This document shows, in pieces, positions 1 through 64,000 of a stretch of DNA of 64,000 bases. Positions within the stretch are counted from its first letter, which is position 1. Each line of letters begins with the position of its first letter. Origin of the DNA: Flavobacteriales bacterium (GTDB lineage: Bacteria; Bacteroidota; Bacteroidia; Flavobacteriales_C; GCA-002722245); contig CANFBW010000009.1 of assembly GCA_947444925.1 (NCBI GenBank), positions 1 through 64,000 of the forward strand, written 5' to 3'. A program made the position numbers and the translations under genes. The notes under the pieces were generated by a model that was given only the letters and a program-made list of their open reading frames with translations, did not search any database and was not told the DNA's origin.

Positions 1-2
1 AC

Positions 3-671
3 CCTATGGTAAAGCACGGTTTTGCAAGAGATCTTGATTTTGAATTGCAGGAACACGGTTCAAACTTCTTGACATTGGCGCTATGTGCAACAGCGCAAAC
101 AAAGATTTCATTTCCCTTCGACTTTGAATTTTTAGTGAAATACACGCTCGAAGGAAATGTTTTAAAAACAGCTTTTGAAGTGCAAAACAAAGGTGAAACA
201 CAAATGTATTTTTCAATAGGCGGACATCCCGCATTCAACTGTCCAATAAAAGAAGATGATGAATTAAAAAATTGCTTTATTTCATTTTCAGAGGAGGAAC
301 ACGACGACAAAGTGCTGATTGATGCGAACGGATTTAGAAATGGAACAGTGACCAAAGATTACCTCAAGGGCAATAAAATCAATTTGTTTAACGATATTTT
401 CAAAGACGATGCTTTGGTGTTTTTGAACTTGAAATCGAAAGCACTATCTATTCAGTCGACAAGCAATTCTTTTCGATTGAATTTTTCACACGAAGGTTTT
501 CCTCACTTTGGAATTTGGGCACCCGTAGGCGCACCCTTTGTTTGCTTGGAGCCTTGGCATGGAATGGCTGACAGCGCTGGATTCACTGGCGAATTCAAAC
601 ACAAGGACGGAGTGGTGGCACTTGGTCACAAACAAATATACCGTTGTTCATACAGTATAGAAGGATGTTAA
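3..671 (+). CDS. Aldose 1-epimerase family (galactose mutarotase-like) protein, 5'-truncated by window edge
   Basis: ORF open to the window start; HGFARD, GGHPAFNCP and ..W.PVGAPFVCLEPW motifs typical of LacX-like mutarotases. Confidence 0.8.
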   Translation, partial: PMVKHGFARDLDFELQEHGSNFLTLALCATAQTKISFPFDFEFLVKYTLEGNVLKTAFEVQNKGETQMYFSIGGHPAFNCPIKEDDELKNCFISFSEEEHDDKVLIDANGFRNGTVTKDYLKGNKINLFNDIFKDDALVFLNLKSKALSIQSTSNSFRLNFSHEGFPHFGIWAPVGAPFVCLEPWHGMADSAGFTGEFKHKDGVVALGHKQIYRCSYSIEGC

Positions 672-681
672 AAAAAATGAG

Positions 682-1617
682 TTAATCGGCCATCGCAGCC
701 AAGTATCTTTCTGCATCGAGCGCCGACATACAGCCGGTTCCCGCTGCGGTAACAGCCTGACGGTATTTATGGTCTTGCACATCGCCAGCTGCAAATACAC
801 CTTCGATGTTGGTGTGGGTGCTATCGGGTTTAGTGATCAAATAGCCATTTTCATCCATATCGAGTTGCCCTTTGAAAACATCGGTGTTGGGGCGGTGACC
901 TATGGCAACAAAGAAACCTGTTACTTCCAAAGTACTTTCAACTCCTGTGATATTGTTTTTTATTTTAACGCCTTCAACCGTTTGTTCTCCTAAAACTTCT
1001 ACAGTTTCGGTACTAAAATGAATTTCAATATTAGCCGTAGTTTCAACGCGGTGTTGCATTGCTTTTGACGCGCGGAAATTTTCTTTGCGCACCAACATGA
1101 TTACTTTTTTACAGATTTTAGACAAGTACGAAGCTTCTTCACAAGCAGTGTCCCCTGCGCCAACAATAGCTACCACTTGGTTGCGGTAGAAAAAACCATC
1201 GCATACAGCGCAAGCAGAAACACCTCCGCTTTTCAGTCTTTCTTCTGACGGTAGGCCCAACCACTTAGCTGTTGCACCGGTACATATAATGATAGTGTCG
1301 GCTGTTATTTCAGCCTTGTCTTCAACCAAAACTCTTTTTGGTGTTTCATTTAAAAATGCCTGCGTCACCAAGCCCGAGCGCACTTCAGTGCCAAATCTTT
1401 CTGCTTGCGCGCGAAAGTCCTCCATCATTTGTGGGCCTTCAACACCTTTCGGATAACCAGGAAAATTATCGACTTCTGTCGTGTCCATTAACTGACCTCC
1501 CGGCTGCATTCCTACATACATAATTGGTTTCAAATCTGCTCTGGCAGCATAGATTGCTGCTGTATATCCTGCCGGTCCTGCGCCAATTATAAGGCATTTG
1601 TGGTGTTCCTTTATCAT
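682..1617 (-). CDS. trxB: Thioredoxin-disulfide reductase
   Basis: GAGPAGYTAAIYAARA FAD-binding motif, redox CAVC, GAGDTACEEA NADPH motif, GVFAAGDVQD; likely start is the internal Met (MIKEHHKCLIIGAGPAG) rather than ORF position 1677. Confidence 0.95.
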   Translation of the reverse strand: MIKEHHKCLIIGAGPAGYTAAIYAARADLKPIMYVGMQPGGQLMDTTEVDNFPGYPKGVEGPQMMEDFRAQAERFGTEVRSGLVTQAFLNETPKRVLVEDKAEITADTIIICTGATAKWLGLPSEERLKSGGVSACAVCDGFFYRNQVVAIVGAGDTACEEASYLSKICKKVIMLVRKENFRASKAMQHRVETTANIEIHFSTETVEVLGEQTVEGVKIKNNITGVESTLEVTGFFVAIGHRPNTDVFKGQLDMDENGYLITKPDSTHTNIEGVFAAGDVQDHKYRQAVTAAGTGCMSALDAERYLAAMAD

Positions 1618-1749
1618 AGTGATGGTATGTGGTTTCTTGAGCGGCAAATTTAAAAACAAATAACTACTCTGCGCCAAATGTGGAAAAGTTAATGTGAATT
1701 TAAATGCTTACCTGAAATATAACTGTAATGATGATATCCTTCGGTGTAC

Positions 1750-1932
1750 CTCAGGATGACAAGATGAGACTAGTTTCCTCTGATCGTAATAGTTGATTGA
1801 CGATTAGGGCGATGGCGCCTTCGAAGACCGAAACTTCCTTTCTCCTCTTAATATCAAATCTCAGGATGACAAATGCGACTGATTTCTTCTGATCACAAAA
1901 GTTGATTTAAGATTAGGGCGGTAGGTCCTTCG
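1750..1932. repeat. Two imperfect ~73-nt direct repeat units (1750-1823, 1860-1932) plus start of a third at 1940
   Basis: Both units read CTCAGGATGACAA-ATG-GACT--TTTC-TCTGATC---A-AGTTGATT-A-GATTAGGGCG...CCTTCG. Confidence 0.85.
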
Positions 1933-2060
1933 GGGTACCTCAGGATGACAAATTTTTTCGAAAAACATTTGTTTAGATACACCTGTATCTAAACCTGTAT
2001 CTGCACCTGCATCTGTCATCCTGAGATTTGATATTAAGAGGAGAAAGGAAGTTTCGGTCT
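1825..2060. repeat. 47-nt perfect inverted repeat (arms 1825-1871 and 2014-2060, 142-nt spacer)
   Basis: agaccgaaacttcctttctcctcttaatatcaaatctcaggatgaca is the exact reverse complement of 2014-2060. Confidence 0.95.
1981..2016. repeat. 12-nt tandem repeat, 3 copies
   Basis: acctgtatctaa / acctgtatctgc / acctgcatctgt. Confidence 0.85.
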
Positions 2061-2131
2061 GCGAAGGACCTATCGCTCTCCACTTTTTTTTTCGCAATTG
2101 AGGAATGACGTTGAATAAACAGGTCTGCGCT

Positions 2132-2164
2132 AAAAAACAAAAACCCCACGCAATTGCGTGAGGC
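2132..2164 (-). terminator. Rho-independent terminator of the 2195-3043 lipoprotein gene
   Basis: CCTCACGCAATTGCGTGGGG hairpin followed by T-rich tract on the minus strand. Confidence 0.75.
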
Positions 2165-2194
2165 TTTTGAAGGCGAGCGATAGTAGTAGCAGGC

Positions 2195-3043
2195 CTATTT
2201 TTTAATAGTCACTGTTTTTGACGTTTTACCAATGGTTACTGTTGCCGTTCCGTCACAGTCACCTGTTCCAAAGTCAATCGTTCTTGCCAATTTTCCTGAA
2301 GGTGTAATGACAAGCACACCGCTTACAATTTGATGACAAGCAACTTTAATAGTCAAAGGTGTAGTAATTTCCATTTCGTAAGAAACACCACTTGCTTTAG
2401 ATCCAGTTGATGTACCAGTTAAAATAAACTCATCGTCTTCTCTATTTAAAAGAGAGTTTTGTTCGTATCCTTTTGACCATTCTCTAGTTCTATTTGTAGA
2501 GCCAGTGATGGTACCAGCTCCATTGGCTAACGTAATAGTGTGTTCTGCGCTAATGGTCCAACTTGGGTGTTGGTTGGTTGCTTGCAAACCATTGAATGTT
2601 ACGGTTCTTGTAGCTTCAATCGTATTGCCATCTACTGAATAACTTTCAGTTTTAAGTGTTCTGATAGATCCTTGGTTAAAGTGATTGCCAACTCTTTTGA
2701 TTTTAATTTTTCCTTTTCTAATTTTTCCGTCTTTGCAAGTTACGCCATTTGTACCGAAATCAATGTCTACAGAAACAGTGTCACTTGAAACAATTTTGGT
2801 GAGGTGCACAGAGTCGGCAAGAATACCGCCCGTATTTTCATTTTTAAAGGAAGCCAATTTATTGTTTATTGAAGTTTCTGCTTCGTCACCAATTGCATCT
2901 AACTCATCATTGCTTTGCTCAGCCATTGAATGGTTTTCAGCTACTGACGTGCTGTCATCGGCATTTTTAGAGCAAGAAGTTAAAATTAAACCGAAAGAAG
3001 TAAGAGCGATCAATCCTCCTTTGAAAATTTTTGTCGTTGTCAT
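2195..3043 (-). CDS. Secreted lipoprotein of unknown function
   Basis: Lipobox LILTSC; paralogous to the adjacent 3115-3912 product. Confidence 0.75.
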   Translation of the reverse strand: MTTTKIFKGGLIALTSFGLILTSCSKNADDSTSVAENHSMAEQSNDELDAIGDEAETSINNKLASFKNENTGGILADSVHLTKIVSSDTVSVDIDFGTNGVTCKDGKIRKGKIKIKRVGNHFNQGSIRTLKTESYSVDGNTIEATRTVTFNGLQATNQHPSWTISAEHTITLANGAGTITGSTNRTREWSKGYEQNSLLNREDDEFILTGTSTGSKASGVSYEMEITTPLTIKVACHQIVSGVLVITPSGKLARTIDFGTGDCDGTATVTIGKTSKTVTIKK

Positions 3044-3114
3044 AATATTAAAAGTTAGTTTGTTTGGTAATAAGACACGACGAATCTTAAATGGTTGCCG
3101 ACGAAATTAAAAAA

Positions 3115-3912
3115 TTATTTCAGCGCAATGATTTTAGAATACTTACCAATGGATAGGGTCACCAAGTTATCGCAGTCACCATTTCCAAAATCGATGTTGC
3201 GCGGCAATTTTTTTTCTGGCACAATTTGAATCGCACCACTAATGATATTTGCACAGCTTCTAGCAATTTTCAAAGGACTGGTAATTTCAACAGCGAAAAC
3301 ACCATTTTTATTTTTGCCTGTGGCACTTCCTGTCATTGAAAAAACATCATCATTGAGATCATCCTGTGTGTACATTCCTTCTGTCAGCACAATCTCTCTG
3401 CTTGCTGTTTCGCTCACAGTGCTTCCATCAGAAAAGGTAATGGTGGTGCTGGATTCAATATCGGCCTCAAATAAAGACGAGCGCACAAAAGTACGTGTCC
3501 CCTTGATTGAAATGTCATTTAAAAAATAATCTTGTGTTTCAGCAGAAGCCCACATTTTATTTTTGAGGACGCGAATGATGATGCGGCCCCTTCTGAGTTT
3601 TTGATCAAGGCTAAGTGTGTTGCTGTTTCCAAAATCCAATTGTACAATCAATGTATCTCCTTTGATGGTTTTAGAATACAAAACGCTTGGGGTTAGTGTG
3701 CCTTCCGTTTTTAGTGAAGTAACAGTGTCTTTGTCAACGACTTCAACAATCAAATTATTAAGTTCGTTACTGCTTTGCTCAATGGAACTGTATTGCTGCG
3801 CAAGAGAAGTGTCAGTATCGGCAGCGTCGTCACGGTCTCTGCGACAAGCAAATTGCAATACAGCAAAAATGCAGAGTAGGACAGAGAAAGTAACTTTACG
3901 AGTCAAAATCAT
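3115..3912 (-). CDS. Secreted lipoprotein of unknown function, paralogue of 2195-3043
   Basis: Lipobox LQFAC; shared xIDFGxGDCD..xTxxIGKxSK and ITSPLKI motifs. Confidence 0.75.
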   Translation of the reverse strand: MILTRKVTFSVLLCIFAVLQFACRRDRDDAADTDTSLAQQYSSIEQSSNELNNLIVEVVDKDTVTSLKTEGTLTPSVLYSKTIKGDTLIVQLDFGNSNTLSLDQKLRRGRIIIRVLKNKMWASAETQDYFLNDISIKGTRTFVRSSLFEADIESSTTITFSDGSTVSETASREIVLTEGMYTQDDLNDDVFSMTGSATGKNKNGVFAVEITSPLKIARSCANIISGAIQIVPEKKLPRNIDFGNGDCDNLVTLSIGKYSKIIALK

Positions 3913-3965
3913 AATACAAATATATTATTTGTGCGCGTTAGACGCTATTTTTTGCGAAGGTTGCC

Positions 3966-6900
3966 TCAATCTATTTCAATAACCTCATTATTTTCAATAT
4001 AAAGCAGATAGCACTTTATCGGAATAGCGTATATTTTGCAAAGATGTTGAGCGTATTTTTTTATTTGCTTTACGTGACTTTCGCTTTTTTCTCCTGTCTT
4101 GAAATCGAGAACAGCCAAAGAGTCATTCAGCAAAATAACGCGATCGGGACGAACAAGCTCGCCTTTTTCACCTATGATTTCCCTTTCCTTTTTAACAATA
4201 GCTCCAGTTTCAAAAAGAGATTTAATGGAGGGATTATTCAACAGTAGGTTAATTTTTTCAAACAGATCCTTTGCTTGTATAGCGTCAATCCAACCTTCTA
4301 CCTGCGCCACAAGCAAACTGTTTTCTAGCTCGGAACGATAGTCCATTGTTGCTAAAATACTGTGGATGATGTTTCCATATTCCTTTGGATTCAAGGCGTC
4401 CCATAAATTTGGCGCTTGAAGTGAAATATGCACGTGGCTGCGCCATTGATTGGCAACATGCGCTGAAGGAATGATTTTATCTGCAGCAAAGACCAATACT
4501 TTGTCATTGTTGCTTTTGACACCCATTTCAAAATACGACATTGTGCTTCCCTCAAAACAAAGTTCAAAAAGATCTGCGGTATTTTTTGGCTCTGCGCCTG
4601 TTCTTCCGGGCCGGGTATGTATGTAAAGTTCTTTTTTTGCGCGGGTCAATGCAACATACAGCACATTAATGTTATCGAGTAACATTTTATTTTGCTCTTC
4701 ATTATACGTGCTTGAGAAATCTGTTTCTTCCAATGATTTTTTCGCTTTGACATAGGCAGATGGCAATGCTTCATTGTTTTGGTCTATCCAAATACTGTCG
4801 GTGCGGTACATTTTTGAGTCAGCAAAAGGAAAAATCACAATATTGAATTCTAAGCCTTTCGATTTATGAATGGTCGTGATTTTAACAGCATTTTCATCAT
4901 CGCTCATTTGCACGGCCAATTTCTCACCATTTTCTTTCCACCACTCTAAAAAACTGCCAGTGTCGGGCCCAAATTGAATGGCGTATTGATTGATGCATTC
5001 AAAAATCTGCACCAAGTAAGGGTCATTGTTGTTGAGTGCTAATTTATTGGCCCAATGCTGCACAATTTCAGGTAGAGAATAGTACTCGAAGTGTTGAAGA
5101 TCAATGCCCTTTTCTTTAAGTCCCTCAAAAAAGAGGAGGGGGGAGCGGCTTTGCTTTTCAAATTCAAGATGTAATTCTCCCGAAATAAATCCGGTGCTGT
5201 GTAAGATGCTAATGGCTCTGATGAGGGCAGGCTGGTTTTGTGGGTTGAACGACAATTCCAAAAGCGCAATAATCAGCTGTACCTGTTTGTTTTTATGCAA
5301 TAATAAACTTTCTGAAGAAACAACAGGAATATTGTGTTGCGTCAGAAAATCGGCCACCACATTACCATCAGCATTGGAGCGCGTGATGATGGCGATGTCA
5401 GAATAATCGTGAGAGCGCTGCATCACATCTTCAATGGTAGCTTTAATTTCTTCCAATGTTTGCGTTTCGTATTCCTCTTTTTTGCCGTCAATTTTCTGCA
5501 CACGAACGTACCCGCCTTCTTTTGAAAAGTCGTTCTTTTGAAAAAAATCTTTGTAGAAATTTCGCAAGGGAACGGGCAATATGCCTGCTATTTTTTCAAA
5601 AAAAAGATTGTTGAATGCGATGACGTTTTTCGTAGATCTAAAATTTTGACTCAATATTTTCTCCTCGTAATTTCTATTGATGGAGCGCATTCTTTCATCA
5701 ATATTGGGATTACCCGACACCGCACCATTGCCAATACTGGCAAACTGCTCTACGTCGCCACCTCGCCAACGGTATATCGCTTGTTTGGTATCTCCTACGA
5801 TTAAGTTTTTGTGCCCCGACGCCAGCGAATTGTCAATTAAAGGCATTAAATTTTGCCACTGTAAAATTGAGGTGTCCTGAAATTCATCAATAAGGTAGTG
5901 CTTGTATTTTTCGCCTATGCGCTCGTACACAAAGGGAATTGGCTGGGTTAAAACAATGTCTAAAATACGCTTGTTGAATTCCGAGATGTGCACCGAATTG
6001 TTTTCAGAACGCAGGTTGTCGATGATCTTTTCAATTTCGTTGAAGAGGGCAACAGCATACAAGTTTTGACTTATTAAAAGATTGAGCTCATAGTCTTTCA
6101 ACTCTGCATTCAGCAATGAGCTGATGCTTTGGCATTTTTCGCTCAATACTTCTTTGATGGAATCAATCTTTTGTTTGTCGTCATTACTCGCGTCAGGGGC
6201 GTACCATCTATTTTCTTCAATAGCTTTGAAAGAGCGGTTGTTTTTGACGTTGTCAAAATCGAGAGCCGCTATTTTTTTTAGAACCCCATGAAGACCGTTT
6301 TTTTTGTATAAAAACTCTGCACCTGTTAAACCTTGCTGCTGCATCAATAGCAAGGCCGCATCGGCTTCTTGTTTTAATTTGTTTTCAAAGTCCTTGATTT
6401 TCGCGGTGTACTCTTTGTTGAGTTCAATAAAATGCGCCAAATCAAAATTGCGCAGCTTTTGAATGTGACGGTAGCCTTGCTCTTTAAGCAATTGCGGCGC
6501 CACTTCCTTTAATTCTTTCTCAATGTTCCACGACTTTTCTTCTTCGGCCTGAAACTTTGAATACTTCAAGAGGGCGGTGGTGAGTTCTTTATTTTCGCCA
6601 ACCTTGGCGATCAGTCCATCAACAGCTCTTGAAATCAGTGACTTTTCATCGAGTTCTACTTCAAAATTCACAGGTAACTTCAATTCATGGGCGAAGGCGC
6701 GCACTACACGAAGCATAAACTTGTCGATCGTGGTGATATTAAAATCGCCGTAGTTGTGCAGTATCGCCGTGAGTATGTTTTTTGACTTCTCGCGTATAAA
6801 ATCTTCACCGATAAAGCGTTCTGCCATTAAAGTATTAAGCAGTGTTTGCTCACCTCTAGACAATTCTGGTTTGTTTGCAAAAGCATCGAGCGCACCAAGC

Positions 6901-7094
6901 ACTCTTTCTTTCATTTCGTTGGCTGCTTTGTTGGTGAAAGTAACCGCGAGTATGTATCGAAAAGCAAAAGGACTATCGTCTTGCATCAATATGGACAGAT
7001 ATTCTTTTACGAGCGTAAACGTTTTGCCGGAACCTGCAGAAGACCGATACACTAAAAAATTTTGCTCTTGAGTAATCACCCTTGAAAAGTACAA
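3966..7094 (-). CDS. UvrD/RecB-type helicase with C-terminal PD-(D/E)XK nuclease (AddA/RecB-like)
   Basis: Walker A SAGSGKT, DEFQD, GDTKQAIYRWRGG, TTIHKSKGLEF, YVALTRAKKELY; C-terminal RPDRVILLNDSLAVLDFKTG...Q nuclease motif. Confidence 0.9.
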   Translation of the reverse strand: MYFSRVITQEQNFLVYRSSAGSGKTFTLVKEYLSILMQDDSPFAFRYILAVTFTNKAANEMKERVLGALDAFANKPELSRGEQTLLNTLMAERFIGEDFIREKSKNILTAILHNYGDFNITTIDKFMLRVVRAFAHELKLPVNFEVELDEKSLISRAVDGLIAKVGENKELTTALLKYSKFQAEEEKSWNIEKELKEVAPQLLKEQGYRHIQKLRNFDLAHFIELNKEYTAKIKDFENKLKQEADAALLLMQQQGLTGAEFLYKKNGLHGVLKKIAALDFDNVKNNRSFKAIEENRWYAPDASNDDKQKIDSIKEVLSEKCQSISSLLNAELKDYELNLLISQNLYAVALFNEIEKIIDNLRSENNSVHISEFNKRILDIVLTQPIPFVYERIGEKYKHYLIDEFQDTSILQWQNLMPLIDNSLASGHKNLIVGDTKQAIYRWRGGDVEQFASIGNGAVSGNPNIDERMRSINRNYEEKILSQNFRSTKNVIAFNNLFFEKIAGILPVPLRNFYKDFFQKNDFSKEGGYVRVQKIDGKKEEYETQTLEEIKATIEDVMQRSHDYSDIAIITRSNADGNVVADFLTQHNIPVVSSESLLLHKNKQVQLIIALLELSFNPQNQPALIRAISILHSTGFISGELHLEFEKQSRSPLLFFEGLKEKGIDLQHFEYYSLPEIVQHWANKLALNNNDPYLVQIFECINQYAIQFGPDTGSFLEWWKENGEKLAVQMSDDENAVKITTIHKSKGLEFNIVIFPFADSKMYRTDSIWIDQNNEALPSAYVKAKKSLEETDFSSTYNEEQNKMLLDNINVLYVALTRAKKELYIHTRPGRTGAEPKNTADLFELCFEGSTMSYFEMGVKSNNDKVLVFAADKIIPSAHVANQWRSHVHISLQAPNLWDALNPKEYGNIIHSILATMDYRSELENSLLVAQVEGWIDAIQAKDLFEKINLLLNNPSIKSLFETGAIVKKEREIIGEKGELVRPDRVILLNDSLAVLDFKTGEKSESHVKQIKKYAQHLCKIYAIPIKCYLLYIENNEVIEID

Positions 7095-7219
7095 AATTAT
7101 TGGGACAACATCTTTTGATCATAGACTTTGGGAAATTATTTTTTGATTACGAAGGCAACCTCTCTTTTGTTTTGAAGTCTTATGTATAAGTAATCGTACC
7201 TGTTCTTTTAAATCCAGCG

Positions 7220-7288
7220 AACCCCTGCTATTGTCCTTTTGAATCCTCATTCTTCCCGGTCAACAATAGCAGGGGTTTTATTTTTTTT
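7220..7288 (+). terminator. Strong hairpin terminator with no annotated upstream gene on the plus strand
   Basis: 15-bp perfect inverted repeat aacccctgctattgt/acaatagcaggggtt (7220-7234, 7263-7277) followed by TTATTTTTTTT. Confidence 0.65.
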
Positions 7289-7318
7289 AAGGCCACCGTA
7301 TTCTCTTATCTTTACCTT

Positions 7319-8353
7319 GTGTTAAAAAAAATATCATTGTTTATATTGTTGCTTGTCGTTGTGTTTTGCACATGGAATTGCAATGTTATTTTATACGGTA
7401 TTCATCAAGGCGTTGGACAAATAAAAATTGTCCACGAAGCGAAACCTCTCGACGAAGTGCTTGCCGACCCCGCGTTTCCTGATTCTTCCAAAGCAAAATT
7501 GAGATTGATTCAAGAGATCAAAAAATTCGCTGTTGATTCGCTCGGCATTTTTGAAAGCAAAAACTACACATCGCTGTATGATCAGCACGGAGAGCCAATT
7601 ATGTATGTAATAACAGCCTGTGATCCCTTTGCTTTCAAGCCCTATGAATGGCATTTTTCATTTTTAGGAAAATTCACTTACAAAGGTCACTTCAAAAAAG
7701 AAAGGGCAGAAGACGATTTGAACGAGCTGAAGGCAGAAGGTTATGATACCGAATTGGGCACAGCGAAAGCATATTCTACATTGGGTTGGTTTAAAGATCC
7801 GATTTTGTCGGGAATGCTGACAAGTCCACCTGGATCATTGGCGCGTTTGATTATTCACGAACTTACGCATGGCACACTGTACATCAAAGACAGCGTGACG
7901 TACAATGAAAATCTAGCGACTTTTGTTGGCGATCAAGGCGCCATCTTATTTTTAAAACACAAGTATGGAGTAGAGTCGAAGGAGATGAAAGATTATTTAG
8001 GCAATATTGCCGACATCGAACGATTTTCGGCGCACATACTTTCAGGAATGAAAGAAATGGAACAGCTATATGCGAGTGTTGATTTTCAGCATCTAGCCAT
8101 CGCTGACAAAAGGAAAGAAAAGCGTGAACGCATACAAAAAATTATGGCTGCGGCCGACACCTTGCCTTTCTACAACAAGAAAAAATTTGCAGAAATATTT
8201 TCGACGAAATTTGAAATCAACAACAATTTCTTTCTCACTTACGTGATGTACAGAAATGAACAGAATTTGTTCGAAGCAGAGTTTCGAAACAAATTCCATT
8301 CAAATTTCAAGGCCTATTTGAAATACCTCAAGAGCAAATACGCTACACTTTAG
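7319..8353 (+). CDS. Predicted zinc aminopeptidase (Aminopep/COG4324-like) lipoprotein
   Basis: Membrane-anchored N-terminus with CNVILYGIHQGVGQ, HELTH zinc motif, NENLATFVGDQGA. Confidence 0.75.
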   Translation: MLKKISLFILLLVVVFCTWNCNVILYGIHQGVGQIKIVHEAKPLDEVLADPAFPDSSKAKLRLIQEIKKFAVDSLGIFESKNYTSLYDQHGEPIMYVITACDPFAFKPYEWHFSFLGKFTYKGHFKKERAEDDLNELKAEGYDTELGTAKAYSTLGWFKDPILSGMLTSPPGSLARLIIHELTHGTLYIKDSVTYNENLATFVGDQGAILFLKHKYGVESKEMKDYLGNIADIERFSAHILSGMKEMEQLYASVDFQHLAIADKRKEKRERIQKIMAAADTLPFYNKKKFAEIFSTKFEINNNFFLTYVMYRNEQNLFEAEFRNKFHSNFKAYLKYLKSKYATL

Positions 8354-8354
8354 C

Positions 8355-9419
8355 TTAGGCTTCTAATACTTTTTGAGTAATGAAATCACCTACTTCAGTA
8401 GTTGATTTAGCGCCCTCTTTAATTAAGTCTTCTGTAAGACAGTTTGCTGAAATTGCAGCCGCAACAGCTGTTCTGATTGCTTTTGCTTCTTCATTTAAGT
8501 TGAATGCCGACTCAATCATTAATGCAGCCGACAAAATTGTTCCAATTGGGTTTGCAATATTCTTTCCGGCTGCTTGCGGGTAAGATCCATGGATAGGTTC
8601 GTACAAGCCAACTTTATTTCCGGTAGAAGCAGAGGGCAATAAACCTATTGATCCAGTGATAACAGATGCTTCATCGGTTAAAATATCACCAAACATATTT
8701 TCAGTCAACACCACGTCGAATCTTCTTGGATTTTGAATGAGTTGCATTGCAGCATTGTCAACGAACATCATTTCCAATGTCACTTCCGGATATCCGGCAG
8801 CAAATTCTTTCACCACTTCTCTCCACAAACGGCTTGTTTCTAAAACATTTGCTTTATCCACCAACGTCACGTGTTTGCGGCGTTTCATCGCCAAGTCGAA
8901 AGCAACTTTTGTAATGCGCACAATTTCATGCTTAGAATAAGTACAGTTGTCGAAAGCAGTTTCGCCATCTGCTGACTTACCTTTTTCGCCAAAATAAATA
9001 CCACCTGTCAACTCGCGGATAACCACAAAGTCAGAACCTTCGATCACGCTTGATTTCAATGGAGACAAGTGCGCCAATGCAGGGAAATATTCAACGGGAC
9101 GAATGTTGGCAAACAGACCCAGTTCTTTTCTAATTTTAAGCAGGCCTTGTTCCGGACGAACTTTAGCATTTGGATCATTGTCGTATTTAGGATGACCAAT
9201 TGCACCAAATAAAATAGCATCGGAATTTTTACAAACCTCCAATGTTTCATCAGGCAAAGGAACACCGGTTGCATCAATGGCACAAGCACCCATCAAAACT
9301 TCTGTGTATACAAATTCATGTTTGAATTTTGTGGCAATGGCGTTCAATACTTTTATAGACTGATCAACGATTTCGGGACCGATACCGTCGCCTTTAATGA
9401 CTGCAATTTTAAACTTCAT
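8355..9419 (-). CDS. leuB: 3-isopropylmalate dehydrogenase
   Basis: IAVIKGDGIGPEIV, VVIRELTGGIYFGEKG, MFGDILTDEASVITGSIGLLPSAS; start at internal Met (MKFKIAV). Confidence 0.96.
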   Translation of the reverse strand: MKFKIAVIKGDGIGPEIVDQSIKVLNAIATKFKHEFVYTEVLMGACAIDATGVPLPDETLEVCKNSDAILFGAIGHPKYDNDPNAKVRPEQGLLKIRKELGLFANIRPVEYFPALAHLSPLKSSVIEGSDFVVIRELTGGIYFGEKGKSADGETAFDNCTYSKHEIVRITKVAFDLAMKRRKHVTLVDKANVLETSRLWREVVKEFAAGYPEVTLEMMFVDNAAMQLIQNPRRFDVVLTENMFGDILTDEASVITGSIGLLPSASTGNKVGLYEPIHGSYPQAAGKNIANPIGTILSAALMIESAFNLNEEAKAIRTAVAAAISANCLTEDLIKEGAKSTTEVGDFITQKVLEA

Positions 9420-9489
9420 AGGTTGAATTAATTTTGGCAAATATAATAAAATGAATGTATGTAGAAACTCTTGCGTTTTGAAGTGAAAG

Positions 9490-9523
9490 CAAAAAATCCC
9501 TCTGAAATTCAGAGGGATTTTTT
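9490..9523 (-). terminator. Hairpin terminator between leuD and leuB
   Basis: aatccctctgaaattcagagggatt palindrome (9495-9519) flanked by A-run and T-run. Confidence 0.75.
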
Positions 9524-10113
9524 TATGCTAAAACTCTTTTTTGCTCGTATTCCTTTATTTTGTCTTTAATGCTCAAGAGGTAGTCGATATTATCGAAACC
9601 ATTGATCATACATACTTTTTTGTAAGCATTGATTTCAAAATTTTCGCTTTCTCCGCTCGCAGTAATTTGAATGAACTGGTTTTCAAGATCCACCTTAATT
9701 TCAGACTTTGGATCTGCTTCGATCGCATTAAACATCTTTTGTAAAAACATTGCGCTCACAGTGATAGGTAATAAACCATTGTTCAGCGCATTGTTTTTAA
9801 AAATGTCGGCAAAGAATGAAGAAACCACTACTTTAAAACCATAATCATGAATGGCCCAAGCAGCGTGTTCACGACTTGATCCGCAGCCGAAGTTTTTACC
9901 GGCCACTAAAATTTTGCCGCTGTATTTAGCGTCATTCAGCACGAAGTCTTTAGGCGTATTGTCGCCATTGTATCTCCAGTCTCTGAATAAATTTTCGCCA
10001 AAACCATCACGTGTTGTCGCTTTTAAAAAACGCGCCGGAATGATTTGATCGGTGTCTATATTTTCTACAGATACGGGTACTGCAGTGCTGATTAAAGATT
10101 GAAATTTTTCCAT
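9523..10113 (-). CDS. leuD: 3-isopropylmalate dehydratase small subunit
   Basis: [32 protein letters not shown]. Confidence 0.96.
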
Positions 10114-10124
10114 GCTTTTATAAA

Positions 10125-11528
10125 CTAAATTAATTCTCTAACATCTGTTAAGTATCCATTGATTGCTGTGGCCGCCGCAGTAGCAGGACTCGCTAATAAA
10201 GTGCGTGCACCAGGGCCCTGACGTCCTTCAAAATTTCTATTTGATGTCGACACGCAATATTCTCCTGCAGGAACTTTATCGTCGTTCATAGCCAAACAGG
10301 CAGAGCAGCCTGGTTGGCGAATTTCAAAACCTGCCGCTTCCAGCACTTTGTCAATGCCTTCCGCGTAAATTTGTTTTTCTACTTGTTTTGATCCAGGAAC
10401 AATATATGCTTTTACATTGGCTGCTTTTTGTCGGCCTTTCACTACTTCGGCAACGATTCTGAAATCTTCAATGCGCGCATTGGTGCAACTTCCTACGAAA
10501 ACATAATTGATGGCTTTGCCCAATAATTTTTGTCCTGATTCCAAGCCCATGTATTCTAGCGCTTTGTTGAACGATTCTCTTTCTTTAACATCGTCGATGT
10601 CACTTGCGGAAGGTACATTTTCATTGATTTTGATACCCATTCCTGGATTGGTTCCATAAGTAATCATTGGCGCAATATCTGCTGCATCATAAGTATATTC
10701 AGCATCAAAAACAGCTTCCGCATCACTATACAATTCTTTCCATTCAGCCACTGCAGCATCAAATTCAGTACCTTTTGGAGCAAACTTTTTGCCATTAACA
10801 TAGTTGAAGGTTGTTTCATCGGGTGCAATCAATCCGCCCCGAGCGCCCATTTCAATGCTCATATTGCAAATGGTCATGCGTGCTTCCATACTCAAGCTAG
10901 TAATCGCTGAACCTGCGAACTCAATGAAATACCCCGTTCCGCCACCTGCTGTCAATTTAGCGATGCAGTATAAAATAATGTCTTTTGAATGAACGCCTTT
11001 TTTTAAGTCGCCATCAATGTTGATGCGCATTCTCATAGGCTTGTTTTGCAACAAACATTGTGTCGCTAAAACTTGTTCTACTTCGCTTGTACCGATGCCA
11101 AAAGCGATGCAACCGAAAGCACCGTGGGTGGAAGTGTGACTGTCGCCACAGACCATCGTCATTCCCGGACGTGTAATTCCCAATTCGGGTCCGATCACGT
11201 GCACAATACCTTGGTAAGGATGGTTGAGTCCGTACAATTCCACACCAAATTCAGCACAGTTGCTGATCAATTGATCCACTTGTTTTCGTGATAAATCGTT
11301 CTGAATTGGCAAATGCTGATTTTCAGTAGGTACGTTGTGGTCGGCAGTAGCCACTACTTGTTTGGTGTTGAATACAGGAATACCTCTTTTTCTAAGTCCT
11401 TCAAAAGCCTGTGGTGAAGTAACTTCGTGAATGTAATGGATATCGATGTAAAATACTTCGGGTCCATCGGGTATGGTAGTGACAACGTGTTTGTCCCAAA
11501 TTTTATCGAATAAGGTTTTTCCAGACAT
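10125..11528 (-). CDS. leuC: 3-isopropylmalate dehydratase large subunit
   Basis: [40 protein letters not shown]. Confidence 0.97.
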
Positions 11529-11570
11529 ATAAATAAGTGCTTTGTTTTTAATTAATAGTAGAGTAGAGGC

Positions 11571-12713
11571 TTAGCTTTTTAAAATAGCTAACAAATCCTC
11601 GTCGCTTACCGTTTTTTGTTTGTCGGCAACTTTGATGAATTTCGCGTAAATCACATTTAATTCATCTTTGGTAACGTTGTATCCCAGTAATTTTGCTTTG
11701 TAGGCAACGGCTGCTCTTCCGCTTCTGGCGGTAAGTGTAATGGTGCTTTGATCAACACCAACATCCAAAGGATTCATGATTTCGTAATTTTCGCGGTGTT
11801 TGATTACGCCGTCTTGGTGAATGCCTGACGAGTGGGCGAAGGCATTGTCACCGATAATGGCTTTGTTTGCCTGAACAGGCATTTTCATGATGTCAGCAAC
11901 CATGCGACTGGTTTTTGCCAAAAGTTTTGTATTGATATTGGTGTCGTAGCCCAAATGGCTGTGTTGTTTCAAAATCATCACCACTTCTTCTAATGCAGTA
12001 TTTCCAGCGCGTTCTCCAATTCCGTTGATAGTGCATTCAACCTGACGCGCACCATTGAAAACACCGCTGACCGAGTTGGCTGTTGATAAACCTAAGTCGT
12101 CGTGGCAATGCGTTGAAACGGTACATTTTTCAATGCCTTTGACGTTTTCCATCAAGAACTTAATTTTCTCACCATACTGTTGCGGCAAGCAATAGCCAGT
12201 GGTATCAGGAATGTTCAACACAGTTGCGCCAGCATTGACGACCGCTTGAATCACTTTGGCTAAAAAAACATTGTCGGTTCTTCCTGCGTCTTCGGCATAA
12301 AACTCAACATCTTCCACAAAGGTTTTTGCGTACTTAACGCAAAAAACTGCTTTCTCTAACAATTGATCCTCTGTCAAACGCAACTTGTGCACACGGTGCA
12401 TTTCTGAAGTAGCGATGCCGGTATGAATTCTACCTCTTTTTGCAAAAGCAATAGATTCTCCTGCTACTTTAATGTCTTGTTCTACGGCTCTAGATAACGC
12501 GCAAATGGTTGCGTTTTTAATCGCTTTTGAAATTTGAACTACTGATTCAAAATCGCCTGGACTAGAAACAGGAAAACCAGCTTCAATGATATCAACACCT
12601 AATTCCTCTAATTGTAGTGCAATAATGATTTTTTCTTCAGTATTTAATTTGCAGCCTGGCACTTGCTCGCCGTCGCGTAATGTAGTGTCAAAAATGTCAA
12701 CTTTCTTTGTCAT
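11571..12713 (-). CDS. leuA: 2-isopropylmalate synthase, short form
   Basis: [45 protein letters not shown]; 380 aa, too short for the C-terminal regulatory domain. Confidence 0.9.
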
Positions 12714-12905
12714 ATTGAATTTGGTAATCTAGGTTATAGTCGATCTAGCGTTTCAAAACTATACAATTGTTATTTTGTTCTGAAAAATTCCTCGATTCAT
12801 ATTCTTCTATTTAATTACGTTCAAAGTTTTTTGTATATTCGAAATAATTAAACAATAATTTGATATACAGAATATTGCGTTTTTAATATTTTTGATTATT
12901 ATACT

Positions 12906-14480
12906 ATGTCTATAAAGAATTCAGACCAATTGTTTCAATTGATCAAGACCTTAACTAAGGGAGAGAAAAGGCATTTTAAATTAGTGGTAACTCGTCATAA
13001 AGGTGGTGAAAACGCTAAGTTTTTAAAGCTTTTCGACCTGGTCGACAGCATGCCCAATTATAACGAAGAAAAAATTCTAGACAAGGAAAAGAGTATTAGT
13101 CCCGCACAATTACCTAACCTCAAGCAACACTTGTACAAGCAAGTGATGCAGAGCTTACGCATGCTGCACGCGTCCAATGACATAGATTTGAAAATCAGAG
13201 AGCAAATTGACTATGCTAGTATTTTATACAACAAATGCCTTTACCAGCAAAGTGCCAAGGTGCTAGAAAAGGCAAAGGAAATGGCGAAAAAGTTTGGTAA
13301 AACCGTACTCTTACTGGATATTCATGAAATTGAAAAGAAGCTGGTCACTAAGTTTGTGCGCAGAAATATTCAGAATAGGGTAGAAGAGTTAATACCCGAA
13401 GGAGAGCGCCTTCAATCACAGTTGAACAACATCAATACTTTCTCGAATTTATCAATGAAACTCTATGCGTTCTACTTAAAAATAGGTTTTATACGTAACA
13501 GCAAAGACTTTGAATTAGCCAATAGTTTTTTGTATTCAACACTACCTGTTTTTCAAGAAGCACTTTTGTCAACAGAAGAAAAAATACATTTATTTGACTC
13601 CTTGGTGGGTTACTACTTTTTTACGCAGGACTACAATAGAGGCTATGATTACGCTAAAAAATGGGTGGCTCTTTTTGATGAAAATCCGAGTTTGATCATT
13701 TCTAAATTAGAGATGTACATCAAAGGCGTGAATAGCTTGCTGAAATCGCAATCTAAACTAAGCTTGTTCAATGATTTCTTGGATACAAATCGCAAATTCG
13801 AAGAAGTGAAAAACTTGCCAGATATTTTCATTCCTGACAATATAAGTATTCAACTATTTAAATACTCTTCAAAACACAAAATTGAGTGTTATTTTATGTT
13901 GGGTGAATTTGACAAAGGCGCTTTAGAAGTAGACAAAATAGCAATTGACTTAGAATACTTTAAAGAAAAACTCAATCAATACGACTTACTGCTGTTTTAT
14001 TACAAATTTGCTTGTATGTATTTTGGCAACGACCAATACAAAGAAGCAGTGCACTACCTCAACGAAATAATCAACACCAAAGACGTTGATTTACGTGCCG
14101 ACATCCTAAGTTTCGCCAGAATATTGAATTTAATTTCGCACTACGAATTAAAAAACAATGACTTGGTCGACTATTATGTGAAGTCAACCTATCGTTTTTT
14201 AAGCAAGAAGGAAGACTTGCATTTGTTTCAAACCCGCATTATTCGCTTTTTGAAAAAACTCAATGTTGTGCGCACCGACAAAGAACTGCGCACCGCCTTC
14301 AAAGATTTGCGCGACCAACTGGCGCCACTGACAGGTAATTCCTATGAAAAAAGAGCCTTTATGTATTTCGACATCATTTCCTGGTTAGAGTCTAAAATTT
14401 ACAACAAACCTGTGCGGGAGATTATTCAATCAAAAGTTTTAAAAAGAGCCGTAGATCAGAATGCAAAACAATATGAATAG
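12906..14480 (+). CDS. Conserved helical-repeat protein of unknown function
   Basis: 524-aa ORF, helix-rich; LTKGEKRHFKL N-terminus resembles a Bacteroidota family I recognise only as uncharacterised. Confidence 0.75.
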   Translation: MSIKNSDQLFQLIKTLTKGEKRHFKLVVTRHKGGENAKFLKLFDLVDSMPNYNEEKILDKEKSISPAQLPNLKQHLYKQVMQSLRMLHASNDIDLKIREQIDYASILYNKCLYQQSAKVLEKAKEMAKKFGKTVLLLDIHEIEKKLVTKFVRRNIQNRVEELIPEGERLQSQLNNINTFSNLSMKLYAFYLKIGFIRNSKDFELANSFLYSTLPVFQEALLSTEEKIHLFDSLVGYYFFTQDYNRGYDYAKKWVALFDENPSLIISKLEMYIKGVNSLLKSQSKLSLFNDFLDTNRKFEEVKNLPDIFIPDNISIQLFKYSSKHKIECYFMLGEFDKGALEVDKIAIDLEYFKEKLNQYDLLLFYYKFACMYFGNDQYKEAVHYLNEIINTKDVDLRADILSFARILNLISHYELKNNDLVDYYVKSTYRFLSKKEDLHLFQTRIIRFLKKLNVVRTDKELRTAFKDLRDQLAPLTGNSYEKRAFMYFDIISWLESKIYNKPVREIIQSKVLKRAVDQNAKQYE

Positions 14481-14545
14481 ATTTTGCGAACCATTTTAAT
14501 TTGCGCTCGTTAAAGAAGGACGACGCATTTACTAAAACAGAATTT

Positions 14546-14668
14546 ATGATCTATCTTATTTCATCGCTTATTGCAGTCTCTATTTTGATGAGCATCGTTG
14601 CGCTTCGGAACAAAAAGAAAGTTCAGCCGATTTTACTATTAGTAAAAAAGAACAACATCCACCGGTGA
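14546..14668 (+). CDS. Possible 40-aa single-TM small protein
   Basis: MIYLISSLIAVSILMSIVALRNKKKVQPILLLVKKNNIHR; hydrophobic segment followed by Lys-rich tail. Confidence 0.3.
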   Translation: MIYLISSLIAVSILMSIVALRNKKKVQPILLLVKKNNIHR

Positions 14669-14722
14669 TGTAAACACAAATAGAACTCTGGAACGGAAAA
14701 CATACATTTAAAAACAAATGCT

Positions 14723-15211
14723 ATGAAAAAAAGTACGACCTTATTATCCGCCCTTTTCTTTGCTGCAATCAGCATCAATGCTCAAAATAAGAGCACAAGC
14801 AACAATGAAATAAAAAATAACTCAAGTACTTTAACAGCGTCTTCTGATGAGGGTGCAGGCAGCGGATCAGGCGGCAGCAGCGCTAGTACCAAGTTGTCGC
14901 AAACTGAAATCGCGCCCTGTGCGGCAATGAACTCTATTGAATTCAGCAGTACGCTGTCTGCGCTGGAGTCAAAAAATTTTTCAGATTCGAAGATGGAGCT
15001 TGCGAAACAGCTGGCAAATAACAATTGTTTTTCAACCGATCAAGTGTATCAGTTGATGAAACTTTTTGCGTCGGAAGATCAAAAAGTGGAACTCGCGAAA
15101 TACTGCTATATGAAAACAACAGATCAAAAGAATTACTATCAGCTAAACGATGGATTTGCTTACAAAGGCAGCATTGACGAACTAAGCGCATACATCAAAG
15201 CAAAAAACTAA
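14723..15211 (+). CDS. Secreted DUF4476-domain protein
   Basis: Signal peptide ending AQ, Ser/Gly linker, then FSTDQVYQLMKLFASEDQKVELAKYCY...NYYQLNDGFAYKGSIDELSAYI. Confidence 0.75.
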   Translation: MKKSTTLLSALFFAAISINAQNKSTSNNEIKNNSSTLTASSDEGAGSGSGGSSASTKLSQTEIAPCAAMNSIEFSSTLSALESKNFSDSKMELAKQLANNNCFSTDQVYQLMKLFASEDQKVELAKYCYMKTTDQKNYYQLNDGFAYKGSIDELSAYIKAKN

Positions 15212-15218
15212 AATGTAC

Positions 15219-15262
15219 AGCAAAAAAAAACGCCTTGAATTTCAAGGCGTTTTTTTTTGCTG
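15219..15262 (+). terminator. Rho-independent terminator
   Basis: agcaaaaaaaaacgccttgaatttcaaggcgtttttttttgct, near-perfect palindrome. Confidence 0.85.
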
Positions 15263-15610
15263 TATTCAGGAATTCATCCCTCACATGAAAGTAAATATTT
15301 TGAATATCCTATTAAGGAATTTCAACTTTTAAGCATTTTTGATGAAGATTAGATTGAATAAGAGAATTTGTGCCCATATAAAAAATACAAAATGATCATT
15401 CTTTTACACGGGAAAATATATTTTACAAAGCCATTTACGATTTTATTGTAAGTCAAAAACAAATGCATGGCGATAGTATGACTACTGATCAGCTAAGTAT
15501 CATAAATCGACTCATCAGGCTAGGTGAAATAGAGTAGCGCTTGTTTTATGGCTTCTAAAGCTTTTTTTACTGATTTAAAGCTGTTTATATTTGCTCTACA
15601 GAACGAGCTT

Positions 15611-15659
15611 TTTCTCACAATACCTCTTTTTAGGTATTGTATCCCCCAGGTTTGAGAAA
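15611..15659. promoter_or_regulatory. Nested inverted repeat (possible structured leader or operator) upstream of the imelysin operon
   Basis: TTTCTC-ACAATACCT-cttttt-AGGTATTGT-atcccccaggtt-GAGAAA; inner 9-bp stem and outer 6-bp stem. Confidence 0.4.
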
Positions 15660-15870
15660 TACATTTGCTCCGTACTTAAAATACTGTGTTATGACTTCTA
15701 TGTAAAAAAACGGATCAAGCTTTGCTCTCCGTCAGTTTAGAGAGGCTTGTGGTTTCAAAGAGAAAAATTGACGTAAAAGCATAACAAGGGAACACTTAGA
15801 AAAACTGTTCTATGCACTAATCAAGACTTTTCTTATTCATATTTATTCGAATCTAAAATTAAATAAAACA

Positions 15871-17031
15871 ATGCGAACGATACTATCACTAAATATTTCA
15901 AAAACTTTTTTTGTAGGAGCCTTGGTTTTGACTGCTTTGGCAACTTCATGTACTAAAGATCCAATTATATGTGATACATGCGGTATTGCCCCCTCTTATG
16001 ATATTCCTGCAACGTATGTTTTCACAAGAAGCGATTCTTCTTCTGTGGATTATGCTGGCCAAACGAATAGAATCATGCAATTGGTGGAGTTGAATGCTAA
16101 ATTAAAAACAGGTGATGCCGGACAAAAATTGGATGCTCAGGTGTTAAAAGATATGTTTGCCAACGCGGGAGGCAATGGTGGTGGTGCTTTTACTTTCACG
16201 TCTACTCGTCAGTTGAAAGACAAATGTTTTTCTTTGGACGCGTCGATATATGCGGCTTTGTATGATTCTGTGGCCCTTGCAAGCGACAGTGGTGCAGTGG
16301 GCGCTTTGGCGGCAAACGGTAAAGCGGGTTTAATTAAAAGAAGCAGCGGATCAACTATTTTGATTGATAAAAATGGATTTGAGTATACACAGGTCAACCA
16401 AAAAGGCCTGATGGGCGCAGTTTTTTTGTACCAGATTTTCAACTCGTATTTATCAGAAGCTAAAATTGGTGATGCGGTAGACAACACTACTTTGGTAGCC
16501 GGAAAAAATTATACTGCCATGGAGCATGCGGCAGATGAGGCTTTTGGATATTTTGGTGCTCCCATCGATTTTTCGTCCAACTATACAGGTACGGGCACAC
16601 CTCGTTACTGGGCAAGCTACAGTAAAGAAATGGATGCTGTTACAGGGTGCAGCGACAGAATCATGAAAGCATTTAGAACCATGAGAGCTGCCATCAGCAA
16701 TAAAGACATGACGGTTAAAAATGCCCAACGTGAAATTTTGTATGTCGAGTTGGATAAATTAGTGGCGTCGTGCATCATTCATTATGCTAACGCTGTTTTG
16801 AAGGAAACCAATCCTGGCAATAAGTTTCACGCGATGTCTGAAATGTACGGATTTATGCAAGCTTTGAAATACAATACGGTGGAGAAAAGAAAAATTACTA
16901 ATTCAGAACTGACTGTTCTTTTTGGATACTTGGGAACTAATCTTTGGAATGTTACGGAACAAGGGTTGACCAATCTTAAGAATGATTTGGCAACACGTTA
17001 CGGACTGGAATCAATTAAAAGCACATTGTAA
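15871..17031 (+). CDS. DUF4856 lipoprotein
   Basis: Lipobox LATSC; SSVDYAGQTNRIMQLVEL, AMEHAADEAFGYFGAP. Confidence 0.8.
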   Translation: MRTILSLNISKTFFVGALVLTALATSCTKDPIICDTCGIAPSYDIPATYVFTRSDSSSVDYAGQTNRIMQLVELNAKLKTGDAGQKLDAQVLKDMFANAGGNGGGAFTFTSTRQLKDKCFSLDASIYAALYDSVALASDSGAVGALAANGKAGLIKRSSGSTILIDKNGFEYTQVNQKGLMGAVFLYQIFNSYLSEAKIGDAVDNTTLVAGKNYTAMEHAADEAFGYFGAPIDFSSNYTGTGTPRYWASYSKEMDAVTGCSDRIMKAFRTMRAAISNKDMTVKNAQREILYVELDKLVASCIIHYANAVLKETNPGNKFHAMSEMYGFMQALKYNTVEKRKITNSELTVLFGYLGTNLWNVTEQGLTNLKNDLATRYGLESIKSTL

Positions 17032-17033
17032 TC

Positions 17034-18119
17034 ATGAACTTCAGAATACTCGGCATCATATCTGTGCTTTTATTTTCATCTTCCTGCACAGACAAGCAAA
17101 AAGCAGCAGAGAAAACTTTTGATTTAAAAGGAATGTTGGAAAACGTTGGAAACAATATTATCGTTCCTTCTTACCAAAGTTTTCAAAGTACTGTAAATAT
17201 TCTGAGTACTGCTGTTGATACCTTCGTGGCTAATCCTACGACGCAGCATTTGCTGGATACGAGAGCGGCATTTAAAAGTGCTTATATCAGCTGGCAAAAA
17301 TGCGATGTTTTTGATTTTGGTCCGGCGATGGATCATTCTCTGCGCGCTAATTTCAACGTGTATCCTGCTGATACTTCAAAAATAACCAGCAATGTTGGTT
17401 CAGGTTCAATAAATATGGATCTTTTGGATAACTCTGCTGCTAAAGGTTTTCCGGCCATTGATTTTTTACTGTATGGCGAAAATAAAACCGATGCGTATAT
17501 ATTGTCTCTTTATATGACCGATGCTAAAGCGAACAACAGAAAACAGTATTTAAAGGCTTTAGTGAGTGCTATAAGAACCAAAACTGATGCAGTAGTGGGT
17601 GCGTGGAGCGCTTACAAATCCGTTTTCAATTCTAGTTTAGGTTATAGCGTTGGAAGCTCTTCGGGTTTGCTGGTGAATGCCATGAATGAATATTATGAAA
17701 GATATTTGCGCGATGGAAAAGTAGGTATTCCGGTGGGCATACGCTCTTTGGGAATTGCCTTGCCAAAACAAACGGAAGCATATTACGGTGGATTTTCATC
17801 AGAATTATTGAATGCAAGTATTCAGTCTTTTTACCTTCTTTATTTAGGAAAGCATGGATCTACCAATGGCTTAGGTTTGGATGATCACTTGGGGGCATAC
17901 GATGGCGCAAGTATTGACCAAACTTTACAAAGTTATCTTACGGATGCTTCTGCGGCTTGCGCTACCTTGAGCGATCCTTTGTCGCAAACTATTACCAACA
18001 ATCAGTCTTCAGTAGAAGCTGTATATTATAAATTGCAAAAAGTTATCATCCCTTTTAAAGTAGATATGCCTTCAAAACTAGGCATATTAATTTCTTATCA
18101 GGATAACGACGGCGATTGA
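17034..18119 (+). CDS. Imelysin-family (peptidase M75-like) lipoprotein
   Basis: Lipobox SSSC; IVPSYQSFQS..., WQKCDVFDFGPAMDHSLR, GFPAIDFLLYGE, GSTNGLGLDDHL. Confidence 0.8.
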   Translation: MNFRILGIISVLLFSSSCTDKQKAAEKTFDLKGMLENVGNNIIVPSYQSFQSTVNILSTAVDTFVANPTTQHLLDTRAAFKSAYISWQKCDVFDFGPAMDHSLRANFNVYPADTSKITSNVGSGSINMDLLDNSAAKGFPAIDFLLYGENKTDAYILSLYMTDAKANNRKQYLKALVSAIRTKTDAVVGAWSAYKSVFNSSLGYSVGSSSGLLVNAMNEYYERYLRDGKVGIPVGIRSLGIALPKQTEAYYGGFSSELLNASIQSFYLLYLGKHGSTNGLGLDDHLGAYDGASIDQTLQSYLTDASAACATLSDPLSQTITNNQSSVEAVYYKLQKVIIPFKVDMPSKLGILISYQDNDGD

Positions 18120-19456
18120 TGAAACGCTTTTTAACCTTCATTCATCAGCCTGTGCATATTGCCCCACTGGCAATTTTCAGAATTTTGTTTGGTGCGATGA
18201 TGTTTTTCAGTATTCTTCGCTTTGCCGCTAAAGGATGGATTTACGATTTGTATGTTAAGCCTCAGTTTTTCTTTGCTTATCCCGGGTTTGAATGGTTAAA
18301 ACCTTTGGGTGCGAGTGGAATGTATTTTGTTTTCGCTGCTTTGGCCCTGAGTTTTTTAATGGTGATGCTGGGCTTGTTTTACCGTGTTTCAAGCGTTGCT
18401 GCCTTTTTGCTTTTTACTTATGTTGAATTGTTGGATAGAAGCAATTATCTAAATCATTATTATTTCATCAGCATCGTTTCTTTTCTCTTATGCTTTTTGC
18501 CAGCGCATCGTTTTTTTTCACTGGACGTTAAAAGAAAGCCGTCGCTTAAAATTACCCATATTCCCTTTTGGATGACCGCTGCTATCAAGCTGCAATTGGG
18601 GATGGTTTACTTTTTTGCAGGAGTGGCTAAAATTAATTACGATTGGTTGTTTAACGCAATGCCTTTGCAACTGTGGCTGCCACCGCGACAAGATATGCCG
18701 CTCATTGGCTTTTTATTTAAATATACCGGGGTGGCCTATTTTTTCAGTTGGTTTGGTTGTATTTATGATTTAACGATTCCCTTCTTTTTGTGTTTCAGGA
18801 AAACACGTCCGTGGGCTTATTTTTTTGTAATTGTTTTTCATGTGTTAACCGGAATGCTCTTTTATATTGGTATGTTTCCCTACATCATGATTGTTTCAAC
18901 CCTGGTGTTTTTTGGCGAAGAGTTTCATTTGAAAGTGATTTCCTTTTTTGGGGGGAATCAACTCTCGAACAATAAAATCAATGCTCTTCCAACTCTAAAA
19001 ATGACATTGCTGCCGGTCTTTTTAAGCATCTTCTTTTTTATTCAAATTCTTCTTCCTTTTCGTTATATCCTTTATCCTGGAAAATTATTCTGGCATGAAG
19101 AAGGCTACCGCTTTTCGTGGAGGGTGATGCTCATGGAAAAAGGAGGCTATGCCGTCTTTAAGCTAAAAGATAAGGATAGCGGCAGAAAATGGGAGGTGAA
19201 AAACTACGATTTCCTCACTCCAGTGCAGGAAAAAATGATGAGTACTCAGCCAGATATGCTACTTCAGTTTGCCCACTTTTTAGAAGCAAAATACCATAAA
19301 GAGGGTATTAGGAATCTGGAGATAAAAGTGGAATGTTATGTAACTTTGAACGGCTCATCCAGCCAGCTTTTAATTGATCCCGAAGTTGATTTAACGCAGA
19401 TTGAAGAAGGGCTTGGCAGCAGAAAATGGGTGTTACCTTTTAGAGAGAATGAATAA
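18119..19456 (+). CDS. HTTM / vitamin K-dependent gamma-carboxylase-like membrane protein
   Basis: PLAIFRILFGAMMFFS, multiple TM helices, DRSNYLNHYYFI, HxEGYRFSWRVMLMEK. Confidence 0.85.
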   Translation: MKRFLTFIHQPVHIAPLAIFRILFGAMMFFSILRFAAKGWIYDLYVKPQFFFAYPGFEWLKPLGASGMYFVFAALALSFLMVMLGLFYRVSSVAAFLLFTYVELLDRSNYLNHYYFISIVSFLLCFLPAHRFFSLDVKRKPSLKITHIPFWMTAAIKLQLGMVYFFAGVAKINYDWLFNAMPLQLWLPPRQDMPLIGFLFKYTGVAYFFSWFGCIYDLTIPFFLCFRKTRPWAYFFVIVFHVLTGMLFYIGMFPYIMIVSTLVFFGEEFHLKVISFFGGNQLSNNKINALPTLKMTLLPVFLSIFFFIQILLPFRYILYPGKLFWHEEGYRFSWRVMLMEKGGYAVFKLKDKDSGRKWEVKNYDFLTPVQEKMMSTQPDMLLQFAHFLEAKYHKEGIRNLEIKVECYVTLNGSSSQLLIDPEVDLTQIEEGLGSRKWVLPFRENE

Positions 19457-21866
19457 GTTTTTATTGCATATAGTTTCAATCGCTGCTTTTTTGTTGCTCC
19501 CTTTTGCTGCTTTCTCTTTATCGATTTCAGGACGTGTGATTTGTGCCGAAGATTCGTCATCAATAGAGCACGCTCAAGTGATGATTGAAGAAACACAGCA
19601 ATCTGTATCTACCGATAAGAATGGTGCTTTTTCTTTTGTAAATGTTGCTCCGGGTAAATATTCCTTGGTAGCAACTTATCAAATGAAGGCACAACAAACA
19701 TTAATTGTTCATCTTATCGAACAAGATATTTGGATTGATTTCAAGCTATCTCCCGACGTGATTAAAACAGATGTGGTGTTAATTGAAAAAGGAAAAAACT
19801 TCAGTATTACAAAGTTGAATGGGGTAGAGGGGACCTCCATTTACGAGGGTAAAAAATCGGAGGTAATTGATGTTGCTAGTACGCCGGGCAATAAATCTAC
19901 CAACAACGCCCGTGAAATTTATGGCAAAATCAGCGGATTAAATATTTGGGAAAGTGATGGCGCGGGTATTCAATTGAGTATTGGTGGCAGGGGATTGAAT
20001 CCGAGCAGGGTTTCAAATTTTAATACCCGTCAGAATGGCTACGACATTAGTGCTGATGCTTTGGGTTATCCTGAGAGTTATTACAGTCCGCCTACAGAAG
20101 CCATTGACAAAATTGAAATTGTTCGAGGGGCTGCTTCTTTGCAATACGGAACGCAGTTTGGCGGCTTTTTAAATTTTAATTTGAAGAAAGGTCCCGAAAA
20201 CAAAAAATTTGAGTTTACTACTCGCCAAACCTTAGGCTCATGGGGATTTGTTAATTCATTTAATAGTGTGGGAGGTACGGTAGGTAAACTGACGTATTAC
20301 GCTTTTGCGCAAAGAAAACAAGGCGACGGATGGCGGTCGAATTCTGAATTTTCAGTGAATTCAGGCTATGCTTCAGTGCAGTATAAATTTTCATCTAAGT
20401 TTAAAGTCGGATTGGAATACACTGCTATGCAATACCTTGCTCATCAACCGGGCGGATTGACCGATGCCATGTTTAAGCAGAATGCTCAACAATCCATTCG
20501 TGCGAGAAATTGGTTCAATGTAAACTGGAACCTAATGGCATTGACCATCGATTATGAATTCAATGAAAAAACCCGATTGAACATTCGTAATTTCGCACTC
20601 CTCGCTTCCCGTGATGCACTAGGGACTTTAGATCAAATCAATCGTGCCGATGAAGGGTTAGAAAGAAATCTACTAAGCGATCAATTTAAAAATTTCGGAA
20701 GTGAAGTGCGTTTGTTGCATTACTATTCGCTGCAGAAAGTTTCTTCTGTATTTTTAATTGGAGGCAGATATTATCAGGGCCACACCGATAGAAAACAAGG
20801 CTTGGCGGATAGCACTGATCAGCCTCATTTTGATTTTTTACATCCAGCGAATCCGGAGTTTTCAGCGTATACTTTTCCAAGCAGAAACATTTCAGTGTTC
20901 AGTGAAAACATTTTTAAAATCACTAAATACTTAAGCCTAACTCCGGGTGTTCGTTTTGAATATATCGATACCCGCTCCAGTGGATATTACAATATTGAAA
21001 ATAAAAACCTGGCAGGACAGGTGATTTACCAAGAACAAAAAACAGACAACAGAGAGAGTCAGCGTTCACTGCTTTTGGCTGGTTTAGGCTTGAGTTATTG
21101 CCCTACAAAAAACACGGAAATATACTCTAATTTTTCGCAAAACTACCGCTCCATCAATTTCAACGATATGCGCGTGGTGAACCCTAACTTTCAGGTTGAT
21201 CCTGAGCTGAAAGATGAAACCGGATTTACCTATGATTTAGGGTACAGAGGGTCGTATAAAAACTTTATGTATTTCGACGCTACTTTCTTTTATTTAGGAT
21301 ACAACAATCGAATAGGTTCGGTGCTTAAAACCGACACCAATACCTATACTGCTTACTTGTTGCGCACCAATGTTTCTGACTCTAAAACCTACGGAATAGA
21401 AAGTTTAATAGAAGTAGATTTATATAAAATTTTTAAAGGAACGAAAGACATGAAGATTTCTGTTTTCAGTAATTTTTCATTCATGAATGCGCTGTATAAT
21501 GGCAGCAAAGAAAAGGCTTTTGAAGGAAAACAGGTAGAGCTGGTACCTCCAGTACTGTTTAAATCGGGATTGAAATACAGATACAAAAAGTTTGGGGCGT
21601 CTTACCAATATTCATATACAGCTAAACAATTTACTGATGCTACCAACACCGAGTTTACAGCCAATGCCGTGAATGGGTTGGTTCCTGCGTACAACGTAAT
21701 GGACATAAGTTTATCATACTCCTACAAGAAATTTACTTTGGAAGGAAGCATCAATAACCTATTGGATAATCGATATTTCACTAGAAGATCCGAAGGTTAT
21801 CCAGGGCCTGGAATTATTCCTTCCGATGCAAGAAGTTTTTATTTGACTTTGCAGTTGAAGTTGTAA
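19449..21866 (+). CDS. TonB-dependent outer membrane receptor (FecA-like)
   Basis: Carboxypeptidase-regulatory-like N-domain, plug (EIYGKISGLNIWESDGAGIQLSIGGRGLNPSR, IEIVRGAASLQYGTQFGG), C-terminal beta-barrel ending LTLQLKL; ATG at 19449. Confidence 0.92.
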   Translation: MNKFLLHIVSIAAFLLLPFAAFSLSISGRVICAEDSSSIEHAQVMIEETQQSVSTDKNGAFSFVNVAPGKYSLVATYQMKAQQTLIVHLIEQDIWIDFKLSPDVIKTDVVLIEKGKNFSITKLNGVEGTSIYEGKKSEVIDVASTPGNKSTNNAREIYGKISGLNIWESDGAGIQLSIGGRGLNPSRVSNFNTRQNGYDISADALGYPESYYSPPTEAIDKIEIVRGAASLQYGTQFGGFLNFNLKKGPENKKFEFTTRQTLGSWGFVNSFNSVGGTVGKLTYYAFAQRKQGDGWRSNSEFSVNSGYASVQYKFSSKFKVGLEYTAMQYLAHQPGGLTDAMFKQNAQQSIRARNWFNVNWNLMALTIDYEFNEKTRLNIRNFALLASRDALGTLDQINRADEGLERNLLSDQFKNFGSEVRLLHYYSLQKVSSVFLIGGRYYQGHTDRKQGLADSTDQPHFDFLHPANPEFSAYTFPSRNISVFSENIFKITKYLSLTPGVRFEYIDTRSSGYYNIENKNLAGQVIYQEQKTDNRESQRSLLLAGLGLSYCPTKNTEIYSNFSQNYRSINFNDMRVVNPNFQVDPELKDETGFTYDLGYRGSYKNFMYFDATFFYLGYNNRIGSVLKTDTNTYTAYLLRTNVSDSKTYGIESLIEVDLYKIFKGTKDMKISVFSNFSFMNALYNGSKEKAFEGKQVELVPPVLFKSGLKYRYKKFGASYQYSYTAKQFTDATNTEFTANAVNGLVPAYNVMDISLSYSYKKFTLEGSINNLLDNRYFTRRSEGYPGPGIIPSDARSFYLTLQLKL

Positions 21867-21917
21867 ATGTTAATCCGCTTTAGCAGCCATACAAACGCCA
21901 ACATTTCAGAAAAGTAC

Positions 21918-22075
21918 AGAACAAAAAAAGTGTGTAAATCAACGACTTACACACTTATCGAACAGTTGCAAACTGTATTCAGCGGGCTCAAAGCTACACA
22001 TTTGTAACAAAATCCTTACAGATATAGAGCTTCTGAGCCAGCTAAATTCCGATCTCATCGACTAAGATACTTTAA
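21918..22075 (-). ncRNA. Candidate structured non-coding RNA ending in a terminator hairpin
   Basis: Minus strand: stem AGCtGGCTCAgAAGCT...AGCTTTGAGCCcGCT (22028-22043/21981-21995) with inner TGTAA/TTACA, hairpin ACAGTTTGCAACTGT (21962-21976), then AAGTGTGTAA...TTACACACTT followed by TTTTT. Confidence 0.35.
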
Positions 22076-22198
22076 TTATTTGCAAAAAATACAAAATGTT
22101 CGAAATGAAAAATAGTTGTTTAAGCCATTACAACAATCGATAAAAAGATAAGATACACACTTAAAATAATGCTATCTAACACCTTGTTTCTGTATGTT

Positions 22199-22393
22199 TC
22201 AAAGTCCATCTTTTCTATCGAATATTTGCAGTGAAAAAACAGCCGCAATAAACCACGCCATTGTTCCTGTTGCCCTCACCCATAAAGGAGGTTTCTTGTA
22301 TTCCAATTTCGCCATATAATACCAAGTACAGCGCATTTTACCTAAAGCAACAATTATCATGGCGAAGGCGAAGAAATATAATAATAGTATCAT
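22199..22393 (-). CDS. Small membrane protein (64 aa)
   Basis: Two hydrophobic segments; co-directional with the downstream end of the copper-like operon. Confidence 0.45.
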   Translation of the reverse strand: MILLLYFFAFAMIIVALGKMRCTWYYMAKLEYKKPPLWVRATGTMAWFIAAVFSLQIFDRKDGL

Positions 22394-22447
22394 AAGATTA
22401 ATTTTAATAAAGGAACGGGAATTTCCGCTCCCTTGATGAATGATTAA

Positions 22448-23290
22448 CTACTCAATAATTACCTTAGAAGTAAAACTTGCCTCTTTTGTGTTTACTCGAA
22501 CAAAGTAAATACCTGCTCCTTGTTTTATTTCCAATGAAAGGGATGTCGTCCCTTTATTTACAGAAATATTTTGTAGTTGTTTACCTGTATAATCAATAAC
22601 TACAATGTTTTCAACACCTCCTTTCGCTGCACTTAAGTCTAAAAAAACTTTGCCATCAGCAGATGGATTAGGGTAAATTTTAAAAGGATTGTTATTTATC
22701 TCTTGCACTCCTACAGATTCTTTGGAATAAACCGTTAGCTTTTTAGTGTATGCATAATCTCCTGTGCTTTGTCCGTTGGCATTTGCGGCAACAAAAGCAG
22801 CGTATAAAGTAACCGTGTCATTTAAGTCACTTGCATCAGGAGCAGTCCAATCAAAAGTCCATGAATTTGAACCATTGGTAGCAGAAATACTGGCAGGCTT
22901 ATGAGTAGCATACTTATTCGCTCCTTCCCATGATCCAACTACCTGAGCGCGATTTTGACTTCCTGCTGCAAGTGTGCCTACAGAAGTTGAATCATGCTGT
23001 CCCCAAGCCATTACCTGAAATCCAAAAGCAGTAATATTCGCTTGTGAAATAGTAGCAGTAATTTGATAAGTCTGACCGGATTCAAATCCGCCTGATGGAA
23101 TATTTGAAGTTAATTCAATCGTAGCGGGACCTTGATCAATACCATGTGAAGCATGACAACCGGACATTCCGCAAGTCATTTGTTTAGGTGCTCCCGTATG
23201 ATCGGGATAACCGTAATCAGTAAAAGATAAAAAAGGAAGACTCAGTCCAATAATTAAGAGCGAGCCAACAACTATATTTTTTGTTTTCAT
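22448..23290 (-). CDS. T9SS-sorted secreted protein with choice-of-anchor V/Reeler-like domain and CX4CH motif
   Basis: YPDHTGAPKQMTCGMSGCHASHG; C-terminal FKIYPNPSADGKVFLDLS...GIYFVRVNTKEASFTSKVIIE sorting tail. Confidence 0.75.
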   Translation of the reverse strand: MKTKNIVVGSLLIIGLSLPFLSFTDYGYPDHTGAPKQMTCGMSGCHASHGIDQGPATIELTSNIPSGGFESGQTYQITATISQANITAFGFQVMAWGQHDSTSVGTLAAGSQNRAQVVGSWEGANKYATHKPASISATNGSNSWTFDWTAPDASDLNDTVTLYAAFVAANANGQSTGDYAYTKKLTVYSKESVGVQEINNNPFKIYPNPSADGKVFLDLSAAKGGVENIVVIDYTGKQLQNISVNKGTTSLSLEIKQGAGIYFVRVNTKEASFTSKVIIE

Positions 23291-23310
23291 TTTTTGTTTG
23301 TTAAATGTGA

Positions 23311-24135
23311 TTAATCAATAATTTCAACTTTCTGAAGTTCTATAGCCTGAAGGACGTTACTTCTTATCATATCGGCATAATAACCGCCGTGTACATTGGC
23401 TTGAGGGAAATTATAGCCGCCAAAAGAATAATTTGAACCATCCTGATTTTTCAGCACTTTGTTAAAATCAAGCGTAAAATAAACGCGTGTTGTTTTACCT
23501 TCTTTAATTTCAAACTTAGGCGTAGTGACAAGCATATTTCCGAAGAAACATGACATCATTCTTAAATCAGTACCTATTCCGAAATGAAAATAATCTCCGG
23601 CAACACCTGCGCCTTTTCCTTCAGCTAATAGAAATACATAGCCTGAATTCCAGTTCCAGTACATTCCCGGTACTGAAAGGTCAAGAGGATAAGGATTAGT
23701 TGTTGCGTCTTTATGGTTGACTTCACTCGGCACGCCAATATCGTAACGAATATCTGAATATTGACCAACGGCAGCATTCATAGTTAATTTATAACTCTGC
23801 ATTCCATAACCGGCATCAAAATTTGCGCTGTCATAATTCACCAATTTGGTTCTGTATCCATCCACACCTACTTCTGAACCATCGGCTTTAGAAAGTCCAA
23901 TATCACTGATGTAATACTTTAAAGTCGTTAATTCATATACTTCTCCTGCCGGATTGGTATAGGCAGAATCATAATAGAGTCCTTTATCTCCTACCATCGG
24001 AGTAAATATTAGCTCTAATTTTCCCTTTGGAGTTGGTATTTCCACAATGGGTTTATTTTCTTCCGGCTTTTCTTTTTTACAGGAAGAAACAAAAGCAGCA
24101 ACAAGCACTGCGCATAGTATTGCAATTTTTTTCAT
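23311..24135 (-). CDS. MbnP-family lipoprotein (copy 1)
   Basis: Lipobox FVSSC; GKLELIFTPMVGDKGLYYDS..., LTTLKYYISDIGL, VPGMYWNWNSGYVFLLAEG. Confidence 0.8.
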   Translation of the reverse strand: MKKIAILCAVLVAAFVSSCKKEKPEENKPIVEIPTPKGKLELIFTPMVGDKGLYYDSAYTNPAGEVYELTTLKYYISDIGLSKADGSEVGVDGYRTKLVNYDSANFDAGYGMQSYKLTMNAAVGQYSDIRYDIGVPSEVNHKDATTNPYPLDLSVPGMYWNWNSGYVFLLAEGKGAGVAGDYFHFGIGTDLRMMSCFFGNMLVTTPKFEIKEGKTTRVYFTLDFNKVLKNQDGSNYSFGGYNFPQANVHGGYYADMIRSNVLQAIELQKVEIID

Positions 24136-24211
24136 GTGTTTAATTTTATTTGAAATTTTTAAAATGGCGATGCTCTGAAAGATAATTTCATTTAGAACAT
24201 TGGAATATTAT

Positions 24212-24583
24212 TTAAGCCGAAATAGGCGGGCGGAGTATGGCAGCAATATATAATCTGCCGTTTTGAGATAAATAAGGAGAAAAGTTTTGCGTTTCTTTAG
24301 TCGGTGGCGGTATAGTTATCATTTGAATACTATTCATTACCGCGACTTCTTCTATTTTTTCTTTTGATCCCGAACGAGAAGAACCATCACTATTTTCTTC
24401 TTTTTCAATTTGCTTTTTCAAATGACACTGCCCTTTACAACAATTATTCTTTTGCGTTCTTTTTTCACACAAATTTTTCGCAATGTAATTTCTATTCACC
24501 TGAAAATTTTGATAAATGATTGTTGTTTTGAAGCATTGTAAAAGCATCAACAACAGAAGAAATATAGATAGTAATTTTTTCAT
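24212..24583 (-). CDS. Small 'CxGxCHLKKQ' protein (copy 1)
   Basis: IYQNFQVNRNYIAKNLCEKRTQKNNCCKGQCHLKKQIEKEE; stop overlaps the 24580-25638 gene boundary by 4 nt. Confidence 0.65.
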   Translation of the reverse strand: MKKLLSIFLLLLMLLQCFKTTIIYQNFQVNRNYIAKNLCEKRTQKNNCCKGQCHLKKQIEKEENSDGSSRSGSKEKIEEVAVMNSIQMITIPPPTKETQNFSPYLSQNGRLYIAAILRPPISA

Positions 24584-25638
24584 TTATATAACGGATCACT
24601 AAAGCGAGTGTCGTGAATAAAAGTGTTGTCGGTTAAGGTGTTTAGAAAACTTATGATACTTTGAATTTCATCGACAGAAAGAGCTTGTCCATTCAAAATA
24701 ACAGGATCAACATTACTCATGTAATATGGTTTGTTTATATGGTAATCAATGGCTTTATCAAGAGTTTTAAATCGACCATCGTGCATATAAGGAGATGAAA
24801 CCTCTACGTTTCTTAACGAAGGCATCTTATAGCTGTGCATATCCTGTACAGATTCTGAAATACGCATTCTACCGCTATCTTGTAGAGATACATTGGGTTC
24901 TAAGCCAATATTTCGGTAAGAGAAATTGCTAAATAAGGGTGGCGCATGACAAGAAGCGCATCGCTGATTAAATATAGATTTTCCAATTTCTTCGTCTGCC
25001 GTAAAAGCATAACCTGCTTCTCCACGCTGAATTCTGTCATACTTTGAATTTGAAGAAACAAGCGCCCCTAAAAATTGAGCAAAGGATTTAAGAACTCTTT
25101 GTGTTGTTACGGCTTCATCACCAAAGGTTTCTTTAAACATTTTTCTATAAGATGCATCTGCCGAAAGGAAGGCAATAACATCATTCATATTTCCATCCAT
25201 TTCCAAAGAATCATTAATAGGAGCTAAAGGCTGAACTGTAATATGGTTGATTCCTCCGTCCCACATGAAAGAAGTTTGCCAATTCAAATTAAAAAGAGCG
25301 GGGGCATTTCTTTTTCCAAACTGTCTGTCAATACCATGACTTCGGGCATGAGCAGCATTGGCAAATGCGGCAAATTGCTGATGGCAACTGCCGCATGAAA
25401 TAGAACCATCCCTCGATAATTTCTTCTCATAAAATAATCTTCTTCCTAAATTAAATCCTGCATCTGTTAAAGTGTTTTCTTCAAAATTGTACACTGGCTG
25501 AGGCCATCCCTGAGGCACAGTGAAGGTTACTCCTGTTACTTGAGGAGATGGGATTTGAGGATCTTTTGAGCATTGAAAAAAGAATAATGTCAAAGACAAA
25601 ACCATCATCAAAGCAGCTATTTTATTTTTTGCTTTCAT
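24580..25638 (-). CDS. Diheme cytochrome c peroxidase / MbnH-like enzyme
   Basis: Two CXXCH sites (CGSCH, CASCH), lipobox FFQC, RNAPALFNLNWQTSFMWDGG, MPSLRNVEVSSPYMHDGRFKTLDKAIDYH. Confidence 0.9.
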   Translation of the reverse strand: MKAKNKIAALMMVLSLTLFFFQCSKDPQIPSPQVTGVTFTVPQGWPQPVYNFEENTLTDAGFNLGRRLFYEKKLSRDGSISCGSCHQQFAAFANAAHARSHGIDRQFGKRNAPALFNLNWQTSFMWDGGINHITVQPLAPINDSLEMDGNMNDVIAFLSADASYRKMFKETFGDEAVTTQRVLKSFAQFLGALVSSNSKYDRIQRGEAGYAFTADEEIGKSIFNQRCASCHAPPLFSNFSYRNIGLEPNVSLQDSGRMRISESVQDMHSYKMPSLRNVEVSSPYMHDGRFKTLDKAIDYHINKPYYMSNVDPVILNGQALSVDEIQSIISFLNTLTDNTFIHDTRFSDPLYK

Positions 25639-25640
25639 TG

Positions 25641-26468
25641 TTAATTCGTTATTATAGAAAACATATCAGCAAAATTATCAGCCATTTTTTTCGCATCGGC
25701 TCCCGGTGCATGAATTACATATAGTGAAGAAAAACTAATGTTTTGTGGACTGGTGAACCATTCCAACACATCTGCTTTAACTTTCAATTTTGGTGATTCA
25801 GTTTCTGATACAGTCATTGCAGTTGGAAAATCAAGACCAACTGTTTTTAATACTGAGTTACTACCTGAAAATCCACCCACGTGATATAAAACAGTTTTGT
25901 CAACTTCAGGAGATTTACTTGAATAGCCCTCAAACTTCGCCATGATATAACCTGTGTTCCAGTTCCAAAACATCCCTTTAGCAGGATCTAAGTCTCCTCC
26001 CTGAATTCCTGTGACATTTTTTACGCTGTCCACACCAATCATAAAAGAAATGGAGATATACTTTTTAAAAGGCACATTTTTCAACGGAATTTTTAGTGTG
26101 TTGTCATTGAATGCCGAAAGCAGATGATAGCTTTCACTTTCCGTATATACTGAATTGTCATCCGCAATCAGTTTAACATTACTGATGTAATAATTGAAAG
26201 TGGAAATAGTAAAAGTATCTCCATTTGCGTTTTTATACTCGGAAGTTTCCAATACCAAAGCACTGTCGCCCACCGTGTTTTTAAACAATAAATTGAAAGC
26301 GCCTGTTGCAACAGGAGGTATATTAGTATCCTCTTTCGGCTTATCCTTTTTACAAGAATTGAAGGCAGTCGCCACTAAAAAAATACCAAACCACTTTAAA
26401 AGTGATTTATGAATCAATTGTTTTTTGCTCCTTGCTGAATCCATTTTAAAACTAATTTGGTGGTACAA
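25641..26468 (-). CDS. MbnP-family lipoprotein (copy 2)
   Basis: Lipobox AFNSC; GAFNLLFKNTVGDSALVLETSEY, ISTFNYYISNVKL, AKGMFWNWNTGYIMAKFEG. Confidence 0.8.
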   Translation of the reverse strand: MYHQISFKMDSARSKKQLIHKSLLKWFGIFLVATAFNSCKKDKPKEDTNIPPVATGAFNLLFKNTVGDSALVLETSEYKNANGDTFTISTFNYYISNVKLIADDNSVYTESESYHLLSAFNDNTLKIPLKNVPFKKYISISFMIGVDSVKNVTGIQGGDLDPAKGMFWNWNTGYIMAKFEGYSSKSPEVDKTVLYHVGGFSGSNSVLKTVGLDFPTAMTVSETESPKLKVKADVLEWFTSPQNISFSSLYVIHAPGADAKKMADNFADMFSIITN

Positions 26469-26812
26469 GTGTCTAACTTTCCTGATGTTGGCATCGGAGC
26501 TGTATTGGAAGTCATAGAGGCATAAACAATGCTTGACTTCGGATCTCCTAAATTGATATAGCCTCCACCTTTAAGACTGTTCAGCGATTTGGTGTTTTCT
26601 AAATTGAGTCCGCCGGGTGGATTGTTTCCTGAGTGGCAACCTAAATTAGAACAGCTTTTGTTAAAAATGGGTTGTATGTTTTTACTGAACGATATAGTAT
26701 CCGGAGTAGAACAGACATCTGTTTTACTGTTATTATTATCGTCAATAACCGTTTTCGTACAAGAGAAAAAAATTATTGATGACACACTAAAAATCAATAT
26801 GTATTTTATCAT
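26414..26812 (-). CDS. Small lipoprotein with single CX4CH haem-like motif
   Basis: Lipobox IFFSC; ISFSKNIQPIFNKSCSNLGCHSGNNPPGGLNLEN...LVLKWIQQGAKNN resembles monohaem c-type domains. Confidence 0.75.
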   Translation of the reverse strand: MIKYILIFSVSSIIFFSCTKTVIDDNNNSKTDVCSTPDTISFSKNIQPIFNKSCSNLGCHSGNNPPGGLNLENTKSLNSLKGGGYINLGDPKSSIVYASMTSNTAPMPTSGKLDTCTTKLVLKWIQQGAKNN

Positions 26813-26821
26813 AAATTATTT

Positions 26822-27589
26822 TTATTCAAAATGAAACATTCCCGGCAGGTTCCCCGCAATTTTTGTCGCCAAAGCATTTCCGTTATCAGAAACGCTGTTT
26901 AACTGTAAATTCAGTGCATTCGTAATATCTACGCCGTCAAATATTTTTGAATAATCAATTATCATGTGCGCATATCCTGTGCTTCCTTCCATGATGCTAA
27001 AATTTTCATCAGGCATTTGCACTTCAACATAATGAGCGTTTGTTCCAACCTTATAAGAGAAGTCAGCCATTTTCATACTATGATTGTAAGAGGTGTCAAT
27101 TTTTCCCTGAATATTGGCGAAAATATATCCATCGGGTTGAGAGGTATTCCCAAACCACATTTCACTATGGTTTAAAATTGTAGAATCGCTTGGCGTTGTC
27201 GATGCTAAAGCGTTAGTAGTCGCATCCAATCCTACTTTAAAACGAACGGCTTTGTAATTCCCTACTGGTACGTTATTAAAAATGAAAGCCTCCGTCGCCA
27301 AATCTTTCAACATTTTTCCTTTCGGCACATCCAATAAAGAACCATCTAATTTTACCAATTGAATTCCTGAAATATACAATTGCGCAAAATCCAAAGACAT
27401 TGAATCGCCGTTGGAAGCCAAATAATTTTCGCCGTAGTCTTCCACTTCGCTATCTCCAACATTGGTGTGTAAATGAAAGGCGAACTTTCCGTATTTAATG
27501 GTTTCGGTGGTGTCGTTTTTTTTGTTGCAGGCACCTAATAATACTATTGCTGCCAAACTTAACATTAATCCTTTTTTTCTGATTTTCAT
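26822..27589 (-). CDS. MbnP-like lipoprotein (copy 3, divergent)
   Basis: Lipobox LLGAC; GKFAFHLHTNVGDSEVEDYGENYLASNGDSMSLDFAQLYISGIQLV; lacks the WNW motif, has EMWFGNTSQPDGYIFANIQG. Confidence 0.7.
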   Translation of the reverse strand: MKIRKKGLMLSLAAIVLLGACNKKNDTTETIKYGKFAFHLHTNVGDSEVEDYGENYLASNGDSMSLDFAQLYISGIQLVKLDGSLLDVPKGKMLKDLATEAFIFNNVPVGNYKAVRFKVGLDATTNALASTTPSDSTILNHSEMWFGNTSQPDGYIFANIQGKIDTSYNHSMKMADFSYKVGTNAHYVEVQMPDENFSIMEGSTGYAHMIIDYSKIFDGVDITNALNLQLNSVSDNGNALATKIAGNLPGMFHFE

Positions 27590-27599
27590 ATTTTTTGTT

Positions 27600-28664
27600 T
27601 TAAAAAGTTAATGCCCAATAAGCGTTAATACTATATTTTATAGGAGATTGTATTCCGTTTAGGTTTTGATATAGTGGCAAACCAAATTCTGCTGATATTT
27701 TTTGATTTTTTAAGCCCCCTCTTAAAGGTTGCCAAGTAGTGCCAATAAAAACAGAAGCTGTTTGCCCCCCATAATTAGCGGTATTTGCAGAAGGTTCGTT
27801 GTGTCGGTATAAAGAAGTATCAACTCCTTGAATCTTGCCGCTAATTGCATATTCAACACGTAAAGAGGAACTCAGAAAATTTAACCACCGATAGGCATAC
27901 CAAGCATTTCCTGTAAATTCATTGCCGCGACTGTATCCATATTTATTGTAGCCAAGATGAATATTGGCATTGCCTTGCACTCCAAAAGTGTATGTTTTTT
28001 TGTGGTACAAATAAGTTGCTCCCGGTAGAAAATCAAAAGTGCCTGATCCTAATTGCATCATGTATGACAGGTGTTTCCCTATATACTCGGTCATTCCGTT
28101 ACTTTCTCCCAATACGTCAATACTCCCCGTAGGAATAGAAAATCCAATATTCATCAACAATTTATGTCGAGTCTCATTAACCAAAGAGTAAATACCATAA
28201 AGCTTTACATCTCCAAGCCCCTGTGAATTCATTTGGTGAATATTAGAGCCTCCCATTCCATGATCATGGTGATCACTCATGCCAAACATGGTCATATTCA
28301 TTGTATTTTGATTGTAATTAACCATTGCCATTAAAGTGAGTCGTTTATTAATGCCATACATCAGCATTAACATATGCATATTCATTTGCATACTTTCAGG
28401 AGTCATCAAGTAAGTCTTGAAAACCTCGTCACTGGTAACGGAAGAGTTGCCTTGATAAATACCTTTCATCGCCATATTCATATAGCGATAAGAAAGCATC
28501 CATTCTCCTTTAGAGTGAACGTGTCCAAGCATCACTCCTGCCGGAAGAGCTACTTCGTTATTACAGCAAGACGATTCGCAAATCTGCGAGCTATCTTGTT
28601 GCGCCATAATTTCTGCTGAATGTATAAATACAAACAGAAAAAGGCATACAATTGAAAATCGCAT
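27600..28664 (-). CDS. Met/His-rich outer-membrane beta-barrel ('transporter'-type)
   Basis: Signal peptide; PAGVMLGHVHSKGEWMLSYRYMNMAMKG, MQMNMHMLMLMYG, MNMTMFGMSDHHDHGMGG. Confidence 0.75.
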   Translation of the reverse strand: MRFSIVCLFLFVFIHSAEIMAQQDSSQICESSCCNNEVALPAGVMLGHVHSKGEWMLSYRYMNMAMKGIYQGNSSVTSDEVFKTYLMTPESMQMNMHMLMLMYGINKRLTLMAMVNYNQNTMNMTMFGMSDHHDHGMGGSNIHQMNSQGLGDVKLYGIYSLVNETRHKLLMNIGFSIPTGSIDVLGESNGMTEYIGKHLSYMMQLGSGTFDFLPGATYLYHKKTYTFGVQGNANIHLGYNKYGYSRGNEFTGNAWYAYRWLNFLSSSLRVEYAISGKIQGVDTSLYRHNEPSANTANYGGQTASVFIGTTWQPLRGGLKNQKISAEFGLPLYQNLNGIQSPIKYSINAYWALTF

Positions 28665-28712
28665 TAAATACCTTTGAAATTAAACATTGATTTATGTGGC
28701 AAACGCCAGTAA

Positions 28713-29147
28713 TCAACATTTGGGCGGCTGAAAAACGCCTTGAGGTAAAGAGGCGGAAACTGAAAATGAATAAGCGGTTGAAATGCCAGTAGCTATGGTG
28801 ATTTGAGAATGGAAAGAATAAGCAGTTTCTGCAAAATATTGTAATTCAATCTTCTCCTTTGAATCCTTAGAAAAAGGTGTTTGTTCCCTTTTTTCTTCTT
28901 TCTTCAATTGCTTTTTTAAGTGGCATTTCCCGTCACAATGCATTTTTGGTTTTGCTTTGTTCTCGCAATATTTACGGGCTATCTCGGTTTTGTTGAGTTG
29001 GTAATTCACCACAATAAAAAGCTTGCTGAACATTTGCATTGAAATGGCAAACAATAATATTATGGAGAATACTCTTTGAATCACCAGACAAATATATAAA
29101 AATCCAAGTGGTATGAAAAAATAATATTTTAGGAAGATGAAAAACAT
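28713..29147 (-). CDS. Small 'CxGxCHLKKQ' protein (copy 2)
   Basis: VNYQLNKTEIARKYCENKAKPKMHCDGKCHLKKQLKKEE...SKEKIE aligns with 24212-24583; true start may be internal. Confidence 0.6.
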   Translation of the reverse strand: MFFIFLKYYFFIPLGFLYICLVIQRVFSIILLFAISMQMFSKLFIVVNYQLNKTEIARKYCENKAKPKMHCDGKCHLKKQLKKEEKREQTPFSKDSKEKIELQYFAETAYSFHSQITIATGISTAYSFSVSASLPQGVFQPPKC

Positions 29148-29235
29148 CCTCTTACTGCTGATTTCATTTTGTTTCTTGGGAAATATCTATGCTCAGTTCC
29201 AGTGGGCAGAATTAGGTGTTAGCGGACTTAACTGA
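29137..29235 (+). pseudogene. 3'-truncated secreted (probably heavy-metal-associated domain) gene, 32 codons left
   Basis: MKNILLLLISFCFLGNIYAQFQWAELGVSGLN*: complete signal peptide then WAELGVxGL, the N-terminus I recall for HMA-type proteins (..GVNGLTCSxC), then stop. Confidence 0.5.
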
Positions 29236-29262
29236 TAGAGATAATTCATTTTCTATAATTAG

Positions 29263-29530
29263 TTACGTCAATAATGGAAAATAATCAACTTTGAATTTTC
29301 TCTGCATTTTTTGAGTACCATATAATAATGTATTCGAGTATCCCTTTTGCGATAAAATATTTTTAATCTCTTTCTGATGGATATTTTCACAGTTTAAACC
29401 GAAATATATTCCAGACAAAGATTGCTTTTTGAATTTTATTAAATTTCCATTTTCCACATTAACATTGATTCTTACTTCTTCTTCGTAGTCCCACTTGATG
29501 TATTTTATACCAAGCATAAAATCCCTGATA
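29263..29530 (-). pseudogene. C-terminal fragment of a DUF2971-like protein
   Basis: IRDFMLGIKYIKWDYEEEVRINV...LSGIYFGLNCENIHQKEIKNIL; upstream part of the ORF is only antisense to the recombinase fragment. Confidence 0.5.
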
Positions 29531-30300
29531 TTTGCCACGGGATGCTCAACGGTGTTGTAGTAAAAGGAAAACATGAATCGATGGTCAGCCAAGAACTTTT
29601 TATGAAGGTGAATGATATAATCTCCCAATCAACCCGTTCGGAGGTTCCCCACTTAAAAGAAAACGAAAACCTGCCCCTGAAGATATTTATTAAATGCGAC
29701 CATTGTGGTTCACCCTTCACCGGATATTTAATGAAGGCAAGGGGGATTTATTATTACAAATGCCGCCAAAAGGGATGTCCCAATAACAAAAGTGCAAAAC
29801 AGATGAACGAGTTATTCTTAAACCTCTTGGGAGAATATACGCTGAAAGAAAAGCTTATGAAGGTTTGTCGCTTTCATTTGGAACATCTTTTCTCCTCGGT
29901 AGCCAAAGAGCAGGTTTCAATAGAACAGGCTTTAAAAGCAAATCTTACCGAAGTGACCAAGAAACTGGAGAAGATAGAAGAAAAGCACTATGCTTTAGAC
30001 GAAATGAATAAAGAGACCTTCGATAAATTCTACTCGAAGTTTAAAAAGGAGCAGGAAGGCATTTTGATGGAATTGGCAAAATTACCAAAATCGAGTTTGA
30101 ACATTTCCGGTATTATAAAATTAGGTTTAGAAAAAGCCCTAAGACTCCCTGAATTATGGGCTTCCGGCATTATCAGACAAAAGGAAATGTTACAGAATTT
30201 GGTGTTTCCTGAAGGTATTCTATATAATCGCGAAACCGACGGAGTTCGAACATTAAAAGTGAGTGAGTTATTTGCGGGAATTGCCCAATTATGTAAGGGA
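29527..30300 (+). pseudogene. 5'-truncated large serine recombinase (zinc-ribbon and coiled-coil part only)
   Basis: GMLNGVVVKGKHESMVSQELFMKVNDII, CDHCGSPFTGYLMKARGIYYYKCRQKGCPNNKSA; no N-terminal catalytic Ser domain; ORF tail is antisense tRNA-Ser. Confidence 0.8.
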
Positions 30301-30311
30301 GGGGGAGGAAC

Positions 30312-30353
30312 AAAAAAAGGGACTTCCCCTTTTTTATCAGGTAAGTCCCTTTC
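30312..30353 (-). terminator. Terminator of the tRNA-Ser transcript
   Basis: AAAGGGACTT...AAGTCCCTTT followed by TTTT on minus strand. Confidence 0.75.
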
Positions 30354-30354
30354 A

Positions 30355-30442
<88 letters not shown>

Positions 30443-30593
30443 AAAATTATTTTCACTTACACACAAGCATTTTACTACAAGGCATAAATAAGAACAGCGA
30501 GCGCAAATATACGTCTTCATTGGAGAAACAACAATATTTTAGATAATTCTTTGTGTTTTTTTTTAATCGACTGAATTTCAAATTATTAAACAA

Positions 30594-31406
30594 TCACTTT
30601 AAAGCCGCACAGTTCAATACACTTGTAGGGCGACTTTCTCCCATTTTATACACAACGGCTAAATACTCCAGTGACGCTCCATTGAATTGCGAGGGAAGAA
30701 AAACAGTTACAGTAGTATGTTGCGAGGTTCCTGCTTTTGGCAAAAAATGAATGTTTTCGCCAAATTCGCCGTTTGGCGAAAAACGCAATACTTTTTTGTG
30801 ATTGTATTTGAAGTTGGTGTCATTTGGATTTACAATTTGAATGGCTTGCACTTCTTCCTGCACTACATATAACGCAATACTTACACTGTCATTTACATTA
30901 TTGTAAAAATCCACTTTTACATTTACATTGACATAGTTTCCATAAACCTCCTTTGACATTCCGATTCCACAGACCGCAGGTGTTTTTTGAACAGAATCAA
31001 TTGCTGCTTTCCAATTGTTGAAACTGGTTCCATAATTGACTAAACCCTCAGCAATAGATGGGTAGGAATTAAAACTATTGTTGCCATTATTGTCAAACAT
31101 ACTCTTAAAAGATAGTGCTGTGGTGGTAAATAATGTACTATCTAAAAACGTATCTGGAAACAACAGCATTCCGTGCAATTTATTTGCATTCACGCCATTG
31201 GAAGTGCCTGCAAGGGCCGGATTAAATACAGCGCTTTCTTCATCATCACTAAAATAGTTGAATTGATCAGCAAAGAGATACACAAATGAATGGTGTTCAG
31301 AAGAAACGACAATTGTATCGAAAATTTTCTGCGTGTTATCGACTTTACATCCGCCAAAAAAGCAGAAAAGGAGTAGGAGGAGAACTAAGGTTGGCGCTGT
31401 CTTCAC
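30594..31406 (-). CDS. Lipoprotein of unknown function (possibly Omp28-like)
   Basis: Lipobox FFGGC; secreted beta-rich sequence. Confidence 0.65.
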   Translation of the reverse strand: MKTAPTLVLLLLLFCFFGGCKVDNTQKIFDTIVVSSEHHSFVYLFADQFNYFSDDEESAVFNPALAGTSNGVNANKLHGMLLFPDTFLDSTLFTTTALSFKSMFDNNGNNSFNSYPSIAEGLVNYGTSFNNWKAAIDSVQKTPAVCGIGMSKEVYGNYVNVNVKVDFYNNVNDSVSIALYVVQEEVQAIQIVNPNDTNFKYNHKKVLRFSPNGEFGENIHFLPKAGTSQHTTVTVFLPSQFNGASLEYLAVVYKMGESRPTSVLNCAALK

Positions 31407-31536
31407 AAAATGATAAATATTGTCTTAATCAGGGTAAATAAAGGTACTGTTATTCTAGTCAAAGCAAAATAAATATTTGCTACATATTTTACTTTCTCTA
31501 TTGATTAAAAAAACTAAATTTACGCCTACTTGTACT

Positions 31537-34002
31537 ATGAGAATTTTAAGCGCGGTATTTTTTGTATTATTCACGTCTTTGCTATTTGCGGAAGGCTCTG
31601 TAAAAAGCATTGAGTCTATTAAGAAGGAATTGAGCATTGCCAAATCAGATACATCAAGGCTTCAAGCTTATTTAGATTTATCATTGATTTACAGAAAAAC
31701 CAATGCAGATTCAGCATTGTACTTCGCCACAGTGGTGTACAATGAATCGAATGACAAAGAATTAAAAAGATACCGAGCTGATGCCTTATTGGCGCAAGGT
31801 ATCGCAATTTTCAGAAAAGGTGATTTTAAGGAAGCATTGCGCTATTTTACTAAGTCTTTGAATTACAGTGAGTCCACCAATTATCAAAAGGGGATTTCTG
31901 CCTCTTACAATTCATTAGGTGTATACTACTATCAAATGGCTAAATATGACTTGGCTGTTGTAAATTACGAGAAGTCGATCGCCATTTCTAAAAAAATGGG
32001 GGATCAGGAGGATATCGCTAAAACAACTGGCAATATCGCAAGTATTTACTCTATTAAAGGTGAATACGATAAATCCTTGGAATATTACCATAAGGCATTG
32101 GAAATAGCGACTGAAATCAAAAACATGGACCAAGTTGGTTTGTTGGTCAATAAAATTGGCAATGTATTCAACGACAAAGGTGAATTTGTGCAGGCTTTCA
32201 GCTACTACGAAAAGTCGCTGGAGATTTATCACAAGATTGGTGACAACCGCGGAGAATCTAACGCATACGCAAATATTGGCAACATTTATTTCAAACAAGG
32301 CAAATATGTCAGCGCACTCGACGCTCATTACAAATCATTGAAAATCAATGAAAAAATGGGCAACAAACACGGTATTGCCAATTCATACCTCACTATTGGC
32401 GCTATATATAAGGAGCAAAAAGACTACGTAAAGGCCTTGGATTTTTACAATAAAACACTACAGATTGTTCAGAAAATGGGCGACAAGGTGATTCTTTCTT
32501 TTACCATGCGCAACATCGGGGAGATCTATCAGGTAATGCAAGAAAAAACTTTGGTCTTAGATTTCTATACCAAAGGTCTTGAGATTTCAACGGAAATTGG
32601 TGATGTATCTGGAGTAAGTCAATCTCTTAATTTGATTGGCAACTTTTACCTGAATGAAAGAAATTTCGAAAAAGCAGAAGATCTTTTCAAGCAATATCTA
32701 ACACAATCTACAGCTTTGGGTGATAGAAACGCTATAGCGGAAGCCTATACCAATGTTGGCATGGCCTTACTGGAGCAACGAAAAAACAAAGAAGCGATTG
32801 AGAGCTGCAAAAATGGATATCGAATTGGAAAAGATTTGGGCGGACTATCTATAAAAGAGGCGTCTTGTGAATGTTTGTACAAATCATTTGAAGTTTTAGG
32901 AAAAACAGATTCAGCACTTCGTTACTTTAAGTTGTTTTACGCATACCGCGATAGCTTACGAAACAATGAGAACTCAAAAGCGATCACGCGCCACGAAATT
33001 CAATATGAATTTGACAAGAAATTTTTATCGGACAGCATCGCTGGTGCGCAACAAAAAGAATTGGATGAATTGCGCTATCACAATGAATCGCGAAAACAAA
33101 AAGTGATCATATATATTATTTTGGGAGCATTTGTCATTACGCTGATATTGGCTATTGGCATTTTTACCAACTACAGATTGAAACAGCAAAGCAACCGAAT
33201 TATCAAGAAACAAAAGGAATTGGTGGAAGAGAAGAATGCCGAAATCATGTCTTCCATTCGCTATGCGCAGCGCATTCAAAACGCCTTACTGACCAGTGAT
33301 GAACACTGGGATGCCATTAGTCAGGAACACTTTGTTTTTTTAAAACCCAAAGATGTGGTGAGCGGTGATTTCTACTGGGCGCATTATTTCAATGACAATT
33401 CTGCTATATGGGTGGCTGCCGATTGCACTGGCCACGGCGTTCCGGGAGCATTTATGAGTATGCTCGGCATAGGCTTTTTAAATGAAATTATTGTAGAAGA
33501 CAACGTTCTTTTACCCAATGAAATTTTAAATAGATTGCGCACAAAAATTATTAATGCCTTGCGTCAAAACGGATTGCAACATCAGCAAATGGACGGCATC
33601 GACTTGGCTTTATGTATGTGGGACAAAAACAACAACAAGCTTACGTATTCAGGAGCAAACAATCCGCTATGGTTGATGCGTGCTGGTCAATTGACAGAAA
33701 TCAGACCCGACAAACAGCCTGTAGGATTTTTACTTGAAAATATCTCTGAGCCATTTACAATGCATGAGCTGCAATTGCAAAAGGGAGATACTCTTTATAC
33801 TTTTACTGACGGATTTACGGATCAGTTTGGAGGGGTAGAAGGCAAGAAATTTAAATTCAAAAGGTTTAGAGAGTTGCTGAGTTCTGTTCAAAATAAAAAC
33901 ATGAAACAGCAGAAAGAAGCCATTGAAAACGCATTTGATTTATGGAAATCCGATTATGATCAAGTTGACGATGTTTGCGTCATTGGAATAAAAGTGATCT
34001 AG
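31537..34002 (+). CDS. TPR protein with TM segment and SpoIIE-type PP2C phosphatase domain
   Basis: Multiple TPRs, one TM (VIIYIILGAFVITLILAIGIF), SIRYAQRIQNALL, DVVSGDFYWA, AADCTGHGVPGAFMSMLG; ATG at 31537. Confidence 0.88.
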   Translation: MRILSAVFFVLFTSLLFAEGSVKSIESIKKELSIAKSDTSRLQAYLDLSLIYRKTNADSALYFATVVYNESNDKELKRYRADALLAQGIAIFRKGDFKEALRYFTKSLNYSESTNYQKGISASYNSLGVYYYQMAKYDLAVVNYEKSIAISKKMGDQEDIAKTTGNIASIYSIKGEYDKSLEYYHKALEIATEIKNMDQVGLLVNKIGNVFNDKGEFVQAFSYYEKSLEIYHKIGDNRGESNAYANIGNIYFKQGKYVSALDAHYKSLKINEKMGNKHGIANSYLTIGAIYKEQKDYVKALDFYNKTLQIVQKMGDKVILSFTMRNIGEIYQVMQEKTLVLDFYTKGLEISTEIGDVSGVSQSLNLIGNFYLNERNFEKAEDLFKQYLTQSTALGDRNAIAEAYTNVGMALLEQRKNKEAIESCKNGYRIGKDLGGLSIKEASCECLYKSFEVLGKTDSALRYFKLFYAYRDSLRNNENSKAITRHEIQYEFDKKFLSDSIAGAQQKELDELRYHNESRKQKVIIYIILGAFVITLILAIGIFTNYRLKQQSNRIIKKQKELVEEKNAEIMSSIRYAQRIQNALLTSDEHWDAISQEHFVFLKPKDVVSGDFYWAHYFNDNSAIWVAADCTGHGVPGAFMSMLGIGFLNEIIVEDNVLLPNEILNRLRTKIINALRQNGLQHQQMDGIDLALCMWDKNNNKLTYSGANNPLWLMRAGQLTEIRPDKQPVGFLLENISEPFTMHELQLQKGDTLYTFTDGFTDQFGGVEGKKFKFKRFRELLSSVQNKNMKQQKEAIENAFDLWKSDYDQVDDVCVIGIKVI

Positions 34003-34029
34003 CGCAACTTCTCCACCTAAAACACCACT

Positions 34030-35262
34030 ATGAACATGAAGCAAGTATTGACATTTTCTTTAATCCTCATTGCAGGTCTGATTTATGGCCAAGCAAAATT
34101 CCTTAGTGATGCTGGTATTGCCATAAGTGTGGGCGATTTTCAAGAAGCTGAAAAAGCCATATTAAAAGCACAAGATGCAATTTCGCAAAAACAAATTGCA
34201 AATGAGGAAGTGGATAGTAAGGACTTGCGTAAATTCTGGAAACAGAAATCACACATCTACATTCGTCTCGCAACAAATCAAAAAGATTCTATTTTAAAAC
34301 TCACTCAGCTCGAAACCAGTAAGCAAGCCGGCTTGACTTATTTCGATGTCGACAAAACAAAGTATTTTGAAGAAGAAGTAAAAGACGATCTAAAAGCTTT
34401 AAATACTGAATATTACAACATAGGTGTTGAACACTTTAACGCCAAAAAATTCGACAAGGCATTAACGATGTTTGAAAATGTCACAACAATCAATAAAGTT
34501 CTCGGCTTGAATGATTACAGAGCACTTCAAAATGTGGCTTATGCCGCACTATATTCTGAAAATTGCAGCAAAGCAATTCCCGTTTTCACGCTGTTAATTG
34601 ACAGTAAATACAATGGGCAACACAATCTGCAGAGCTACAAAAAGGAACTAATTCGTTGTTATTCCAAAGAAGGAAAAAAGGAAATAGCTTTAGAGAAACT
34701 GAAAGAATTTAATACAGGAGACAGCATTGATGTAGAAATGCTAAAAGAAGAATTGGTGCTTCTAATTGAACTAAAGAGAACAAAGGAAGCTATAGTAAAA
34801 ATGGATCAAATAGTACCTTTGGCAAAAGAAGATGCACTTACCCTAGAAAATATAGGGAAACTATATGATCAAGCAGGGGAGAAGGAGAAATCTTTGCTTT
34901 CATATAAATCTGCCTTAGCAATTGATGCCACACGTCCTGATTCCTATTACGGCATAGGGAAAATCATGTGCGACGAGTTCAATAACATCAACAAAGAAAT
35001 TAATGCTTTGGAAAAAAGCAACGAAGGCATGCGCACCCTGCACGGTACTAAAAACCAAGATGAAATCACTAGCAACAACAAATTAATTGACGAAAAACAA
35101 AAAATGGCTGAGCAAAAAGCCCAGGAATCAGCAAGCTACATTGAGAAGGCTCTAGAATACGCACCCAATGATCAGCAAGTACTTGACCTGTTGTTACAGA
35201 TTTATCAAAACTTAGGGCAAAGCGAAAAAGCTACTGCAATTAAAAGTAGAATGACTAAATAA
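34030..35262 (+). CDS. Secreted TPR-repeat protein
   Basis: Signal peptide LIAGLIYGQ; TPR-like repeats. Confidence 0.75.
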   Translation: MNMKQVLTFSLILIAGLIYGQAKFLSDAGIAISVGDFQEAEKAILKAQDAISQKQIANEEVDSKDLRKFWKQKSHIYIRLATNQKDSILKLTQLETSKQAGLTYFDVDKTKYFEEEVKDDLKALNTEYYNIGVEHFNAKKFDKALTMFENVTTINKVLGLNDYRALQNVAYAALYSENCSKAIPVFTLLIDSKYNGQHNLQSYKKELIRCYSKEGKKEIALEKLKEFNTGDSIDVEMLKEELVLLIELKRTKEAIVKMDQIVPLAKEDALTLENIGKLYDQAGEKEKSLLSYKSALAIDATRPDSYYGIGKIMCDEFNNINKEINALEKSNEGMRTLHGTKNQDEITSNNKLIDEKQKMAEQKAQESASYIEKALEYAPNDQQVLDLLLQIYQNLGQSEKATAIKSRMTK

Positions 35263-36057
35263 ATGAAAGACATTTACAGGATTATAAAATCCTTGATCCA
35301 GTTATGGATCATCAAATATTGGTACGTTTTTTCATTAGCATTGATCATAGGGTTTGGAGGAGCGGCATTTCGATACAAGAAAGAACAAGAAATAAAGCAC
35401 TTTTCTTGCAATTTTTTGGGCTGTACCTTATTACTGAATTACTCTTCTCTTTTTGTTTACTTAGCACCAATTATCAATCAAATTAACGAAGGAGAACAAG
35501 TAAAGGCAGCGCAATTATTGGGAATGAAAGAAAGAGAATTGCAATTTATTACTAGAATTGATATTCAAGCGGTAAATGAAGTAACAGAAGAATCTGATGT
35601 GCGTTACGAATTAAATTTGATCATTGATTTAGAAAAGGACACAACTGGCCTCGCGAGCTTCGAACAGCATTTGGTCGATTACATTAAAAAGCACCGTTTG
35701 CTGGTAGTACTGCAAAAAGATAAAATGGATACTTATCTTAAGAATAAAGCGGTTATAGAAAATAACCTCATTAACACGGATTCACTCTTACGCATACTGC
35801 CAAACGCAGATGTTCAAAATGGAGAGATACTGCGGAAAAGAAAAACAGAAATGCAGCTTGAATTAAATAATTTGGCTAGCAAAAGTAGAAAAGTATTTGA
35901 TCTTGAAATTATTCAACATTGCAAGGAAACACTTGTTGAAAAAGTTGAAAAATATTCGGTATTCCTGCGCGTGTGGCTGCTATTTTCAATGCTGACAAGC
36001 GTAGTAATTGTGTTTTTAGTAAGTAAAGAATTTCGTCAAGTCTTCTTTATGGAGTAG
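35263..36057 (+). CDS. Membrane protein, two TM helices flanking an extracytoplasmic domain (Wzz-like topology)
   Basis: TM near N-terminus (WYVFSLALIIGFGGA) and C-terminus (WLLFSMLTSVVIVFLV); starts immediately after the preceding stop. Confidence 0.65.
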   Translation: MKDIYRIIKSLIQLWIIKYWYVFSLALIIGFGGAAFRYKKEQEIKHFSCNFLGCTLLLNYSSLFVYLAPIINQINEGEQVKAAQLLGMKERELQFITRIDIQAVNEVTEESDVRYELNLIIDLEKDTTGLASFEQHLVDYIKKHRLLVVLQKDKMDTYLKNKAVIENNLINTDSLLRILPNADVQNGEILRKRKTEMQLELNNLASKSRKVFDLEIIQHCKETLVEKVEKYSVFLRVWLLFSMLTSVVIVFLVSKEFRQVFFME

Positions 36058-36059
36058 TA

Positions 36060-37619
36060 TTATTCTATAAAAGCCTCGGCAGCACTTTCGTTGTGCAAGC
36101 GATCAACCGCAGTTACCAAATACTTGTATTGATTTTGATTTGCGCTTTTATCAAAATACATATTGTTCTTCACTAATGCCACAATGTTTTTTGCGGAATT
36201 TATATTGGGAGTTTCGTTTTTCAAAAAACGATATACTACATAATAAAAGGGCAAATTGTCTTCATTGCTATTGGCAGCAGTTTTCCACTGTAGCAAAACG
36301 CCCTCAATGCTTGATTTCAACTGAAGATGATCAGGAGCTAATGGAGGAATACTGTCAATCCATTTCATCGCAGGAATCAAGGATGGATATTTATACAAAC
36401 TACTTTGAAGAGAATCTTGAATGCTTTGAATGTTATTTCTGAACGTTTTAGACCTAAAAAACACATTTCCATTTACGCATTCTTCCAGTCGATTCAACTT
36501 AATTTGCTCCAGCACCTCAGTCACTTCAAAATGCTGTTTAGCGTCTTCTTCAAGTCGAAACAAAGCCTGTCCAATATAAATGTGCCCCTTATACTCGTGA
36601 GATGTCCACCAACTCAATAGATTTGAGTACGAAGCAAAAGTGCTCTTTCTGCTCCAATACAATTGAGGTACTACGTAGTCAATCCATCCTTTCTGCAACC
36701 ACTTTCGAGTGTCACAATACAAGTTATCGTAGCTGGTTTGTGCGCTTTCTGTTTGCGAACCAGCGGCATCTTGATTGGAGTTGCGCCAAAACGCTAATGG
36801 ACTGACGCCGAATTTGACGTAAGGTTTTGCGAATTTAATTAACGCTGCTGTTTCTCTAATCAATTCGTTGATGTTATTGCGCCTCCAATCGTGAATCGAT
36901 GGAAATTGTTCGGCATGTTTTTGATAGCTGTCTCCGTCTGCTATTTTTTCTCCTTCTATTGAATATGGATAGAAGTAATCATCGAAGTGAATCGCGTCAA
37001 CATCGTAATTATTAACGATTTCACCAACAATATTTAATATGTGCTGGCGTACTTGTTTAATGCCCGGATTGAAATATACAGTGCCTCCGTATTTAAAAAA
37101 CCAATCTGGATGCCTTTTGTATAAATTGTTTTCGCTTACGCTGCTGAATTGAATACTTGACACCGCTCGGTATGGATTTAACCAAGCGTGAAATTCAATA
37201 TTGCGCTGATGACATTGTGCTATCATAAAAGCCAATGGATCATAATTCGGCGCCAAACCTTGTTTTCCCATCAAATATTCAGACCACGGCGCAAATTTAC
37301 TGGGATAAAACGCATCACCGGAAGCGCGAATTTGAACCACCACGCAGTTAATGTTGTTCATTTGTAGTTCATCAAGCAAGCGAATGAATTCAGCTTTTTG
37401 CTCTAATTCAGGCAAAGCTTTCTTTGACGGCCAATCCAAATTAGTGAAGGTAGTTATCCATGCTGCGCGCAATTCGCGCTTTGGATGCAAAGGAGCAACA
37501 AATGGAATTTCTGTTACATCACTATTAACTTTCGACGCCAAACAATGATCTTGATTTTTTGCTCCTGCAAAAAACAGGATCAATACTATGCCAAATGCGA
37601 AAATCATTTTAACACTCAT
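36060..37619 (-). CDS. Glycosyl hydrolase-like 10 (YngK/DUF187-type) family protein
   Basis: KRELRAAWITTFTNLDWPSKK, INCVVVQIRASGDAFYPS, FHAWLNPYRA, VDAIHFDDYFYPY, DYVVPQLYWS. Confidence 0.88.
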   Translation of the reverse strand: MSVKMIFAFGIVLILFFAGAKNQDHCLASKVNSDVTEIPFVAPLHPKRELRAAWITTFTNLDWPSKKALPELEQKAEFIRLLDELQMNNINCVVVQIRASGDAFYPSKFAPWSEYLMGKQGLAPNYDPLAFMIAQCHQRNIEFHAWLNPYRAVSSIQFSSVSENNLYKRHPDWFFKYGGTVYFNPGIKQVRQHILNIVGEIVNNYDVDAIHFDDYFYPYSIEGEKIADGDSYQKHAEQFPSIHDWRRNNINELIRETAALIKFAKPYVKFGVSPLAFWRNSNQDAAGSQTESAQTSYDNLYCDTRKWLQKGWIDYVVPQLYWSRKSTFASYSNLLSWWTSHEYKGHIYIGQALFRLEEDAKQHFEVTEVLEQIKLNRLEECVNGNVFFRSKTFRNNIQSIQDSLQSSLYKYPSLIPAMKWIDSIPPLAPDHLQLKSSIEGVLLQWKTAANSNEDNLPFYYVVYRFLKNETPNINSAKNIVALVKNNMYFDKSANQNQYKYLVTAVDRLHNESAAEAFIE

Positions 37620-38107
37620 AACAGTAAAGGTAAGTCTAGGTTGAATACAAAGACTGGAAAGTGCTTTTCATTTATGAACATTTTGGTATCAAGAAGGCTT
37701 TTCGTAATTCCACACTAAAGTCTTATAATTAATATTATGTTAAATAGGAGTTTTAGAACAAAGCCCAATAACAACAAGGCTTACATGATGCATCAAACTC
37801 TTACTACTCCGTTTTTAGATTATCAAAAGTTAGTCTCTGTAGAAAAAGTGTATTTAGTAACTCGCTTGCCAAAACAAGGCTGATAAACCAAACCAATCCC
37901 GCATGATTAAGTCGAAAACATCCATAAACAAAAAGTTTATATATAATTCGTTAATAATTGAAATACAGTAATTTAAAGTATATACAGAATTATATTCGGA
38001 CGAATTTACAATCAATTAGGACGGCTTCTATATCAATCAAAAAGCAATCTATTGGGTGCTGTTGTACATTTAGCTCATCTAATAACACATAAACCAAATC
38101 TCTAACA

Positions 38108-41100
38108 ATGAAAAAAAACCTTACAAAACTAAAAGCATGGCTTGCCTCGGGCTTAGTGCTTGTTGGATTTGTGGCAGACGCGCAGCTTACTGGCTCGTAC
38201 GTCTTTCCTCAAAATACAACATACAGCTACGGCCGTAAACCTGCGTCGCCAAATTCACAAGACGCAATGGATTCATACAATTATTGGAAAACAAATTTCG
38301 TAACCTCTTCTGGAGCTTGCGGTTACAGAAGAGTAATTTGGGATTATTATGCTGGTGGTCGTGGTGCTACTGACAGATCATCTACTGTATCAGAAGGTAT
38401 TGGTTACGGAATGCTACTGGCTGCTTACGCAGGTGACCAAAGCTTATTTTCTGACTTATGGAACTACTACAAAGTTAACAGAAATGGAAATGGCGTTATG
38501 AACTGGCAAATTCAAAATTGTGGTGTTGTTGGTGCTGGTGGCGCTACTGATGCTGAAGTTGATGTTGCTATGGCATTGGTCGTGGCTTCTTATCAATGGC
38601 AAAGCAATGCTTATTTGAATGATGCTAAAAGCTTGATTTCTGTTATTCGCAACAAAGAATTTGAAGGCTCTATTCAAAAGCCAGGCGATAACTTTGGTGG
38701 ATCAGCTTTGGTTAATCCATCTTACTTCGCCCCTGCTTACTATAAGGTATTCAAGACGCTTGAACCTGCTTACGCTAGTTTTTGGGACGCTGCTGTTACA
38801 AAAGGTTATCAAATTATAGCTGCTGCCGATAAAAACAACAACGGATTGGTTCCCGACTGGTGTGATGCTAATGGAAACTATTCTAATCTTGCCAATGCTT
38901 ACGAAGGTCAAGGAAGAAACTTTATCTACGATGCTGTTCGCACCCCTTTTCGTTCAGCGATCGATGTTTTGTGGTTCGGCAGCGCTGACGGCGCAACATA
39001 TTGCACCAAGCTAATTGACTGGGCATACAACAACCATAACGGAGGAACTCAGTCTTTAGGTTCTAGTTATAACGCTACAGGATCTAAATTAGATGCTTCT
39101 CACAGCAATACTTTTGTTGGCTGTTTTTCAATTGCCGCAATGGCTGCAGATGCAACAAAAGGAACACACAGTAGCGCAAATTATTTAAGTTTCTTAAACA
39201 ATGGATATACCGACAACAAAAACACAAACCCCGGTTATGGCCAATATTTCAACGCTACATTTAAAGTGATTTCACAATTCGTGATGACTGGAAACTTCTA
39301 CCTTCCTCCACCTGACCAATGTACCGCTCCTAACTTAGGCGCTGCGAAATCTCTTTGTACTGGAAGTCCTATTGTTTTGAACTCAGGCATTGCAGGCGCA
39401 ACTTCTTATTTGTGGAGAAAAAATGACGTTGCTATTGCGGGTCAAACTGCATCAACTCTTAGTGTTACGACTGCCGGAACATACGAAGTTGTTGTCACTC
39501 AAGGAACTTGCGTAAGAAGAACTTCAGTTGAAGTTGCGTCAGCAACTATTGCTGCAGATTTCTCTTACAGCATCCAAGCTTCAAAAGTGGTGTTTACAAA
39601 CACTTCATCAGGTGCATCCAATTACACTTGGTCATACAAAAAGGGCGTTGCAACAGCAGTTACATTCGGCACTTCACGTGACACCAATGTTACTTTAGCT
39701 TCGGCGGGTTCTTATGACATCACTTTGGTAGTTACCAATGCTAAATTTGGCTGTGCTGGCACATCTACTATTACTAAGAGAATTGTTGTTGGTGCAGGCG
39801 CAGGATGGGTTGCCGACGACTTCAATGACCATTCCTACTCTGAGCCTTGGGTGGCGCAATTGACCAACTATAGTGCTTTGCCAAAAACATATTGCTCAGC
39901 AGCTGACGCTAAATTAGCAGGTATTCCCGCTTGCAGCAATCTACCATGTTCCTATTTTGAAGTAGCTTGTATTGGTGGAGCTACACCAACCTACCAACCT
40001 TTTGGTATCAACCTGAGAGCAAATGATGCTGCAGCTAAAATTGATTTAACTGGTGTTCCATACTTAAGTATGAAAATCAGATCTACAAAAGCTGTAAATC
40101 TAGGTGTGGGATTGAACGATGGAACAATCACTTGTGGACGTAATTTCATTAGTATTCCAGCAAACAAAGACACCATTGTTAACTTGGACTTTAGTACTTA
40201 TTTAACTGGATACAACCCTGGCCCCCCTGTTAACGCAGCTTATCCAATGGACTATACTCAGATTCAAGCGATTCAATTTTTTCCTTACGAAAAATCAGCC
40301 CTTTTCACAGGTACGATCAGTATCGACTGGATTATTCTCGGAGGAAAAAGTTTGCCAGCTCCTGTTTTCAATTTGAAAAAAGACCTAAACGGTTATTTGG
40401 TTTATGAGAATCCGAATGGTGACTTGAAAACCTATGTTACTGTACCAGATTGGAAAAAGAAAGTTAGATCTTGTACTGCAAAAGCAACATTAACAGCAAA
40501 TGCTTGTTCAGCTTCTGAAATTCGCTGGTTCAGCGGTGCATCTCAAATTGGAACAGGAACAACTATTTTAGTTGACCCAGGTATTTACACGGTGCAATTG
40601 ATTAACAACGGAGGTGTAACTACGGATACAGTTGAAGTTACTACTTCAGAAACTGTAGCCGACTTCAATGTTGACCGAACAAATTACGAAGTTCATTTAA
40701 GCAACAACTCTACAGGATACCATACTTTTACTTGGGCTTATGGCGATGTTGTAAACGACATTGCTGGTTCTACTAAATGGGACATTGGTTACCACAACTA
40801 CAAAAAGAAAGGCGTAGGCACATACCCTATTGTGCTGACCATCGTGGATACTTTATGTAATGTAACACAAACAAAAACAATCAACGTTGTTATTGCTTGC
40901 GACAGCTTGGTTACTAAACCAGTATTTGTAACTATTGACACAGTTGGTTGCGCTGGAGACATTGTAACGCTTAAGATTGCTCCAGTTGCCAACGCAACAG
41001 GCATCTATGGATGGTTTGGTCCGGCAGGAACAACATTTGCTAAAACTGTTGGAGATACTTTGTTATCGAGAGACGTAACCTTCGGATCACTAAGCGGACC

Positions 41101-41647
41101 GCTTTCGGTTCAAGCTTACAATGATTGCGGACAAGCTGCTCGCTCAGCTCAAGTTAGCATTAGCACTACTCCAATATCCACTTTCACCTATAGCGGCAAC
41201 TATTTAGATGTATCCTTCTTTGCTGACCACATTTCTGCTGGCTCAACTTATGCGTGGACATTTGGTGATAACGTGGGCGTTAGCACAAGTTCGGGACCTT
41301 TGTACTCTTATGCAGATGGCGGTGCGTACAACGTATGCCTTACAGTGAAAAACGAATGCGGTACTGCTGCAAAAGTTTGTGATAATATTGGCGCGTTTGG
41401 AGTTGGCATCAATGAATTAGATAAAATCGGAGGAAGTGTTTATCCAAATATTACTTCTAACGAAATCACTGTTCGTTTGCAAGGTGCTTCAACTGTACAA
41501 ATTGTCAATATGATTGGAGCTGTTGTTTCAACGCGAAATATCACTGACAAAGCTACTTTTGATGTGTCTGCATTACCAGCTGGCGTTTACTTTGTTAACA
41601 TTCAAAAAGGATCTGAAAACATGGTGAAGAAATTCATCGTTCAGTAA
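38108..41647 (+). CDS. GH8 endoglucanase, multidomain, T9SS-sorted
   Basis: Signal peptide; SEGIGYGMLLAAYAGDQSLFSDLWNYYKVN, GATDAEVDVAMALVVASYQW, VPDWCDANGN; Ig/PKD-like modules; C-terminal SVYPNITSNEITVRL...MVKKFIVQ. Confidence 0.9.
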   Translation: MKKNLTKLKAWLASGLVLVGFVADAQLTGSYVFPQNTTYSYGRKPASPNSQDAMDSYNYWKTNFVTSSGACGYRRVIWDYYAGGRGATDRSSTVSEGIGYGMLLAAYAGDQSLFSDLWNYYKVNRNGNGVMNWQIQNCGVVGAGGATDAEVDVAMALVVASYQWQSNAYLNDAKSLISVIRNKEFEGSIQKPGDNFGGSALVNPSYFAPAYYKVFKTLEPAYASFWDAAVTKGYQIIAAADKNNNGLVPDWCDANGNYSNLANAYEGQGRNFIYDAVRTPFRSAIDVLWFGSADGATYCTKLIDWAYNNHNGGTQSLGSSYNATGSKLDASHSNTFVGCFSIAAMAADATKGTHSSANYLSFLNNGYTDNKNTNPGYGQYFNATFKVISQFVMTGNFYLPPPDQCTAPNLGAAKSLCTGSPIVLNSGIAGATSYLWRKNDVAIAGQTASTLSVTTAGTYEVVVTQGTCVRRTSVEVASATIAADFSYSIQASKVVFTNTSSGASNYTWSYKKGVATAVTFGTSRDTNVTLASAGSYDITLVVTNAKFGCAGTSTITKRIVVGAGAGWVADDFNDHSYSEPWVAQLTNYSALPKTYCSAADAKLAGIPACSNLPCSYFEVACIGGATPTYQPFGINLRANDAAAKIDLTGVPYLSMKIRSTKAVNLGVGLNDGTITCGRNFISIPANKDTIVNLDFSTYLTGYNPGPPVNAAYPMDYTQIQAIQFFPYEKSALFTGTISIDWIILGGKSLPAPVFNLKKDLNGYLVYENPNGDLKTYVTVPDWKKKVRSCTAKATLTANACSASEIRWFSGASQIGTGTTILVDPGIYTVQLINNGGVTTDTVEVTTSETVADFNVDRTNYEVHLSNNSTGYHTFTWAYGDVVNDIAGSTKWDIGYHNYKKKGVGTYPIVLTIVDTLCNVTQTKTINVVIACDSLVTKPVFVTIDTVGCAGDIVTLKIAPVANATGIYGWFGPAGTTFAKTVGDTLLSRDVTFGSLSGPLSVQAYNDCGQAARSAQVSISTTPISTFTYSGNYLDVSFFADHISAGSTYAWTFGDNVGVSTSSGPLYSYADGGAYNVCLTVKNECGTAAKVCDNIGAFGVGINELDKIGGSVYPNITSNEITVRLQGASTVQIVNMIGAVVSTRNITDKATFDVSALPAGVYFVNIQKGSENMVKKFIVQ

Positions 41648-41664
41648 TTCAGTTTCACATTAAA

Positions 41665-41698
41665 TAGAAAAAGGGGCCTCGTGCCCCTTTTTCTATTT
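41665..41698 (+). terminator. Terminator, probably bidirectional
   Basis: agaaaaaggggcctcgtgccccttttt hairpin with T-rich tail. Confidence 0.8.
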
Positions 41699-41709
41699 TT
41701 AATAACCTT

Positions 41710-42597
41710 TCACAAAAGAGGTTGCCCCGCTTCTACCCAAGCACTGTACCATAAACTGGAAACAAATTTTATGGATGCTAGCATTTGTGCTTCTACCATA
41801 CCATTGATAGAGCTGTTGTATGCAGCAACATACTCTCTGCTAAAAACCTTTTGCTTCTTTCCGGAGTGGATATGGTACACTTGATCTTTTAGAAATTGTG
41901 TACGCAATTTCTTGTCGTTCGCTAAAACCTTTAAACTTAATGCATAACTGTGCTGTAAAATCGTCCAAGTGTATTTTAATGGATCTGGAATATAACCAGC
42001 AACAGCCATATCAATGGCATAGCTATCCAAATATCTTTCGGGAATTTGTGTTTCCCAAAGTTTGTGTATTCCTTTTTGCTGTGTCATTTGCCCGTCGTAA
42101 TTTTCTGTTACATGTAAAGGCACGCAAGCGTCAGAAGCATAGTGACCAATGTCGGCCGACAATTTGATGATACGCTCTTTATCCTTATCCTTAAATGCTT
42201 TCACTAAAAAATAGTAGTTCTCTAAAATAGCCCATGGTAGAGTACCATATGCGTGCAGCGTGTCTTCTGAATATTTTTGAACAGCATCTTTCCAGTGCAT
42301 TGGCAAACTGTCGAAAGGATGTTTGAGGTCGTAGTGGTCAACATCAAGATAATGTAAGCTTCCCTCCTTTTCATCGCTGTGCTTGCGAAGGTCAGGATCA
42401 ACAGCATGCGCAGTGATAAAAACTACGTTTTGTTTGTAAAATGTTCCAAGGCTTGGCGGCAAGGCATATACCGCTTTCTCGTTGATGATTTTATGAGCAA
42501 AAAAACCCCAGGCATGCGCAGAAATTGGAACGAGTAAAATGACGAAAGCCAAAAGGCAATGACCCGATCTGGTGTTTTGACCTTGGTACTGCTGCAT
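41710..42597 (-). CDS. Zinc-dependent phospholipase C / S1-P1 nuclease-like secreted protein
   Basis: WGFFAHKIINE, HYLDVDHYD, DIGHYASDACVPLHVTENYDGQ. Confidence 0.75.
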   Translation of the reverse strand: MQQYQGQNTRSGHCLLAFVILLVPISAHAWGFFAHKIINEKAVYALPPSLGTFYKQNVVFITAHAVDPDLRKHSDEKEGSLHYLDVDHYDLKHPFDSLPMHWKDAVQKYSEDTLHAYGTLPWAILENYYFLVKAFKDKDKERIIKLSADIGHYASDACVPLHVTENYDGQMTQQKGIHKLWETQIPERYLDSYAIDMAVAGYIPDPLKYTWTILQHSYALSLKVLANDKKLRTQFLKDQVYHIHSGKKQKVFSREYVAAYNSSINGMVEAQMLASIKFVSSLWYSAWVEAGQPLL

Positions 42598-42605
42598 AAA
42601 TGGAT

Positions 42606-43697
42606 TTATTTCACTGCTGCGCTCAAAAAAGGAAGGGACACTACTATTGCTTTTAAGTTTTTGTCTCTGACTTTAATAAATATTTCACTGTTGACACTCG
42701 ACAATTCAGAACTTACATATCCCATTCCAATCGCTTTCTTCAATGTTGGCGACATGGTCCCGGAAGTAACGATTCCTATTTTTTCACCGGCTGAATTCAC
42801 TATTTCATAATCGTGTCGAGGAATACCTTTGTCTATCAATTCAAAGCCAACCAATTTTTTTTGCACACCTTCCTCTTTTTGCTTTTTCAGCGCTGCACTA
42901 TTTACAAAAGATTTAGAGAATTTGGTGATCCAGCTCAAGCCTGCTTCAATTGGCGATGAGCTGTCATTGATGTCATTGCCATATAAACAATAACCCATTT
43001 CTAAACGTAAAGTATCACGAGCCGCCAACCCAATGGCTTTAATATTTTCTTGTGCGCCCGCTTTCATAATGGCATCCCAAACTTTTTCAGCATCGCTGTT
43101 GTATACATATATTTCAAATCCGCCTGCACCAGTGTATCCTGTTGCTGAAATGATAACGTCTTCAACTCCCGCAAATTGATCAATTACAAATGAATAGTAC
43201 AACATAGTCGACAAATCAACCTTTGTCAAACTTTGCAATATTTTTTTCGCTTTTGGACCTTGCACCGCAAAGAGACAATAATCATCAGAAATATTGCGCA
43301 ACGTCGCGCCAAAAGTATTGTGTTTATTGATCCAATTCCAATCCTTTTCAATATTTGATGCATTTACCACTAACATGTACTCAACGTCTGAAACACGGTA
43401 TACCAGCAAATCATCGACTATTCCTCCTTTATCGTTAGGCAGGCAGGAGTATTGTATTTTGCCATCTGCTAACTTTGACGCATCGTTTGAACATACTGCT
43501 TGAATAAGCGCAAGAGCCCCTTCACCGCTAACCAAAAACTCACCCATATGCGAAACGTCAAATACGCCTACTGAATTTCGCACGGTTTCGTGCTCAGCGA
43601 TTACACCTTCGTATTGAACCGGCATATTGAACCCAGCAAATGGCACCATTTTCGCCCCTAGCTCAACATGTTTGTTGTTTAAAATCAGTTGTTTCAT
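42606..43697 (-). CDS. gcvT: Glycine cleavage system aminomethyltransferase
   Basis: [63 protein letters not shown]. Confidence 0.96.
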
Positions 43698-43698
43698 T

Positions 43699-44784
43699 TC
43701 AGTAATTTATCAATTGCTCAAAATAATTTAAGTATCGGTCTTTTTGTGATTCAACAGAATATTTTTCTATCACCGTCTCTCTTGCATTTTTACCCAGTTT
43801 CATTCTTAGTTCTGCAGACTCAACGAGTTGAGATATCTTGTTCACCCATTCTTCCTCGGCAACAGCCAAGTATCCATTTACACCATCTTGAATGATGTCT
43901 GAATTTACGCCTACTGGAGACATGATTGTTGGTATTTCCAATGCCATATAAGACAAGCCTTTTAGTCCGCATTTCCCCTGCGCCCACTCATCGTCAGGCA
44001 AAGGCATAATGCCAATATCGAAACTGGCAAGAACATCAACTTCAGTGGCGCTGGTCCATTGTATCCCTTTAATTTCCAATTCATTATTACTATAATGAGG
44101 ATCTCCCATTACTTTAAAATACACTTTATCCCCATATTTTTTTTTGATGATCTTTAGTATAGAGATGGCATATTCAAAATGTTTGATGGTTGTTTTGCTA
44201 CCGCTCCACCCAATGCATATTCTTTCTGGAGCAACATACTTATGTCTGCGTTGGTGTAAATCAGTATCAATAGTTGTTGGTATGACAACGACATTGAAAT
44301 TGCTCTTTTTTGCAAATCTCTTTAAGTAATTATTACCTGCAAAAACCATATCAGACAAAGCAATGATACTTTCAACCTTATTGGGGTCTTTCAAAAATTT
44401 AAAATTTTTATTGCCTTCTGATACATCCATGAACCAAATTGCATCGTCAAAGTCGAAAACAATTTTAGCTTTTGATTTTTTAAACTGCTTTTCAAAAAAG
44501 GTAGAACCCAGCATAAAAGCTTCTCTATGAATAAAAACAATGTCATAGTCAATTGCACTCTTCACATGTTTCCATCTTTCTTTCAATGATTTCAATACTA
44601 CACTTAGCTTCTTAAGCATATTGCCCGACTGATAAAAGAACTGATCGTCGGCTTCAGAAATAACATAGGAGAGATCACAAACCCATCCTCTTTCTCTAAA
44701 ATAGGGCATATACTGCTCAAATCGATAGCGCTGGCTTGGAGACCTATCGGGACGGTGAGCGGCTATAAAAAGAATTTTACCCAT
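43699..44784 (-). CDS. GT4-like glycosyltransferase
   Basis: [65 protein letters not shown]. Confidence 0.85.
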
Positions 44785-44966
44785 AAAATAAACTCCTTGA
44801 AAGGGAGGTAATTGTTTTGTTATGAAGCCAATGCCCCTTTTACTGCTATCTATACTTCACTTCGCAAGAGTCTTTCTACTTTGTCAAAAATATAAAAATT
44901 ACACAAAAGCACACCATAAATACTAAAGGGCTTTTCCTCGTATTTAATTATCTTTGTTTCCTGATT

Positions 44967-46832
44967 ATGAAAAATGAATTAAAAAACGCCCCCCGTTGGA
45001 TCATCTTAGGAAGCGATTTATTGATCAGCGCTATTTCCGTTAGCGCTGCTTTTCTTTTGCGTTTTGATTTCCGATTGAGTTCCGTAGAAGTGGACTTACT
45101 GCTGCAAGTTTTACCAGTAATATTAGTTGTGCGTCTTTTGTCGTTTCTTATTTTTAACTCATATGCTGGACTCATACGCTACACTGGATCAAAGGACATT
45201 CAACGCATTTTCACAGTGATCTTTACAGGAAGCTTTTTTTTGTTTTTATTAAACAGTGCTGCTTTTTACACTGGCATCAAATTCAATATCCCGCGAACAG
45301 TAATCATCATTGATTTCTTAGTGTCACTAATGCTATTGGTGCTATTTCGCATGAGTATTAAAATTTCGTACGAATACATCACAAATGGCACAAAGGGGCG
45401 CGCTTCGATTATTATATATGGTGCGGGCGAGTTTGGCACCATCACTAAAAGAGCACTCGATCGCGACGCCGGAACGAAATACACAGTGGTCGCATTCGTT
45501 GACGATTTAAAAACAAGAACAGGTAAAACCATTGAAGGCATTTCTATTATAGGTGAAAAAGATTTGGATAAATTCATTGAAAACAAAGACATTCACCACA
45601 TCATCATTGCCAATCAAGCGCTATCGCCTATTAAGAAAAAGGAAATTGTTGATTTTGCACTTACCAAAAACATTAGAGTACTCGACGTGCCGCCATCCAA
45701 CAGTTGGATCAAAGGTGAGCTGAGCTTTAAGCAAATCAAAAAAATAAAGATTGAGGACCTTCTTGAACGCGAGGTAATTAAACTCGACAAACAAAAAATA
45801 CAGGAAGTCAATCGCGGAAAAGTGATTTTAATTTCTGGAGCGGCTGGATCGATAGGAAGTGAAATTGTTAGACAAATTGCACTTTACGAACCGAAGTGCG
45901 TGATTCTTTTAGATCAGGCAGAATCTCCTCTTTACCAAATTGAAACAGAATTGTATGACAAATTCAAGCACCTTAATGTTGAAATTGTGATGGGTGACAT
46001 CTCTAATGCCACCCGCATGAAAATGTTGTTTGCCGCCTACCAACCAAATATTATTTATCATGCTGCCGCATACAAGCATGTGCCTATGATGGAAAACAAT
46101 CCTGCTGAGGCCGTTCGTGTTAATATTAAAGGCACGCGTATTCTTGCCGATCTTGCTGTTGAATTCAAGGTAGAGAAATTCGTTATGATTTCTACCGACA
46201 AAGCAGTGAATCCAACCAATGTAATGGGGGCTTCCAAGAGAATCGCTGAAATCTATTGTCAATCGCTCAACAAATCAACAAGTACTAATTTTATCACCAC
46301 TCGTTTTGGAAATGTATTGGGATCAAATGGATCTGTCATTCCAATATTTAAAAAACAAATTGATGAGGGCGGACCAATTACGGTAACTCATCCCGAGGTA
46401 ACGCGGTATTTTATGACCATACCCGAAGCCTGTCAATTGGTGCTTGAAGCGGGTGCTTACGGCAAAGGCGGAGAGATTTTCATTTTCGACATGGGAGAAT
46501 CGGTGAAGATTGTTGATTTGGCTAAAAAGATGATCAAGTTGTCACGTCTTGAACTCGACAAAGACATTGAGATTGTATTCACAGGATTGCGTCCAGGCGA
46601 AAAGCTCTATGAAGAATTGCTAAACAACGAGGAAAATACCACCAAAACCCATCACGAAAAAATAATGATTGCTTCGGTGAAAGAATACGATTTCGCAGAA
46701 GTAAAAGAAGACATCAACGAAGTAATAAATCTATACGACAACAACGACAATTACGCGTTGGTTGCAAAAATGAAGCGCATTGTGCCAGAGTTTTTGAGTA
46801 AAAATTCGGCCTTCGAAAAACTTGATGCCTAA
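44967..46832 (+). CDS. Membrane-anchored nucleoside-diphosphate sugar dehydratase/epimerase (CapD/FlaA1/WbpM-like)
   Basis: N-terminal TM bundle, Rossmann GAGEFG, GAAGSIGSEIVRQI, DQAESPLYQIE, YHAAAYKHVPMME, STDKAVNPTNVMGASKRIAE. Confidence 0.93.
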   Translation: MKNELKNAPRWIILGSDLLISAISVSAAFLLRFDFRLSSVEVDLLLQVLPVILVVRLLSFLIFNSYAGLIRYTGSKDIQRIFTVIFTGSFFLFLLNSAAFYTGIKFNIPRTVIIIDFLVSLMLLVLFRMSIKISYEYITNGTKGRASIIIYGAGEFGTITKRALDRDAGTKYTVVAFVDDLKTRTGKTIEGISIIGEKDLDKFIENKDIHHIIIANQALSPIKKKEIVDFALTKNIRVLDVPPSNSWIKGELSFKQIKKIKIEDLLEREVIKLDKQKIQEVNRGKVILISGAAGSIGSEIVRQIALYEPKCVILLDQAESPLYQIETELYDKFKHLNVEIVMGDISNATRMKMLFAAYQPNIIYHAAAYKHVPMMENNPAEAVRVNIKGTRILADLAVEFKVEKFVMISTDKAVNPTNVMGASKRIAEIYCQSLNKSTSTNFITTRFGNVLGSNGSVIPIFKKQIDEGGPITVTHPEVTRYFMTIPEACQLVLEAGAYGKGGEIFIFDMGESVKIVDLAKKMIKLSRLELDKDIEIVFTGLRPGEKLYEELLNNEENTTKTHHEKIMIASVKEYDFAEVKEDINEVINLYDNNDNYALVAKMKRIVPEFLSKNSAFEKLDA

Positions 46833-46889
46833 CAATAAAAATGGCGACACTTTTTAAAGCACCGCCAATTTACAATCAATTAATTTCTG

Positions 46890-47915
46890 TTATTTAATGA
46901 AATCAAAATAACCTTTGATCGATTCCGCTATTTTGTCATTTTCAATTAAGAATCCATCGTGACCATACAACGATTCAATTTCATGGTACTCGCAGTTTGG
47001 GATATTGTCTTTCATGTGCAATTGCTCAGAAATTGGGCAAAGTAAATCCGAATGAATACCGATAATCAATGTTTTTTGTCCTATTGATGCCAACGCTTCT
47101 TCAATGGTATCATAGCGATTGCGTGCGATATTGTGTGTATCTAAAACCTTCGTTAATTTATGGTACGAGATCGCATTGAACCTTTTGGCCAGTTTATCGC
47201 CCTGATATTTTAAGTAGGTGGTAACTTTAAAATCTTTTGAAATATTTTCCGACTCCTCCTTCTGTCTTTCGTTGTACGCCTCGTGGTTGCGGTAAAAAAG
47301 CAAGCCTACTTGGCGAGCACGCTTCATACCTTCAAATCCAGCCTCCTTCGTTTCTTCGCCCCACGTTGCATCCAATTCAATTGCTGAACGATGCACCGAA
47401 TGTATGGCAACACCCCATGGCGCTTCTTTTGGCGATGAACACAAAATACTCATATTTTCAATCACGCGCGGCTCCATCATTCCCCACTCCATCACCTGAT
47501 AACCACCACAAGATCCGCCGATGGCCATTTTTATTTTTTCAATACCCAGGTGCTTTCGCAACAAAACGAAACTGTTTACCACGTCGCGTATGGTTACATC
47601 TGGAAAGGAATAATAGTATTCTTTTCCTGTTTCAGGATTTATGGAAAGTGGTCCCGTTGTGCCATAGCAAGACCCTAAAATGTTCGCGCAAACAATAAAG
47701 TATTTATTCGGATCAAAGAGTTTGCCTTCACCAACCAGTCCATCCCACCAAACAGCAGGGTCAGAATTTGCAGTTAAAGCGTGACAGACCCAAACTACAT
47801 TGGACTGATCATCATTCATTTTACCGTAAGTATGATAAGCCAAAGTCAGTTCAGGCAAATAGCCTCCCAACTCTAACTCAAACCTACCAAATTTATGAAA
47901 TTGCTTTTCCGACAC
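46890..47915 (-). CDS. metX: Homoserine O-acetyltransferase-like alpha/beta hydrolase
   Basis: LAYHTYGKMN, VCHALTANSD, NILGSCYGTTGP, nucleophile context GGSCGGYQVMEW, YGHDGFL. Confidence 0.88.
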   Translation of the reverse strand: MSEKQFHKFGRFELELGGYLPELTLAYHTYGKMNDDQSNVVWVCHALTANSDPAVWWDGLVGEGKLFDPNKYFIVCANILGSCYGTTGPLSINPETGKEYYYSFPDVTIRDVVNSFVLLRKHLGIEKIKMAIGGSCGGYQVMEWGMMEPRVIENMSILCSSPKEAPWGVAIHSVHRSAIELDATWGEETKEAGFEGMKRARQVGLLFYRNHEAYNERQKEESENISKDFKVTTYLKYQGDKLAKRFNAISYHKLTKVLDTHNIARNRYDTIEEALASIGQKTLIIGIHSDLLCPISEQLHMKDNIPNCEYHEIESLYGHDGFLIENDKIAESIKGYFDFIK

Positions 47916-48025
47916 GCTTCAATTTTTTAAAACAAGGTGTCAAAAGTAAATAAAGAAGTGGAAAGTAAAAAGGTAAAAACAATGTAGCCTGCTCCTTCTT
48001 TCTTACATTTGTCAAAATTCAGGTC

Positions 48026-49255
48026 ATGGAAAATACTTTGAGCACCAACAGCAAGCATATAATTGCGGAAGAAGAAAAATATAGCGCCCACAACTACCAT
48101 CCTTTACCTGTAGTGCTTTCAAGAGGAGAAGGCGTTTTTGTTTGGGATGTAGAAGGCAAAAGATATTACGATTTTTTATCGGCTTATTCAGCCGTTAACC
48201 AAGGTCATTCGCACCCTAAAATTGTTGCGGCATTGGTGGCTCAGGCTCAAACATTGGCGCTTACCTCACGTGCATTTCACAACGATGTGTTTTATAAATT
48301 CTCAAAATACATCACTTCGTACTTCGGTTTCGACAAGGTATTGCCTATGAACACCGGTGCTGAAGCCGTTGAAACAGCTTTGAAAATTTCAAGAAAATGG
48401 GGTTACGAGAAAAAGGGAATTCCTGCCAATAAAGCGCGTATCATTTTTTGCGAAAACAACTTTCACGGAAGAACCATCACCATCATCAGTGCTTCCAATG
48501 ATTCTGATGCCACTAAAAATTTCGGACCATTTACGCCAGGGATCAGCTCAATACCCTACAATGATATTGCTGCATTGACCAAGGAATTGGAAGACCCTAA
48601 TGTCGCAGCTTTCGTAGTGGAACCTATTCAAGGTGAAGCGGGAGTGTATGTTCCAGAAGATGGATTTTTAGCCAAATCATATGCTTTGTGTAAAAAACAC
48701 AATGTGTTGTTTGTGGCCGATGAAGTACAAACCGGAATCGCGCGCACAGGTAAGTTAATTGCCTGTGACCACGAAGGCGTGAAACCCGATATTTTAATTT
48801 TAGGTAAAGCAGTGAGTGGTGGTGTTTACCCCGTGTCTTGCGTATTGGCGAACAACGACGTGATGGATGTAATTCATCCGGGAGAACACGGTTCTACCTT
48901 TGGTGGAAACCCTATTGCGTGCCGCGTTGCCATGGCTGCACTCGAGGTGGTTAGAGAAGAAAAACTGGCCGAACGATCTGCGTATTTAGGAGAAATTCTG
49001 CGTCGAGAATTGAGTGCCATTAAATCTGATATGATTTCTATTGTTAGAGGAAAAGGTTTGCTCAATGCTATTGTGATCAAACCAAAAAATGGCAAAGAAG
49101 CTTGGGATGTTTGTTTGAAATTACGCGACAATGGATTGCTCGCCAAGCCAACGCACGGCGATATCATTCGCTTTGCGCCGCCATTAATCATTACGGAAGA
49201 CCAACTAATGGAATGTGTAGACATTATCAGAAAGTCTCTTTCAGAAATGGAATAA
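48026..49255 (+). CDS. rocD: Ornithine aminotransferase
   Basis: [78 protein letters not shown]. Confidence 0.95.
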
Positions 49256-49256
49256 T

Positions 49257-49757
49257 TTAGTTTTTTTGCCCCCTCAGCATTTCAGGGTAAGTCCAACCTT
49301 TCATTAAAGCATTTATGGTTTGCGCTATGCGTTTTGCTTTTGTTTCAGGTGTTTTCGCACTAGACACGTGCTTTGAGAAATAGTTGCGATGTGATGGTGT
49401 CAAGTCATTAAAGTGCTTTAAAGCCAATTCCTCCTCCTCGATACAGGCCAGTAAATCGTCGTCTATTTCAATTGGATCCTTATCTATCTCCAATTGCAAT
49501 TGCAAGTCCTCCCCTATTTTTTTGCTAATGCCTTTGCGCATCTGCGCATTTAAAGCGAGTATGTATTCGCCTTCGCCCATAGGCATGATGGCAATTTGTG
49601 CAATGGGATATTTATCAAGAAAGCCTTTTACTCTAAATGACTTTTTGGATTCCTGATTTAATTTCTGCGCAACAGCAGCTGGCACAATAACATAGGTCCA
49701 TCCTGTTTTGTCTGCATTTTTCGCAAACTTCTGTATTTCCGCTACAAATTTTTCCAT
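49257..49757 (-). CDS. YdeI/OmpD-associated (DUF1905-type) family protein
   Basis: KTGWTYVIVPAAVAQKL, IAIMPMGEGEYILALN, SHRNYFSKHVSSAKTPETKAKRIAQTI. Confidence 0.75.
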   Translation of the reverse strand: MEKFVAEIQKFAKNADKTGWTYVIVPAAVAQKLNQESKKSFRVKGFLDKYPIAQIAIMPMGEGEYILALNAQMRKGISKKIGEDLQLQLEIDKDPIEIDDDLLACIEEEELALKHFNDLTPSHRNYFSKHVSSAKTPETKAKRIAQTINALMKGWTYPEMLRGQKN

Positions 49758-50764
49758 TTGTCCAAGCTAAAACGATGAGCATACATCAAATTCAAAGTAG
49801 CGAAAGAGTAATTGAAAGTACTTCCGTTTCTGGACCCCAAAGGAATATTGTCAGCAATGAAAATAAGTCCATAATAATTTTCGTCGTCGTTGTAACCAAA
49901 AGCACCGCGTGAAAGGAAATTAAAATTAACTCCAGCCTGTACACGTGGCGCAGGATTCCCTTGTAAGGTATAGCGATAGGTTTGCGCTACCAAAAATAAA
50001 TTTACCGATAGAGAGGCAAACCAATGTTTTTTAAACACGTAGGTATATGCATAGCCACCTCCTGCACCAAAAGTGAATGCCGACATACTTTGCACGCGAT
50101 GTTCAGCCGTGAATTTAGTAATCACCATCGATGGCAATAATGCCGAATCGCCATTGATACCAAAGGCTGACCAATTGACTCCAAAGATCGGAGCGCCCGC
50201 ACTTTTAAGTTGGCGATCGGTTTGAGAGAATGATGCTTTATAAGAAAACTGCGTCTTGTTTCTATTGAAATAAAGCACCCCGCCCAAACTTGCTACTTTG
50301 ATATCTGGACGAATGTAATAGGCATTAGGATTATTAAAATTAAGCAAAATATTATTGGAGTTTGCCAAGTAATACCCATTGTAAAATTGAAACCAAACAT
50401 CAGTCACTGTTGATCTTCCGTACATATTGAGGCGCAAATCAAAGTGCCTTGTTTTTCCTTTTTGATATTCGTCAACGGGAAATGGAGTAATCACGGTAGC
50501 TAAAATATTGAGCCATTTATAACTAATGCCGAAGCCGATTTTGAAAGGATTGTTGATCGTGTAGTCCAGTGTTTTATTTTTTCCTTCTACCTGTGTAAAG
50601 TCGTTGGATTTAAAATTTCCGTAACACTTCAGTGTAATGTCATGGCGAAAAGATTTAATGTAGTTTGTATCGAACTGTATTTTTTTTGACTTGTCCTTTT
50701 CAACTGCTTGTGCAAACAACACCAAAGGAAAAAGCAGCGCTATGACAGCAGGGAATCGCCCCAT
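49742..50764 (-). CDS. DUF4421-like outer-membrane beta-barrel protein
   Basis: Signal peptide, alternating beta-strand pattern, FGISYKWLNI, QFSYKASFSQTDRQLKSAGAPIFG. Confidence 0.7.
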   Translation of the reverse strand: MGRFPAVIALLFPLVLFAQAVEKDKSKKIQFDTNYIKSFRHDITLKCYGNFKSNDFTQVEGKNKTLDYTINNPFKIGFGISYKWLNILATVITPFPVDEYQKGKTRHFDLRLNMYGRSTVTDVWFQFYNGYYLANSNNILLNFNNPNAYYIRPDIKVASLGGVLYFNRNKTQFSYKASFSQTDRQLKSAGAPIFGVNWSAFGINGDSALLPSMVITKFTAEHRVQSMSAFTFGAGGGYAYTYVFKKHWFASLSVNLFLVAQTYRYTLQGNPAPRVQAGVNFNFLSRGAFGYNDDENYYGLIFIADNIPLGSRNGSTFNYSFATLNLMYAHRFSLDKWKNL

Positions 50765-50765
50765 T

Positions 50766-51590
50766 TTACAAAGACATATTCAACACATTCATCAGTTGCG
50801 ATGAACGATTGCATGCATAGTTTTTGCCGTCGAAAGAAGCTACCCACTGTATACCACGAATGGCATTTGTAAAAAATATCTCATCGGCTTTTTTCAGCAT
50901 ATCCACATCGACCAAGGCTTCTTTGATTTTCCCAGGGTGCATTTCCAGCAACACTTTTCGCATCACACCGTCGATACATCCTTCATCTAATGAGGGCGTA
51001 ATGATTTGGTCGCCCAAAATCACAAAAACGTTGGAACTCACAGCCTCACTCACTCTGCCGGCGTCATTTAAAATAACAACGTCGTCAAAGCTGTGTTTTT
51101 CAGCGAAGAGTCCAGCCAAAATATAAGGCAACGAATTGGTGGTTTTTAAATTTGAGAATTTCTGTCGACTACGCAGTACATCGCTATACAAGCCAATATT
51201 CAAGCCTTTTACATTTAGTTCGTAGTTGCTTTTATCGAGCTGCGCTCCTTCAATTAGGAAGGCGCATTTGTGTCGCTGAGGCACATACAACCCCGGAGAG
51301 TCGCGGTATATCGTAAGTCGCAAACGAGCATCGGGGAAGTTGTTGCGCACAAAAACCTTTTGCAATTGATTTTCCCAAAAGGCTTGGTCAACGCCAGTGC
51401 TGTCAAATCCTAAAAAGTCCAGTGTGTATTGCAGTCGCTGGTAATGTTTATCCCAATGCAAAACCTTGCTGTTGCTGACTTTTAGCGATTCAAAAAGCGC
51501 ATCACCAAACTTAAAAGCGCGATTATTGGAACTGAATAACTTCTCGCCATCTTCTACTAAAAATCCGTTATAATTGGAGTAAACATGCAT
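50766..51590 (-). CDS. Aminotransferase class IV (PabC/Ilv-like)
   Basis: NRAFKFGDALFESLKV, RLRLTIYRD, KTTNSLPYILA, VSEAVSSNVFVILGD..TPSLDEGCIDGVMR. Confidence 0.85.
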   Translation of the reverse strand: MHVYSNYNGFLVEDGEKLFSSNNRAFKFGDALFESLKVSNSKVLHWDKHYQRLQYTLDFLGFDSTGVDQAFWENQLQKVFVRNNFPDARLRLTIYRDSPGLYVPQRHKCAFLIEGAQLDKSNYELNVKGLNIGLYSDVLRSRQKFSNLKTTNSLPYILAGLFAEKHSFDDVVILNDAGRVSEAVSSNVFVILGDQIITPSLDEGCIDGVMRKVLLEMHPGKIKEALVDVDMLKKADEIFFTNAIRGIQWVASFDGKNYACNRSSQLMNVLNMSL

Positions 51591-51598
51591 TGCTAGCT

Positions 51599-52084
51599 CT
51601 ATTTGATTAACTCTAATATAGAAAGATTCATTTGATTCACATCAATTTTAATCCCCTTTACTCCTGCCCCTTCAGCACATACAATATCACGTTGTTTGTC
51701 ACCAATGAAATAAGATTGCGCAGGGTCAATATTGTACTTTGCCAAAGCTCTTTCCACCATCAGTGAACCTGGTTTTCGGCACAAACATTTTTGCAAGTCG
51801 CTGTGGTGCGGACAATAATAGATCTCGTTGATTGGCGTGCTGTTGGCTTTAAACGCTTCTTCAATATGGGCGTGTAATCGCTCAACGTCTTCACCGCTAT
51901 ATCTCTTTTTATCCATACCGCCCTGATTGGTAATCACAATCAATTGGTATCCGCGTTTTGTGATTTCGCTTGCCATTTCAAAAAGATTGTCGAGAAAACG
52001 AAAATCTTCCATTCTATATATGTAGTCATCGGGATCGTAATTGATCACACCGTCTCTATCTAAAAAAACTGCTTTGTTCATCAA
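51599..52084 (-). CDS. HAD-IIIA phosphatase, GmhB-like
   Basis: FLDRDGVIN, VITNQGG, YCPHHSDLQKCLCRKPGSLM, FIGDKQRDI. Confidence 0.85.
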   Translation of the reverse strand: MMNKAVFLDRDGVINYDPDDYIYRMEDFRFLDNLFEMASEITKRGYQLIVITNQGGMDKKRYSGEDVERLHAHIEEAFKANSTPINEIYYCPHHSDLQKCLCRKPGSLMVERALAKYNIDPAQSYFIGDKQRDIVCAEGAGVKGIKIDVNQMNLSILELIK

Positions 52085-52695
52085 AATATTTCTTGAACCA
52101 TATTAATAAAACGGGGCAACAATTCAGGTTTCATCAAAATAGGAAAAACGAAACCGAAAACCGACCCCCAAAAATGCGCATCGTGACCAATATTGTCGTG
52201 CCCCTTTTTACTCATGTAAGCAGAAAGCGCTAAGTAAATCACTCCAAAAACAACAGATGGCATTGGTATAAAAAAGAAAGCCACTTGTCCGTCGGGGTGT
52301 AACAAGATACTCGCAAATACCACTGCACTCACGGCGCCAGAAGCGCCAAGCGCATTGTAGTTATGGTTGTCGCGGTTTTTGGCAACACTGTAAATGGAAC
52401 TGAAGATCATGCCTAAAAAATACAGCAGCACAAAATTAATAGGGCCTTTTGTAGTGCCAAAGATTTGCGCGAAATCAAATTCGACTTGAATACCAAAAGA
52501 ATACAAGGCCAGCATATTGAAGGCCAAATGCATCCAGTCGGAATGTAAAAATCCACTTGTTATCATTCGATGATACTCCTTACGGTGCACCACCTGATAG
52601 GCATTTAAAATGTATTTGTACACCAAGTCTGTTCGGGTAAATCCCTGATAAGAGACCACCGCAGTTGCAATGACAATGATTAAAGTAATGCCCAT
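52081..52695 (-). CDS. Rhomboid family intramembrane serine protease
   Basis: HSDWMHLAFNMLALYSFG, catalytic GASGAVSA, HDAHFWGSVFGF. Confidence 0.9.
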   Translation of the reverse strand: MGITLIIVIATAVVSYQGFTRTDLVYKYILNAYQVVHRKEYHRMITSGFLHSDWMHLAFNMLALYSFGIQVEFDFAQIFGTTKGPINFVLLYFLGMIFSSIYSVAKNRDNHNYNALGASGAVSAVVFASILLHPDGQVAFFFIPMPSVVFGVIYLALSAYMSKKGHDNIGHDAHFWGSVFGFVFPILMKPELLPRFINMVQEIF

Positions 52696-52707
52696 ACAAC
52701 GAATTGA

Positions 52708-53217
52708 TTATTCTTCAAACTCTTCAGATTTCTTCAGCGCTTTTTTCTTTTTGCCTTTGTTTGCACCACTAGATCTGTCTTCTAAAGAACCGTCTTCAAG
52801 GTATGGAAACACTTCTGTGATTGTTGTTTTATTAATCGCTGGCAATTCCCACTCTACGATAGATCCTTCTAAACGTGCTTCTGTTTTTTCGTAAGCTTCT
52901 TTCAATGAATCTGCTGCTACCAAATAGTTCTCTGTGATTTTGCGCTCCTTTCCTGAATCTTCATCTACTGAAGAATAGGTCACTTTCGCTTTGTAGTAAG
53001 CTTGTGCGCCATCTTCAAAAATAATGTCGCTGATGTTTGTTTTGCTGCACGACAGTAAATTGTATTCTGGTATCGTTTCCTCCAATGCTGCTTGCAGCCT
53101 GGCTTCCGCCTCGGTGAAAGACATTGAATTCAAAATATAATTTTCACTTTTTTTGTAGATACTTCCGTTCTCAGCTTGCTTTAAGTAGCTGATTTTACAA
53201 ATAAACCAATTTGACAT
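52708..53217 (-). CDS. DUF4494 protein
   Basis: MSNWFICKISYLKQAENGSIYKKSENYILNSMSFTEAEARL. Confidence 0.8.
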   Translation of the reverse strand: MSNWFICKISYLKQAENGSIYKKSENYILNSMSFTEAEARLQAALEETIPEYNLLSCSKTNISDIIFEDGAQAYYKAKVTYSSVDEDSGKERKITENYLVAADSLKEAYEKTEARLEGSIVEWELPAINKTTITEVFPYLEDGSLEDRSSGANKGKKKKALKKSEEFEE

Positions 53218-53303
53218 CTCGAAAAATTTTAAATTAATACAGGGGTAAAATTAGACTTTAGAGTTTAGACTTTAAACTTTTTTTCTACATTTGACAAAAT
53301 TAA

Positions 53304-54566
53304 ATGTCAATGGATCTTCTGATAAAGAAAGCAAGCGTAATCGATCCAAATTCTCCTTTCCACAACAAGCAAGTAGATATTTACATCAAAGGCGGCAAGA
53401 TTGTCGAAATAGGCAACCTTAACATTAAAGGTGTAAAAACCATTGAATCTACTAAATTGTGCGTGTCTCCAGGATGGTTGGATGTTAACGCTAATTTCTG
53501 TGATCCAGGTAACGAACACAAAGAAACATTGGCCAACGGAATACTCACCGCAGCCAAAGGTGGATATACAGGAGTAGTGCTCTCCCCTTCTACACAGCCC
53601 GCTATTGATAGTAAATCAAGTGTTCAATACATTGTCAACCAAAGCGCAAATCAGGTGGTTGATGTATTTCCAATGGGCAATTTATCTGCCAAAGGAAGCA
53701 GCAAAGACTTGAGCGAAATGTACGATATGCAACAGTCGGGCGCGATTGCCTTTTCTGATGGTAAGCATGCAATAAGCAATACCGAGCTCATTAAATTGGC
53801 TCTTTTATATACTAAAAAATTCGAATCGCTGATCGTGTTGTATTCTGAAGATCCGCATTTGGCGAACGATGGTATGGTGAACGAAGGCAAGGCAAGCGCG
53901 AGTTTAGGCTTGAAAACCCGTCCCGCTATCGCCGAAGAAGTTGCCATTGCCACCAATCTCTCCTTGCTCGAATACACCCAAGGTCGCTTGCATCTTTCGC
54001 TGGTATCTTCAGCGAAGGCGGTTGATTTAATTAAGACTGCAAAAAAGAACAAACTGCAAATTTCTGCTGACGTAGCGGTGATGAACTTAGTGCTGAATGA
54101 CAGTGCTACAGAATCGTTTAACTCCAACTACAAAGTATTGCCGCCATTGAGAGATGAAAGCGATAGAAAGGCATTGGTCGCTGGATTGAAATCAGGCAGC
54201 ATCGACTTCATCAGCAGCAACCACGAACCACAAAACATTGAAAACAAAATGTGTGAGTTCGATCAAGCTGATTTCGGCGTGGCAATTATGGAAACAGCTT
54301 TTGCAGCGCTGAATACTTATTTATCAAAAGAAATTGAACTCTCTGTGTTGATTGAAAAAATATCCATCGCCCCACGCAAGGCTTTTCACATTGATGTACC
54401 TACCGTGCAAGTAGGACAAAAAGCGAACCTTACTTTTTTTGATCCTTCTCTAAAATGGGAAGTGAAAGCAAAGGACTTACAATCAATGTCAAAAAACAAT
54501 CCTTTCATTGGAAAAACATTGATCGGAAAAGTTATCGGTGTATTCAATAATGGTAAACTACTGTAG
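53304..54566 (+). CDS. Dihydroorotase-like amidohydrolase lacking metal ligands
   Basis: Full amidohydrolase fold sequence with CVSPGWLDVNANFCDPGNEHKET in place of D.H.H.R and SSNHEPQN in place of TDHAPH. Confidence 0.85.
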   Translation: MSMDLLIKKASVIDPNSPFHNKQVDIYIKGGKIVEIGNLNIKGVKTIESTKLCVSPGWLDVNANFCDPGNEHKETLANGILTAAKGGYTGVVLSPSTQPAIDSKSSVQYIVNQSANQVVDVFPMGNLSAKGSSKDLSEMYDMQQSGAIAFSDGKHAISNTELIKLALLYTKKFESLIVLYSEDPHLANDGMVNEGKASASLGLKTRPAIAEEVAIATNLSLLEYTQGRLHLSLVSSAKAVDLIKTAKKNKLQISADVAVMNLVLNDSATESFNSNYKVLPPLRDESDRKALVAGLKSGSIDFISSNHEPQNIENKMCEFDQADFGVAIMETAFAALNTYLSKEIELSVLIEKISIAPRKAFHIDVPTVQVGQKANLTFFDPSLKWEVKAKDLQSMSKNNPFIGKTLIGKVIGVFNNGKLL

Positions 54567-54698
54567 ACTCAGTATTTACGAGCTCCTCCTTAAATAATCG
54601 CTTTTTTGTTTTCCACAAAATTTAGTGAATAATTAATTCCTAAGTCTATTGTGAGATCTAATTTAAATCGAAACATTTACACAAAGGAACAGGACGAA

Positions 54699-56102
54699 AT
54701 GCAAGAAAACGAATTCAACGAAAATCAAGGGGAAATCAATAGTGATATTGAACGTTTTGAGCAGATGCTGGCACGAAACGATTTGTATTATTTCGACCGC
54801 GAAAAGTTTTCTGACATCATTGAGCACTATGCCCAACAAAAAGATTTCCAACGTGCAATGCTCGTTTTGAAATACGCCAAATCTCAACACCCCGAATCTA
54901 AAGAATTACTGTTGTCGGAGGTACAAATACTTACCGGCAACTACAAATTCAAAAAAGCATTGCGCCTTCTTGCGCAACTTGAACATGAATTACCATGGAA
55001 TGCCGAAGTTTACATGACTAAAGCTACCGTGTTAAGCAAGTTGAAATTGCACGAACAATCCATTATTTATCTTCGTAAAGCTTTGCAATTCTCTGAGCAC
55101 AAAGACGAAGTGTATATCATGATGGCATTTGAATATCAGTTTTTAGAAAACTATGACAAGGCCATTGATTATTTTAAAAAAGCGATGAAGGCCAATCCTG
55201 AAAACGAAGCGGCACTTTACGAGTTGTCTTATTGCTTTGATACTTTGGACCGCAGTGAAGAGGGCATCGAATTTTATATGGATTTTATTGATAGGAATCC
55301 ATACAGTGATGCATCTTGGTACAACCTCGGGACGCTCTACAGTAAAATCAATAAACTCGAAGAAGCGATTGATGCTTTTGACTATGTCATTGCCATCAAT
55401 GAATATTTTACAGCTGCTTATTTCAGCAAAGCCAACTTACTTGCTCACCTTGAGCGCTACGAAGAAGCTATCGTCGTTTATAAAGAAACCTTTGATCAAG
55501 AAACTCCTAGCGGCGTGGTGTATTGCCACATTGCGGAATGCTACGAAAAACTAAGTCACTTCGAGCTGGCATTAGAGCATTACAACAAAGGCATAGCTCT
55601 TGATCCTGAATACGGAGACTCTTGGCTAGGTAAAGCGATTTGTCTTGACGAACTCAACAGAGATGAAGAGGCGTTCAAATGCTTGCAAAAGGCAATTGAT
55701 ATTGACCGAGAAAATGCTGATTACTGGTATGCTTTCGCAGAAATTGAAGACAAATTAGGACGCACTGAAGATGCCATTGCCTCTTTTCAAAAGGCACTCG
55801 CATTGAATTCAGATGAACCTGAAATGTTTTTGGAGTTTGCCGACTTGCTGATGAAAGAAAATAATTTCAGCGCAACCATTGAAGCCATTCATCAAGGTAT
55901 GATGCAGCACCCTGAATTTCATAGATTTCATTATTACCTCACCGCGGTTTACCTAGAAAAAGGCTCATTCAACAAAGCTTATGAGCATTTTGAAAAAGGA
56001 TTGATTATGGATCCCAAAGACTGTAACTTTCTATTTGAAATCCAGCCAGAAGCAAGCAGCAATCAGAACATCTTAGAACTTATTGACTTATACAATAACT
56101 AA
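54699..56102 (+). CDS. TPR-repeat protein
   Basis: At least 8 tandem TPR motifs; probable start MQENEFNENQGE. Confidence 0.85.
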   Translation: MQENEFNENQGEINSDIERFEQMLARNDLYYFDREKFSDIIEHYAQQKDFQRAMLVLKYAKSQHPESKELLLSEVQILTGNYKFKKALRLLAQLEHELPWNAEVYMTKATVLSKLKLHEQSIIYLRKALQFSEHKDEVYIMMAFEYQFLENYDKAIDYFKKAMKANPENEAALYELSYCFDTLDRSEEGIEFYMDFIDRNPYSDASWYNLGTLYSKINKLEEAIDAFDYVIAINEYFTAAYFSKANLLAHLERYEEAIVVYKETFDQETPSGVVYCHIAECYEKLSHFELALEHYNKGIALDPEYGDSWLGKAICLDELNRDEEAFKCLQKAIDIDRENADYWYAFAEIEDKLGRTEDAIASFQKALALNSDEPEMFLEFADLLMKENNFSATIEAIHQGMMQHPEFHRFHYYLTAVYLEKGSFNKAYEHFEKGLIMDPKDCNFLFEIQPEASSNQNILELIDLYNN

Positions 56103-56180
56103 GATTATTGATTGACTTAAATCTTCACAACAATCAACCTGTTTAATTATAGTGATGCGGAATTTGTATTTGAAACAAAT

Positions 56181-56498
56181 CTAGTAAGACTCCATCGTTG
56201 GATCAACATCCTCGGCCCACTCTAAAATACCACCAGTGAGGTTCAGTAAATTGGTATATCCAAATCTTTCTTCCAAAGCAGAAATCACAGATGCAGATCT
56301 TTTGCCGCTTCTGCAATACAACACCACCGCTTTGTCTTTTGATATTTTGTCAACATTATTCAATATCAAATTCATTGGAATGTGCTCTCCTCCTATTGTC
56401 GCAATTTCCAATTCATACGCTTCACGCACATCGATCAATTGAAAATCTTCTTTGTTATCAAGTTTCGCTTTTAGTTCAAGCGCTGAAATGTTTTGCAT
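56181..56498 (-). CDS. Rhodanese-like domain protein
   Basis: FQLIDVREAYELEIATIGGEHIPM, VLYCRSGKRSASVI, NLTGGILEWAED. Confidence 0.9.
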   Translation of the reverse strand: MQNISALELKAKLDNKEDFQLIDVREAYELEIATIGGEHIPMNLILNNVDKISKDKAVVLYCRSGKRSASVISALEERFGYTNLLNLTGGILEWAEDVDPTMESY

Positions 56499-56581
56499 AA
56501 TTCATTGTTTGAATCAAAAATAGAAAATAATAGCAACTTCCTTTTATCTTTTTACTTTTACCAAAACGTAAAAATTTATTT

Positions 56582-57235
56582 ATGATTGTCCAAGACCTAC
56601 TAGATCTGCTTACAAATTTAAAGCCCACCATGGAGGCTTGGATCACCGAATACCAAACAACAACGTATTTCATATTGGCGTTGATCATTTTTTGCGAAAC
56701 AGGATTGATTGCCCTCCCCTTTTTACCAGGCGACTCATTACTTTTTACAGCCGGTTTACTTTGTAAAACATTAGGTGTATTGAATATTTGGATTCTTATT
56801 CCTTTGCTTTTTTTCGCTGCAATACTTGGCGACAACACAAATTATTTCGTAGGTAAATTTTTTGGAGAAAAGGTTTTTGAAAACAAATGGCTCAAAAAAA
56901 TAGTGAAACGAGAGTACTTAGACAAAACGCATCTCTTCTTTGAAAAGCACGGTGGCAAAACCATCATTATGGCGCGCTTTGTTCCAATCGTTCGCACCTT
57001 CGCTCCTTTCGCCGCAGGTATTGGCAAAATGAACTATGCAAAATACATTACTTTTTGTGTTGTTGGTGGATTGGCTTGGGTTAGTGGCTTGACGCTACTG
57101 GGCTACTTTCTTGCGGAAAACGAATTCATCAATGCCAATTACGAAAAGGTGATTTTAGGAATTGTACTGTTGTCAGTACTTCCTATCTTGATTTCATTTG
57201 TGAAAAGTAAATTCACAAAAGAAAAAGCACTGTAG
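56582..57235 (+). CDS. DedA family membrane protein
   Basis: FCETGLIALPFLPGDSLLFTAG, GDNTNYFVGKFFGE, ARFVPIVRTFAPFAAGIGKM. Confidence 0.92.
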   Translation: MIVQDLLDLLTNLKPTMEAWITEYQTTTYFILALIIFCETGLIALPFLPGDSLLFTAGLLCKTLGVLNIWILIPLLFFAAILGDNTNYFVGKFFGEKVFENKWLKKIVKREYLDKTHLFFEKHGGKTIIMARFVPIVRTFAPFAAGIGKMNYAKYITFCVVGGLAWVSGLTLLGYFLAENEFINANYEKVILGIVLLSVLPILISFVKSKFTKEKAL

Positions 57236-57267
57236 TCAATACTTACCTTCTTTAATAATTATGTCTT

Positions 57268-58038
57268 ATGGATTCAGCTAAAACGTACGGACTAATTGGC
57301 TTTCCGCTCTCACACTCTTTTTCGGCAGGTTATTTCAAAAAGAAATTTGAAAAGGAAGGCGTGTTGGATGTGCAATATTTAAATTTTGAGATTCCAAGCA
57401 TTAATGAGGTTCTGGAGGTCATCAAATCAAATCCAAGTTTAAAAGGAATCAATGTTACCATTCCTTATAAAGAACAGATTTTGCCCTTTCTTGACAAACT
57501 TGATGAAGCGGCAGAAGAAATTGGAGCGGTCAACACCATTAAGATCTTTCGTGATGGAGACAAAATTAGACTTAAAGGATACAACACCGATGTATATGGC
57601 TTCAAAGAAACATTGAAACCATTGTTAAAAAACTTTCACCTCAAAGCGTTAATACTGGGCACGGGTGGTGCTGCGAAAGCTGTGGAATATGTATTGAAAA
57701 ATATAGGACTCGAAGTTTTGTACATCTCTCGCAACCCTGAAAAAGAAAATGAACGTGCATATAGCGAAATTAATGAAACTGCTATTCGAAATTTTCCGGT
57801 TATTGTGAACTCTAGTCCAATTGGAATGTACCCAAACATCGATGCTTGCCCTGATATTCCCTACGAATTCATTGATGAAAACAATTTATTGTACGATTTG
57901 ATTTACAATCCTGCCGAAACTTTGTTTCTGCAAAAAGGCAGAGCGCAAGGTGCGTTAACGCAAAACGGATTGGCAATGCTGGAATTACAAGCTGAAAAAG
58001 CCTATGAAATCTGGACTTCTGATAACTATTCTTTTTAA
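57268..58038 (+). CDS. aroE: Shikimate dehydrogenase
   Basis: YGLIGFPLSHSFS, GINVTIPYKEQILPFLD, GAVNTI, ALILGTGGAAKAVEYVL, NSSPIGMYPN, NGLAMLELQAEKAYEIW. Confidence 0.95.
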   Translation: MDSAKTYGLIGFPLSHSFSAGYFKKKFEKEGVLDVQYLNFEIPSINEVLEVIKSNPSLKGINVTIPYKEQILPFLDKLDEAAEEIGAVNTIKIFRDGDKIRLKGYNTDVYGFKETLKPLLKNFHLKALILGTGGAAKAVEYVLKNIGLEVLYISRNPEKENERAYSEINETAIRNFPVIVNSSPIGMYPNIDACPDIPYEFIDENNLLYDLIYNPAETLFLQKGRAQGALTQNGLAMLELQAEKAYEIWTSDNYSF

Positions 58039-58109
58039 CGCCGCGCCAATCTAATTAACATTGCTTTTTTTTTTGCGTTGCAAAAGCAAATGACATGGCC
58101 AATTTACTC

Positions 58110-58514
58110 TTATATATATGACGCGATTTTCTCAATAAGATTTTGAGGTCCTTTGACTGGCTTTTTTAGCACGCTATCCACAAACACCAATGTTACAGAA
58201 GCTTCCACTAAAAGCTCCCCAAGCACGTTGTAAATCTCGGCTTCAAACACAAACTTTACTGCCGGCACTTGCCTAATGATTGTTTTTACTGTTAACAAGT
58301 CATCGTACAAAGCTGGTTTTTTATAGTTCACTGTTAGGTTGACCACCGGAAGTAAAAACCCTTGTTCCTCCAATTCTTTATAAGGAAAGCCAAGCTCCCG
58401 CAACGTTTCCACTCTCGCTACTTCAAGATACGATGCATAATTGCCGTAGTAAACAAATCCCATTTGATCTGTTTCTGAATAGCGCACTCTAATTTGATGT
58501 TCTTTAACCAACAT
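58110..58514 (-). CDS. Acyl-CoA thioesterase (4HBT/YbgC-like)
   Basis: IRVRYSETDQMGFVYYGNYASYLEVARVETLRELG. Confidence 0.9.
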   Translation of the reverse strand: MLVKEHQIRVRYSETDQMGFVYYGNYASYLEVARVETLRELGFPYKELEEQGFLLPVVNLTVNYKKPALYDDLLTVKTIIRQVPAVKFVFEAEIYNVLGELLVEASVTLVFVDSVLKKPVKGPQNLIEKIASYI

Positions 58515-58833
58515 TTAATTGTAAATTATATTCTGTGAATCGACTAAATTTCTCTATTAAATTTAAGTACTTGAAAAATAACAGTTAAGATATCATTTTT
58601 GACAGTATTTTTATCAATTCAAATTCCTTTTCAAAAAATAAAAAACATTTTATTTCCATTGTAAACACAAGGAAATCATGCACAAACAAATATTTCTAAA
58701 ATACAATAGGTAAAAGATTTTTTTATCAACTTTTTTTCGCAATATTTGTTCACCAATTCGGAATTGATTTCATCAAGACGCAGCACCGAATTAAGAAAGG
58801 ATTTTTTAGTAACTCGCAATCGGAATATTTTAA

Positions 58834-60264
58834 ATGGAGAAGCCACACGAAAAAGCATGGAAAGATTGTCTCGCTGTAATTAAAGATAACGTTAGTTTAC
58901 AAAGTTTTAAAACATGGTTCGAACCAATCGTTCCATTGAAACTCAAAAACAAAGTTCTCACTATTCAGGTACCAAGTCAGTTTTTTTACGAATGGTTAGA
59001 AGAGCACTACATTACCTTGCTCAAAAAAACCATTCAAAAAGAATTGGGCACAGGAGGAAGACTAGAGTACAGCATTATTATGGATAACGCGCAAAACAAC
59101 ACCAAGCCGTATTCCATTAAAATCCCAACATCGGATAAAAAGAACATCAAGAATCCAGCGCTATCAATGCCGCTCGATTTAAATCAAAGCACTATACGCA
59201 ATCCATTCATTATACCAGGGTTGAAAAAAGTAGTCGTAGATTCACAATTGAATCCAAACTATTCATTCGACAACTTTATTGAAGGAGATTGCAATCGCTT
59301 GGCGCGCTCAGCAGGTTTTGCTGTAGCCAACAAACCTGGCGGTACAGCTTTCAACCCTCTCCTCGTTTATGGAGATGTTGGTTTAGGTAAAACACACTTG
59401 GCCAATGCCATTGGTATCGAAATTAAAAAGAACTATCCGAACAAAACCGTTTTGTATGTTTCTTCTGAAAAATTCACACATCAGTTCATCGATGCTGTTA
59501 GAAGCAATGCACAAAACGACTTCGTTCATTTTTATCAAATGATTGATGTTCTTATCATTGACGATGTACAATTCTTTGCTGGTAAAGAAAAAACACAAGA
59601 CGTGTTTTTCCATATCTTCAATCACTTGCACCAAAATGGAAAACAATTGGTCTTGACATCTGACAAGCCGCCGGTTGAATTACAAGGAATGGAGCAACGT
59701 TTGTTGTCACGCTTCAAATGGGGTCTTTCTGCCGACTTGCAATCACCCGACCTTGAAACAAGAATCGCTGTATTGAACAAAAAAATGTATGCCGACGGCA
59801 TCGAACTTCCTAAAGAAGTTGTTGAATACCTTGCGTACAGCATTACATCAAACATTAGAGAATTGGAAGGCGCATTGATTTCATTAATCGCACAATCATC
59901 TCTAAACAAAAAAGCCATCACGCTTGACCTTGCCAAACAAATGATTGACAAGTTCGTGAAAAATACGGCCCGCGAAGTATCTATCGACTATATTCAAAAA
60001 GTAGTCTGCGATTATTTCAGCTTACCTCTGGATTTAATGAAGTCAAAAACAAGAAAAAGAGAAGTAGTACAGGCGCGTCAAATTGCAATGTATTTCTCTA
60101 AAAGCTTAACCAAGTCTTCATTGGCAACAATAGGTATGCATTGTGGAGGTAAAGACCACGCAACTGTATTGCACGCTTGCAGAACGGTAAATAACTTAAT
60201 GGAAACTGACAAGCGATTTAAAGTGTATGTAGCTGACATTGAAAAGAAAATAAATTTAAGCTAA
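58834..60264 (+). CDS. dnaA: Chromosomal replication initiator protein
   Basis: NPLLVYGDVGLGKTHLANAIG, VLIIDDVQFFAGKEKTQ, TSDKPPVELQGMEQRLLSRFKWGL, C-terminal GGKDHATVLHACRTV. Confidence 0.98.
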   Translation: MEKPHEKAWKDCLAVIKDNVSLQSFKTWFEPIVPLKLKNKVLTIQVPSQFFYEWLEEHYITLLKKTIQKELGTGGRLEYSIIMDNAQNNTKPYSIKIPTSDKKNIKNPALSMPLDLNQSTIRNPFIIPGLKKVVVDSQLNPNYSFDNFIEGDCNRLARSAGFAVANKPGGTAFNPLLVYGDVGLGKTHLANAIGIEIKKNYPNKTVLYVSSEKFTHQFIDAVRSNAQNDFVHFYQMIDVLIIDDVQFFAGKEKTQDVFFHIFNHLHQNGKQLVLTSDKPPVELQGMEQRLLSRFKWGLSADLQSPDLETRIAVLNKKMYADGIELPKEVVEYLAYSITSNIRELEGALISLIAQSSLNKKAITLDLAKQMIDKFVKNTAREVSIDYIQKVVCDYFSLPLDLMKSKTRKREVVQARQIAMYFSKSLTKSSLATIGMHCGGKDHATVLHACRTVNNLMETDKRFKVYVADIEKKINLS

Positions 60265-60283
60265 GCGCTTATATTAAAACAAG

Positions 60284-60320
60284 AAAAAGTCCAGCATCAT
60301 TGTTGGACTTTTTTTTATTC
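60284..60320 (+). terminator. dnaA terminator
   Basis: AAAAGTCCAGCA..TGTTGGACTTTTTTTT hairpin with T-run. Confidence 0.8.
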
Positions 60321-60357
60321 AATACCTTCCTTCTATATTGTATTCAAATAACAGTCT

Positions 60358-60708
60358 ATGTACGTCGATGAACTTCGCGATTATTGTTTGGCAAAACCTT
60401 TCGTTGAGGAAACAACTCCTTTTGGACCAGACAATTTAGTGTTTAAAGTACATGGTAAGGTATTTCTGATTTGCAACATCTACTCCACCCCGCTCGAATT
60501 CAACGTTAAATGTGAGCCTGAAAAAGCCATTGAACTGCGCGAAACTTATTCTAGCGTTCAACCCGGCTATCACATGAACAAAAAACACTGGAACACTATA
60601 AGCTGTGACGGATCGGCTAATGACGCTACAATCCAACAGTGGATTGACCATTCTTATGATTTGGTTTTCGAAAGTCTTCCGCGAAAAACAAAAGAAATTG
60701 TACTTTAG
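60358..60708 (+). CDS. MmcQ/YjbR family protein
   Basis: FVEETTPFGPDNLVFKVHGKVFLI, NVKCEPEKAIELRETYSSVQPGYHMNKKHWNTI. Confidence 0.88.
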   Translation: MYVDELRDYCLAKPFVEETTPFGPDNLVFKVHGKVFLICNIYSTPLEFNVKCEPEKAIELRETYSSVQPGYHMNKKHWNTISCDGSANDATIQQWIDHSYDLVFESLPRKTKEIVL

Positions 60709-60828
60709 TCCTTTGGACAAAAATGCTATCATACAGGACTACCTTAATAAGCATCAGCTGCTTAATCATCTATCTTAGTGATAACCAAAATTGCGAATGA
60801 TCAGTTTAACTATGTAAACAAATCCTTT

Positions 60829-62598
60829 ATGAGAATAAGACAAGCTCTTTCTATACTTATTATAGTACTTGCACTTTCAAGCAAAGCATTGGTATCACAA
60901 TACTTTTCCAGTGCCAACTACAAAAAAGCATTGTGGATGACTACCCGATACTACGGAGGTCAGAGATCAGGAAGCAATAACTGGCTAGTGTACAACTACC
61001 TACCCGCTGGAGTAGCTTCTAAATATAAAGGAAAATGTTTTATTGATGACAATGATGCCGGATACGACCTGTCTGGCGGATGGCATGATGCGGGCGACCA
61101 TGTGAAATTCGGGCAAACACAATTTTATTCGGCATACATGTTATTAAAAGGCTTTGCTGAATTCCCTACTGGATACGATGATAGGTACTCTGCTGCCTAT
61201 ACCAATTATGGCAAAACCGGAAAATGGAGTTGGGAAGAAAATGCTCATGACCCTAATGGCATTCCTGACTTATTAGACGAAGTAAAGCACGCTACCGACT
61301 TCTTTATCAAATGTGCTAAAAATTCTTATACATTTTATTACCAAATAGGACAAGGCGCTCCCGACCACACAAAGTGGGTTACAGCTGTTTACATGCAAAC
61401 ACTTCCTAAAGCAGAAGGCGGACAACTTAGAACAACATACAAAAATCCGAACGATGCCTCCATGGCTTCTTTCTGCGGTGCTTCATTGGCATTAATGTCA
61501 AGATTGTATGCTAAATACGATTCTGCATACGCCTCCTTATGTTTGACGCATGCAAACTACGCATACGCCTACGCAAAAGCTCACCCTGGTACTGTTGGTT
61601 CGGGCGACTGTTGTTTTTATGGAGCCAATGGAAATTGGAAAGACGATTACGCTTCCATGTGCGCTGAATTGTATTGGACTACAAAAACTGAAAGCTATAA
61701 AACTGAAGCTTTAAGCTTCTCCGTTCAAGATGCTTGGAATGGTGATATTCACGGAAGCAATTATATTGACTATTCAAACAACGGCGACATAGCTTTGTAC
61801 AACCTTGCTTTACTAGGAAAACCCAATGCACAATATGCTTTAGGAGATGTGATTTCTAAAATCTATTTCGCAAACGTTGGAAGCGACGGACAATATTCAG
61901 GAGGAAATTTAGTTTGGGGACCACTTAGATACAATGCAAATTCTGCATTTTCAGTGGCATTGTGGCAAAAACTAAATGGCAGCGATGGAACTGTTCACAA
62001 ATACATCTACGACAACATTGATTATATTTTGGGAAAGAACAGTTCAAATCTGTCTTTTGTTGTTGGTTTCGGTGCAAATTGCGCAAAACACCCTCACCAC
62101 AGAACAGTTTATTTGAATGACAGCGATCCAACCGGAACAGACCTGCAGAATCTAAGTATTCCTGCAAAAAATGCTCAATTCGGTTTAATGGTAGGTGGAT
62201 CACGCATTCCAAGTCAATACAAAGACTTTGCAAATGAGTATCAATATACCGAAGGCGGTGTTGATTACAACGCTTGTTTAGTTGGCGTTTTAGGTTACAT
62301 TAATTCCAAACTTGCCCCAGTGGACACAAGCAAATTTAAAGGATTAGGAATTTACGACCTTAACCGCCCTTCAATTTCTGCCTCAGCTTACCCCAATCCT
62401 TCTGCTTCTTCATTCACTATTCAATCATCGGTTCCCGCAAACGTGAAAGTATTCGACAACATAGGAAGCATGGTGGCTGAATTTGAATTACTGGACCATA
62501 AAAATTTTGGAAGTGAATTTGCCTCAGGAATTTATCATGTGATTTTATGTGATAAAAACAATGTTGTCATCGATAACATGAATGTGATCAAGCAATAA
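60829..62598 (+). CDS. GH9 endoglucanase with T9SS-type C-terminal tail
   Basis: YKKALWMTTRYYGGQRSG, DLSGGWHDAGDHVKFGQTQ, HPHHRTVYLND, tail SAYPNPSASSFTIQS; signal peptide from ATG 60829. Confidence 0.93.
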   Translation: MRIRQALSILIIVLALSSKALVSQYFSSANYKKALWMTTRYYGGQRSGSNNWLVYNYLPAGVASKYKGKCFIDDNDAGYDLSGGWHDAGDHVKFGQTQFYSAYMLLKGFAEFPTGYDDRYSAAYTNYGKTGKWSWEENAHDPNGIPDLLDEVKHATDFFIKCAKNSYTFYYQIGQGAPDHTKWVTAVYMQTLPKAEGGQLRTTYKNPNDASMASFCGASLALMSRLYAKYDSAYASLCLTHANYAYAYAKAHPGTVGSGDCCFYGANGNWKDDYASMCAELYWTTKTESYKTEALSFSVQDAWNGDIHGSNYIDYSNNGDIALYNLALLGKPNAQYALGDVISKIYFANVGSDGQYSGGNLVWGPLRYNANSAFSVALWQKLNGSDGTVHKYIYDNIDYILGKNSSNLSFVVGFGANCAKHPHHRTVYLNDSDPTGTDLQNLSIPAKNAQFGLMVGGSRIPSQYKDFANEYQYTEGGVDYNACLVGVLGYINSKLAPVDTSKFKGLGIYDLNRPSISASAYPNPSASSFTIQSSVPANVKVFDNIGSMVAEFELLDHKNFGSEFASGIYHVILCDKNNVVIDNMNVIKQ

Positions 62599-62998
62599 AT
62601 TCAAGCGATTGTCCGCAATTACATTGTAATTTATTTGATATCGATAGATCTTTCGACACACCTTAGGAATGCTCCATCTGTCAAGAAACTATTTTAGTAA
62701 ATAGTAGCTCTGTATTCCTAATGCAGCAAGAAGGATCTTAGGTTCTTATCGCACTTTCAATCTCAGACCATCGTTAATTTAACCTTTCCGTAGTTTTGCA
62801 ACCCTAAAGAAGTAATAATCGTATTATTACATCAATAAGTAGTGCTATTCGAAAGTCAATAAAATTGGACTTCTGGACAGAATTGCTATTTTACAGGATG
62901 GATTTACAATCAATGAATTTTACAATGCTTGCGTCTGTTTCCTATATTGGTTATACCCCAATTAGTAGTTCTTAAACCCAACTAACAACACAACCGTA

Positions 62999-64000
62999 AT
63001 GAAAAAAAAACTCAACCTCGCATTGATTGTCGCATTTGCATTACTATACTCTAGTGCTTCACTATGGTCGCAAGGCTTCACTGGAGCAGAGTATAAAAAA
63101 GCTCTGTGGCTCACTACCCGTTATTATGGCGGACAAAGATCAGGAAGTAACAACTGGTTACTTTACAATCACCTTCCTTCTGGACTTAATGCTGCCTACA
63201 CAGGCAAATCGTTTATGGCAGACAACGATGCAGGCTATGACCTTTCTGGTGGTTGGCACGACTGCGGTGACCACGTGAAATTTGGTCAAACACAATTCTA
63301 CTCTGCCTATATGCTGCTTAAAGGTTACTTCGAATTTCCTACCGGCTATGACGATCTATACTCTGCAAATTACGCTGGATACACTAGTTCTGGAAAATAC
63401 ACCTACGAAGAAACGGGGCACGACCCAAATGGAATACCTGATATATTAGACGAAGTAAAACACGCCACAGATTTTTTTATTAAGTGTGCAAAAGATGCGA
63501 GTACTTTTTACTTTCAAGTAGGTATTGGTAGCGCCGACCACGCCGAATGGGTGACTTCTGTGAAGATGCAAACACTCGCCAGCGGTTCGGGTGGCGATGT
63601 TCGTACTACATATAAAAACCCCGCTGACGCATCTATGCCTTCATTTTGTGGTGCAGCATTGGCGTTGATGTCTCGGGTTTACAGAAAATTTGATCCTGTG
63701 TATGCCGACCTTTGTTTGACCCATGCTGTATATGCATACACTTACGCAAAGGCTCATCCAGGTGTCGTTGGTTCTTCAGGAGGCAGTGAATATGGCGCCA
63801 ACGACAATTGGAAAGACGACTATTCATGCTTGTGCGCCGAATTGTACTGGGCAACAGGAACTACTTCTTACAAAACAGAAGCCATGAACTTCACAATGGC
63901 CGATTCTCCAGGCTCAGGTGGTGAGATCTATGGCAAAAACTACGGTTTTGATTACACCAATAATGGTGATATCGCCATTTACAATTTAGCGCTTTTGGGA
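62999..64000 (+). CDS. Second GH9 endoglucanase, truncated by window end (missing from supplied ORF track)
   Basis: Translating from ATG 62999: MKKKLNLALIVAFALLYSSASLWSQGFTGAEYKKALWLTTRYYGGQRSGSNNWLLYNHLPSGL...DLSGGWHDCGDHVKFGQTQFYSAYML; open to position 64000. Confidence 0.93.
   Translation, partial: MKKKLNLALIVAFALLYSSASLWSQGFTGAEYKKALWLTTRYYGGQRSGSNNWLLYNHLPSGLNAAYTGKSFMADNDAGYDLSGGWHDCGDHVKFGQTQFYSAYMLLKGYFEFPTGYDDLYSANYAGYTSSGKYTYEETGHDPNGIPDILDEVKHATDFFIKCAKDASTFYFQVGIGSADHAEWVTSVKMQTLASGSGGDVRTTYKNPADASMPSFCGAALALMSRVYRKFDPVYADLCLTHAVYAYTYAKAHPGVVGSSGGSEYGANDNWKDDYSCLCAELYWATGTTSYKTEAMNFTMADSPGSGGEIYGKNYGFDYTNNGDIAIYNLALLG

Follow-up and report, generated by a model that had tools for sequence, protein, structure and literature searches.

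A candidate composite locus for copper handling at the Bacteroidota cell envelope, joining an MbnP–MbnH pair to an outer-membrane barrel module

In Methylosinus trichosporium, MbnP and its diheme enzyme MbnH (PDB codes 7l6g and 6e1c) are encoded by adjacent genes. The CorA/CorB and MopE/SACCP systems of methanotrophs comprise a copper-repressible protein that binds Cu(I) with the participation of kynurenine and is co-transcribed with a diheme protein resembling cytochrome c peroxidases (CCP) (PMC3912023); MbnP is not markedly similar to MopE/CorA (PMC3621798). Genes for MbnPH-like proteins, TonB-dependent transporters (TBDT), PCuAC and Sco are found in CruR operons (PMC9426467). CruR (DUF2946, PF11162) and CutF are small exported proteins with a Cys motif, a terminal Pro-Pro and near-fixed spacing, and are encoded by the first gene of copper operons (PMC9426467, PMC9973294). 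Copper-related upstream ORFs (uORFs) with RAPP or RGPP endings have been reported missing from Bacteroidota (PMC12992588), and the looser Pro-Pro search of the CutF paper lists this phylum (PMC9973294). The TonB-dependent transporters OprC/CrtA provide outer-membrane copper supply and belong to CruR-headed operons (PMC12914433). Copper entry through the outer membrane of Bacteroidota is poorly known.

The window analyzed here is a stretch of 64,000 nucleotides from an uncultured Flavobacteriales bacterium. It contains a run of genes (22448-29147), headed by the small-protein gene CHLKKQ2 and ending with the gene of a T9SS-sorted protein, in which all genes and the features described below are on the minus strand. 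A sequence-only reading had assigned three MbnP-like lipoproteins, a diheme enzyme and several extra genes to this run, and an ORF check found all nine ORFs in place. That reading also took the run for a self-contained copper system; its connection to copper is supported by the gene neighbors considered below, but the locus is two recurrent modules joined together rather than a single system. Module A is an ordinary MbnP-MbnH pair, formed by MbnP2 and the diheme enzyme, and module B consists of a CHLKKQ small leader protein, the barrel, MbnP3 and a cytochrome lipoprotein. Among relatives, the two modules are found both separately and together, and module B recurs without MbnH; one 100%-complete genome (G006) has module B and no CCP/MauG gene. 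The culturable relative Cytophaga aurantiaca carries the barrel–MbnP3 module. As in M. trichosporium, an MbnP and a diheme enzyme are adjacent and MbnP2 keeps the GMxWxW and HxG motifs. By contrast, the present locus has no methanobactin genes, carries His instead of the axial Tyr, and includes an extra MbnP-fold protein without WxW as well as a fusion to the barrel module.

The diheme enzyme (24580-25638), a lipoprotein with two CXXCH motifs, scores 171 bits against CCP_MauG. Among NCBIfam models, MbnH (TIGR04039, 194 bits) ranks first and MauG (158 bits) second, with both scores below the equivalog cut-offs (362.85 for TIGR04039). The tree places it inside a 42-row clade of MbnP-linked Tyr enzymes with a support of 99, and outside the branch that contains a Met-ligand BCCP (L244). 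In the PDB, 6e1c scores highest against the family profile (252 bits); a single-sequence search had put the BCCP of N. europaea above MbnH, an order reversed by the family profile and the tree. Judged by these comparisons, the enzyme is, as the first reading had proposed, phylogenetically an MbnH, and it does not group with canonical BCCPs. It retains H86, W126, Q136, E146 and H231. The sixth ligand of the second heme in MauG, Tyr294, aligns with His300 (codon 24739-24741), whereas 75 of 81 relatives carry Tyr at this position; the Met ligand of canonical BCCPs is also absent, His being found instead. The Y294H mutant of MauG (PDB code 3orv) has reportedly lost both bis-Fe(IV) and TTQ synthesis. 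Because of this behavior and the absence of the MauG tyrosine, Trp oxidation by the enzyme is not assured, and the natural His in the MauG/MbnH superfamily raises the question of whether bis-Fe(IV) chemistry is needed to convert Trp to kynurenine.

The same histidine lends itself to another explanation, which we consider unlikely though it deserves attention, namely that the enzyme is a BCCP-like peroxidase fed by a cytochrome. His300 would give a His/His second heme, electrons would be delivered by the CX4CH cytochrome of module B, and H2O2 would be detoxified at a copper-rich surface. Tyr294 is conserved in MauGs and replaced by Met or His in CCPs (PMC7567364), and the five retained residues listed above are compatible with a peroxidase. 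Furthermore, the four MbnHs linked to a CX4CH protein have His, His, His and Lys as the axial residue, and such a neighbor occurs with 0 of 82 Tyr enzymes (Fisher p 6e-6, from a test that takes no account of phylogeny and with about two events behind it). These His/Lys changes are, however, perhaps two independent events, and both the position of the enzyme in the MbnP-linked Tyr clade, away from the Met-ligand BCCP, and the location of its gene directly behind a canonical MbnP argue for an MbnH-type role.

Membership of the three lipoproteins in the MbnP family, claimed from the sequence, was confirmed by profile search: MbnP1, MbnP2 and MbnP3 match PF20243 (Pfam MbnP) with 105.1, 179.3 and 78.7 bits against a cut-off of 27 bits. 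MbnP2 (25641-26468; GMFWNWN, HVGG) is canonical, with WxW, the preceding Met and the His of HxG all kept. Its gene begins before the cytochrome gene ends, and from its adjacency we infer that it is the partner of the diheme enzyme. MbnP1 (23311-24135; GMYWNWN) is divergent; it keeps WxW and the preceding Met, and has a His nearby (YFHFGIG) whose alignment is uncertain. A profile of 49 WxW-type MbnPs finds the M. trichosporium protein (7l6g) with an E-value of 1.5e-4, in an alignment that matches M-x-W-x-W and H-x-G, while a profile of 15 MbnP sequences gave only a weak match to 7l6g and a single-sequence PDB search with MbnP2 only chance matches. Searches with WxW regular expressions had suggested that WxW is missing from many MbnH-linked MbnPs, but in the alignment the first Trp of WxW is invariant (117/117 MbnPs), so that a missing WxW by itself does not imply the absence of MbnH.

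The barrel (27600-28664) is predicted to be an outer-membrane beta-barrel of about 12-13 strands (model pLDDT 89.6). Its model and a Foldseek search indicate a COG4313/FapF-like channel fold, in keeping with the 12-stranded barrel of the COG4313 type, the COG4313 channel (4rl8) and FapF being the best matches (E 7e-17, TMt 0.76), and it has no Pfam family. The identity is 14%, and the barrel is set apart from these channels by its methionine ladder and its copper gene context. Twelve near-invariant methionines, by their parity, share one side of three neighboring strands in the model and probably point into the lumen. In contrast to OprC/CrtA, the barrel is small and has no plug or TonB features. 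Contrary to our main reading, it might serve for efflux or as a channel of general use. The lipoprotein encoded at 26414-26812 (CSNLGCHSG ... MPxSGKL) is LIC11213-like, with a weak match to LIC11213_lipo (33 bits; cut-off 100). Its CX4CH motif and the MP are kept in six relatives, which would suit a probable mono-heme c-type cytochrome.

The copper link of the locus is supported by its genomic context. Within this genome, a paralogous cluster is accompanied by a divergent HMA-domain protein, and relatives of the barrel adjoin PCuAC and SCO1. It is conceivable, but in our view rather improbable, that the metal handled here is a different soft or borderline one, such as silver, zinc or iron, or that the locus exports copper under excess instead of importing it. 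An imelysin-TonB receptor operon adjoins the locus and would fit such a role; the HMA, PCuAC and SCO1 neighbors and the MbnP family nevertheless favor copper, and association with PCuAC/SCO suits supply, not detoxification. Near the locus, no copper regulator was identified, and a promoter scan returned fewer sites than shuffled sequences.

The small proteins CHLKKQ1 and CHLKKQ2 look like leader-peptide copper sensors of the CutF/CruR kind rather than structural parts. CHLKKQ2 (28713-29084; 123 aa) has its CxGxCHLKKQ motif at 28908-28937 and a C-terminal PPKC, in which the Pro-Pro codons (28722-28727), two codons before the end, are a putative arrest core. Its ORF opens at 29147, and translation probably starts at the GTG at 29084, where its homologues start. 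CHLKKQ1 (24212-24583; motif at 24410-24439), with the C-terminus RPPISA, heads MbnP1 and has an ATGA overlap with the diheme gene. The 3.24-Mb genome contains exactly three copies of the DNA pattern for CxGxCHLKKQ, all of them within MbnP clusters, and 0 copies of the pattern read backwards. All 51 homologues have Pro-Pro in the last 12 residues, compared with 3 of 230 Bacteroidota control genes, and have a gene downstream on the same strand (51/51), as a CutF/CruR uORF would; where a labelled gene follows within 1.2 kb, it is always a barrel or an MbnP (all 51 such copies). The distance from Cys motif to Pro-Pro is near-fixed (63-74), and identity is 0.09 in the linker versus 0.48 in the motif and 0.54 in xxxPP.

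An N-terminal hydrophobic segment, judged by eye, together with the conserved Cys/His motif, would also be expected of mature membrane-anchored copper chaperones in which the terminal Pro-Pro is incidental. We regard this as quite improbable given the Pro-Pro frequencies above, a linker that is unconserved and yet near-constant in length, and the CruR-like ORFs that occupy the same position in other phyla. Relatives of the barrel in Proteobacteria and other phyla often have an upstream small ORF with a Cys motif that ends in RAPP, RGPP or similar, one of which scores 23.2 bits against DUF2946, just below the cut-off of 23.7. The CHLKKQ proteins differ from CruR/CutF in having CxGxCH rather than CXXC/CxxxC, [F/I][H/Q]PP rather than RAPP (the Pro-Pro being preceded by F/H/Q), and a spacing of 66 rather than 45. 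CHLKKQ1/2 and four homologues gave no DUF2946 match, and CHLKKQ1/2, like the barrel, matched no Pfam or NCBIfam family above its cut-off. One homologue has a weak match (14.6 bits; cut-off 28) to NF047658 (HYC_CC_PP), an NCBIfam small protein named for its Cys and PP motifs. A stem-loop over the barrel start, as in the CutF mechanism, is suggestive at best (z -2.4 to +0.4 at ten loci; alifold -0.46 kcal/mol). A hairpin predicted at 28682-28721, which spans the final codons and the stop of CHLKKQ2 and precedes the barrel start, is weak, with z -0.15 in the window and two double-changed pairs across five relatives. The sequence-only reading had missed both the sensor-like look of these proteins and the His at the Tyr294 position.

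MbnP3 (26822-27589), a lipoprotein with FHLHT and EMWF signatures, has the MbnP fold according to its model (pLDDT 87), for which the six chains of 7l6g rank first to sixth in Foldseek (E 4e-8 to 2.5e-7). It belongs to the MbnH-independent module; EMWF retains one Trp at the WxW column without the second, and Lys aligns with the His of WxW-type MbnPs. The original proposal, in which one MbnH forms a self-contained system with three MbnPs as its substrates and the small proteins add further periplasmic copper parts, accords with the shared PF20243 family, the Trp retained in MbnP3 and the presence of the genome's sole CCP/MauG gene at the locus, but is very unlikely, since neither WxW nor the His is present in MbnP3-type proteins, which accompany the barrel and cytochrome where MbnH is absent, even in the diheme-free genome G006, leaving MbnP3 unsupported as a substrate, and since the terminal Pro-Pro and spacing of the CHLKKQ proteins indicate a leader sensor.

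On balance, the reading we favor is that modules A and B make up a composite locus by which the cell envelope of Bacteroidota handles copper. Module B would provide a passage for copper through the outer membrane; the metal would be reduced, carried as Cu(I) along the methionine ladder within the barrel, and handed to MbnP3, whose site would need no kynurenine. Module A, with MbnP1 behind its own leader, may work like MbnP/MbnH, in that the diheme enzyme, using H2O2, would oxidize the leading Trp of WxW, and the resulting kynurenine would complete a Met/His/Kyn Cu(I) site. Copper bound at CxGxC of the exported nascent CHLKKQ chain would alter translation over the C-terminal [F/I][H/Q]PP and so set expression of the following gene block. 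More tentatively, and with doubt prevailing, this may constitute an undescribed route of copper supply in Bacteroidota that combines a methionine-ladder Cu(I) channel present in several phyla, a lineage-specific nascent-chain sensor with an [F/I][H/Q]PP core, a kynurenine-independent receiver of the MbnP fold, and a naturally occurring equivalent of MauG Tyr294His that is linked to a mono-heme cytochrome. A role of the barrel as a Cu(I) channel would amount to a TonB-independent route for copper, shared by several phyla. Translational arrest by the CHLKKQ proteins, if it takes place, would fill the reported Bacteroidota gap in RAPP/RGPP copper uORFs and offer a directly testable sensor.

MbnP is present in 95 of 129 Bacteroidia genomes, and many Bacteroidia have 3-6 copies, so that multiplicity alone is ordinary; pairs within one cluster were found in 4 of 80 regions and triplets in 0 of 80. 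Order-level surveys, covering only nine genomes, added little. The fourth MbnP of the source genome is located on another contig. The last gene of the run (22448-23290) encodes a choice-of-anchor-V/Reeler protein with CX4CH (choice_anch_V, 89.8 bits), and its sorting by T9SS, as first read, agrees with a Por sorting domain detected at 51.4 bits.

The minus-strand run extends from 29084 to 22448 and encodes, in this order, the small CxGxCHLKKQ-motif protein CHLKKQ2, a barrel (27600-28664), MbnP3 (26822-27589), a CX4CH lipoprotein, MbnP2 (25641-26468), a diheme enzyme (24580-25638), CHLKKQ1, MbnP1 (23311-24135) and a T9SS-sorted protein. The locus is real and copper-linked, as the sequence-only reading had proposed, with HMA-domain, PCuAC-type and SCO1-type genes beside paralogous or related loci; all three presumed MbnP-like lipoproteins pass the Pfam cut-off in a profile search. 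The diheme gene is the sole CCP/MauG-family gene of the genome. Contig C45 carries a fourth MbnP, within a paralogous cluster of CHLKKQ, barrel, MbnP3-type, CX4CH and second CHLKKQ genes that has no diheme gene and is divergent from the gene of an HMA-domain protein (36.5 bits). At the compared locus L006 (10357-11825, plus strand), an HMA-domain gene and, behind it, a gene for a further predicted outer-membrane protein with no Pfam family are divergent from the second CHLKKQ-barrel-MbnP cluster.

The locus is more structured than the single self-contained system first read. In related genomes the run splits into a module A, an MbnP and a diheme enzyme with mostly overlapping genes, and a module B of CHLKKQ, barrel, MbnP3-type protein and CX4CH lipoprotein. 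Among 80 barrel loci compared, module B recurs in Bacteroidota, and whole or partial fusions of both modules occur in the window and only three other loci (L054, the copy in another species, G008; L064; L067). MbnPs were found in 95 of 129 Bacteroidia genomes, where a simple MbnP-MbnH pair is the usual arrangement. Because module B occurs without any CCP/MauG gene in genomes G006 (100% complete) and G142 (completeness figure not given), MbnP3 needs no MbnH, contrary to the proposal of three potential substrates for one enzyme. The locus is a variant assembled from known kinds; no description of the barrel family or the Bacteroidota leader family was found in the literature searched. Two adjacent diheme genes lie next to one or two MbnPs at L214, L219, L221, L223, L227 and L239, and at L223 one of the pair carries Phe in place of the axial Tyr.

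The diheme enzyme groups with MbnP-linked enzymes in a clade of 42 members (support 99), where the L067 enzyme is its sister (98), and the only Met-ligand BCCP in the tree lies outside, which bears out its assignment as MbnH-type. The enzyme retains the residues that align with the catalytic Gln/Glu, the bridging Trp and the two heme His, and its His300 aligns with MauG Tyr294, where the phmmer match (query 59-300, MauG chain 8-294) stops. The best MauG entry is 3orv, the Y294H mutant. The equivalent residue in 81 relatives is Tyr in 75, His in three, Phe in two and Lys in one (L064). The L067 sequence, DVHTSG, favours His300 over Tyr299 as the ligand. A CX4CH lipoprotein is encoded near 4/4 His/Lys enzymes versus 0/82 Tyr enzymes, a contrast underlain by only about two independent changes.

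The first Trp of the WxW site is invariant across the 117 MbnPs aligned. The 77 M-x-W-x-W sequences all carry the Met, and 72 the His of HxG. A profile built from WxW-type MbnPs matches Methylosinus trichosporium MbnP (7l6g; E 1.5e-4), aligning GMAWNWQAG and VHVG; the site of that protein reportedly comprises His, Met, a solvent ligand and a kynurenine derived from the first Trp (PNAS 2021 abstract). The 18 module-B MbnPs lack the second Trp, have Lys for His in 15 cases and conserve FHLHT and MW[F/M/Y]. Since the six 7l6g chains are the only significant matches of the MbnP3 model, MbnP3 is predicted to be an MbnP-fold protein with a different site.

Pro-Pro occurs within the last 12 residues of 51/51 distinct CHLKKQ homologues versus 3/230 Bacteroidota control genes, 63-74 residues (mode 66) from CxGxC; identity is 48% in the Cys motif and 54% in xxxPP versus 9% in the linker. 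A barrel or MbnP gene follows within 1.2 kb in 51 of 56 copies (median gap 76 nt). CruR and CutF share this anatomy and control copper genes in the course of translation (PMC9426467, PMC9973294); RAPP/RGPP copper uORFs are reported to be missing in Bacteroidota (PMC12992588). Because a C-terminal Pro-Pro, a near-fixed spacing and a position ahead of copper genes are also features of CutF/CruR, the CHLKKQ proteins, judged by anatomy, would work like them, although unlike CruR they fall outside DUF2946. Non-Bacteroidota barrel loci frequently carry, directly upstream, a small ORF that contains Cys pairs and ends in a PP motif, in many cases RAPP/RGPP (that of L098 matches DUF2946 just under the cut-off); the background there is higher because genes are GC-rich (35/189 small control ORFs, some being those same upstream ORFs). 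At L058 (10860-13454) and L006 (4636-7607) a second CHLKKQ-type protein is encoded ahead of a large protein that begins with a conserved HFGSKGPFGG segment and, in L006, ends in a T9SS tail, so such leaders may also control secreted proteins.

The barrel model is confident (pLDDT 89.6, pTM 0.83), with a fold like that of the COG4313 channel 4rl8 and of FapF. Across 52 aligned sequences, drawn from Bacteroidota, Proteobacteria, Verrucomicrobia and other groups, conservation is 80% or higher for Met56, 62, 64, 66, 92, 94, 96, 98, 102, 112, 114 and 122, each of which occupies an even position in one of the first three strands. On the rest of the barrel, even positions hold mostly conserved polar and odd positions variable hydrophobic residues, so by sequence parity these Mets should face the lumen. 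A PCuAC-type gene is present in eight alphaproteobacterial barrel loci, separated from the barrel by no more than about 35 bases in six, and SCO1-type genes in five loci; Pfam confirmed one member of each cluster and the L064 SCO1. A shorter, more divergent barrel (hits 1e-5 to 1e-12) in CHLKKQ-MbnP-MbnH clusters (L162, L188, L190, L206, L207, L228, L258) may represent another branch of the family.

The window and G008 share the copper locus at 96-100% protein identity. In G008 two overlapping ORFs take the place of an intact MbnP3 gene (L026:9864-10627, minus strand; L054:10076-10839), through an assembly error or a real gene disruption, while the barrel and cytochrome are identical to those of the window. 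Just upstream of the run, a plus-strand fragment with a recombinase zinc-ribbon domain (29542-30423) is a possible mobile-element remnant. The convergent neighbour operon (15871-21866, plus strand), encoding a lipoprotein, an imelysin-like M75 lipoprotein, an HTTM/vitamin K gamma-carboxylase-like membrane protein and a TonB-dependent receptor, appears to form a separate island for metal uptake.

Follow-up and report, generated by a model that had tools for sequence, protein, structure and literature searches.

Each of two small ORFs in the window (the whole 64,000-nucleotide stretch that was analysed), like the other members of the Bacteroidota protein family to which they belong, probably encodes a copper-sensing leader peptide acting in cis on the module of genes that immediately follows it. 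By analogy with characterised copper leaders, we put the probability of this reading at about 0.72. The family is found directly upstream of copper-type genes and on the same strand, and its members combine an N-terminal hydrophobic segment, a Cys motif and a C-terminal Pro-Pro at conserved spacing. It is best read as a Bacteroidota variant of the copper leader ORFs of the CruR/CutF kind, which in Proteobacteria govern downstream genes by nascent-chain arrest, but one that lacks detectable DUF2946 homology; the general kind is already known, and this family is, as we read it, a new variant.

The two window ORFs are paralogues, since a search of their own genome with P0001 returns the P0002 locus with E = 5.8e-14. 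A preliminary description had reported a motif common to both, and both ORFs are indeed present on the minus strand at the positions given in Table 1 and carry the motif N-x-Q-x-N...I-A...C-E...C-x-G-(Q/K)-C-H-L-K-K-Q...S-K-E-K-I-E as it was written. The start of P0002 is more likely the GTG at 29084, which gives 123 aa, than the ATG at 29147, because homologues begin there. On one strand the window has, in order, leader 1, an outer-membrane protein, MbnP, a PSCyt1-like protein, MbnP, MbnH, leader 2, MbnP and a choice-of-anchor V/T9SS protein. Leader 2 and the MbnH gene overlap (ATGA), so that leader 2 begins inside the end of that gene and is not transcriptionally first in the run. The outer-membrane protein gave no Pfam or NCBIfam match. 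Recent tandem duplication was considered as the source of the two window copies and rejected, as they are far apart on the tree.

Table 1. Features of the leader-headed gene run in the window (positions are those of the whole stretch).
Feature	Position	Strand	Remarks
Putative leader ORF 1 (P0002, 144 aa as called)	28713..29147	-	heads module OMP-MbnP-PSCyt1-MbnP-MbnH
First conserved Cys, leader 1 (C61)	28965-28967	-	
C-x-G-x-C motif, leader 1 (C71-C75)	28923..28937	-	
C-terminal Pro-Pro, leader 1 (P141-P142, FQPP)	28722..28727	-	proposed arrest site
Possible RNA hairpin, leader 1	28682..28721	-	11 bp, 28711-28721 with 28682-28692
Putative outer-membrane protein (OMP)	27600..28664	-	CESSCC and His/Met-rich stretches; directly downstream of leader 1
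MbnP-family lipoprotein	26822..27589	-	PF20243 E=6.8e-22
Small PSCyt1-like lipoprotein	26414..26812	-	PF07635 E=0.00035, just under its cut-off
MbnP-family protein	25641..26468	-	PF20243 E=9.7e-53
MbnH/MauG-like di-haem enzyme	24580..25638	-	PF03150 E=3.3e-50; TIGR04039 E=3.5e-57, below its curated cut-off
Putative leader ORF 2 (P0001, 123 aa)	24212..24583	-	downstream neighbour is the MbnP gene 23311-24135
First conserved Cys, leader 2 (C39)	24467-24469	-	
C-x-G-x-C motif, leader 2 (C49-C53)	24425..24439	-	
C-terminal Pro-Pro, leader 2 (P119-P120, LRPP)	24224..24229	-	proposed arrest site
MbnP-family protein	23311..24135	-	PF20243 E=5.5e-30; directly downstream of leader 2
Choice-of-anchor V / Reeler-type protein, T9SS sorting tail	22448..23290	-	NF041895 E=1.7e-25, PF18962; closes module 2

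The same genome holds two further family copies on contig C45, within a second MbnP-containing cluster, where one precedes an outer-membrane protein and MbnP and the other a T9SS protein. This cluster (L006, 6248-9382), with its two leader copies, MbnP, PSCyt1 and Cys-rich outer-membrane protein, adjoins arsenic-type genes (an ArsR-like regulator and an aquaporin-like protein, named by sequence appearance). Positions 29137-29235 of the window hold, on the plus strand, the remnant of a divergent HMA-type (TCSAC) gene that is cut just before its metal motif; the remnant is identical in the related genome of L008, the gene is intact at L006 (9357-9860) and in L015, and a recombinase C-terminal ORF (29542-30423) adjoins the remnant.

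At larger scale, profile A1 detected family members in 158 of the 396 Bacteroidota genomes sampled, spread over 71 of 172 genera and amounting to about 40% of the sampled species, and an N-terminal-only profile found the family in 161 of the 295 genomes of the window's class. It is matched by no Pfam or NCBIfam family and by no solved structure, and a plasmid collection yielded only three distant matches, all annotated as hypothetical. The conservation of Cys residues anticipated from the two window copies extends to the whole family: an alignment of 93 members is free of variation at three Cys, at the Gly of CxGxC and at the C-terminal Pro-Pro, and nowhere else; the exact C-x9-C-x-G-x-C pattern occurs in 90 members and an N-terminal hydrophobic segment in 91. 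The Pro-Pro, which the earlier reading had overlooked, is present in 93 of 93, lies 1-8 (mostly 2-4) residues before the stop and is preceded by F-H, F-R, F-Q and similar pairs (F-[H/R/Q/x]-P-P). The first Pro lies 67.1±1.9 residues after the third Cys (93 members), and this across a poorly conserved linker. In a re-run with the N-terminal-only profile, aimed at making the C-terminal result less circular, the Pro-Pro was found in 51 of 51 members at a distance of 66.4±1.9 residues, some of these loci coming from genomes already sampled; in the control, 4 of 338 other ORFs had Pro-Pro in their last 12 residues. The whole pattern was fitted by none of 783 control ORFs.

The position of these genes is also strict. 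The gene that follows is on the same strand for 91 of 93 members, compared with 70% for other genes, and it encodes a TonB receptor (26), MbnP (25), a Cys-rich putative outer-membrane protein (15), a YtkA-like protein (11) or a YHS lipoprotein (5), the remaining next genes being MbnH, SCO, a SusC-type receptor, a T9SS protein or, in two cases, a second leader that precedes a TonB receptor. About 90% of members have a copper-type next gene; in 20 regions of 20 kb drawn at random from these genomes, 1 of 316 genes precedes any such gene type. Positions taken independently from Pfam matches place 50 MbnP genes at most 6 kb from a member, all of them downstream on the same strand, where chance would give 0.4. 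These neighbourhood counts support at scale what had been suspected from the window, namely a family of small proteins dedicated to copper operons, perhaps with a regulatory role. Among the 74 loci for which neighbours were drawn, those with two copies have each copy starting its own module, for example leader-YHS-SCO-SOD-leader-MbnP-MbnH and leader-YtkA-TonB-leader-MbnP-MbnH. The window copies, first described as bracketing a metal locus, rather each head a gene module in the same way. Searches around the leaders for intrinsic terminators and for sigma-70 or Bacteroidota promoter patterns gave counts near chance level.

Several loci deserve separate mention. Double leaders were seen at L063 (7956-8876) and L064 (7975-8976), where the pair precedes one TonB receptor gene, and on contig C23 of genome G704 two family members stand in direct succession. 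Members at L080 (7993-11471) and L016 (8055-11727) lie near haem-copper oxidase-like and NorB-type reductase-like genes, which suggests a link to respiratory copper supply. The recurrent putative outer-membrane protein, seen at 27600-28664 of the window and in a cluster of 31 loci, has an N-terminal CxxCxC or CESSCC motif, and its representative from L054 matches PF13557; it may be an outer-membrane channel for copper.

On a tree built from few columns and with many weak forks, 27 changes are needed in what kind of module follows the leader, against 46.9 with shuffled labels, and it appears that the gene has repeatedly been combined with different modules while keeping its place. Within one genus, pN/pS is 0.19 for the Cys part, 0.44 for the linker and 0.11 for FxPP, and the length from the Cys site to the Pro-Pro is identical in 32 of 37 copies. 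These values, together with the near-fixed length, indicate a peptide under purifying selection in which the length of the linker is kept more strictly than its sequence. An AlphaFold2 model has an N-terminal helix, a Cys turn and a helix at 74-89, followed by about 55 last residues of low confidence with no predicted structure; it gave no fold match, much of the C-terminal half being of low confidence.

The anatomy shared with CruR and CutF, taken together with the periplasmic geometry, leads us to propose a copper-sensing, ribosome-pausing cis leader. The N-terminal hydrophobic segment would target the nascent chain to the Sec translocon, and with the C-terminal Pro-Pro at the peptidyl-transferase centre the C-x9-C-x-G-x-C site would be some 67-81 residues back. 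About 30 residues fill the ribosomal tunnel and about 17 cross the membrane (PMC9973294), so the site would lie on the periplasmic side. The ribosome would then pause at the Pro-Pro, with Cu(I) on the three Cys altering the length of the pause; halted just before the stop codon, it could open an RNA structure between stop and next start or block premature transcription termination, and pausing might in this way determine how strongly the TonB receptor, MbnP/MbnH and related genes are expressed. The observations behind this proposal are the family itself, its invariant residues, fixed spacing, upstream position, copper-type neighbours, purifying selection and RNA pairing potential. From them we infer copper binding, export, arrest and polarity of the leaders; it is only the neighbour genes that point to copper as the metal. 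Several features speak against the leader reading: the motif is F-[H/R/Q/x]-P-P and not the proven RAPP/RGPP, the spacing is 67 versus 45 residues in CruR and CutF, leader 2 starts within the MbnH gene and has no convincing hairpin, and the broader RNA tests described below were null or weak. The proline motif of CutF alone was not a strong stalling sequence in tests (PMC9973294).

Pairing between the leader stop and the next start was clearest in one genus, where 25 of 25 spacers, picked for a length of about 70-165 nt and with the 200-316 nt spacers before YtkA genes left out, can form a long stop-start helix, ahead of TonB and MbnP genes alike. The helix runs from about 7 nt before the leader stop codon to 3-10 nt short of the next ATG, and an arm pairs better with its cognate partner than with one exchanged from another locus (0 of 2000 permutations, a significance inflated by relatedness). 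Across the family, stop-start geometry is enriched relative to ordinary pairs of genes (z -1.33 versus -0.41, p=1e-7) in a test that took in only the last 50 nt ahead of the next start; this test was the third look at RNA and should be weighed so. Pairing of the stop region relative to the whole spacer is weak (p=0.015), and local folding in the first 110 nt after the leader does not differ from that in control spacers (p=0.14). The possible hairpin of leader 1 has its upstream-of-start arm 17 nt before the next start codon and is not significant alone (z -1.1); some sister loci have a similar geometry with a shorter helix. For leader 2 no convincing stop-start hairpin was found.

As to polarity, we favour that of CruR, by which low copper would give a long pause and turn the genes on, while copper would relieve the pause and turn them off. 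A sub-variant of the leader reading, not exclusive of it, takes the polarity of CutF: copper would prolong the pause, open the hairpin and turn the genes on, as in a detoxification operon. The stop-start helix is of the CutF kind and some modules contain SOD, YHS or SCO genes, but the majority of the downstream genes (TonB receptors, MbnP/MbnH) would, judged by analogy, serve acquisition and should then be on at low copper, and CruR, which stands ahead of a TonB receptor, is copper-repressed (PMC9426467). We therefore regard this sub-variant as possible but rather doubtful.

A stable protein that is anchored in the membrane and chaperones or buffers periplasmic Cu(I), working in trans with MbnP/MbnH and TonB partners, would agree with the invariant Cys triad, the hydrophobic N-terminus and the copper-type neighbours. 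However, it leaves unexplained why Pro-Pro is invariant at the extreme C-terminus, why the distance of 67 residues is nearly fixed over a weakly conserved linker and why the gene stands strictly upstream of partners that change, and the last 55 or so residues of such a protein would be those modelled at low confidence and without secondary structure. We consider it unlikely. The first suggestion of a metallochaperone or a regulatory membrane protein is thus supported in its regulatory and copper-linked part, while a stand-alone metallochaperone has become less likely with the C-terminal Pro-Pro, the spacing and the position. Less probable still is that the nascent chain senses thiol redox state or a soft metal other than copper, an idea to which the Cys as the only invariant metal ligands lend themselves, as do His-only CutF-like proteins that adjoin Ni/Co genes (PMC9973294); the neighbours, however, are copper-type (MbnP/MbnH, SCO, YHS and, in L080, a haem-copper oxidase-type gene), and neither disulfide nor Ni/Zn genes recur among the neighbour clusters. 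Finally, the CxGxCH stretch was once taken for a haem-attachment or haem-adjacent site (CX3CH) with a conserved His, and both window copies do have His after the third Cys. The alignment refutes this reading: that position holds His in just 23 of the 93 members and Y, E, Q, K, F or V in the others, and a conserved CXnCH as in c-type cytochromes is absent.

A 2025 survey did not find copper-related RAPP/RGPP leader ORFs in Bacteroidota (PMC12992588); our own literature search returned nothing on copper leaders in Flavobacterium and little on copper regulation in Bacteroidota. If true, the leader reading would close this gap with a motif of another kind and give a function to a small protein that about 40% of the sampled Bacteroidota species carry. 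It would also bring the MbnP/MbnH, TonB receptor and SCO modules together in one copper regulon, and the known arrest motifs would be joined by one that is not RAPP and stands at another distance from its sensor. It makes exact predictions, namely three Cys, two Pro, a distance of 67 residues and, for some clades, a stop-codon helix. To a bolder version we would give even odds, namely that the family is an undescribed class of copper-sensing arrest peptide, of DUF2946-independent origin, and a widespread copper-acquisition switch of Bacteroidota, in which F-[HRQ]-PP and a 67-residue tether would put the three-Cys copper site outside the membrane, the ribosome would read periplasmic copper directly, and a stop-start hairpin would take part in some clades.

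The closest known system is CruR of Bordetella pertussis (DUF2946, PF11162), the leader of crtA/bfrG (PMC9426467). Like the family, CruR is encoded by the first gene of a TonB receptor operon (its own having PepSY in addition) and has an N-terminal export signal, a Cys metal motif and a C-terminal Pro-Pro a few residues before the stop, at nearly constant spacing (PMC9426467). Its CXXC and RAPP are 45 residues apart, whereas in the family C-x9-C-x-G-x-C and F-[HRQ]-PP are 67 apart, and it acts via Rho termination, whereas the family has a stop-start hairpin in some spacers. Arrest by CruR was demonstrated in vitro (PMC12992588) and copper was proposed to relieve it (PMC9426467). By the tests made, the family does not appear to belong to DUF2946: PF11162 is not among the 25 of 33 matched families listed for 55 members at E<=5, DUF2946 has no match in the window's own genome, and hhalign of the family with Bacteroidota DUF2946-like proteins gave a probability of 0.2%. 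RAPP-type DUF2946-like proteins are rare in Bacteroidota, being found in 5 of 148 genomes, with two exceeding the Pfam cut-off; those at L112-L116 end in SRAPP or RGPP and are distinct from the family.

CutF of Rhodobacter capsulatus is likewise a small exported protein encoded directly upstream of copper genes and ending with Pro-Pro (PMC9973294). It has a CxxxC motif and a stem-loop in the spacer that shields the next start and is opened in CutF (PMC9973294); it differs from the family in its 45-residue spacing, its Cys pattern and the multicopper oxidase downstream, where the family has MbnP/MbnH or TonB receptors. The same work lists 5,334 CutF-like proteins, many of them from Bacteroidota, and, as far as its main text goes, does not describe these (PMC9973294); some members of our family may already be within that list. 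MbnP and MbnH, known from methanobactin operons, are among the commonest genes in the family-headed modules, as partners and not homologues. In a wider sense the proposed leader resembles SecM, MifM, VemP and the RAPP-type peptides, which have other arrest motifs and sense Sec or YidC activity rather than a metal, but in which, as proposed here, arrest of a nascent chain near its C-terminus controls a downstream ORF through a fixed geometry.
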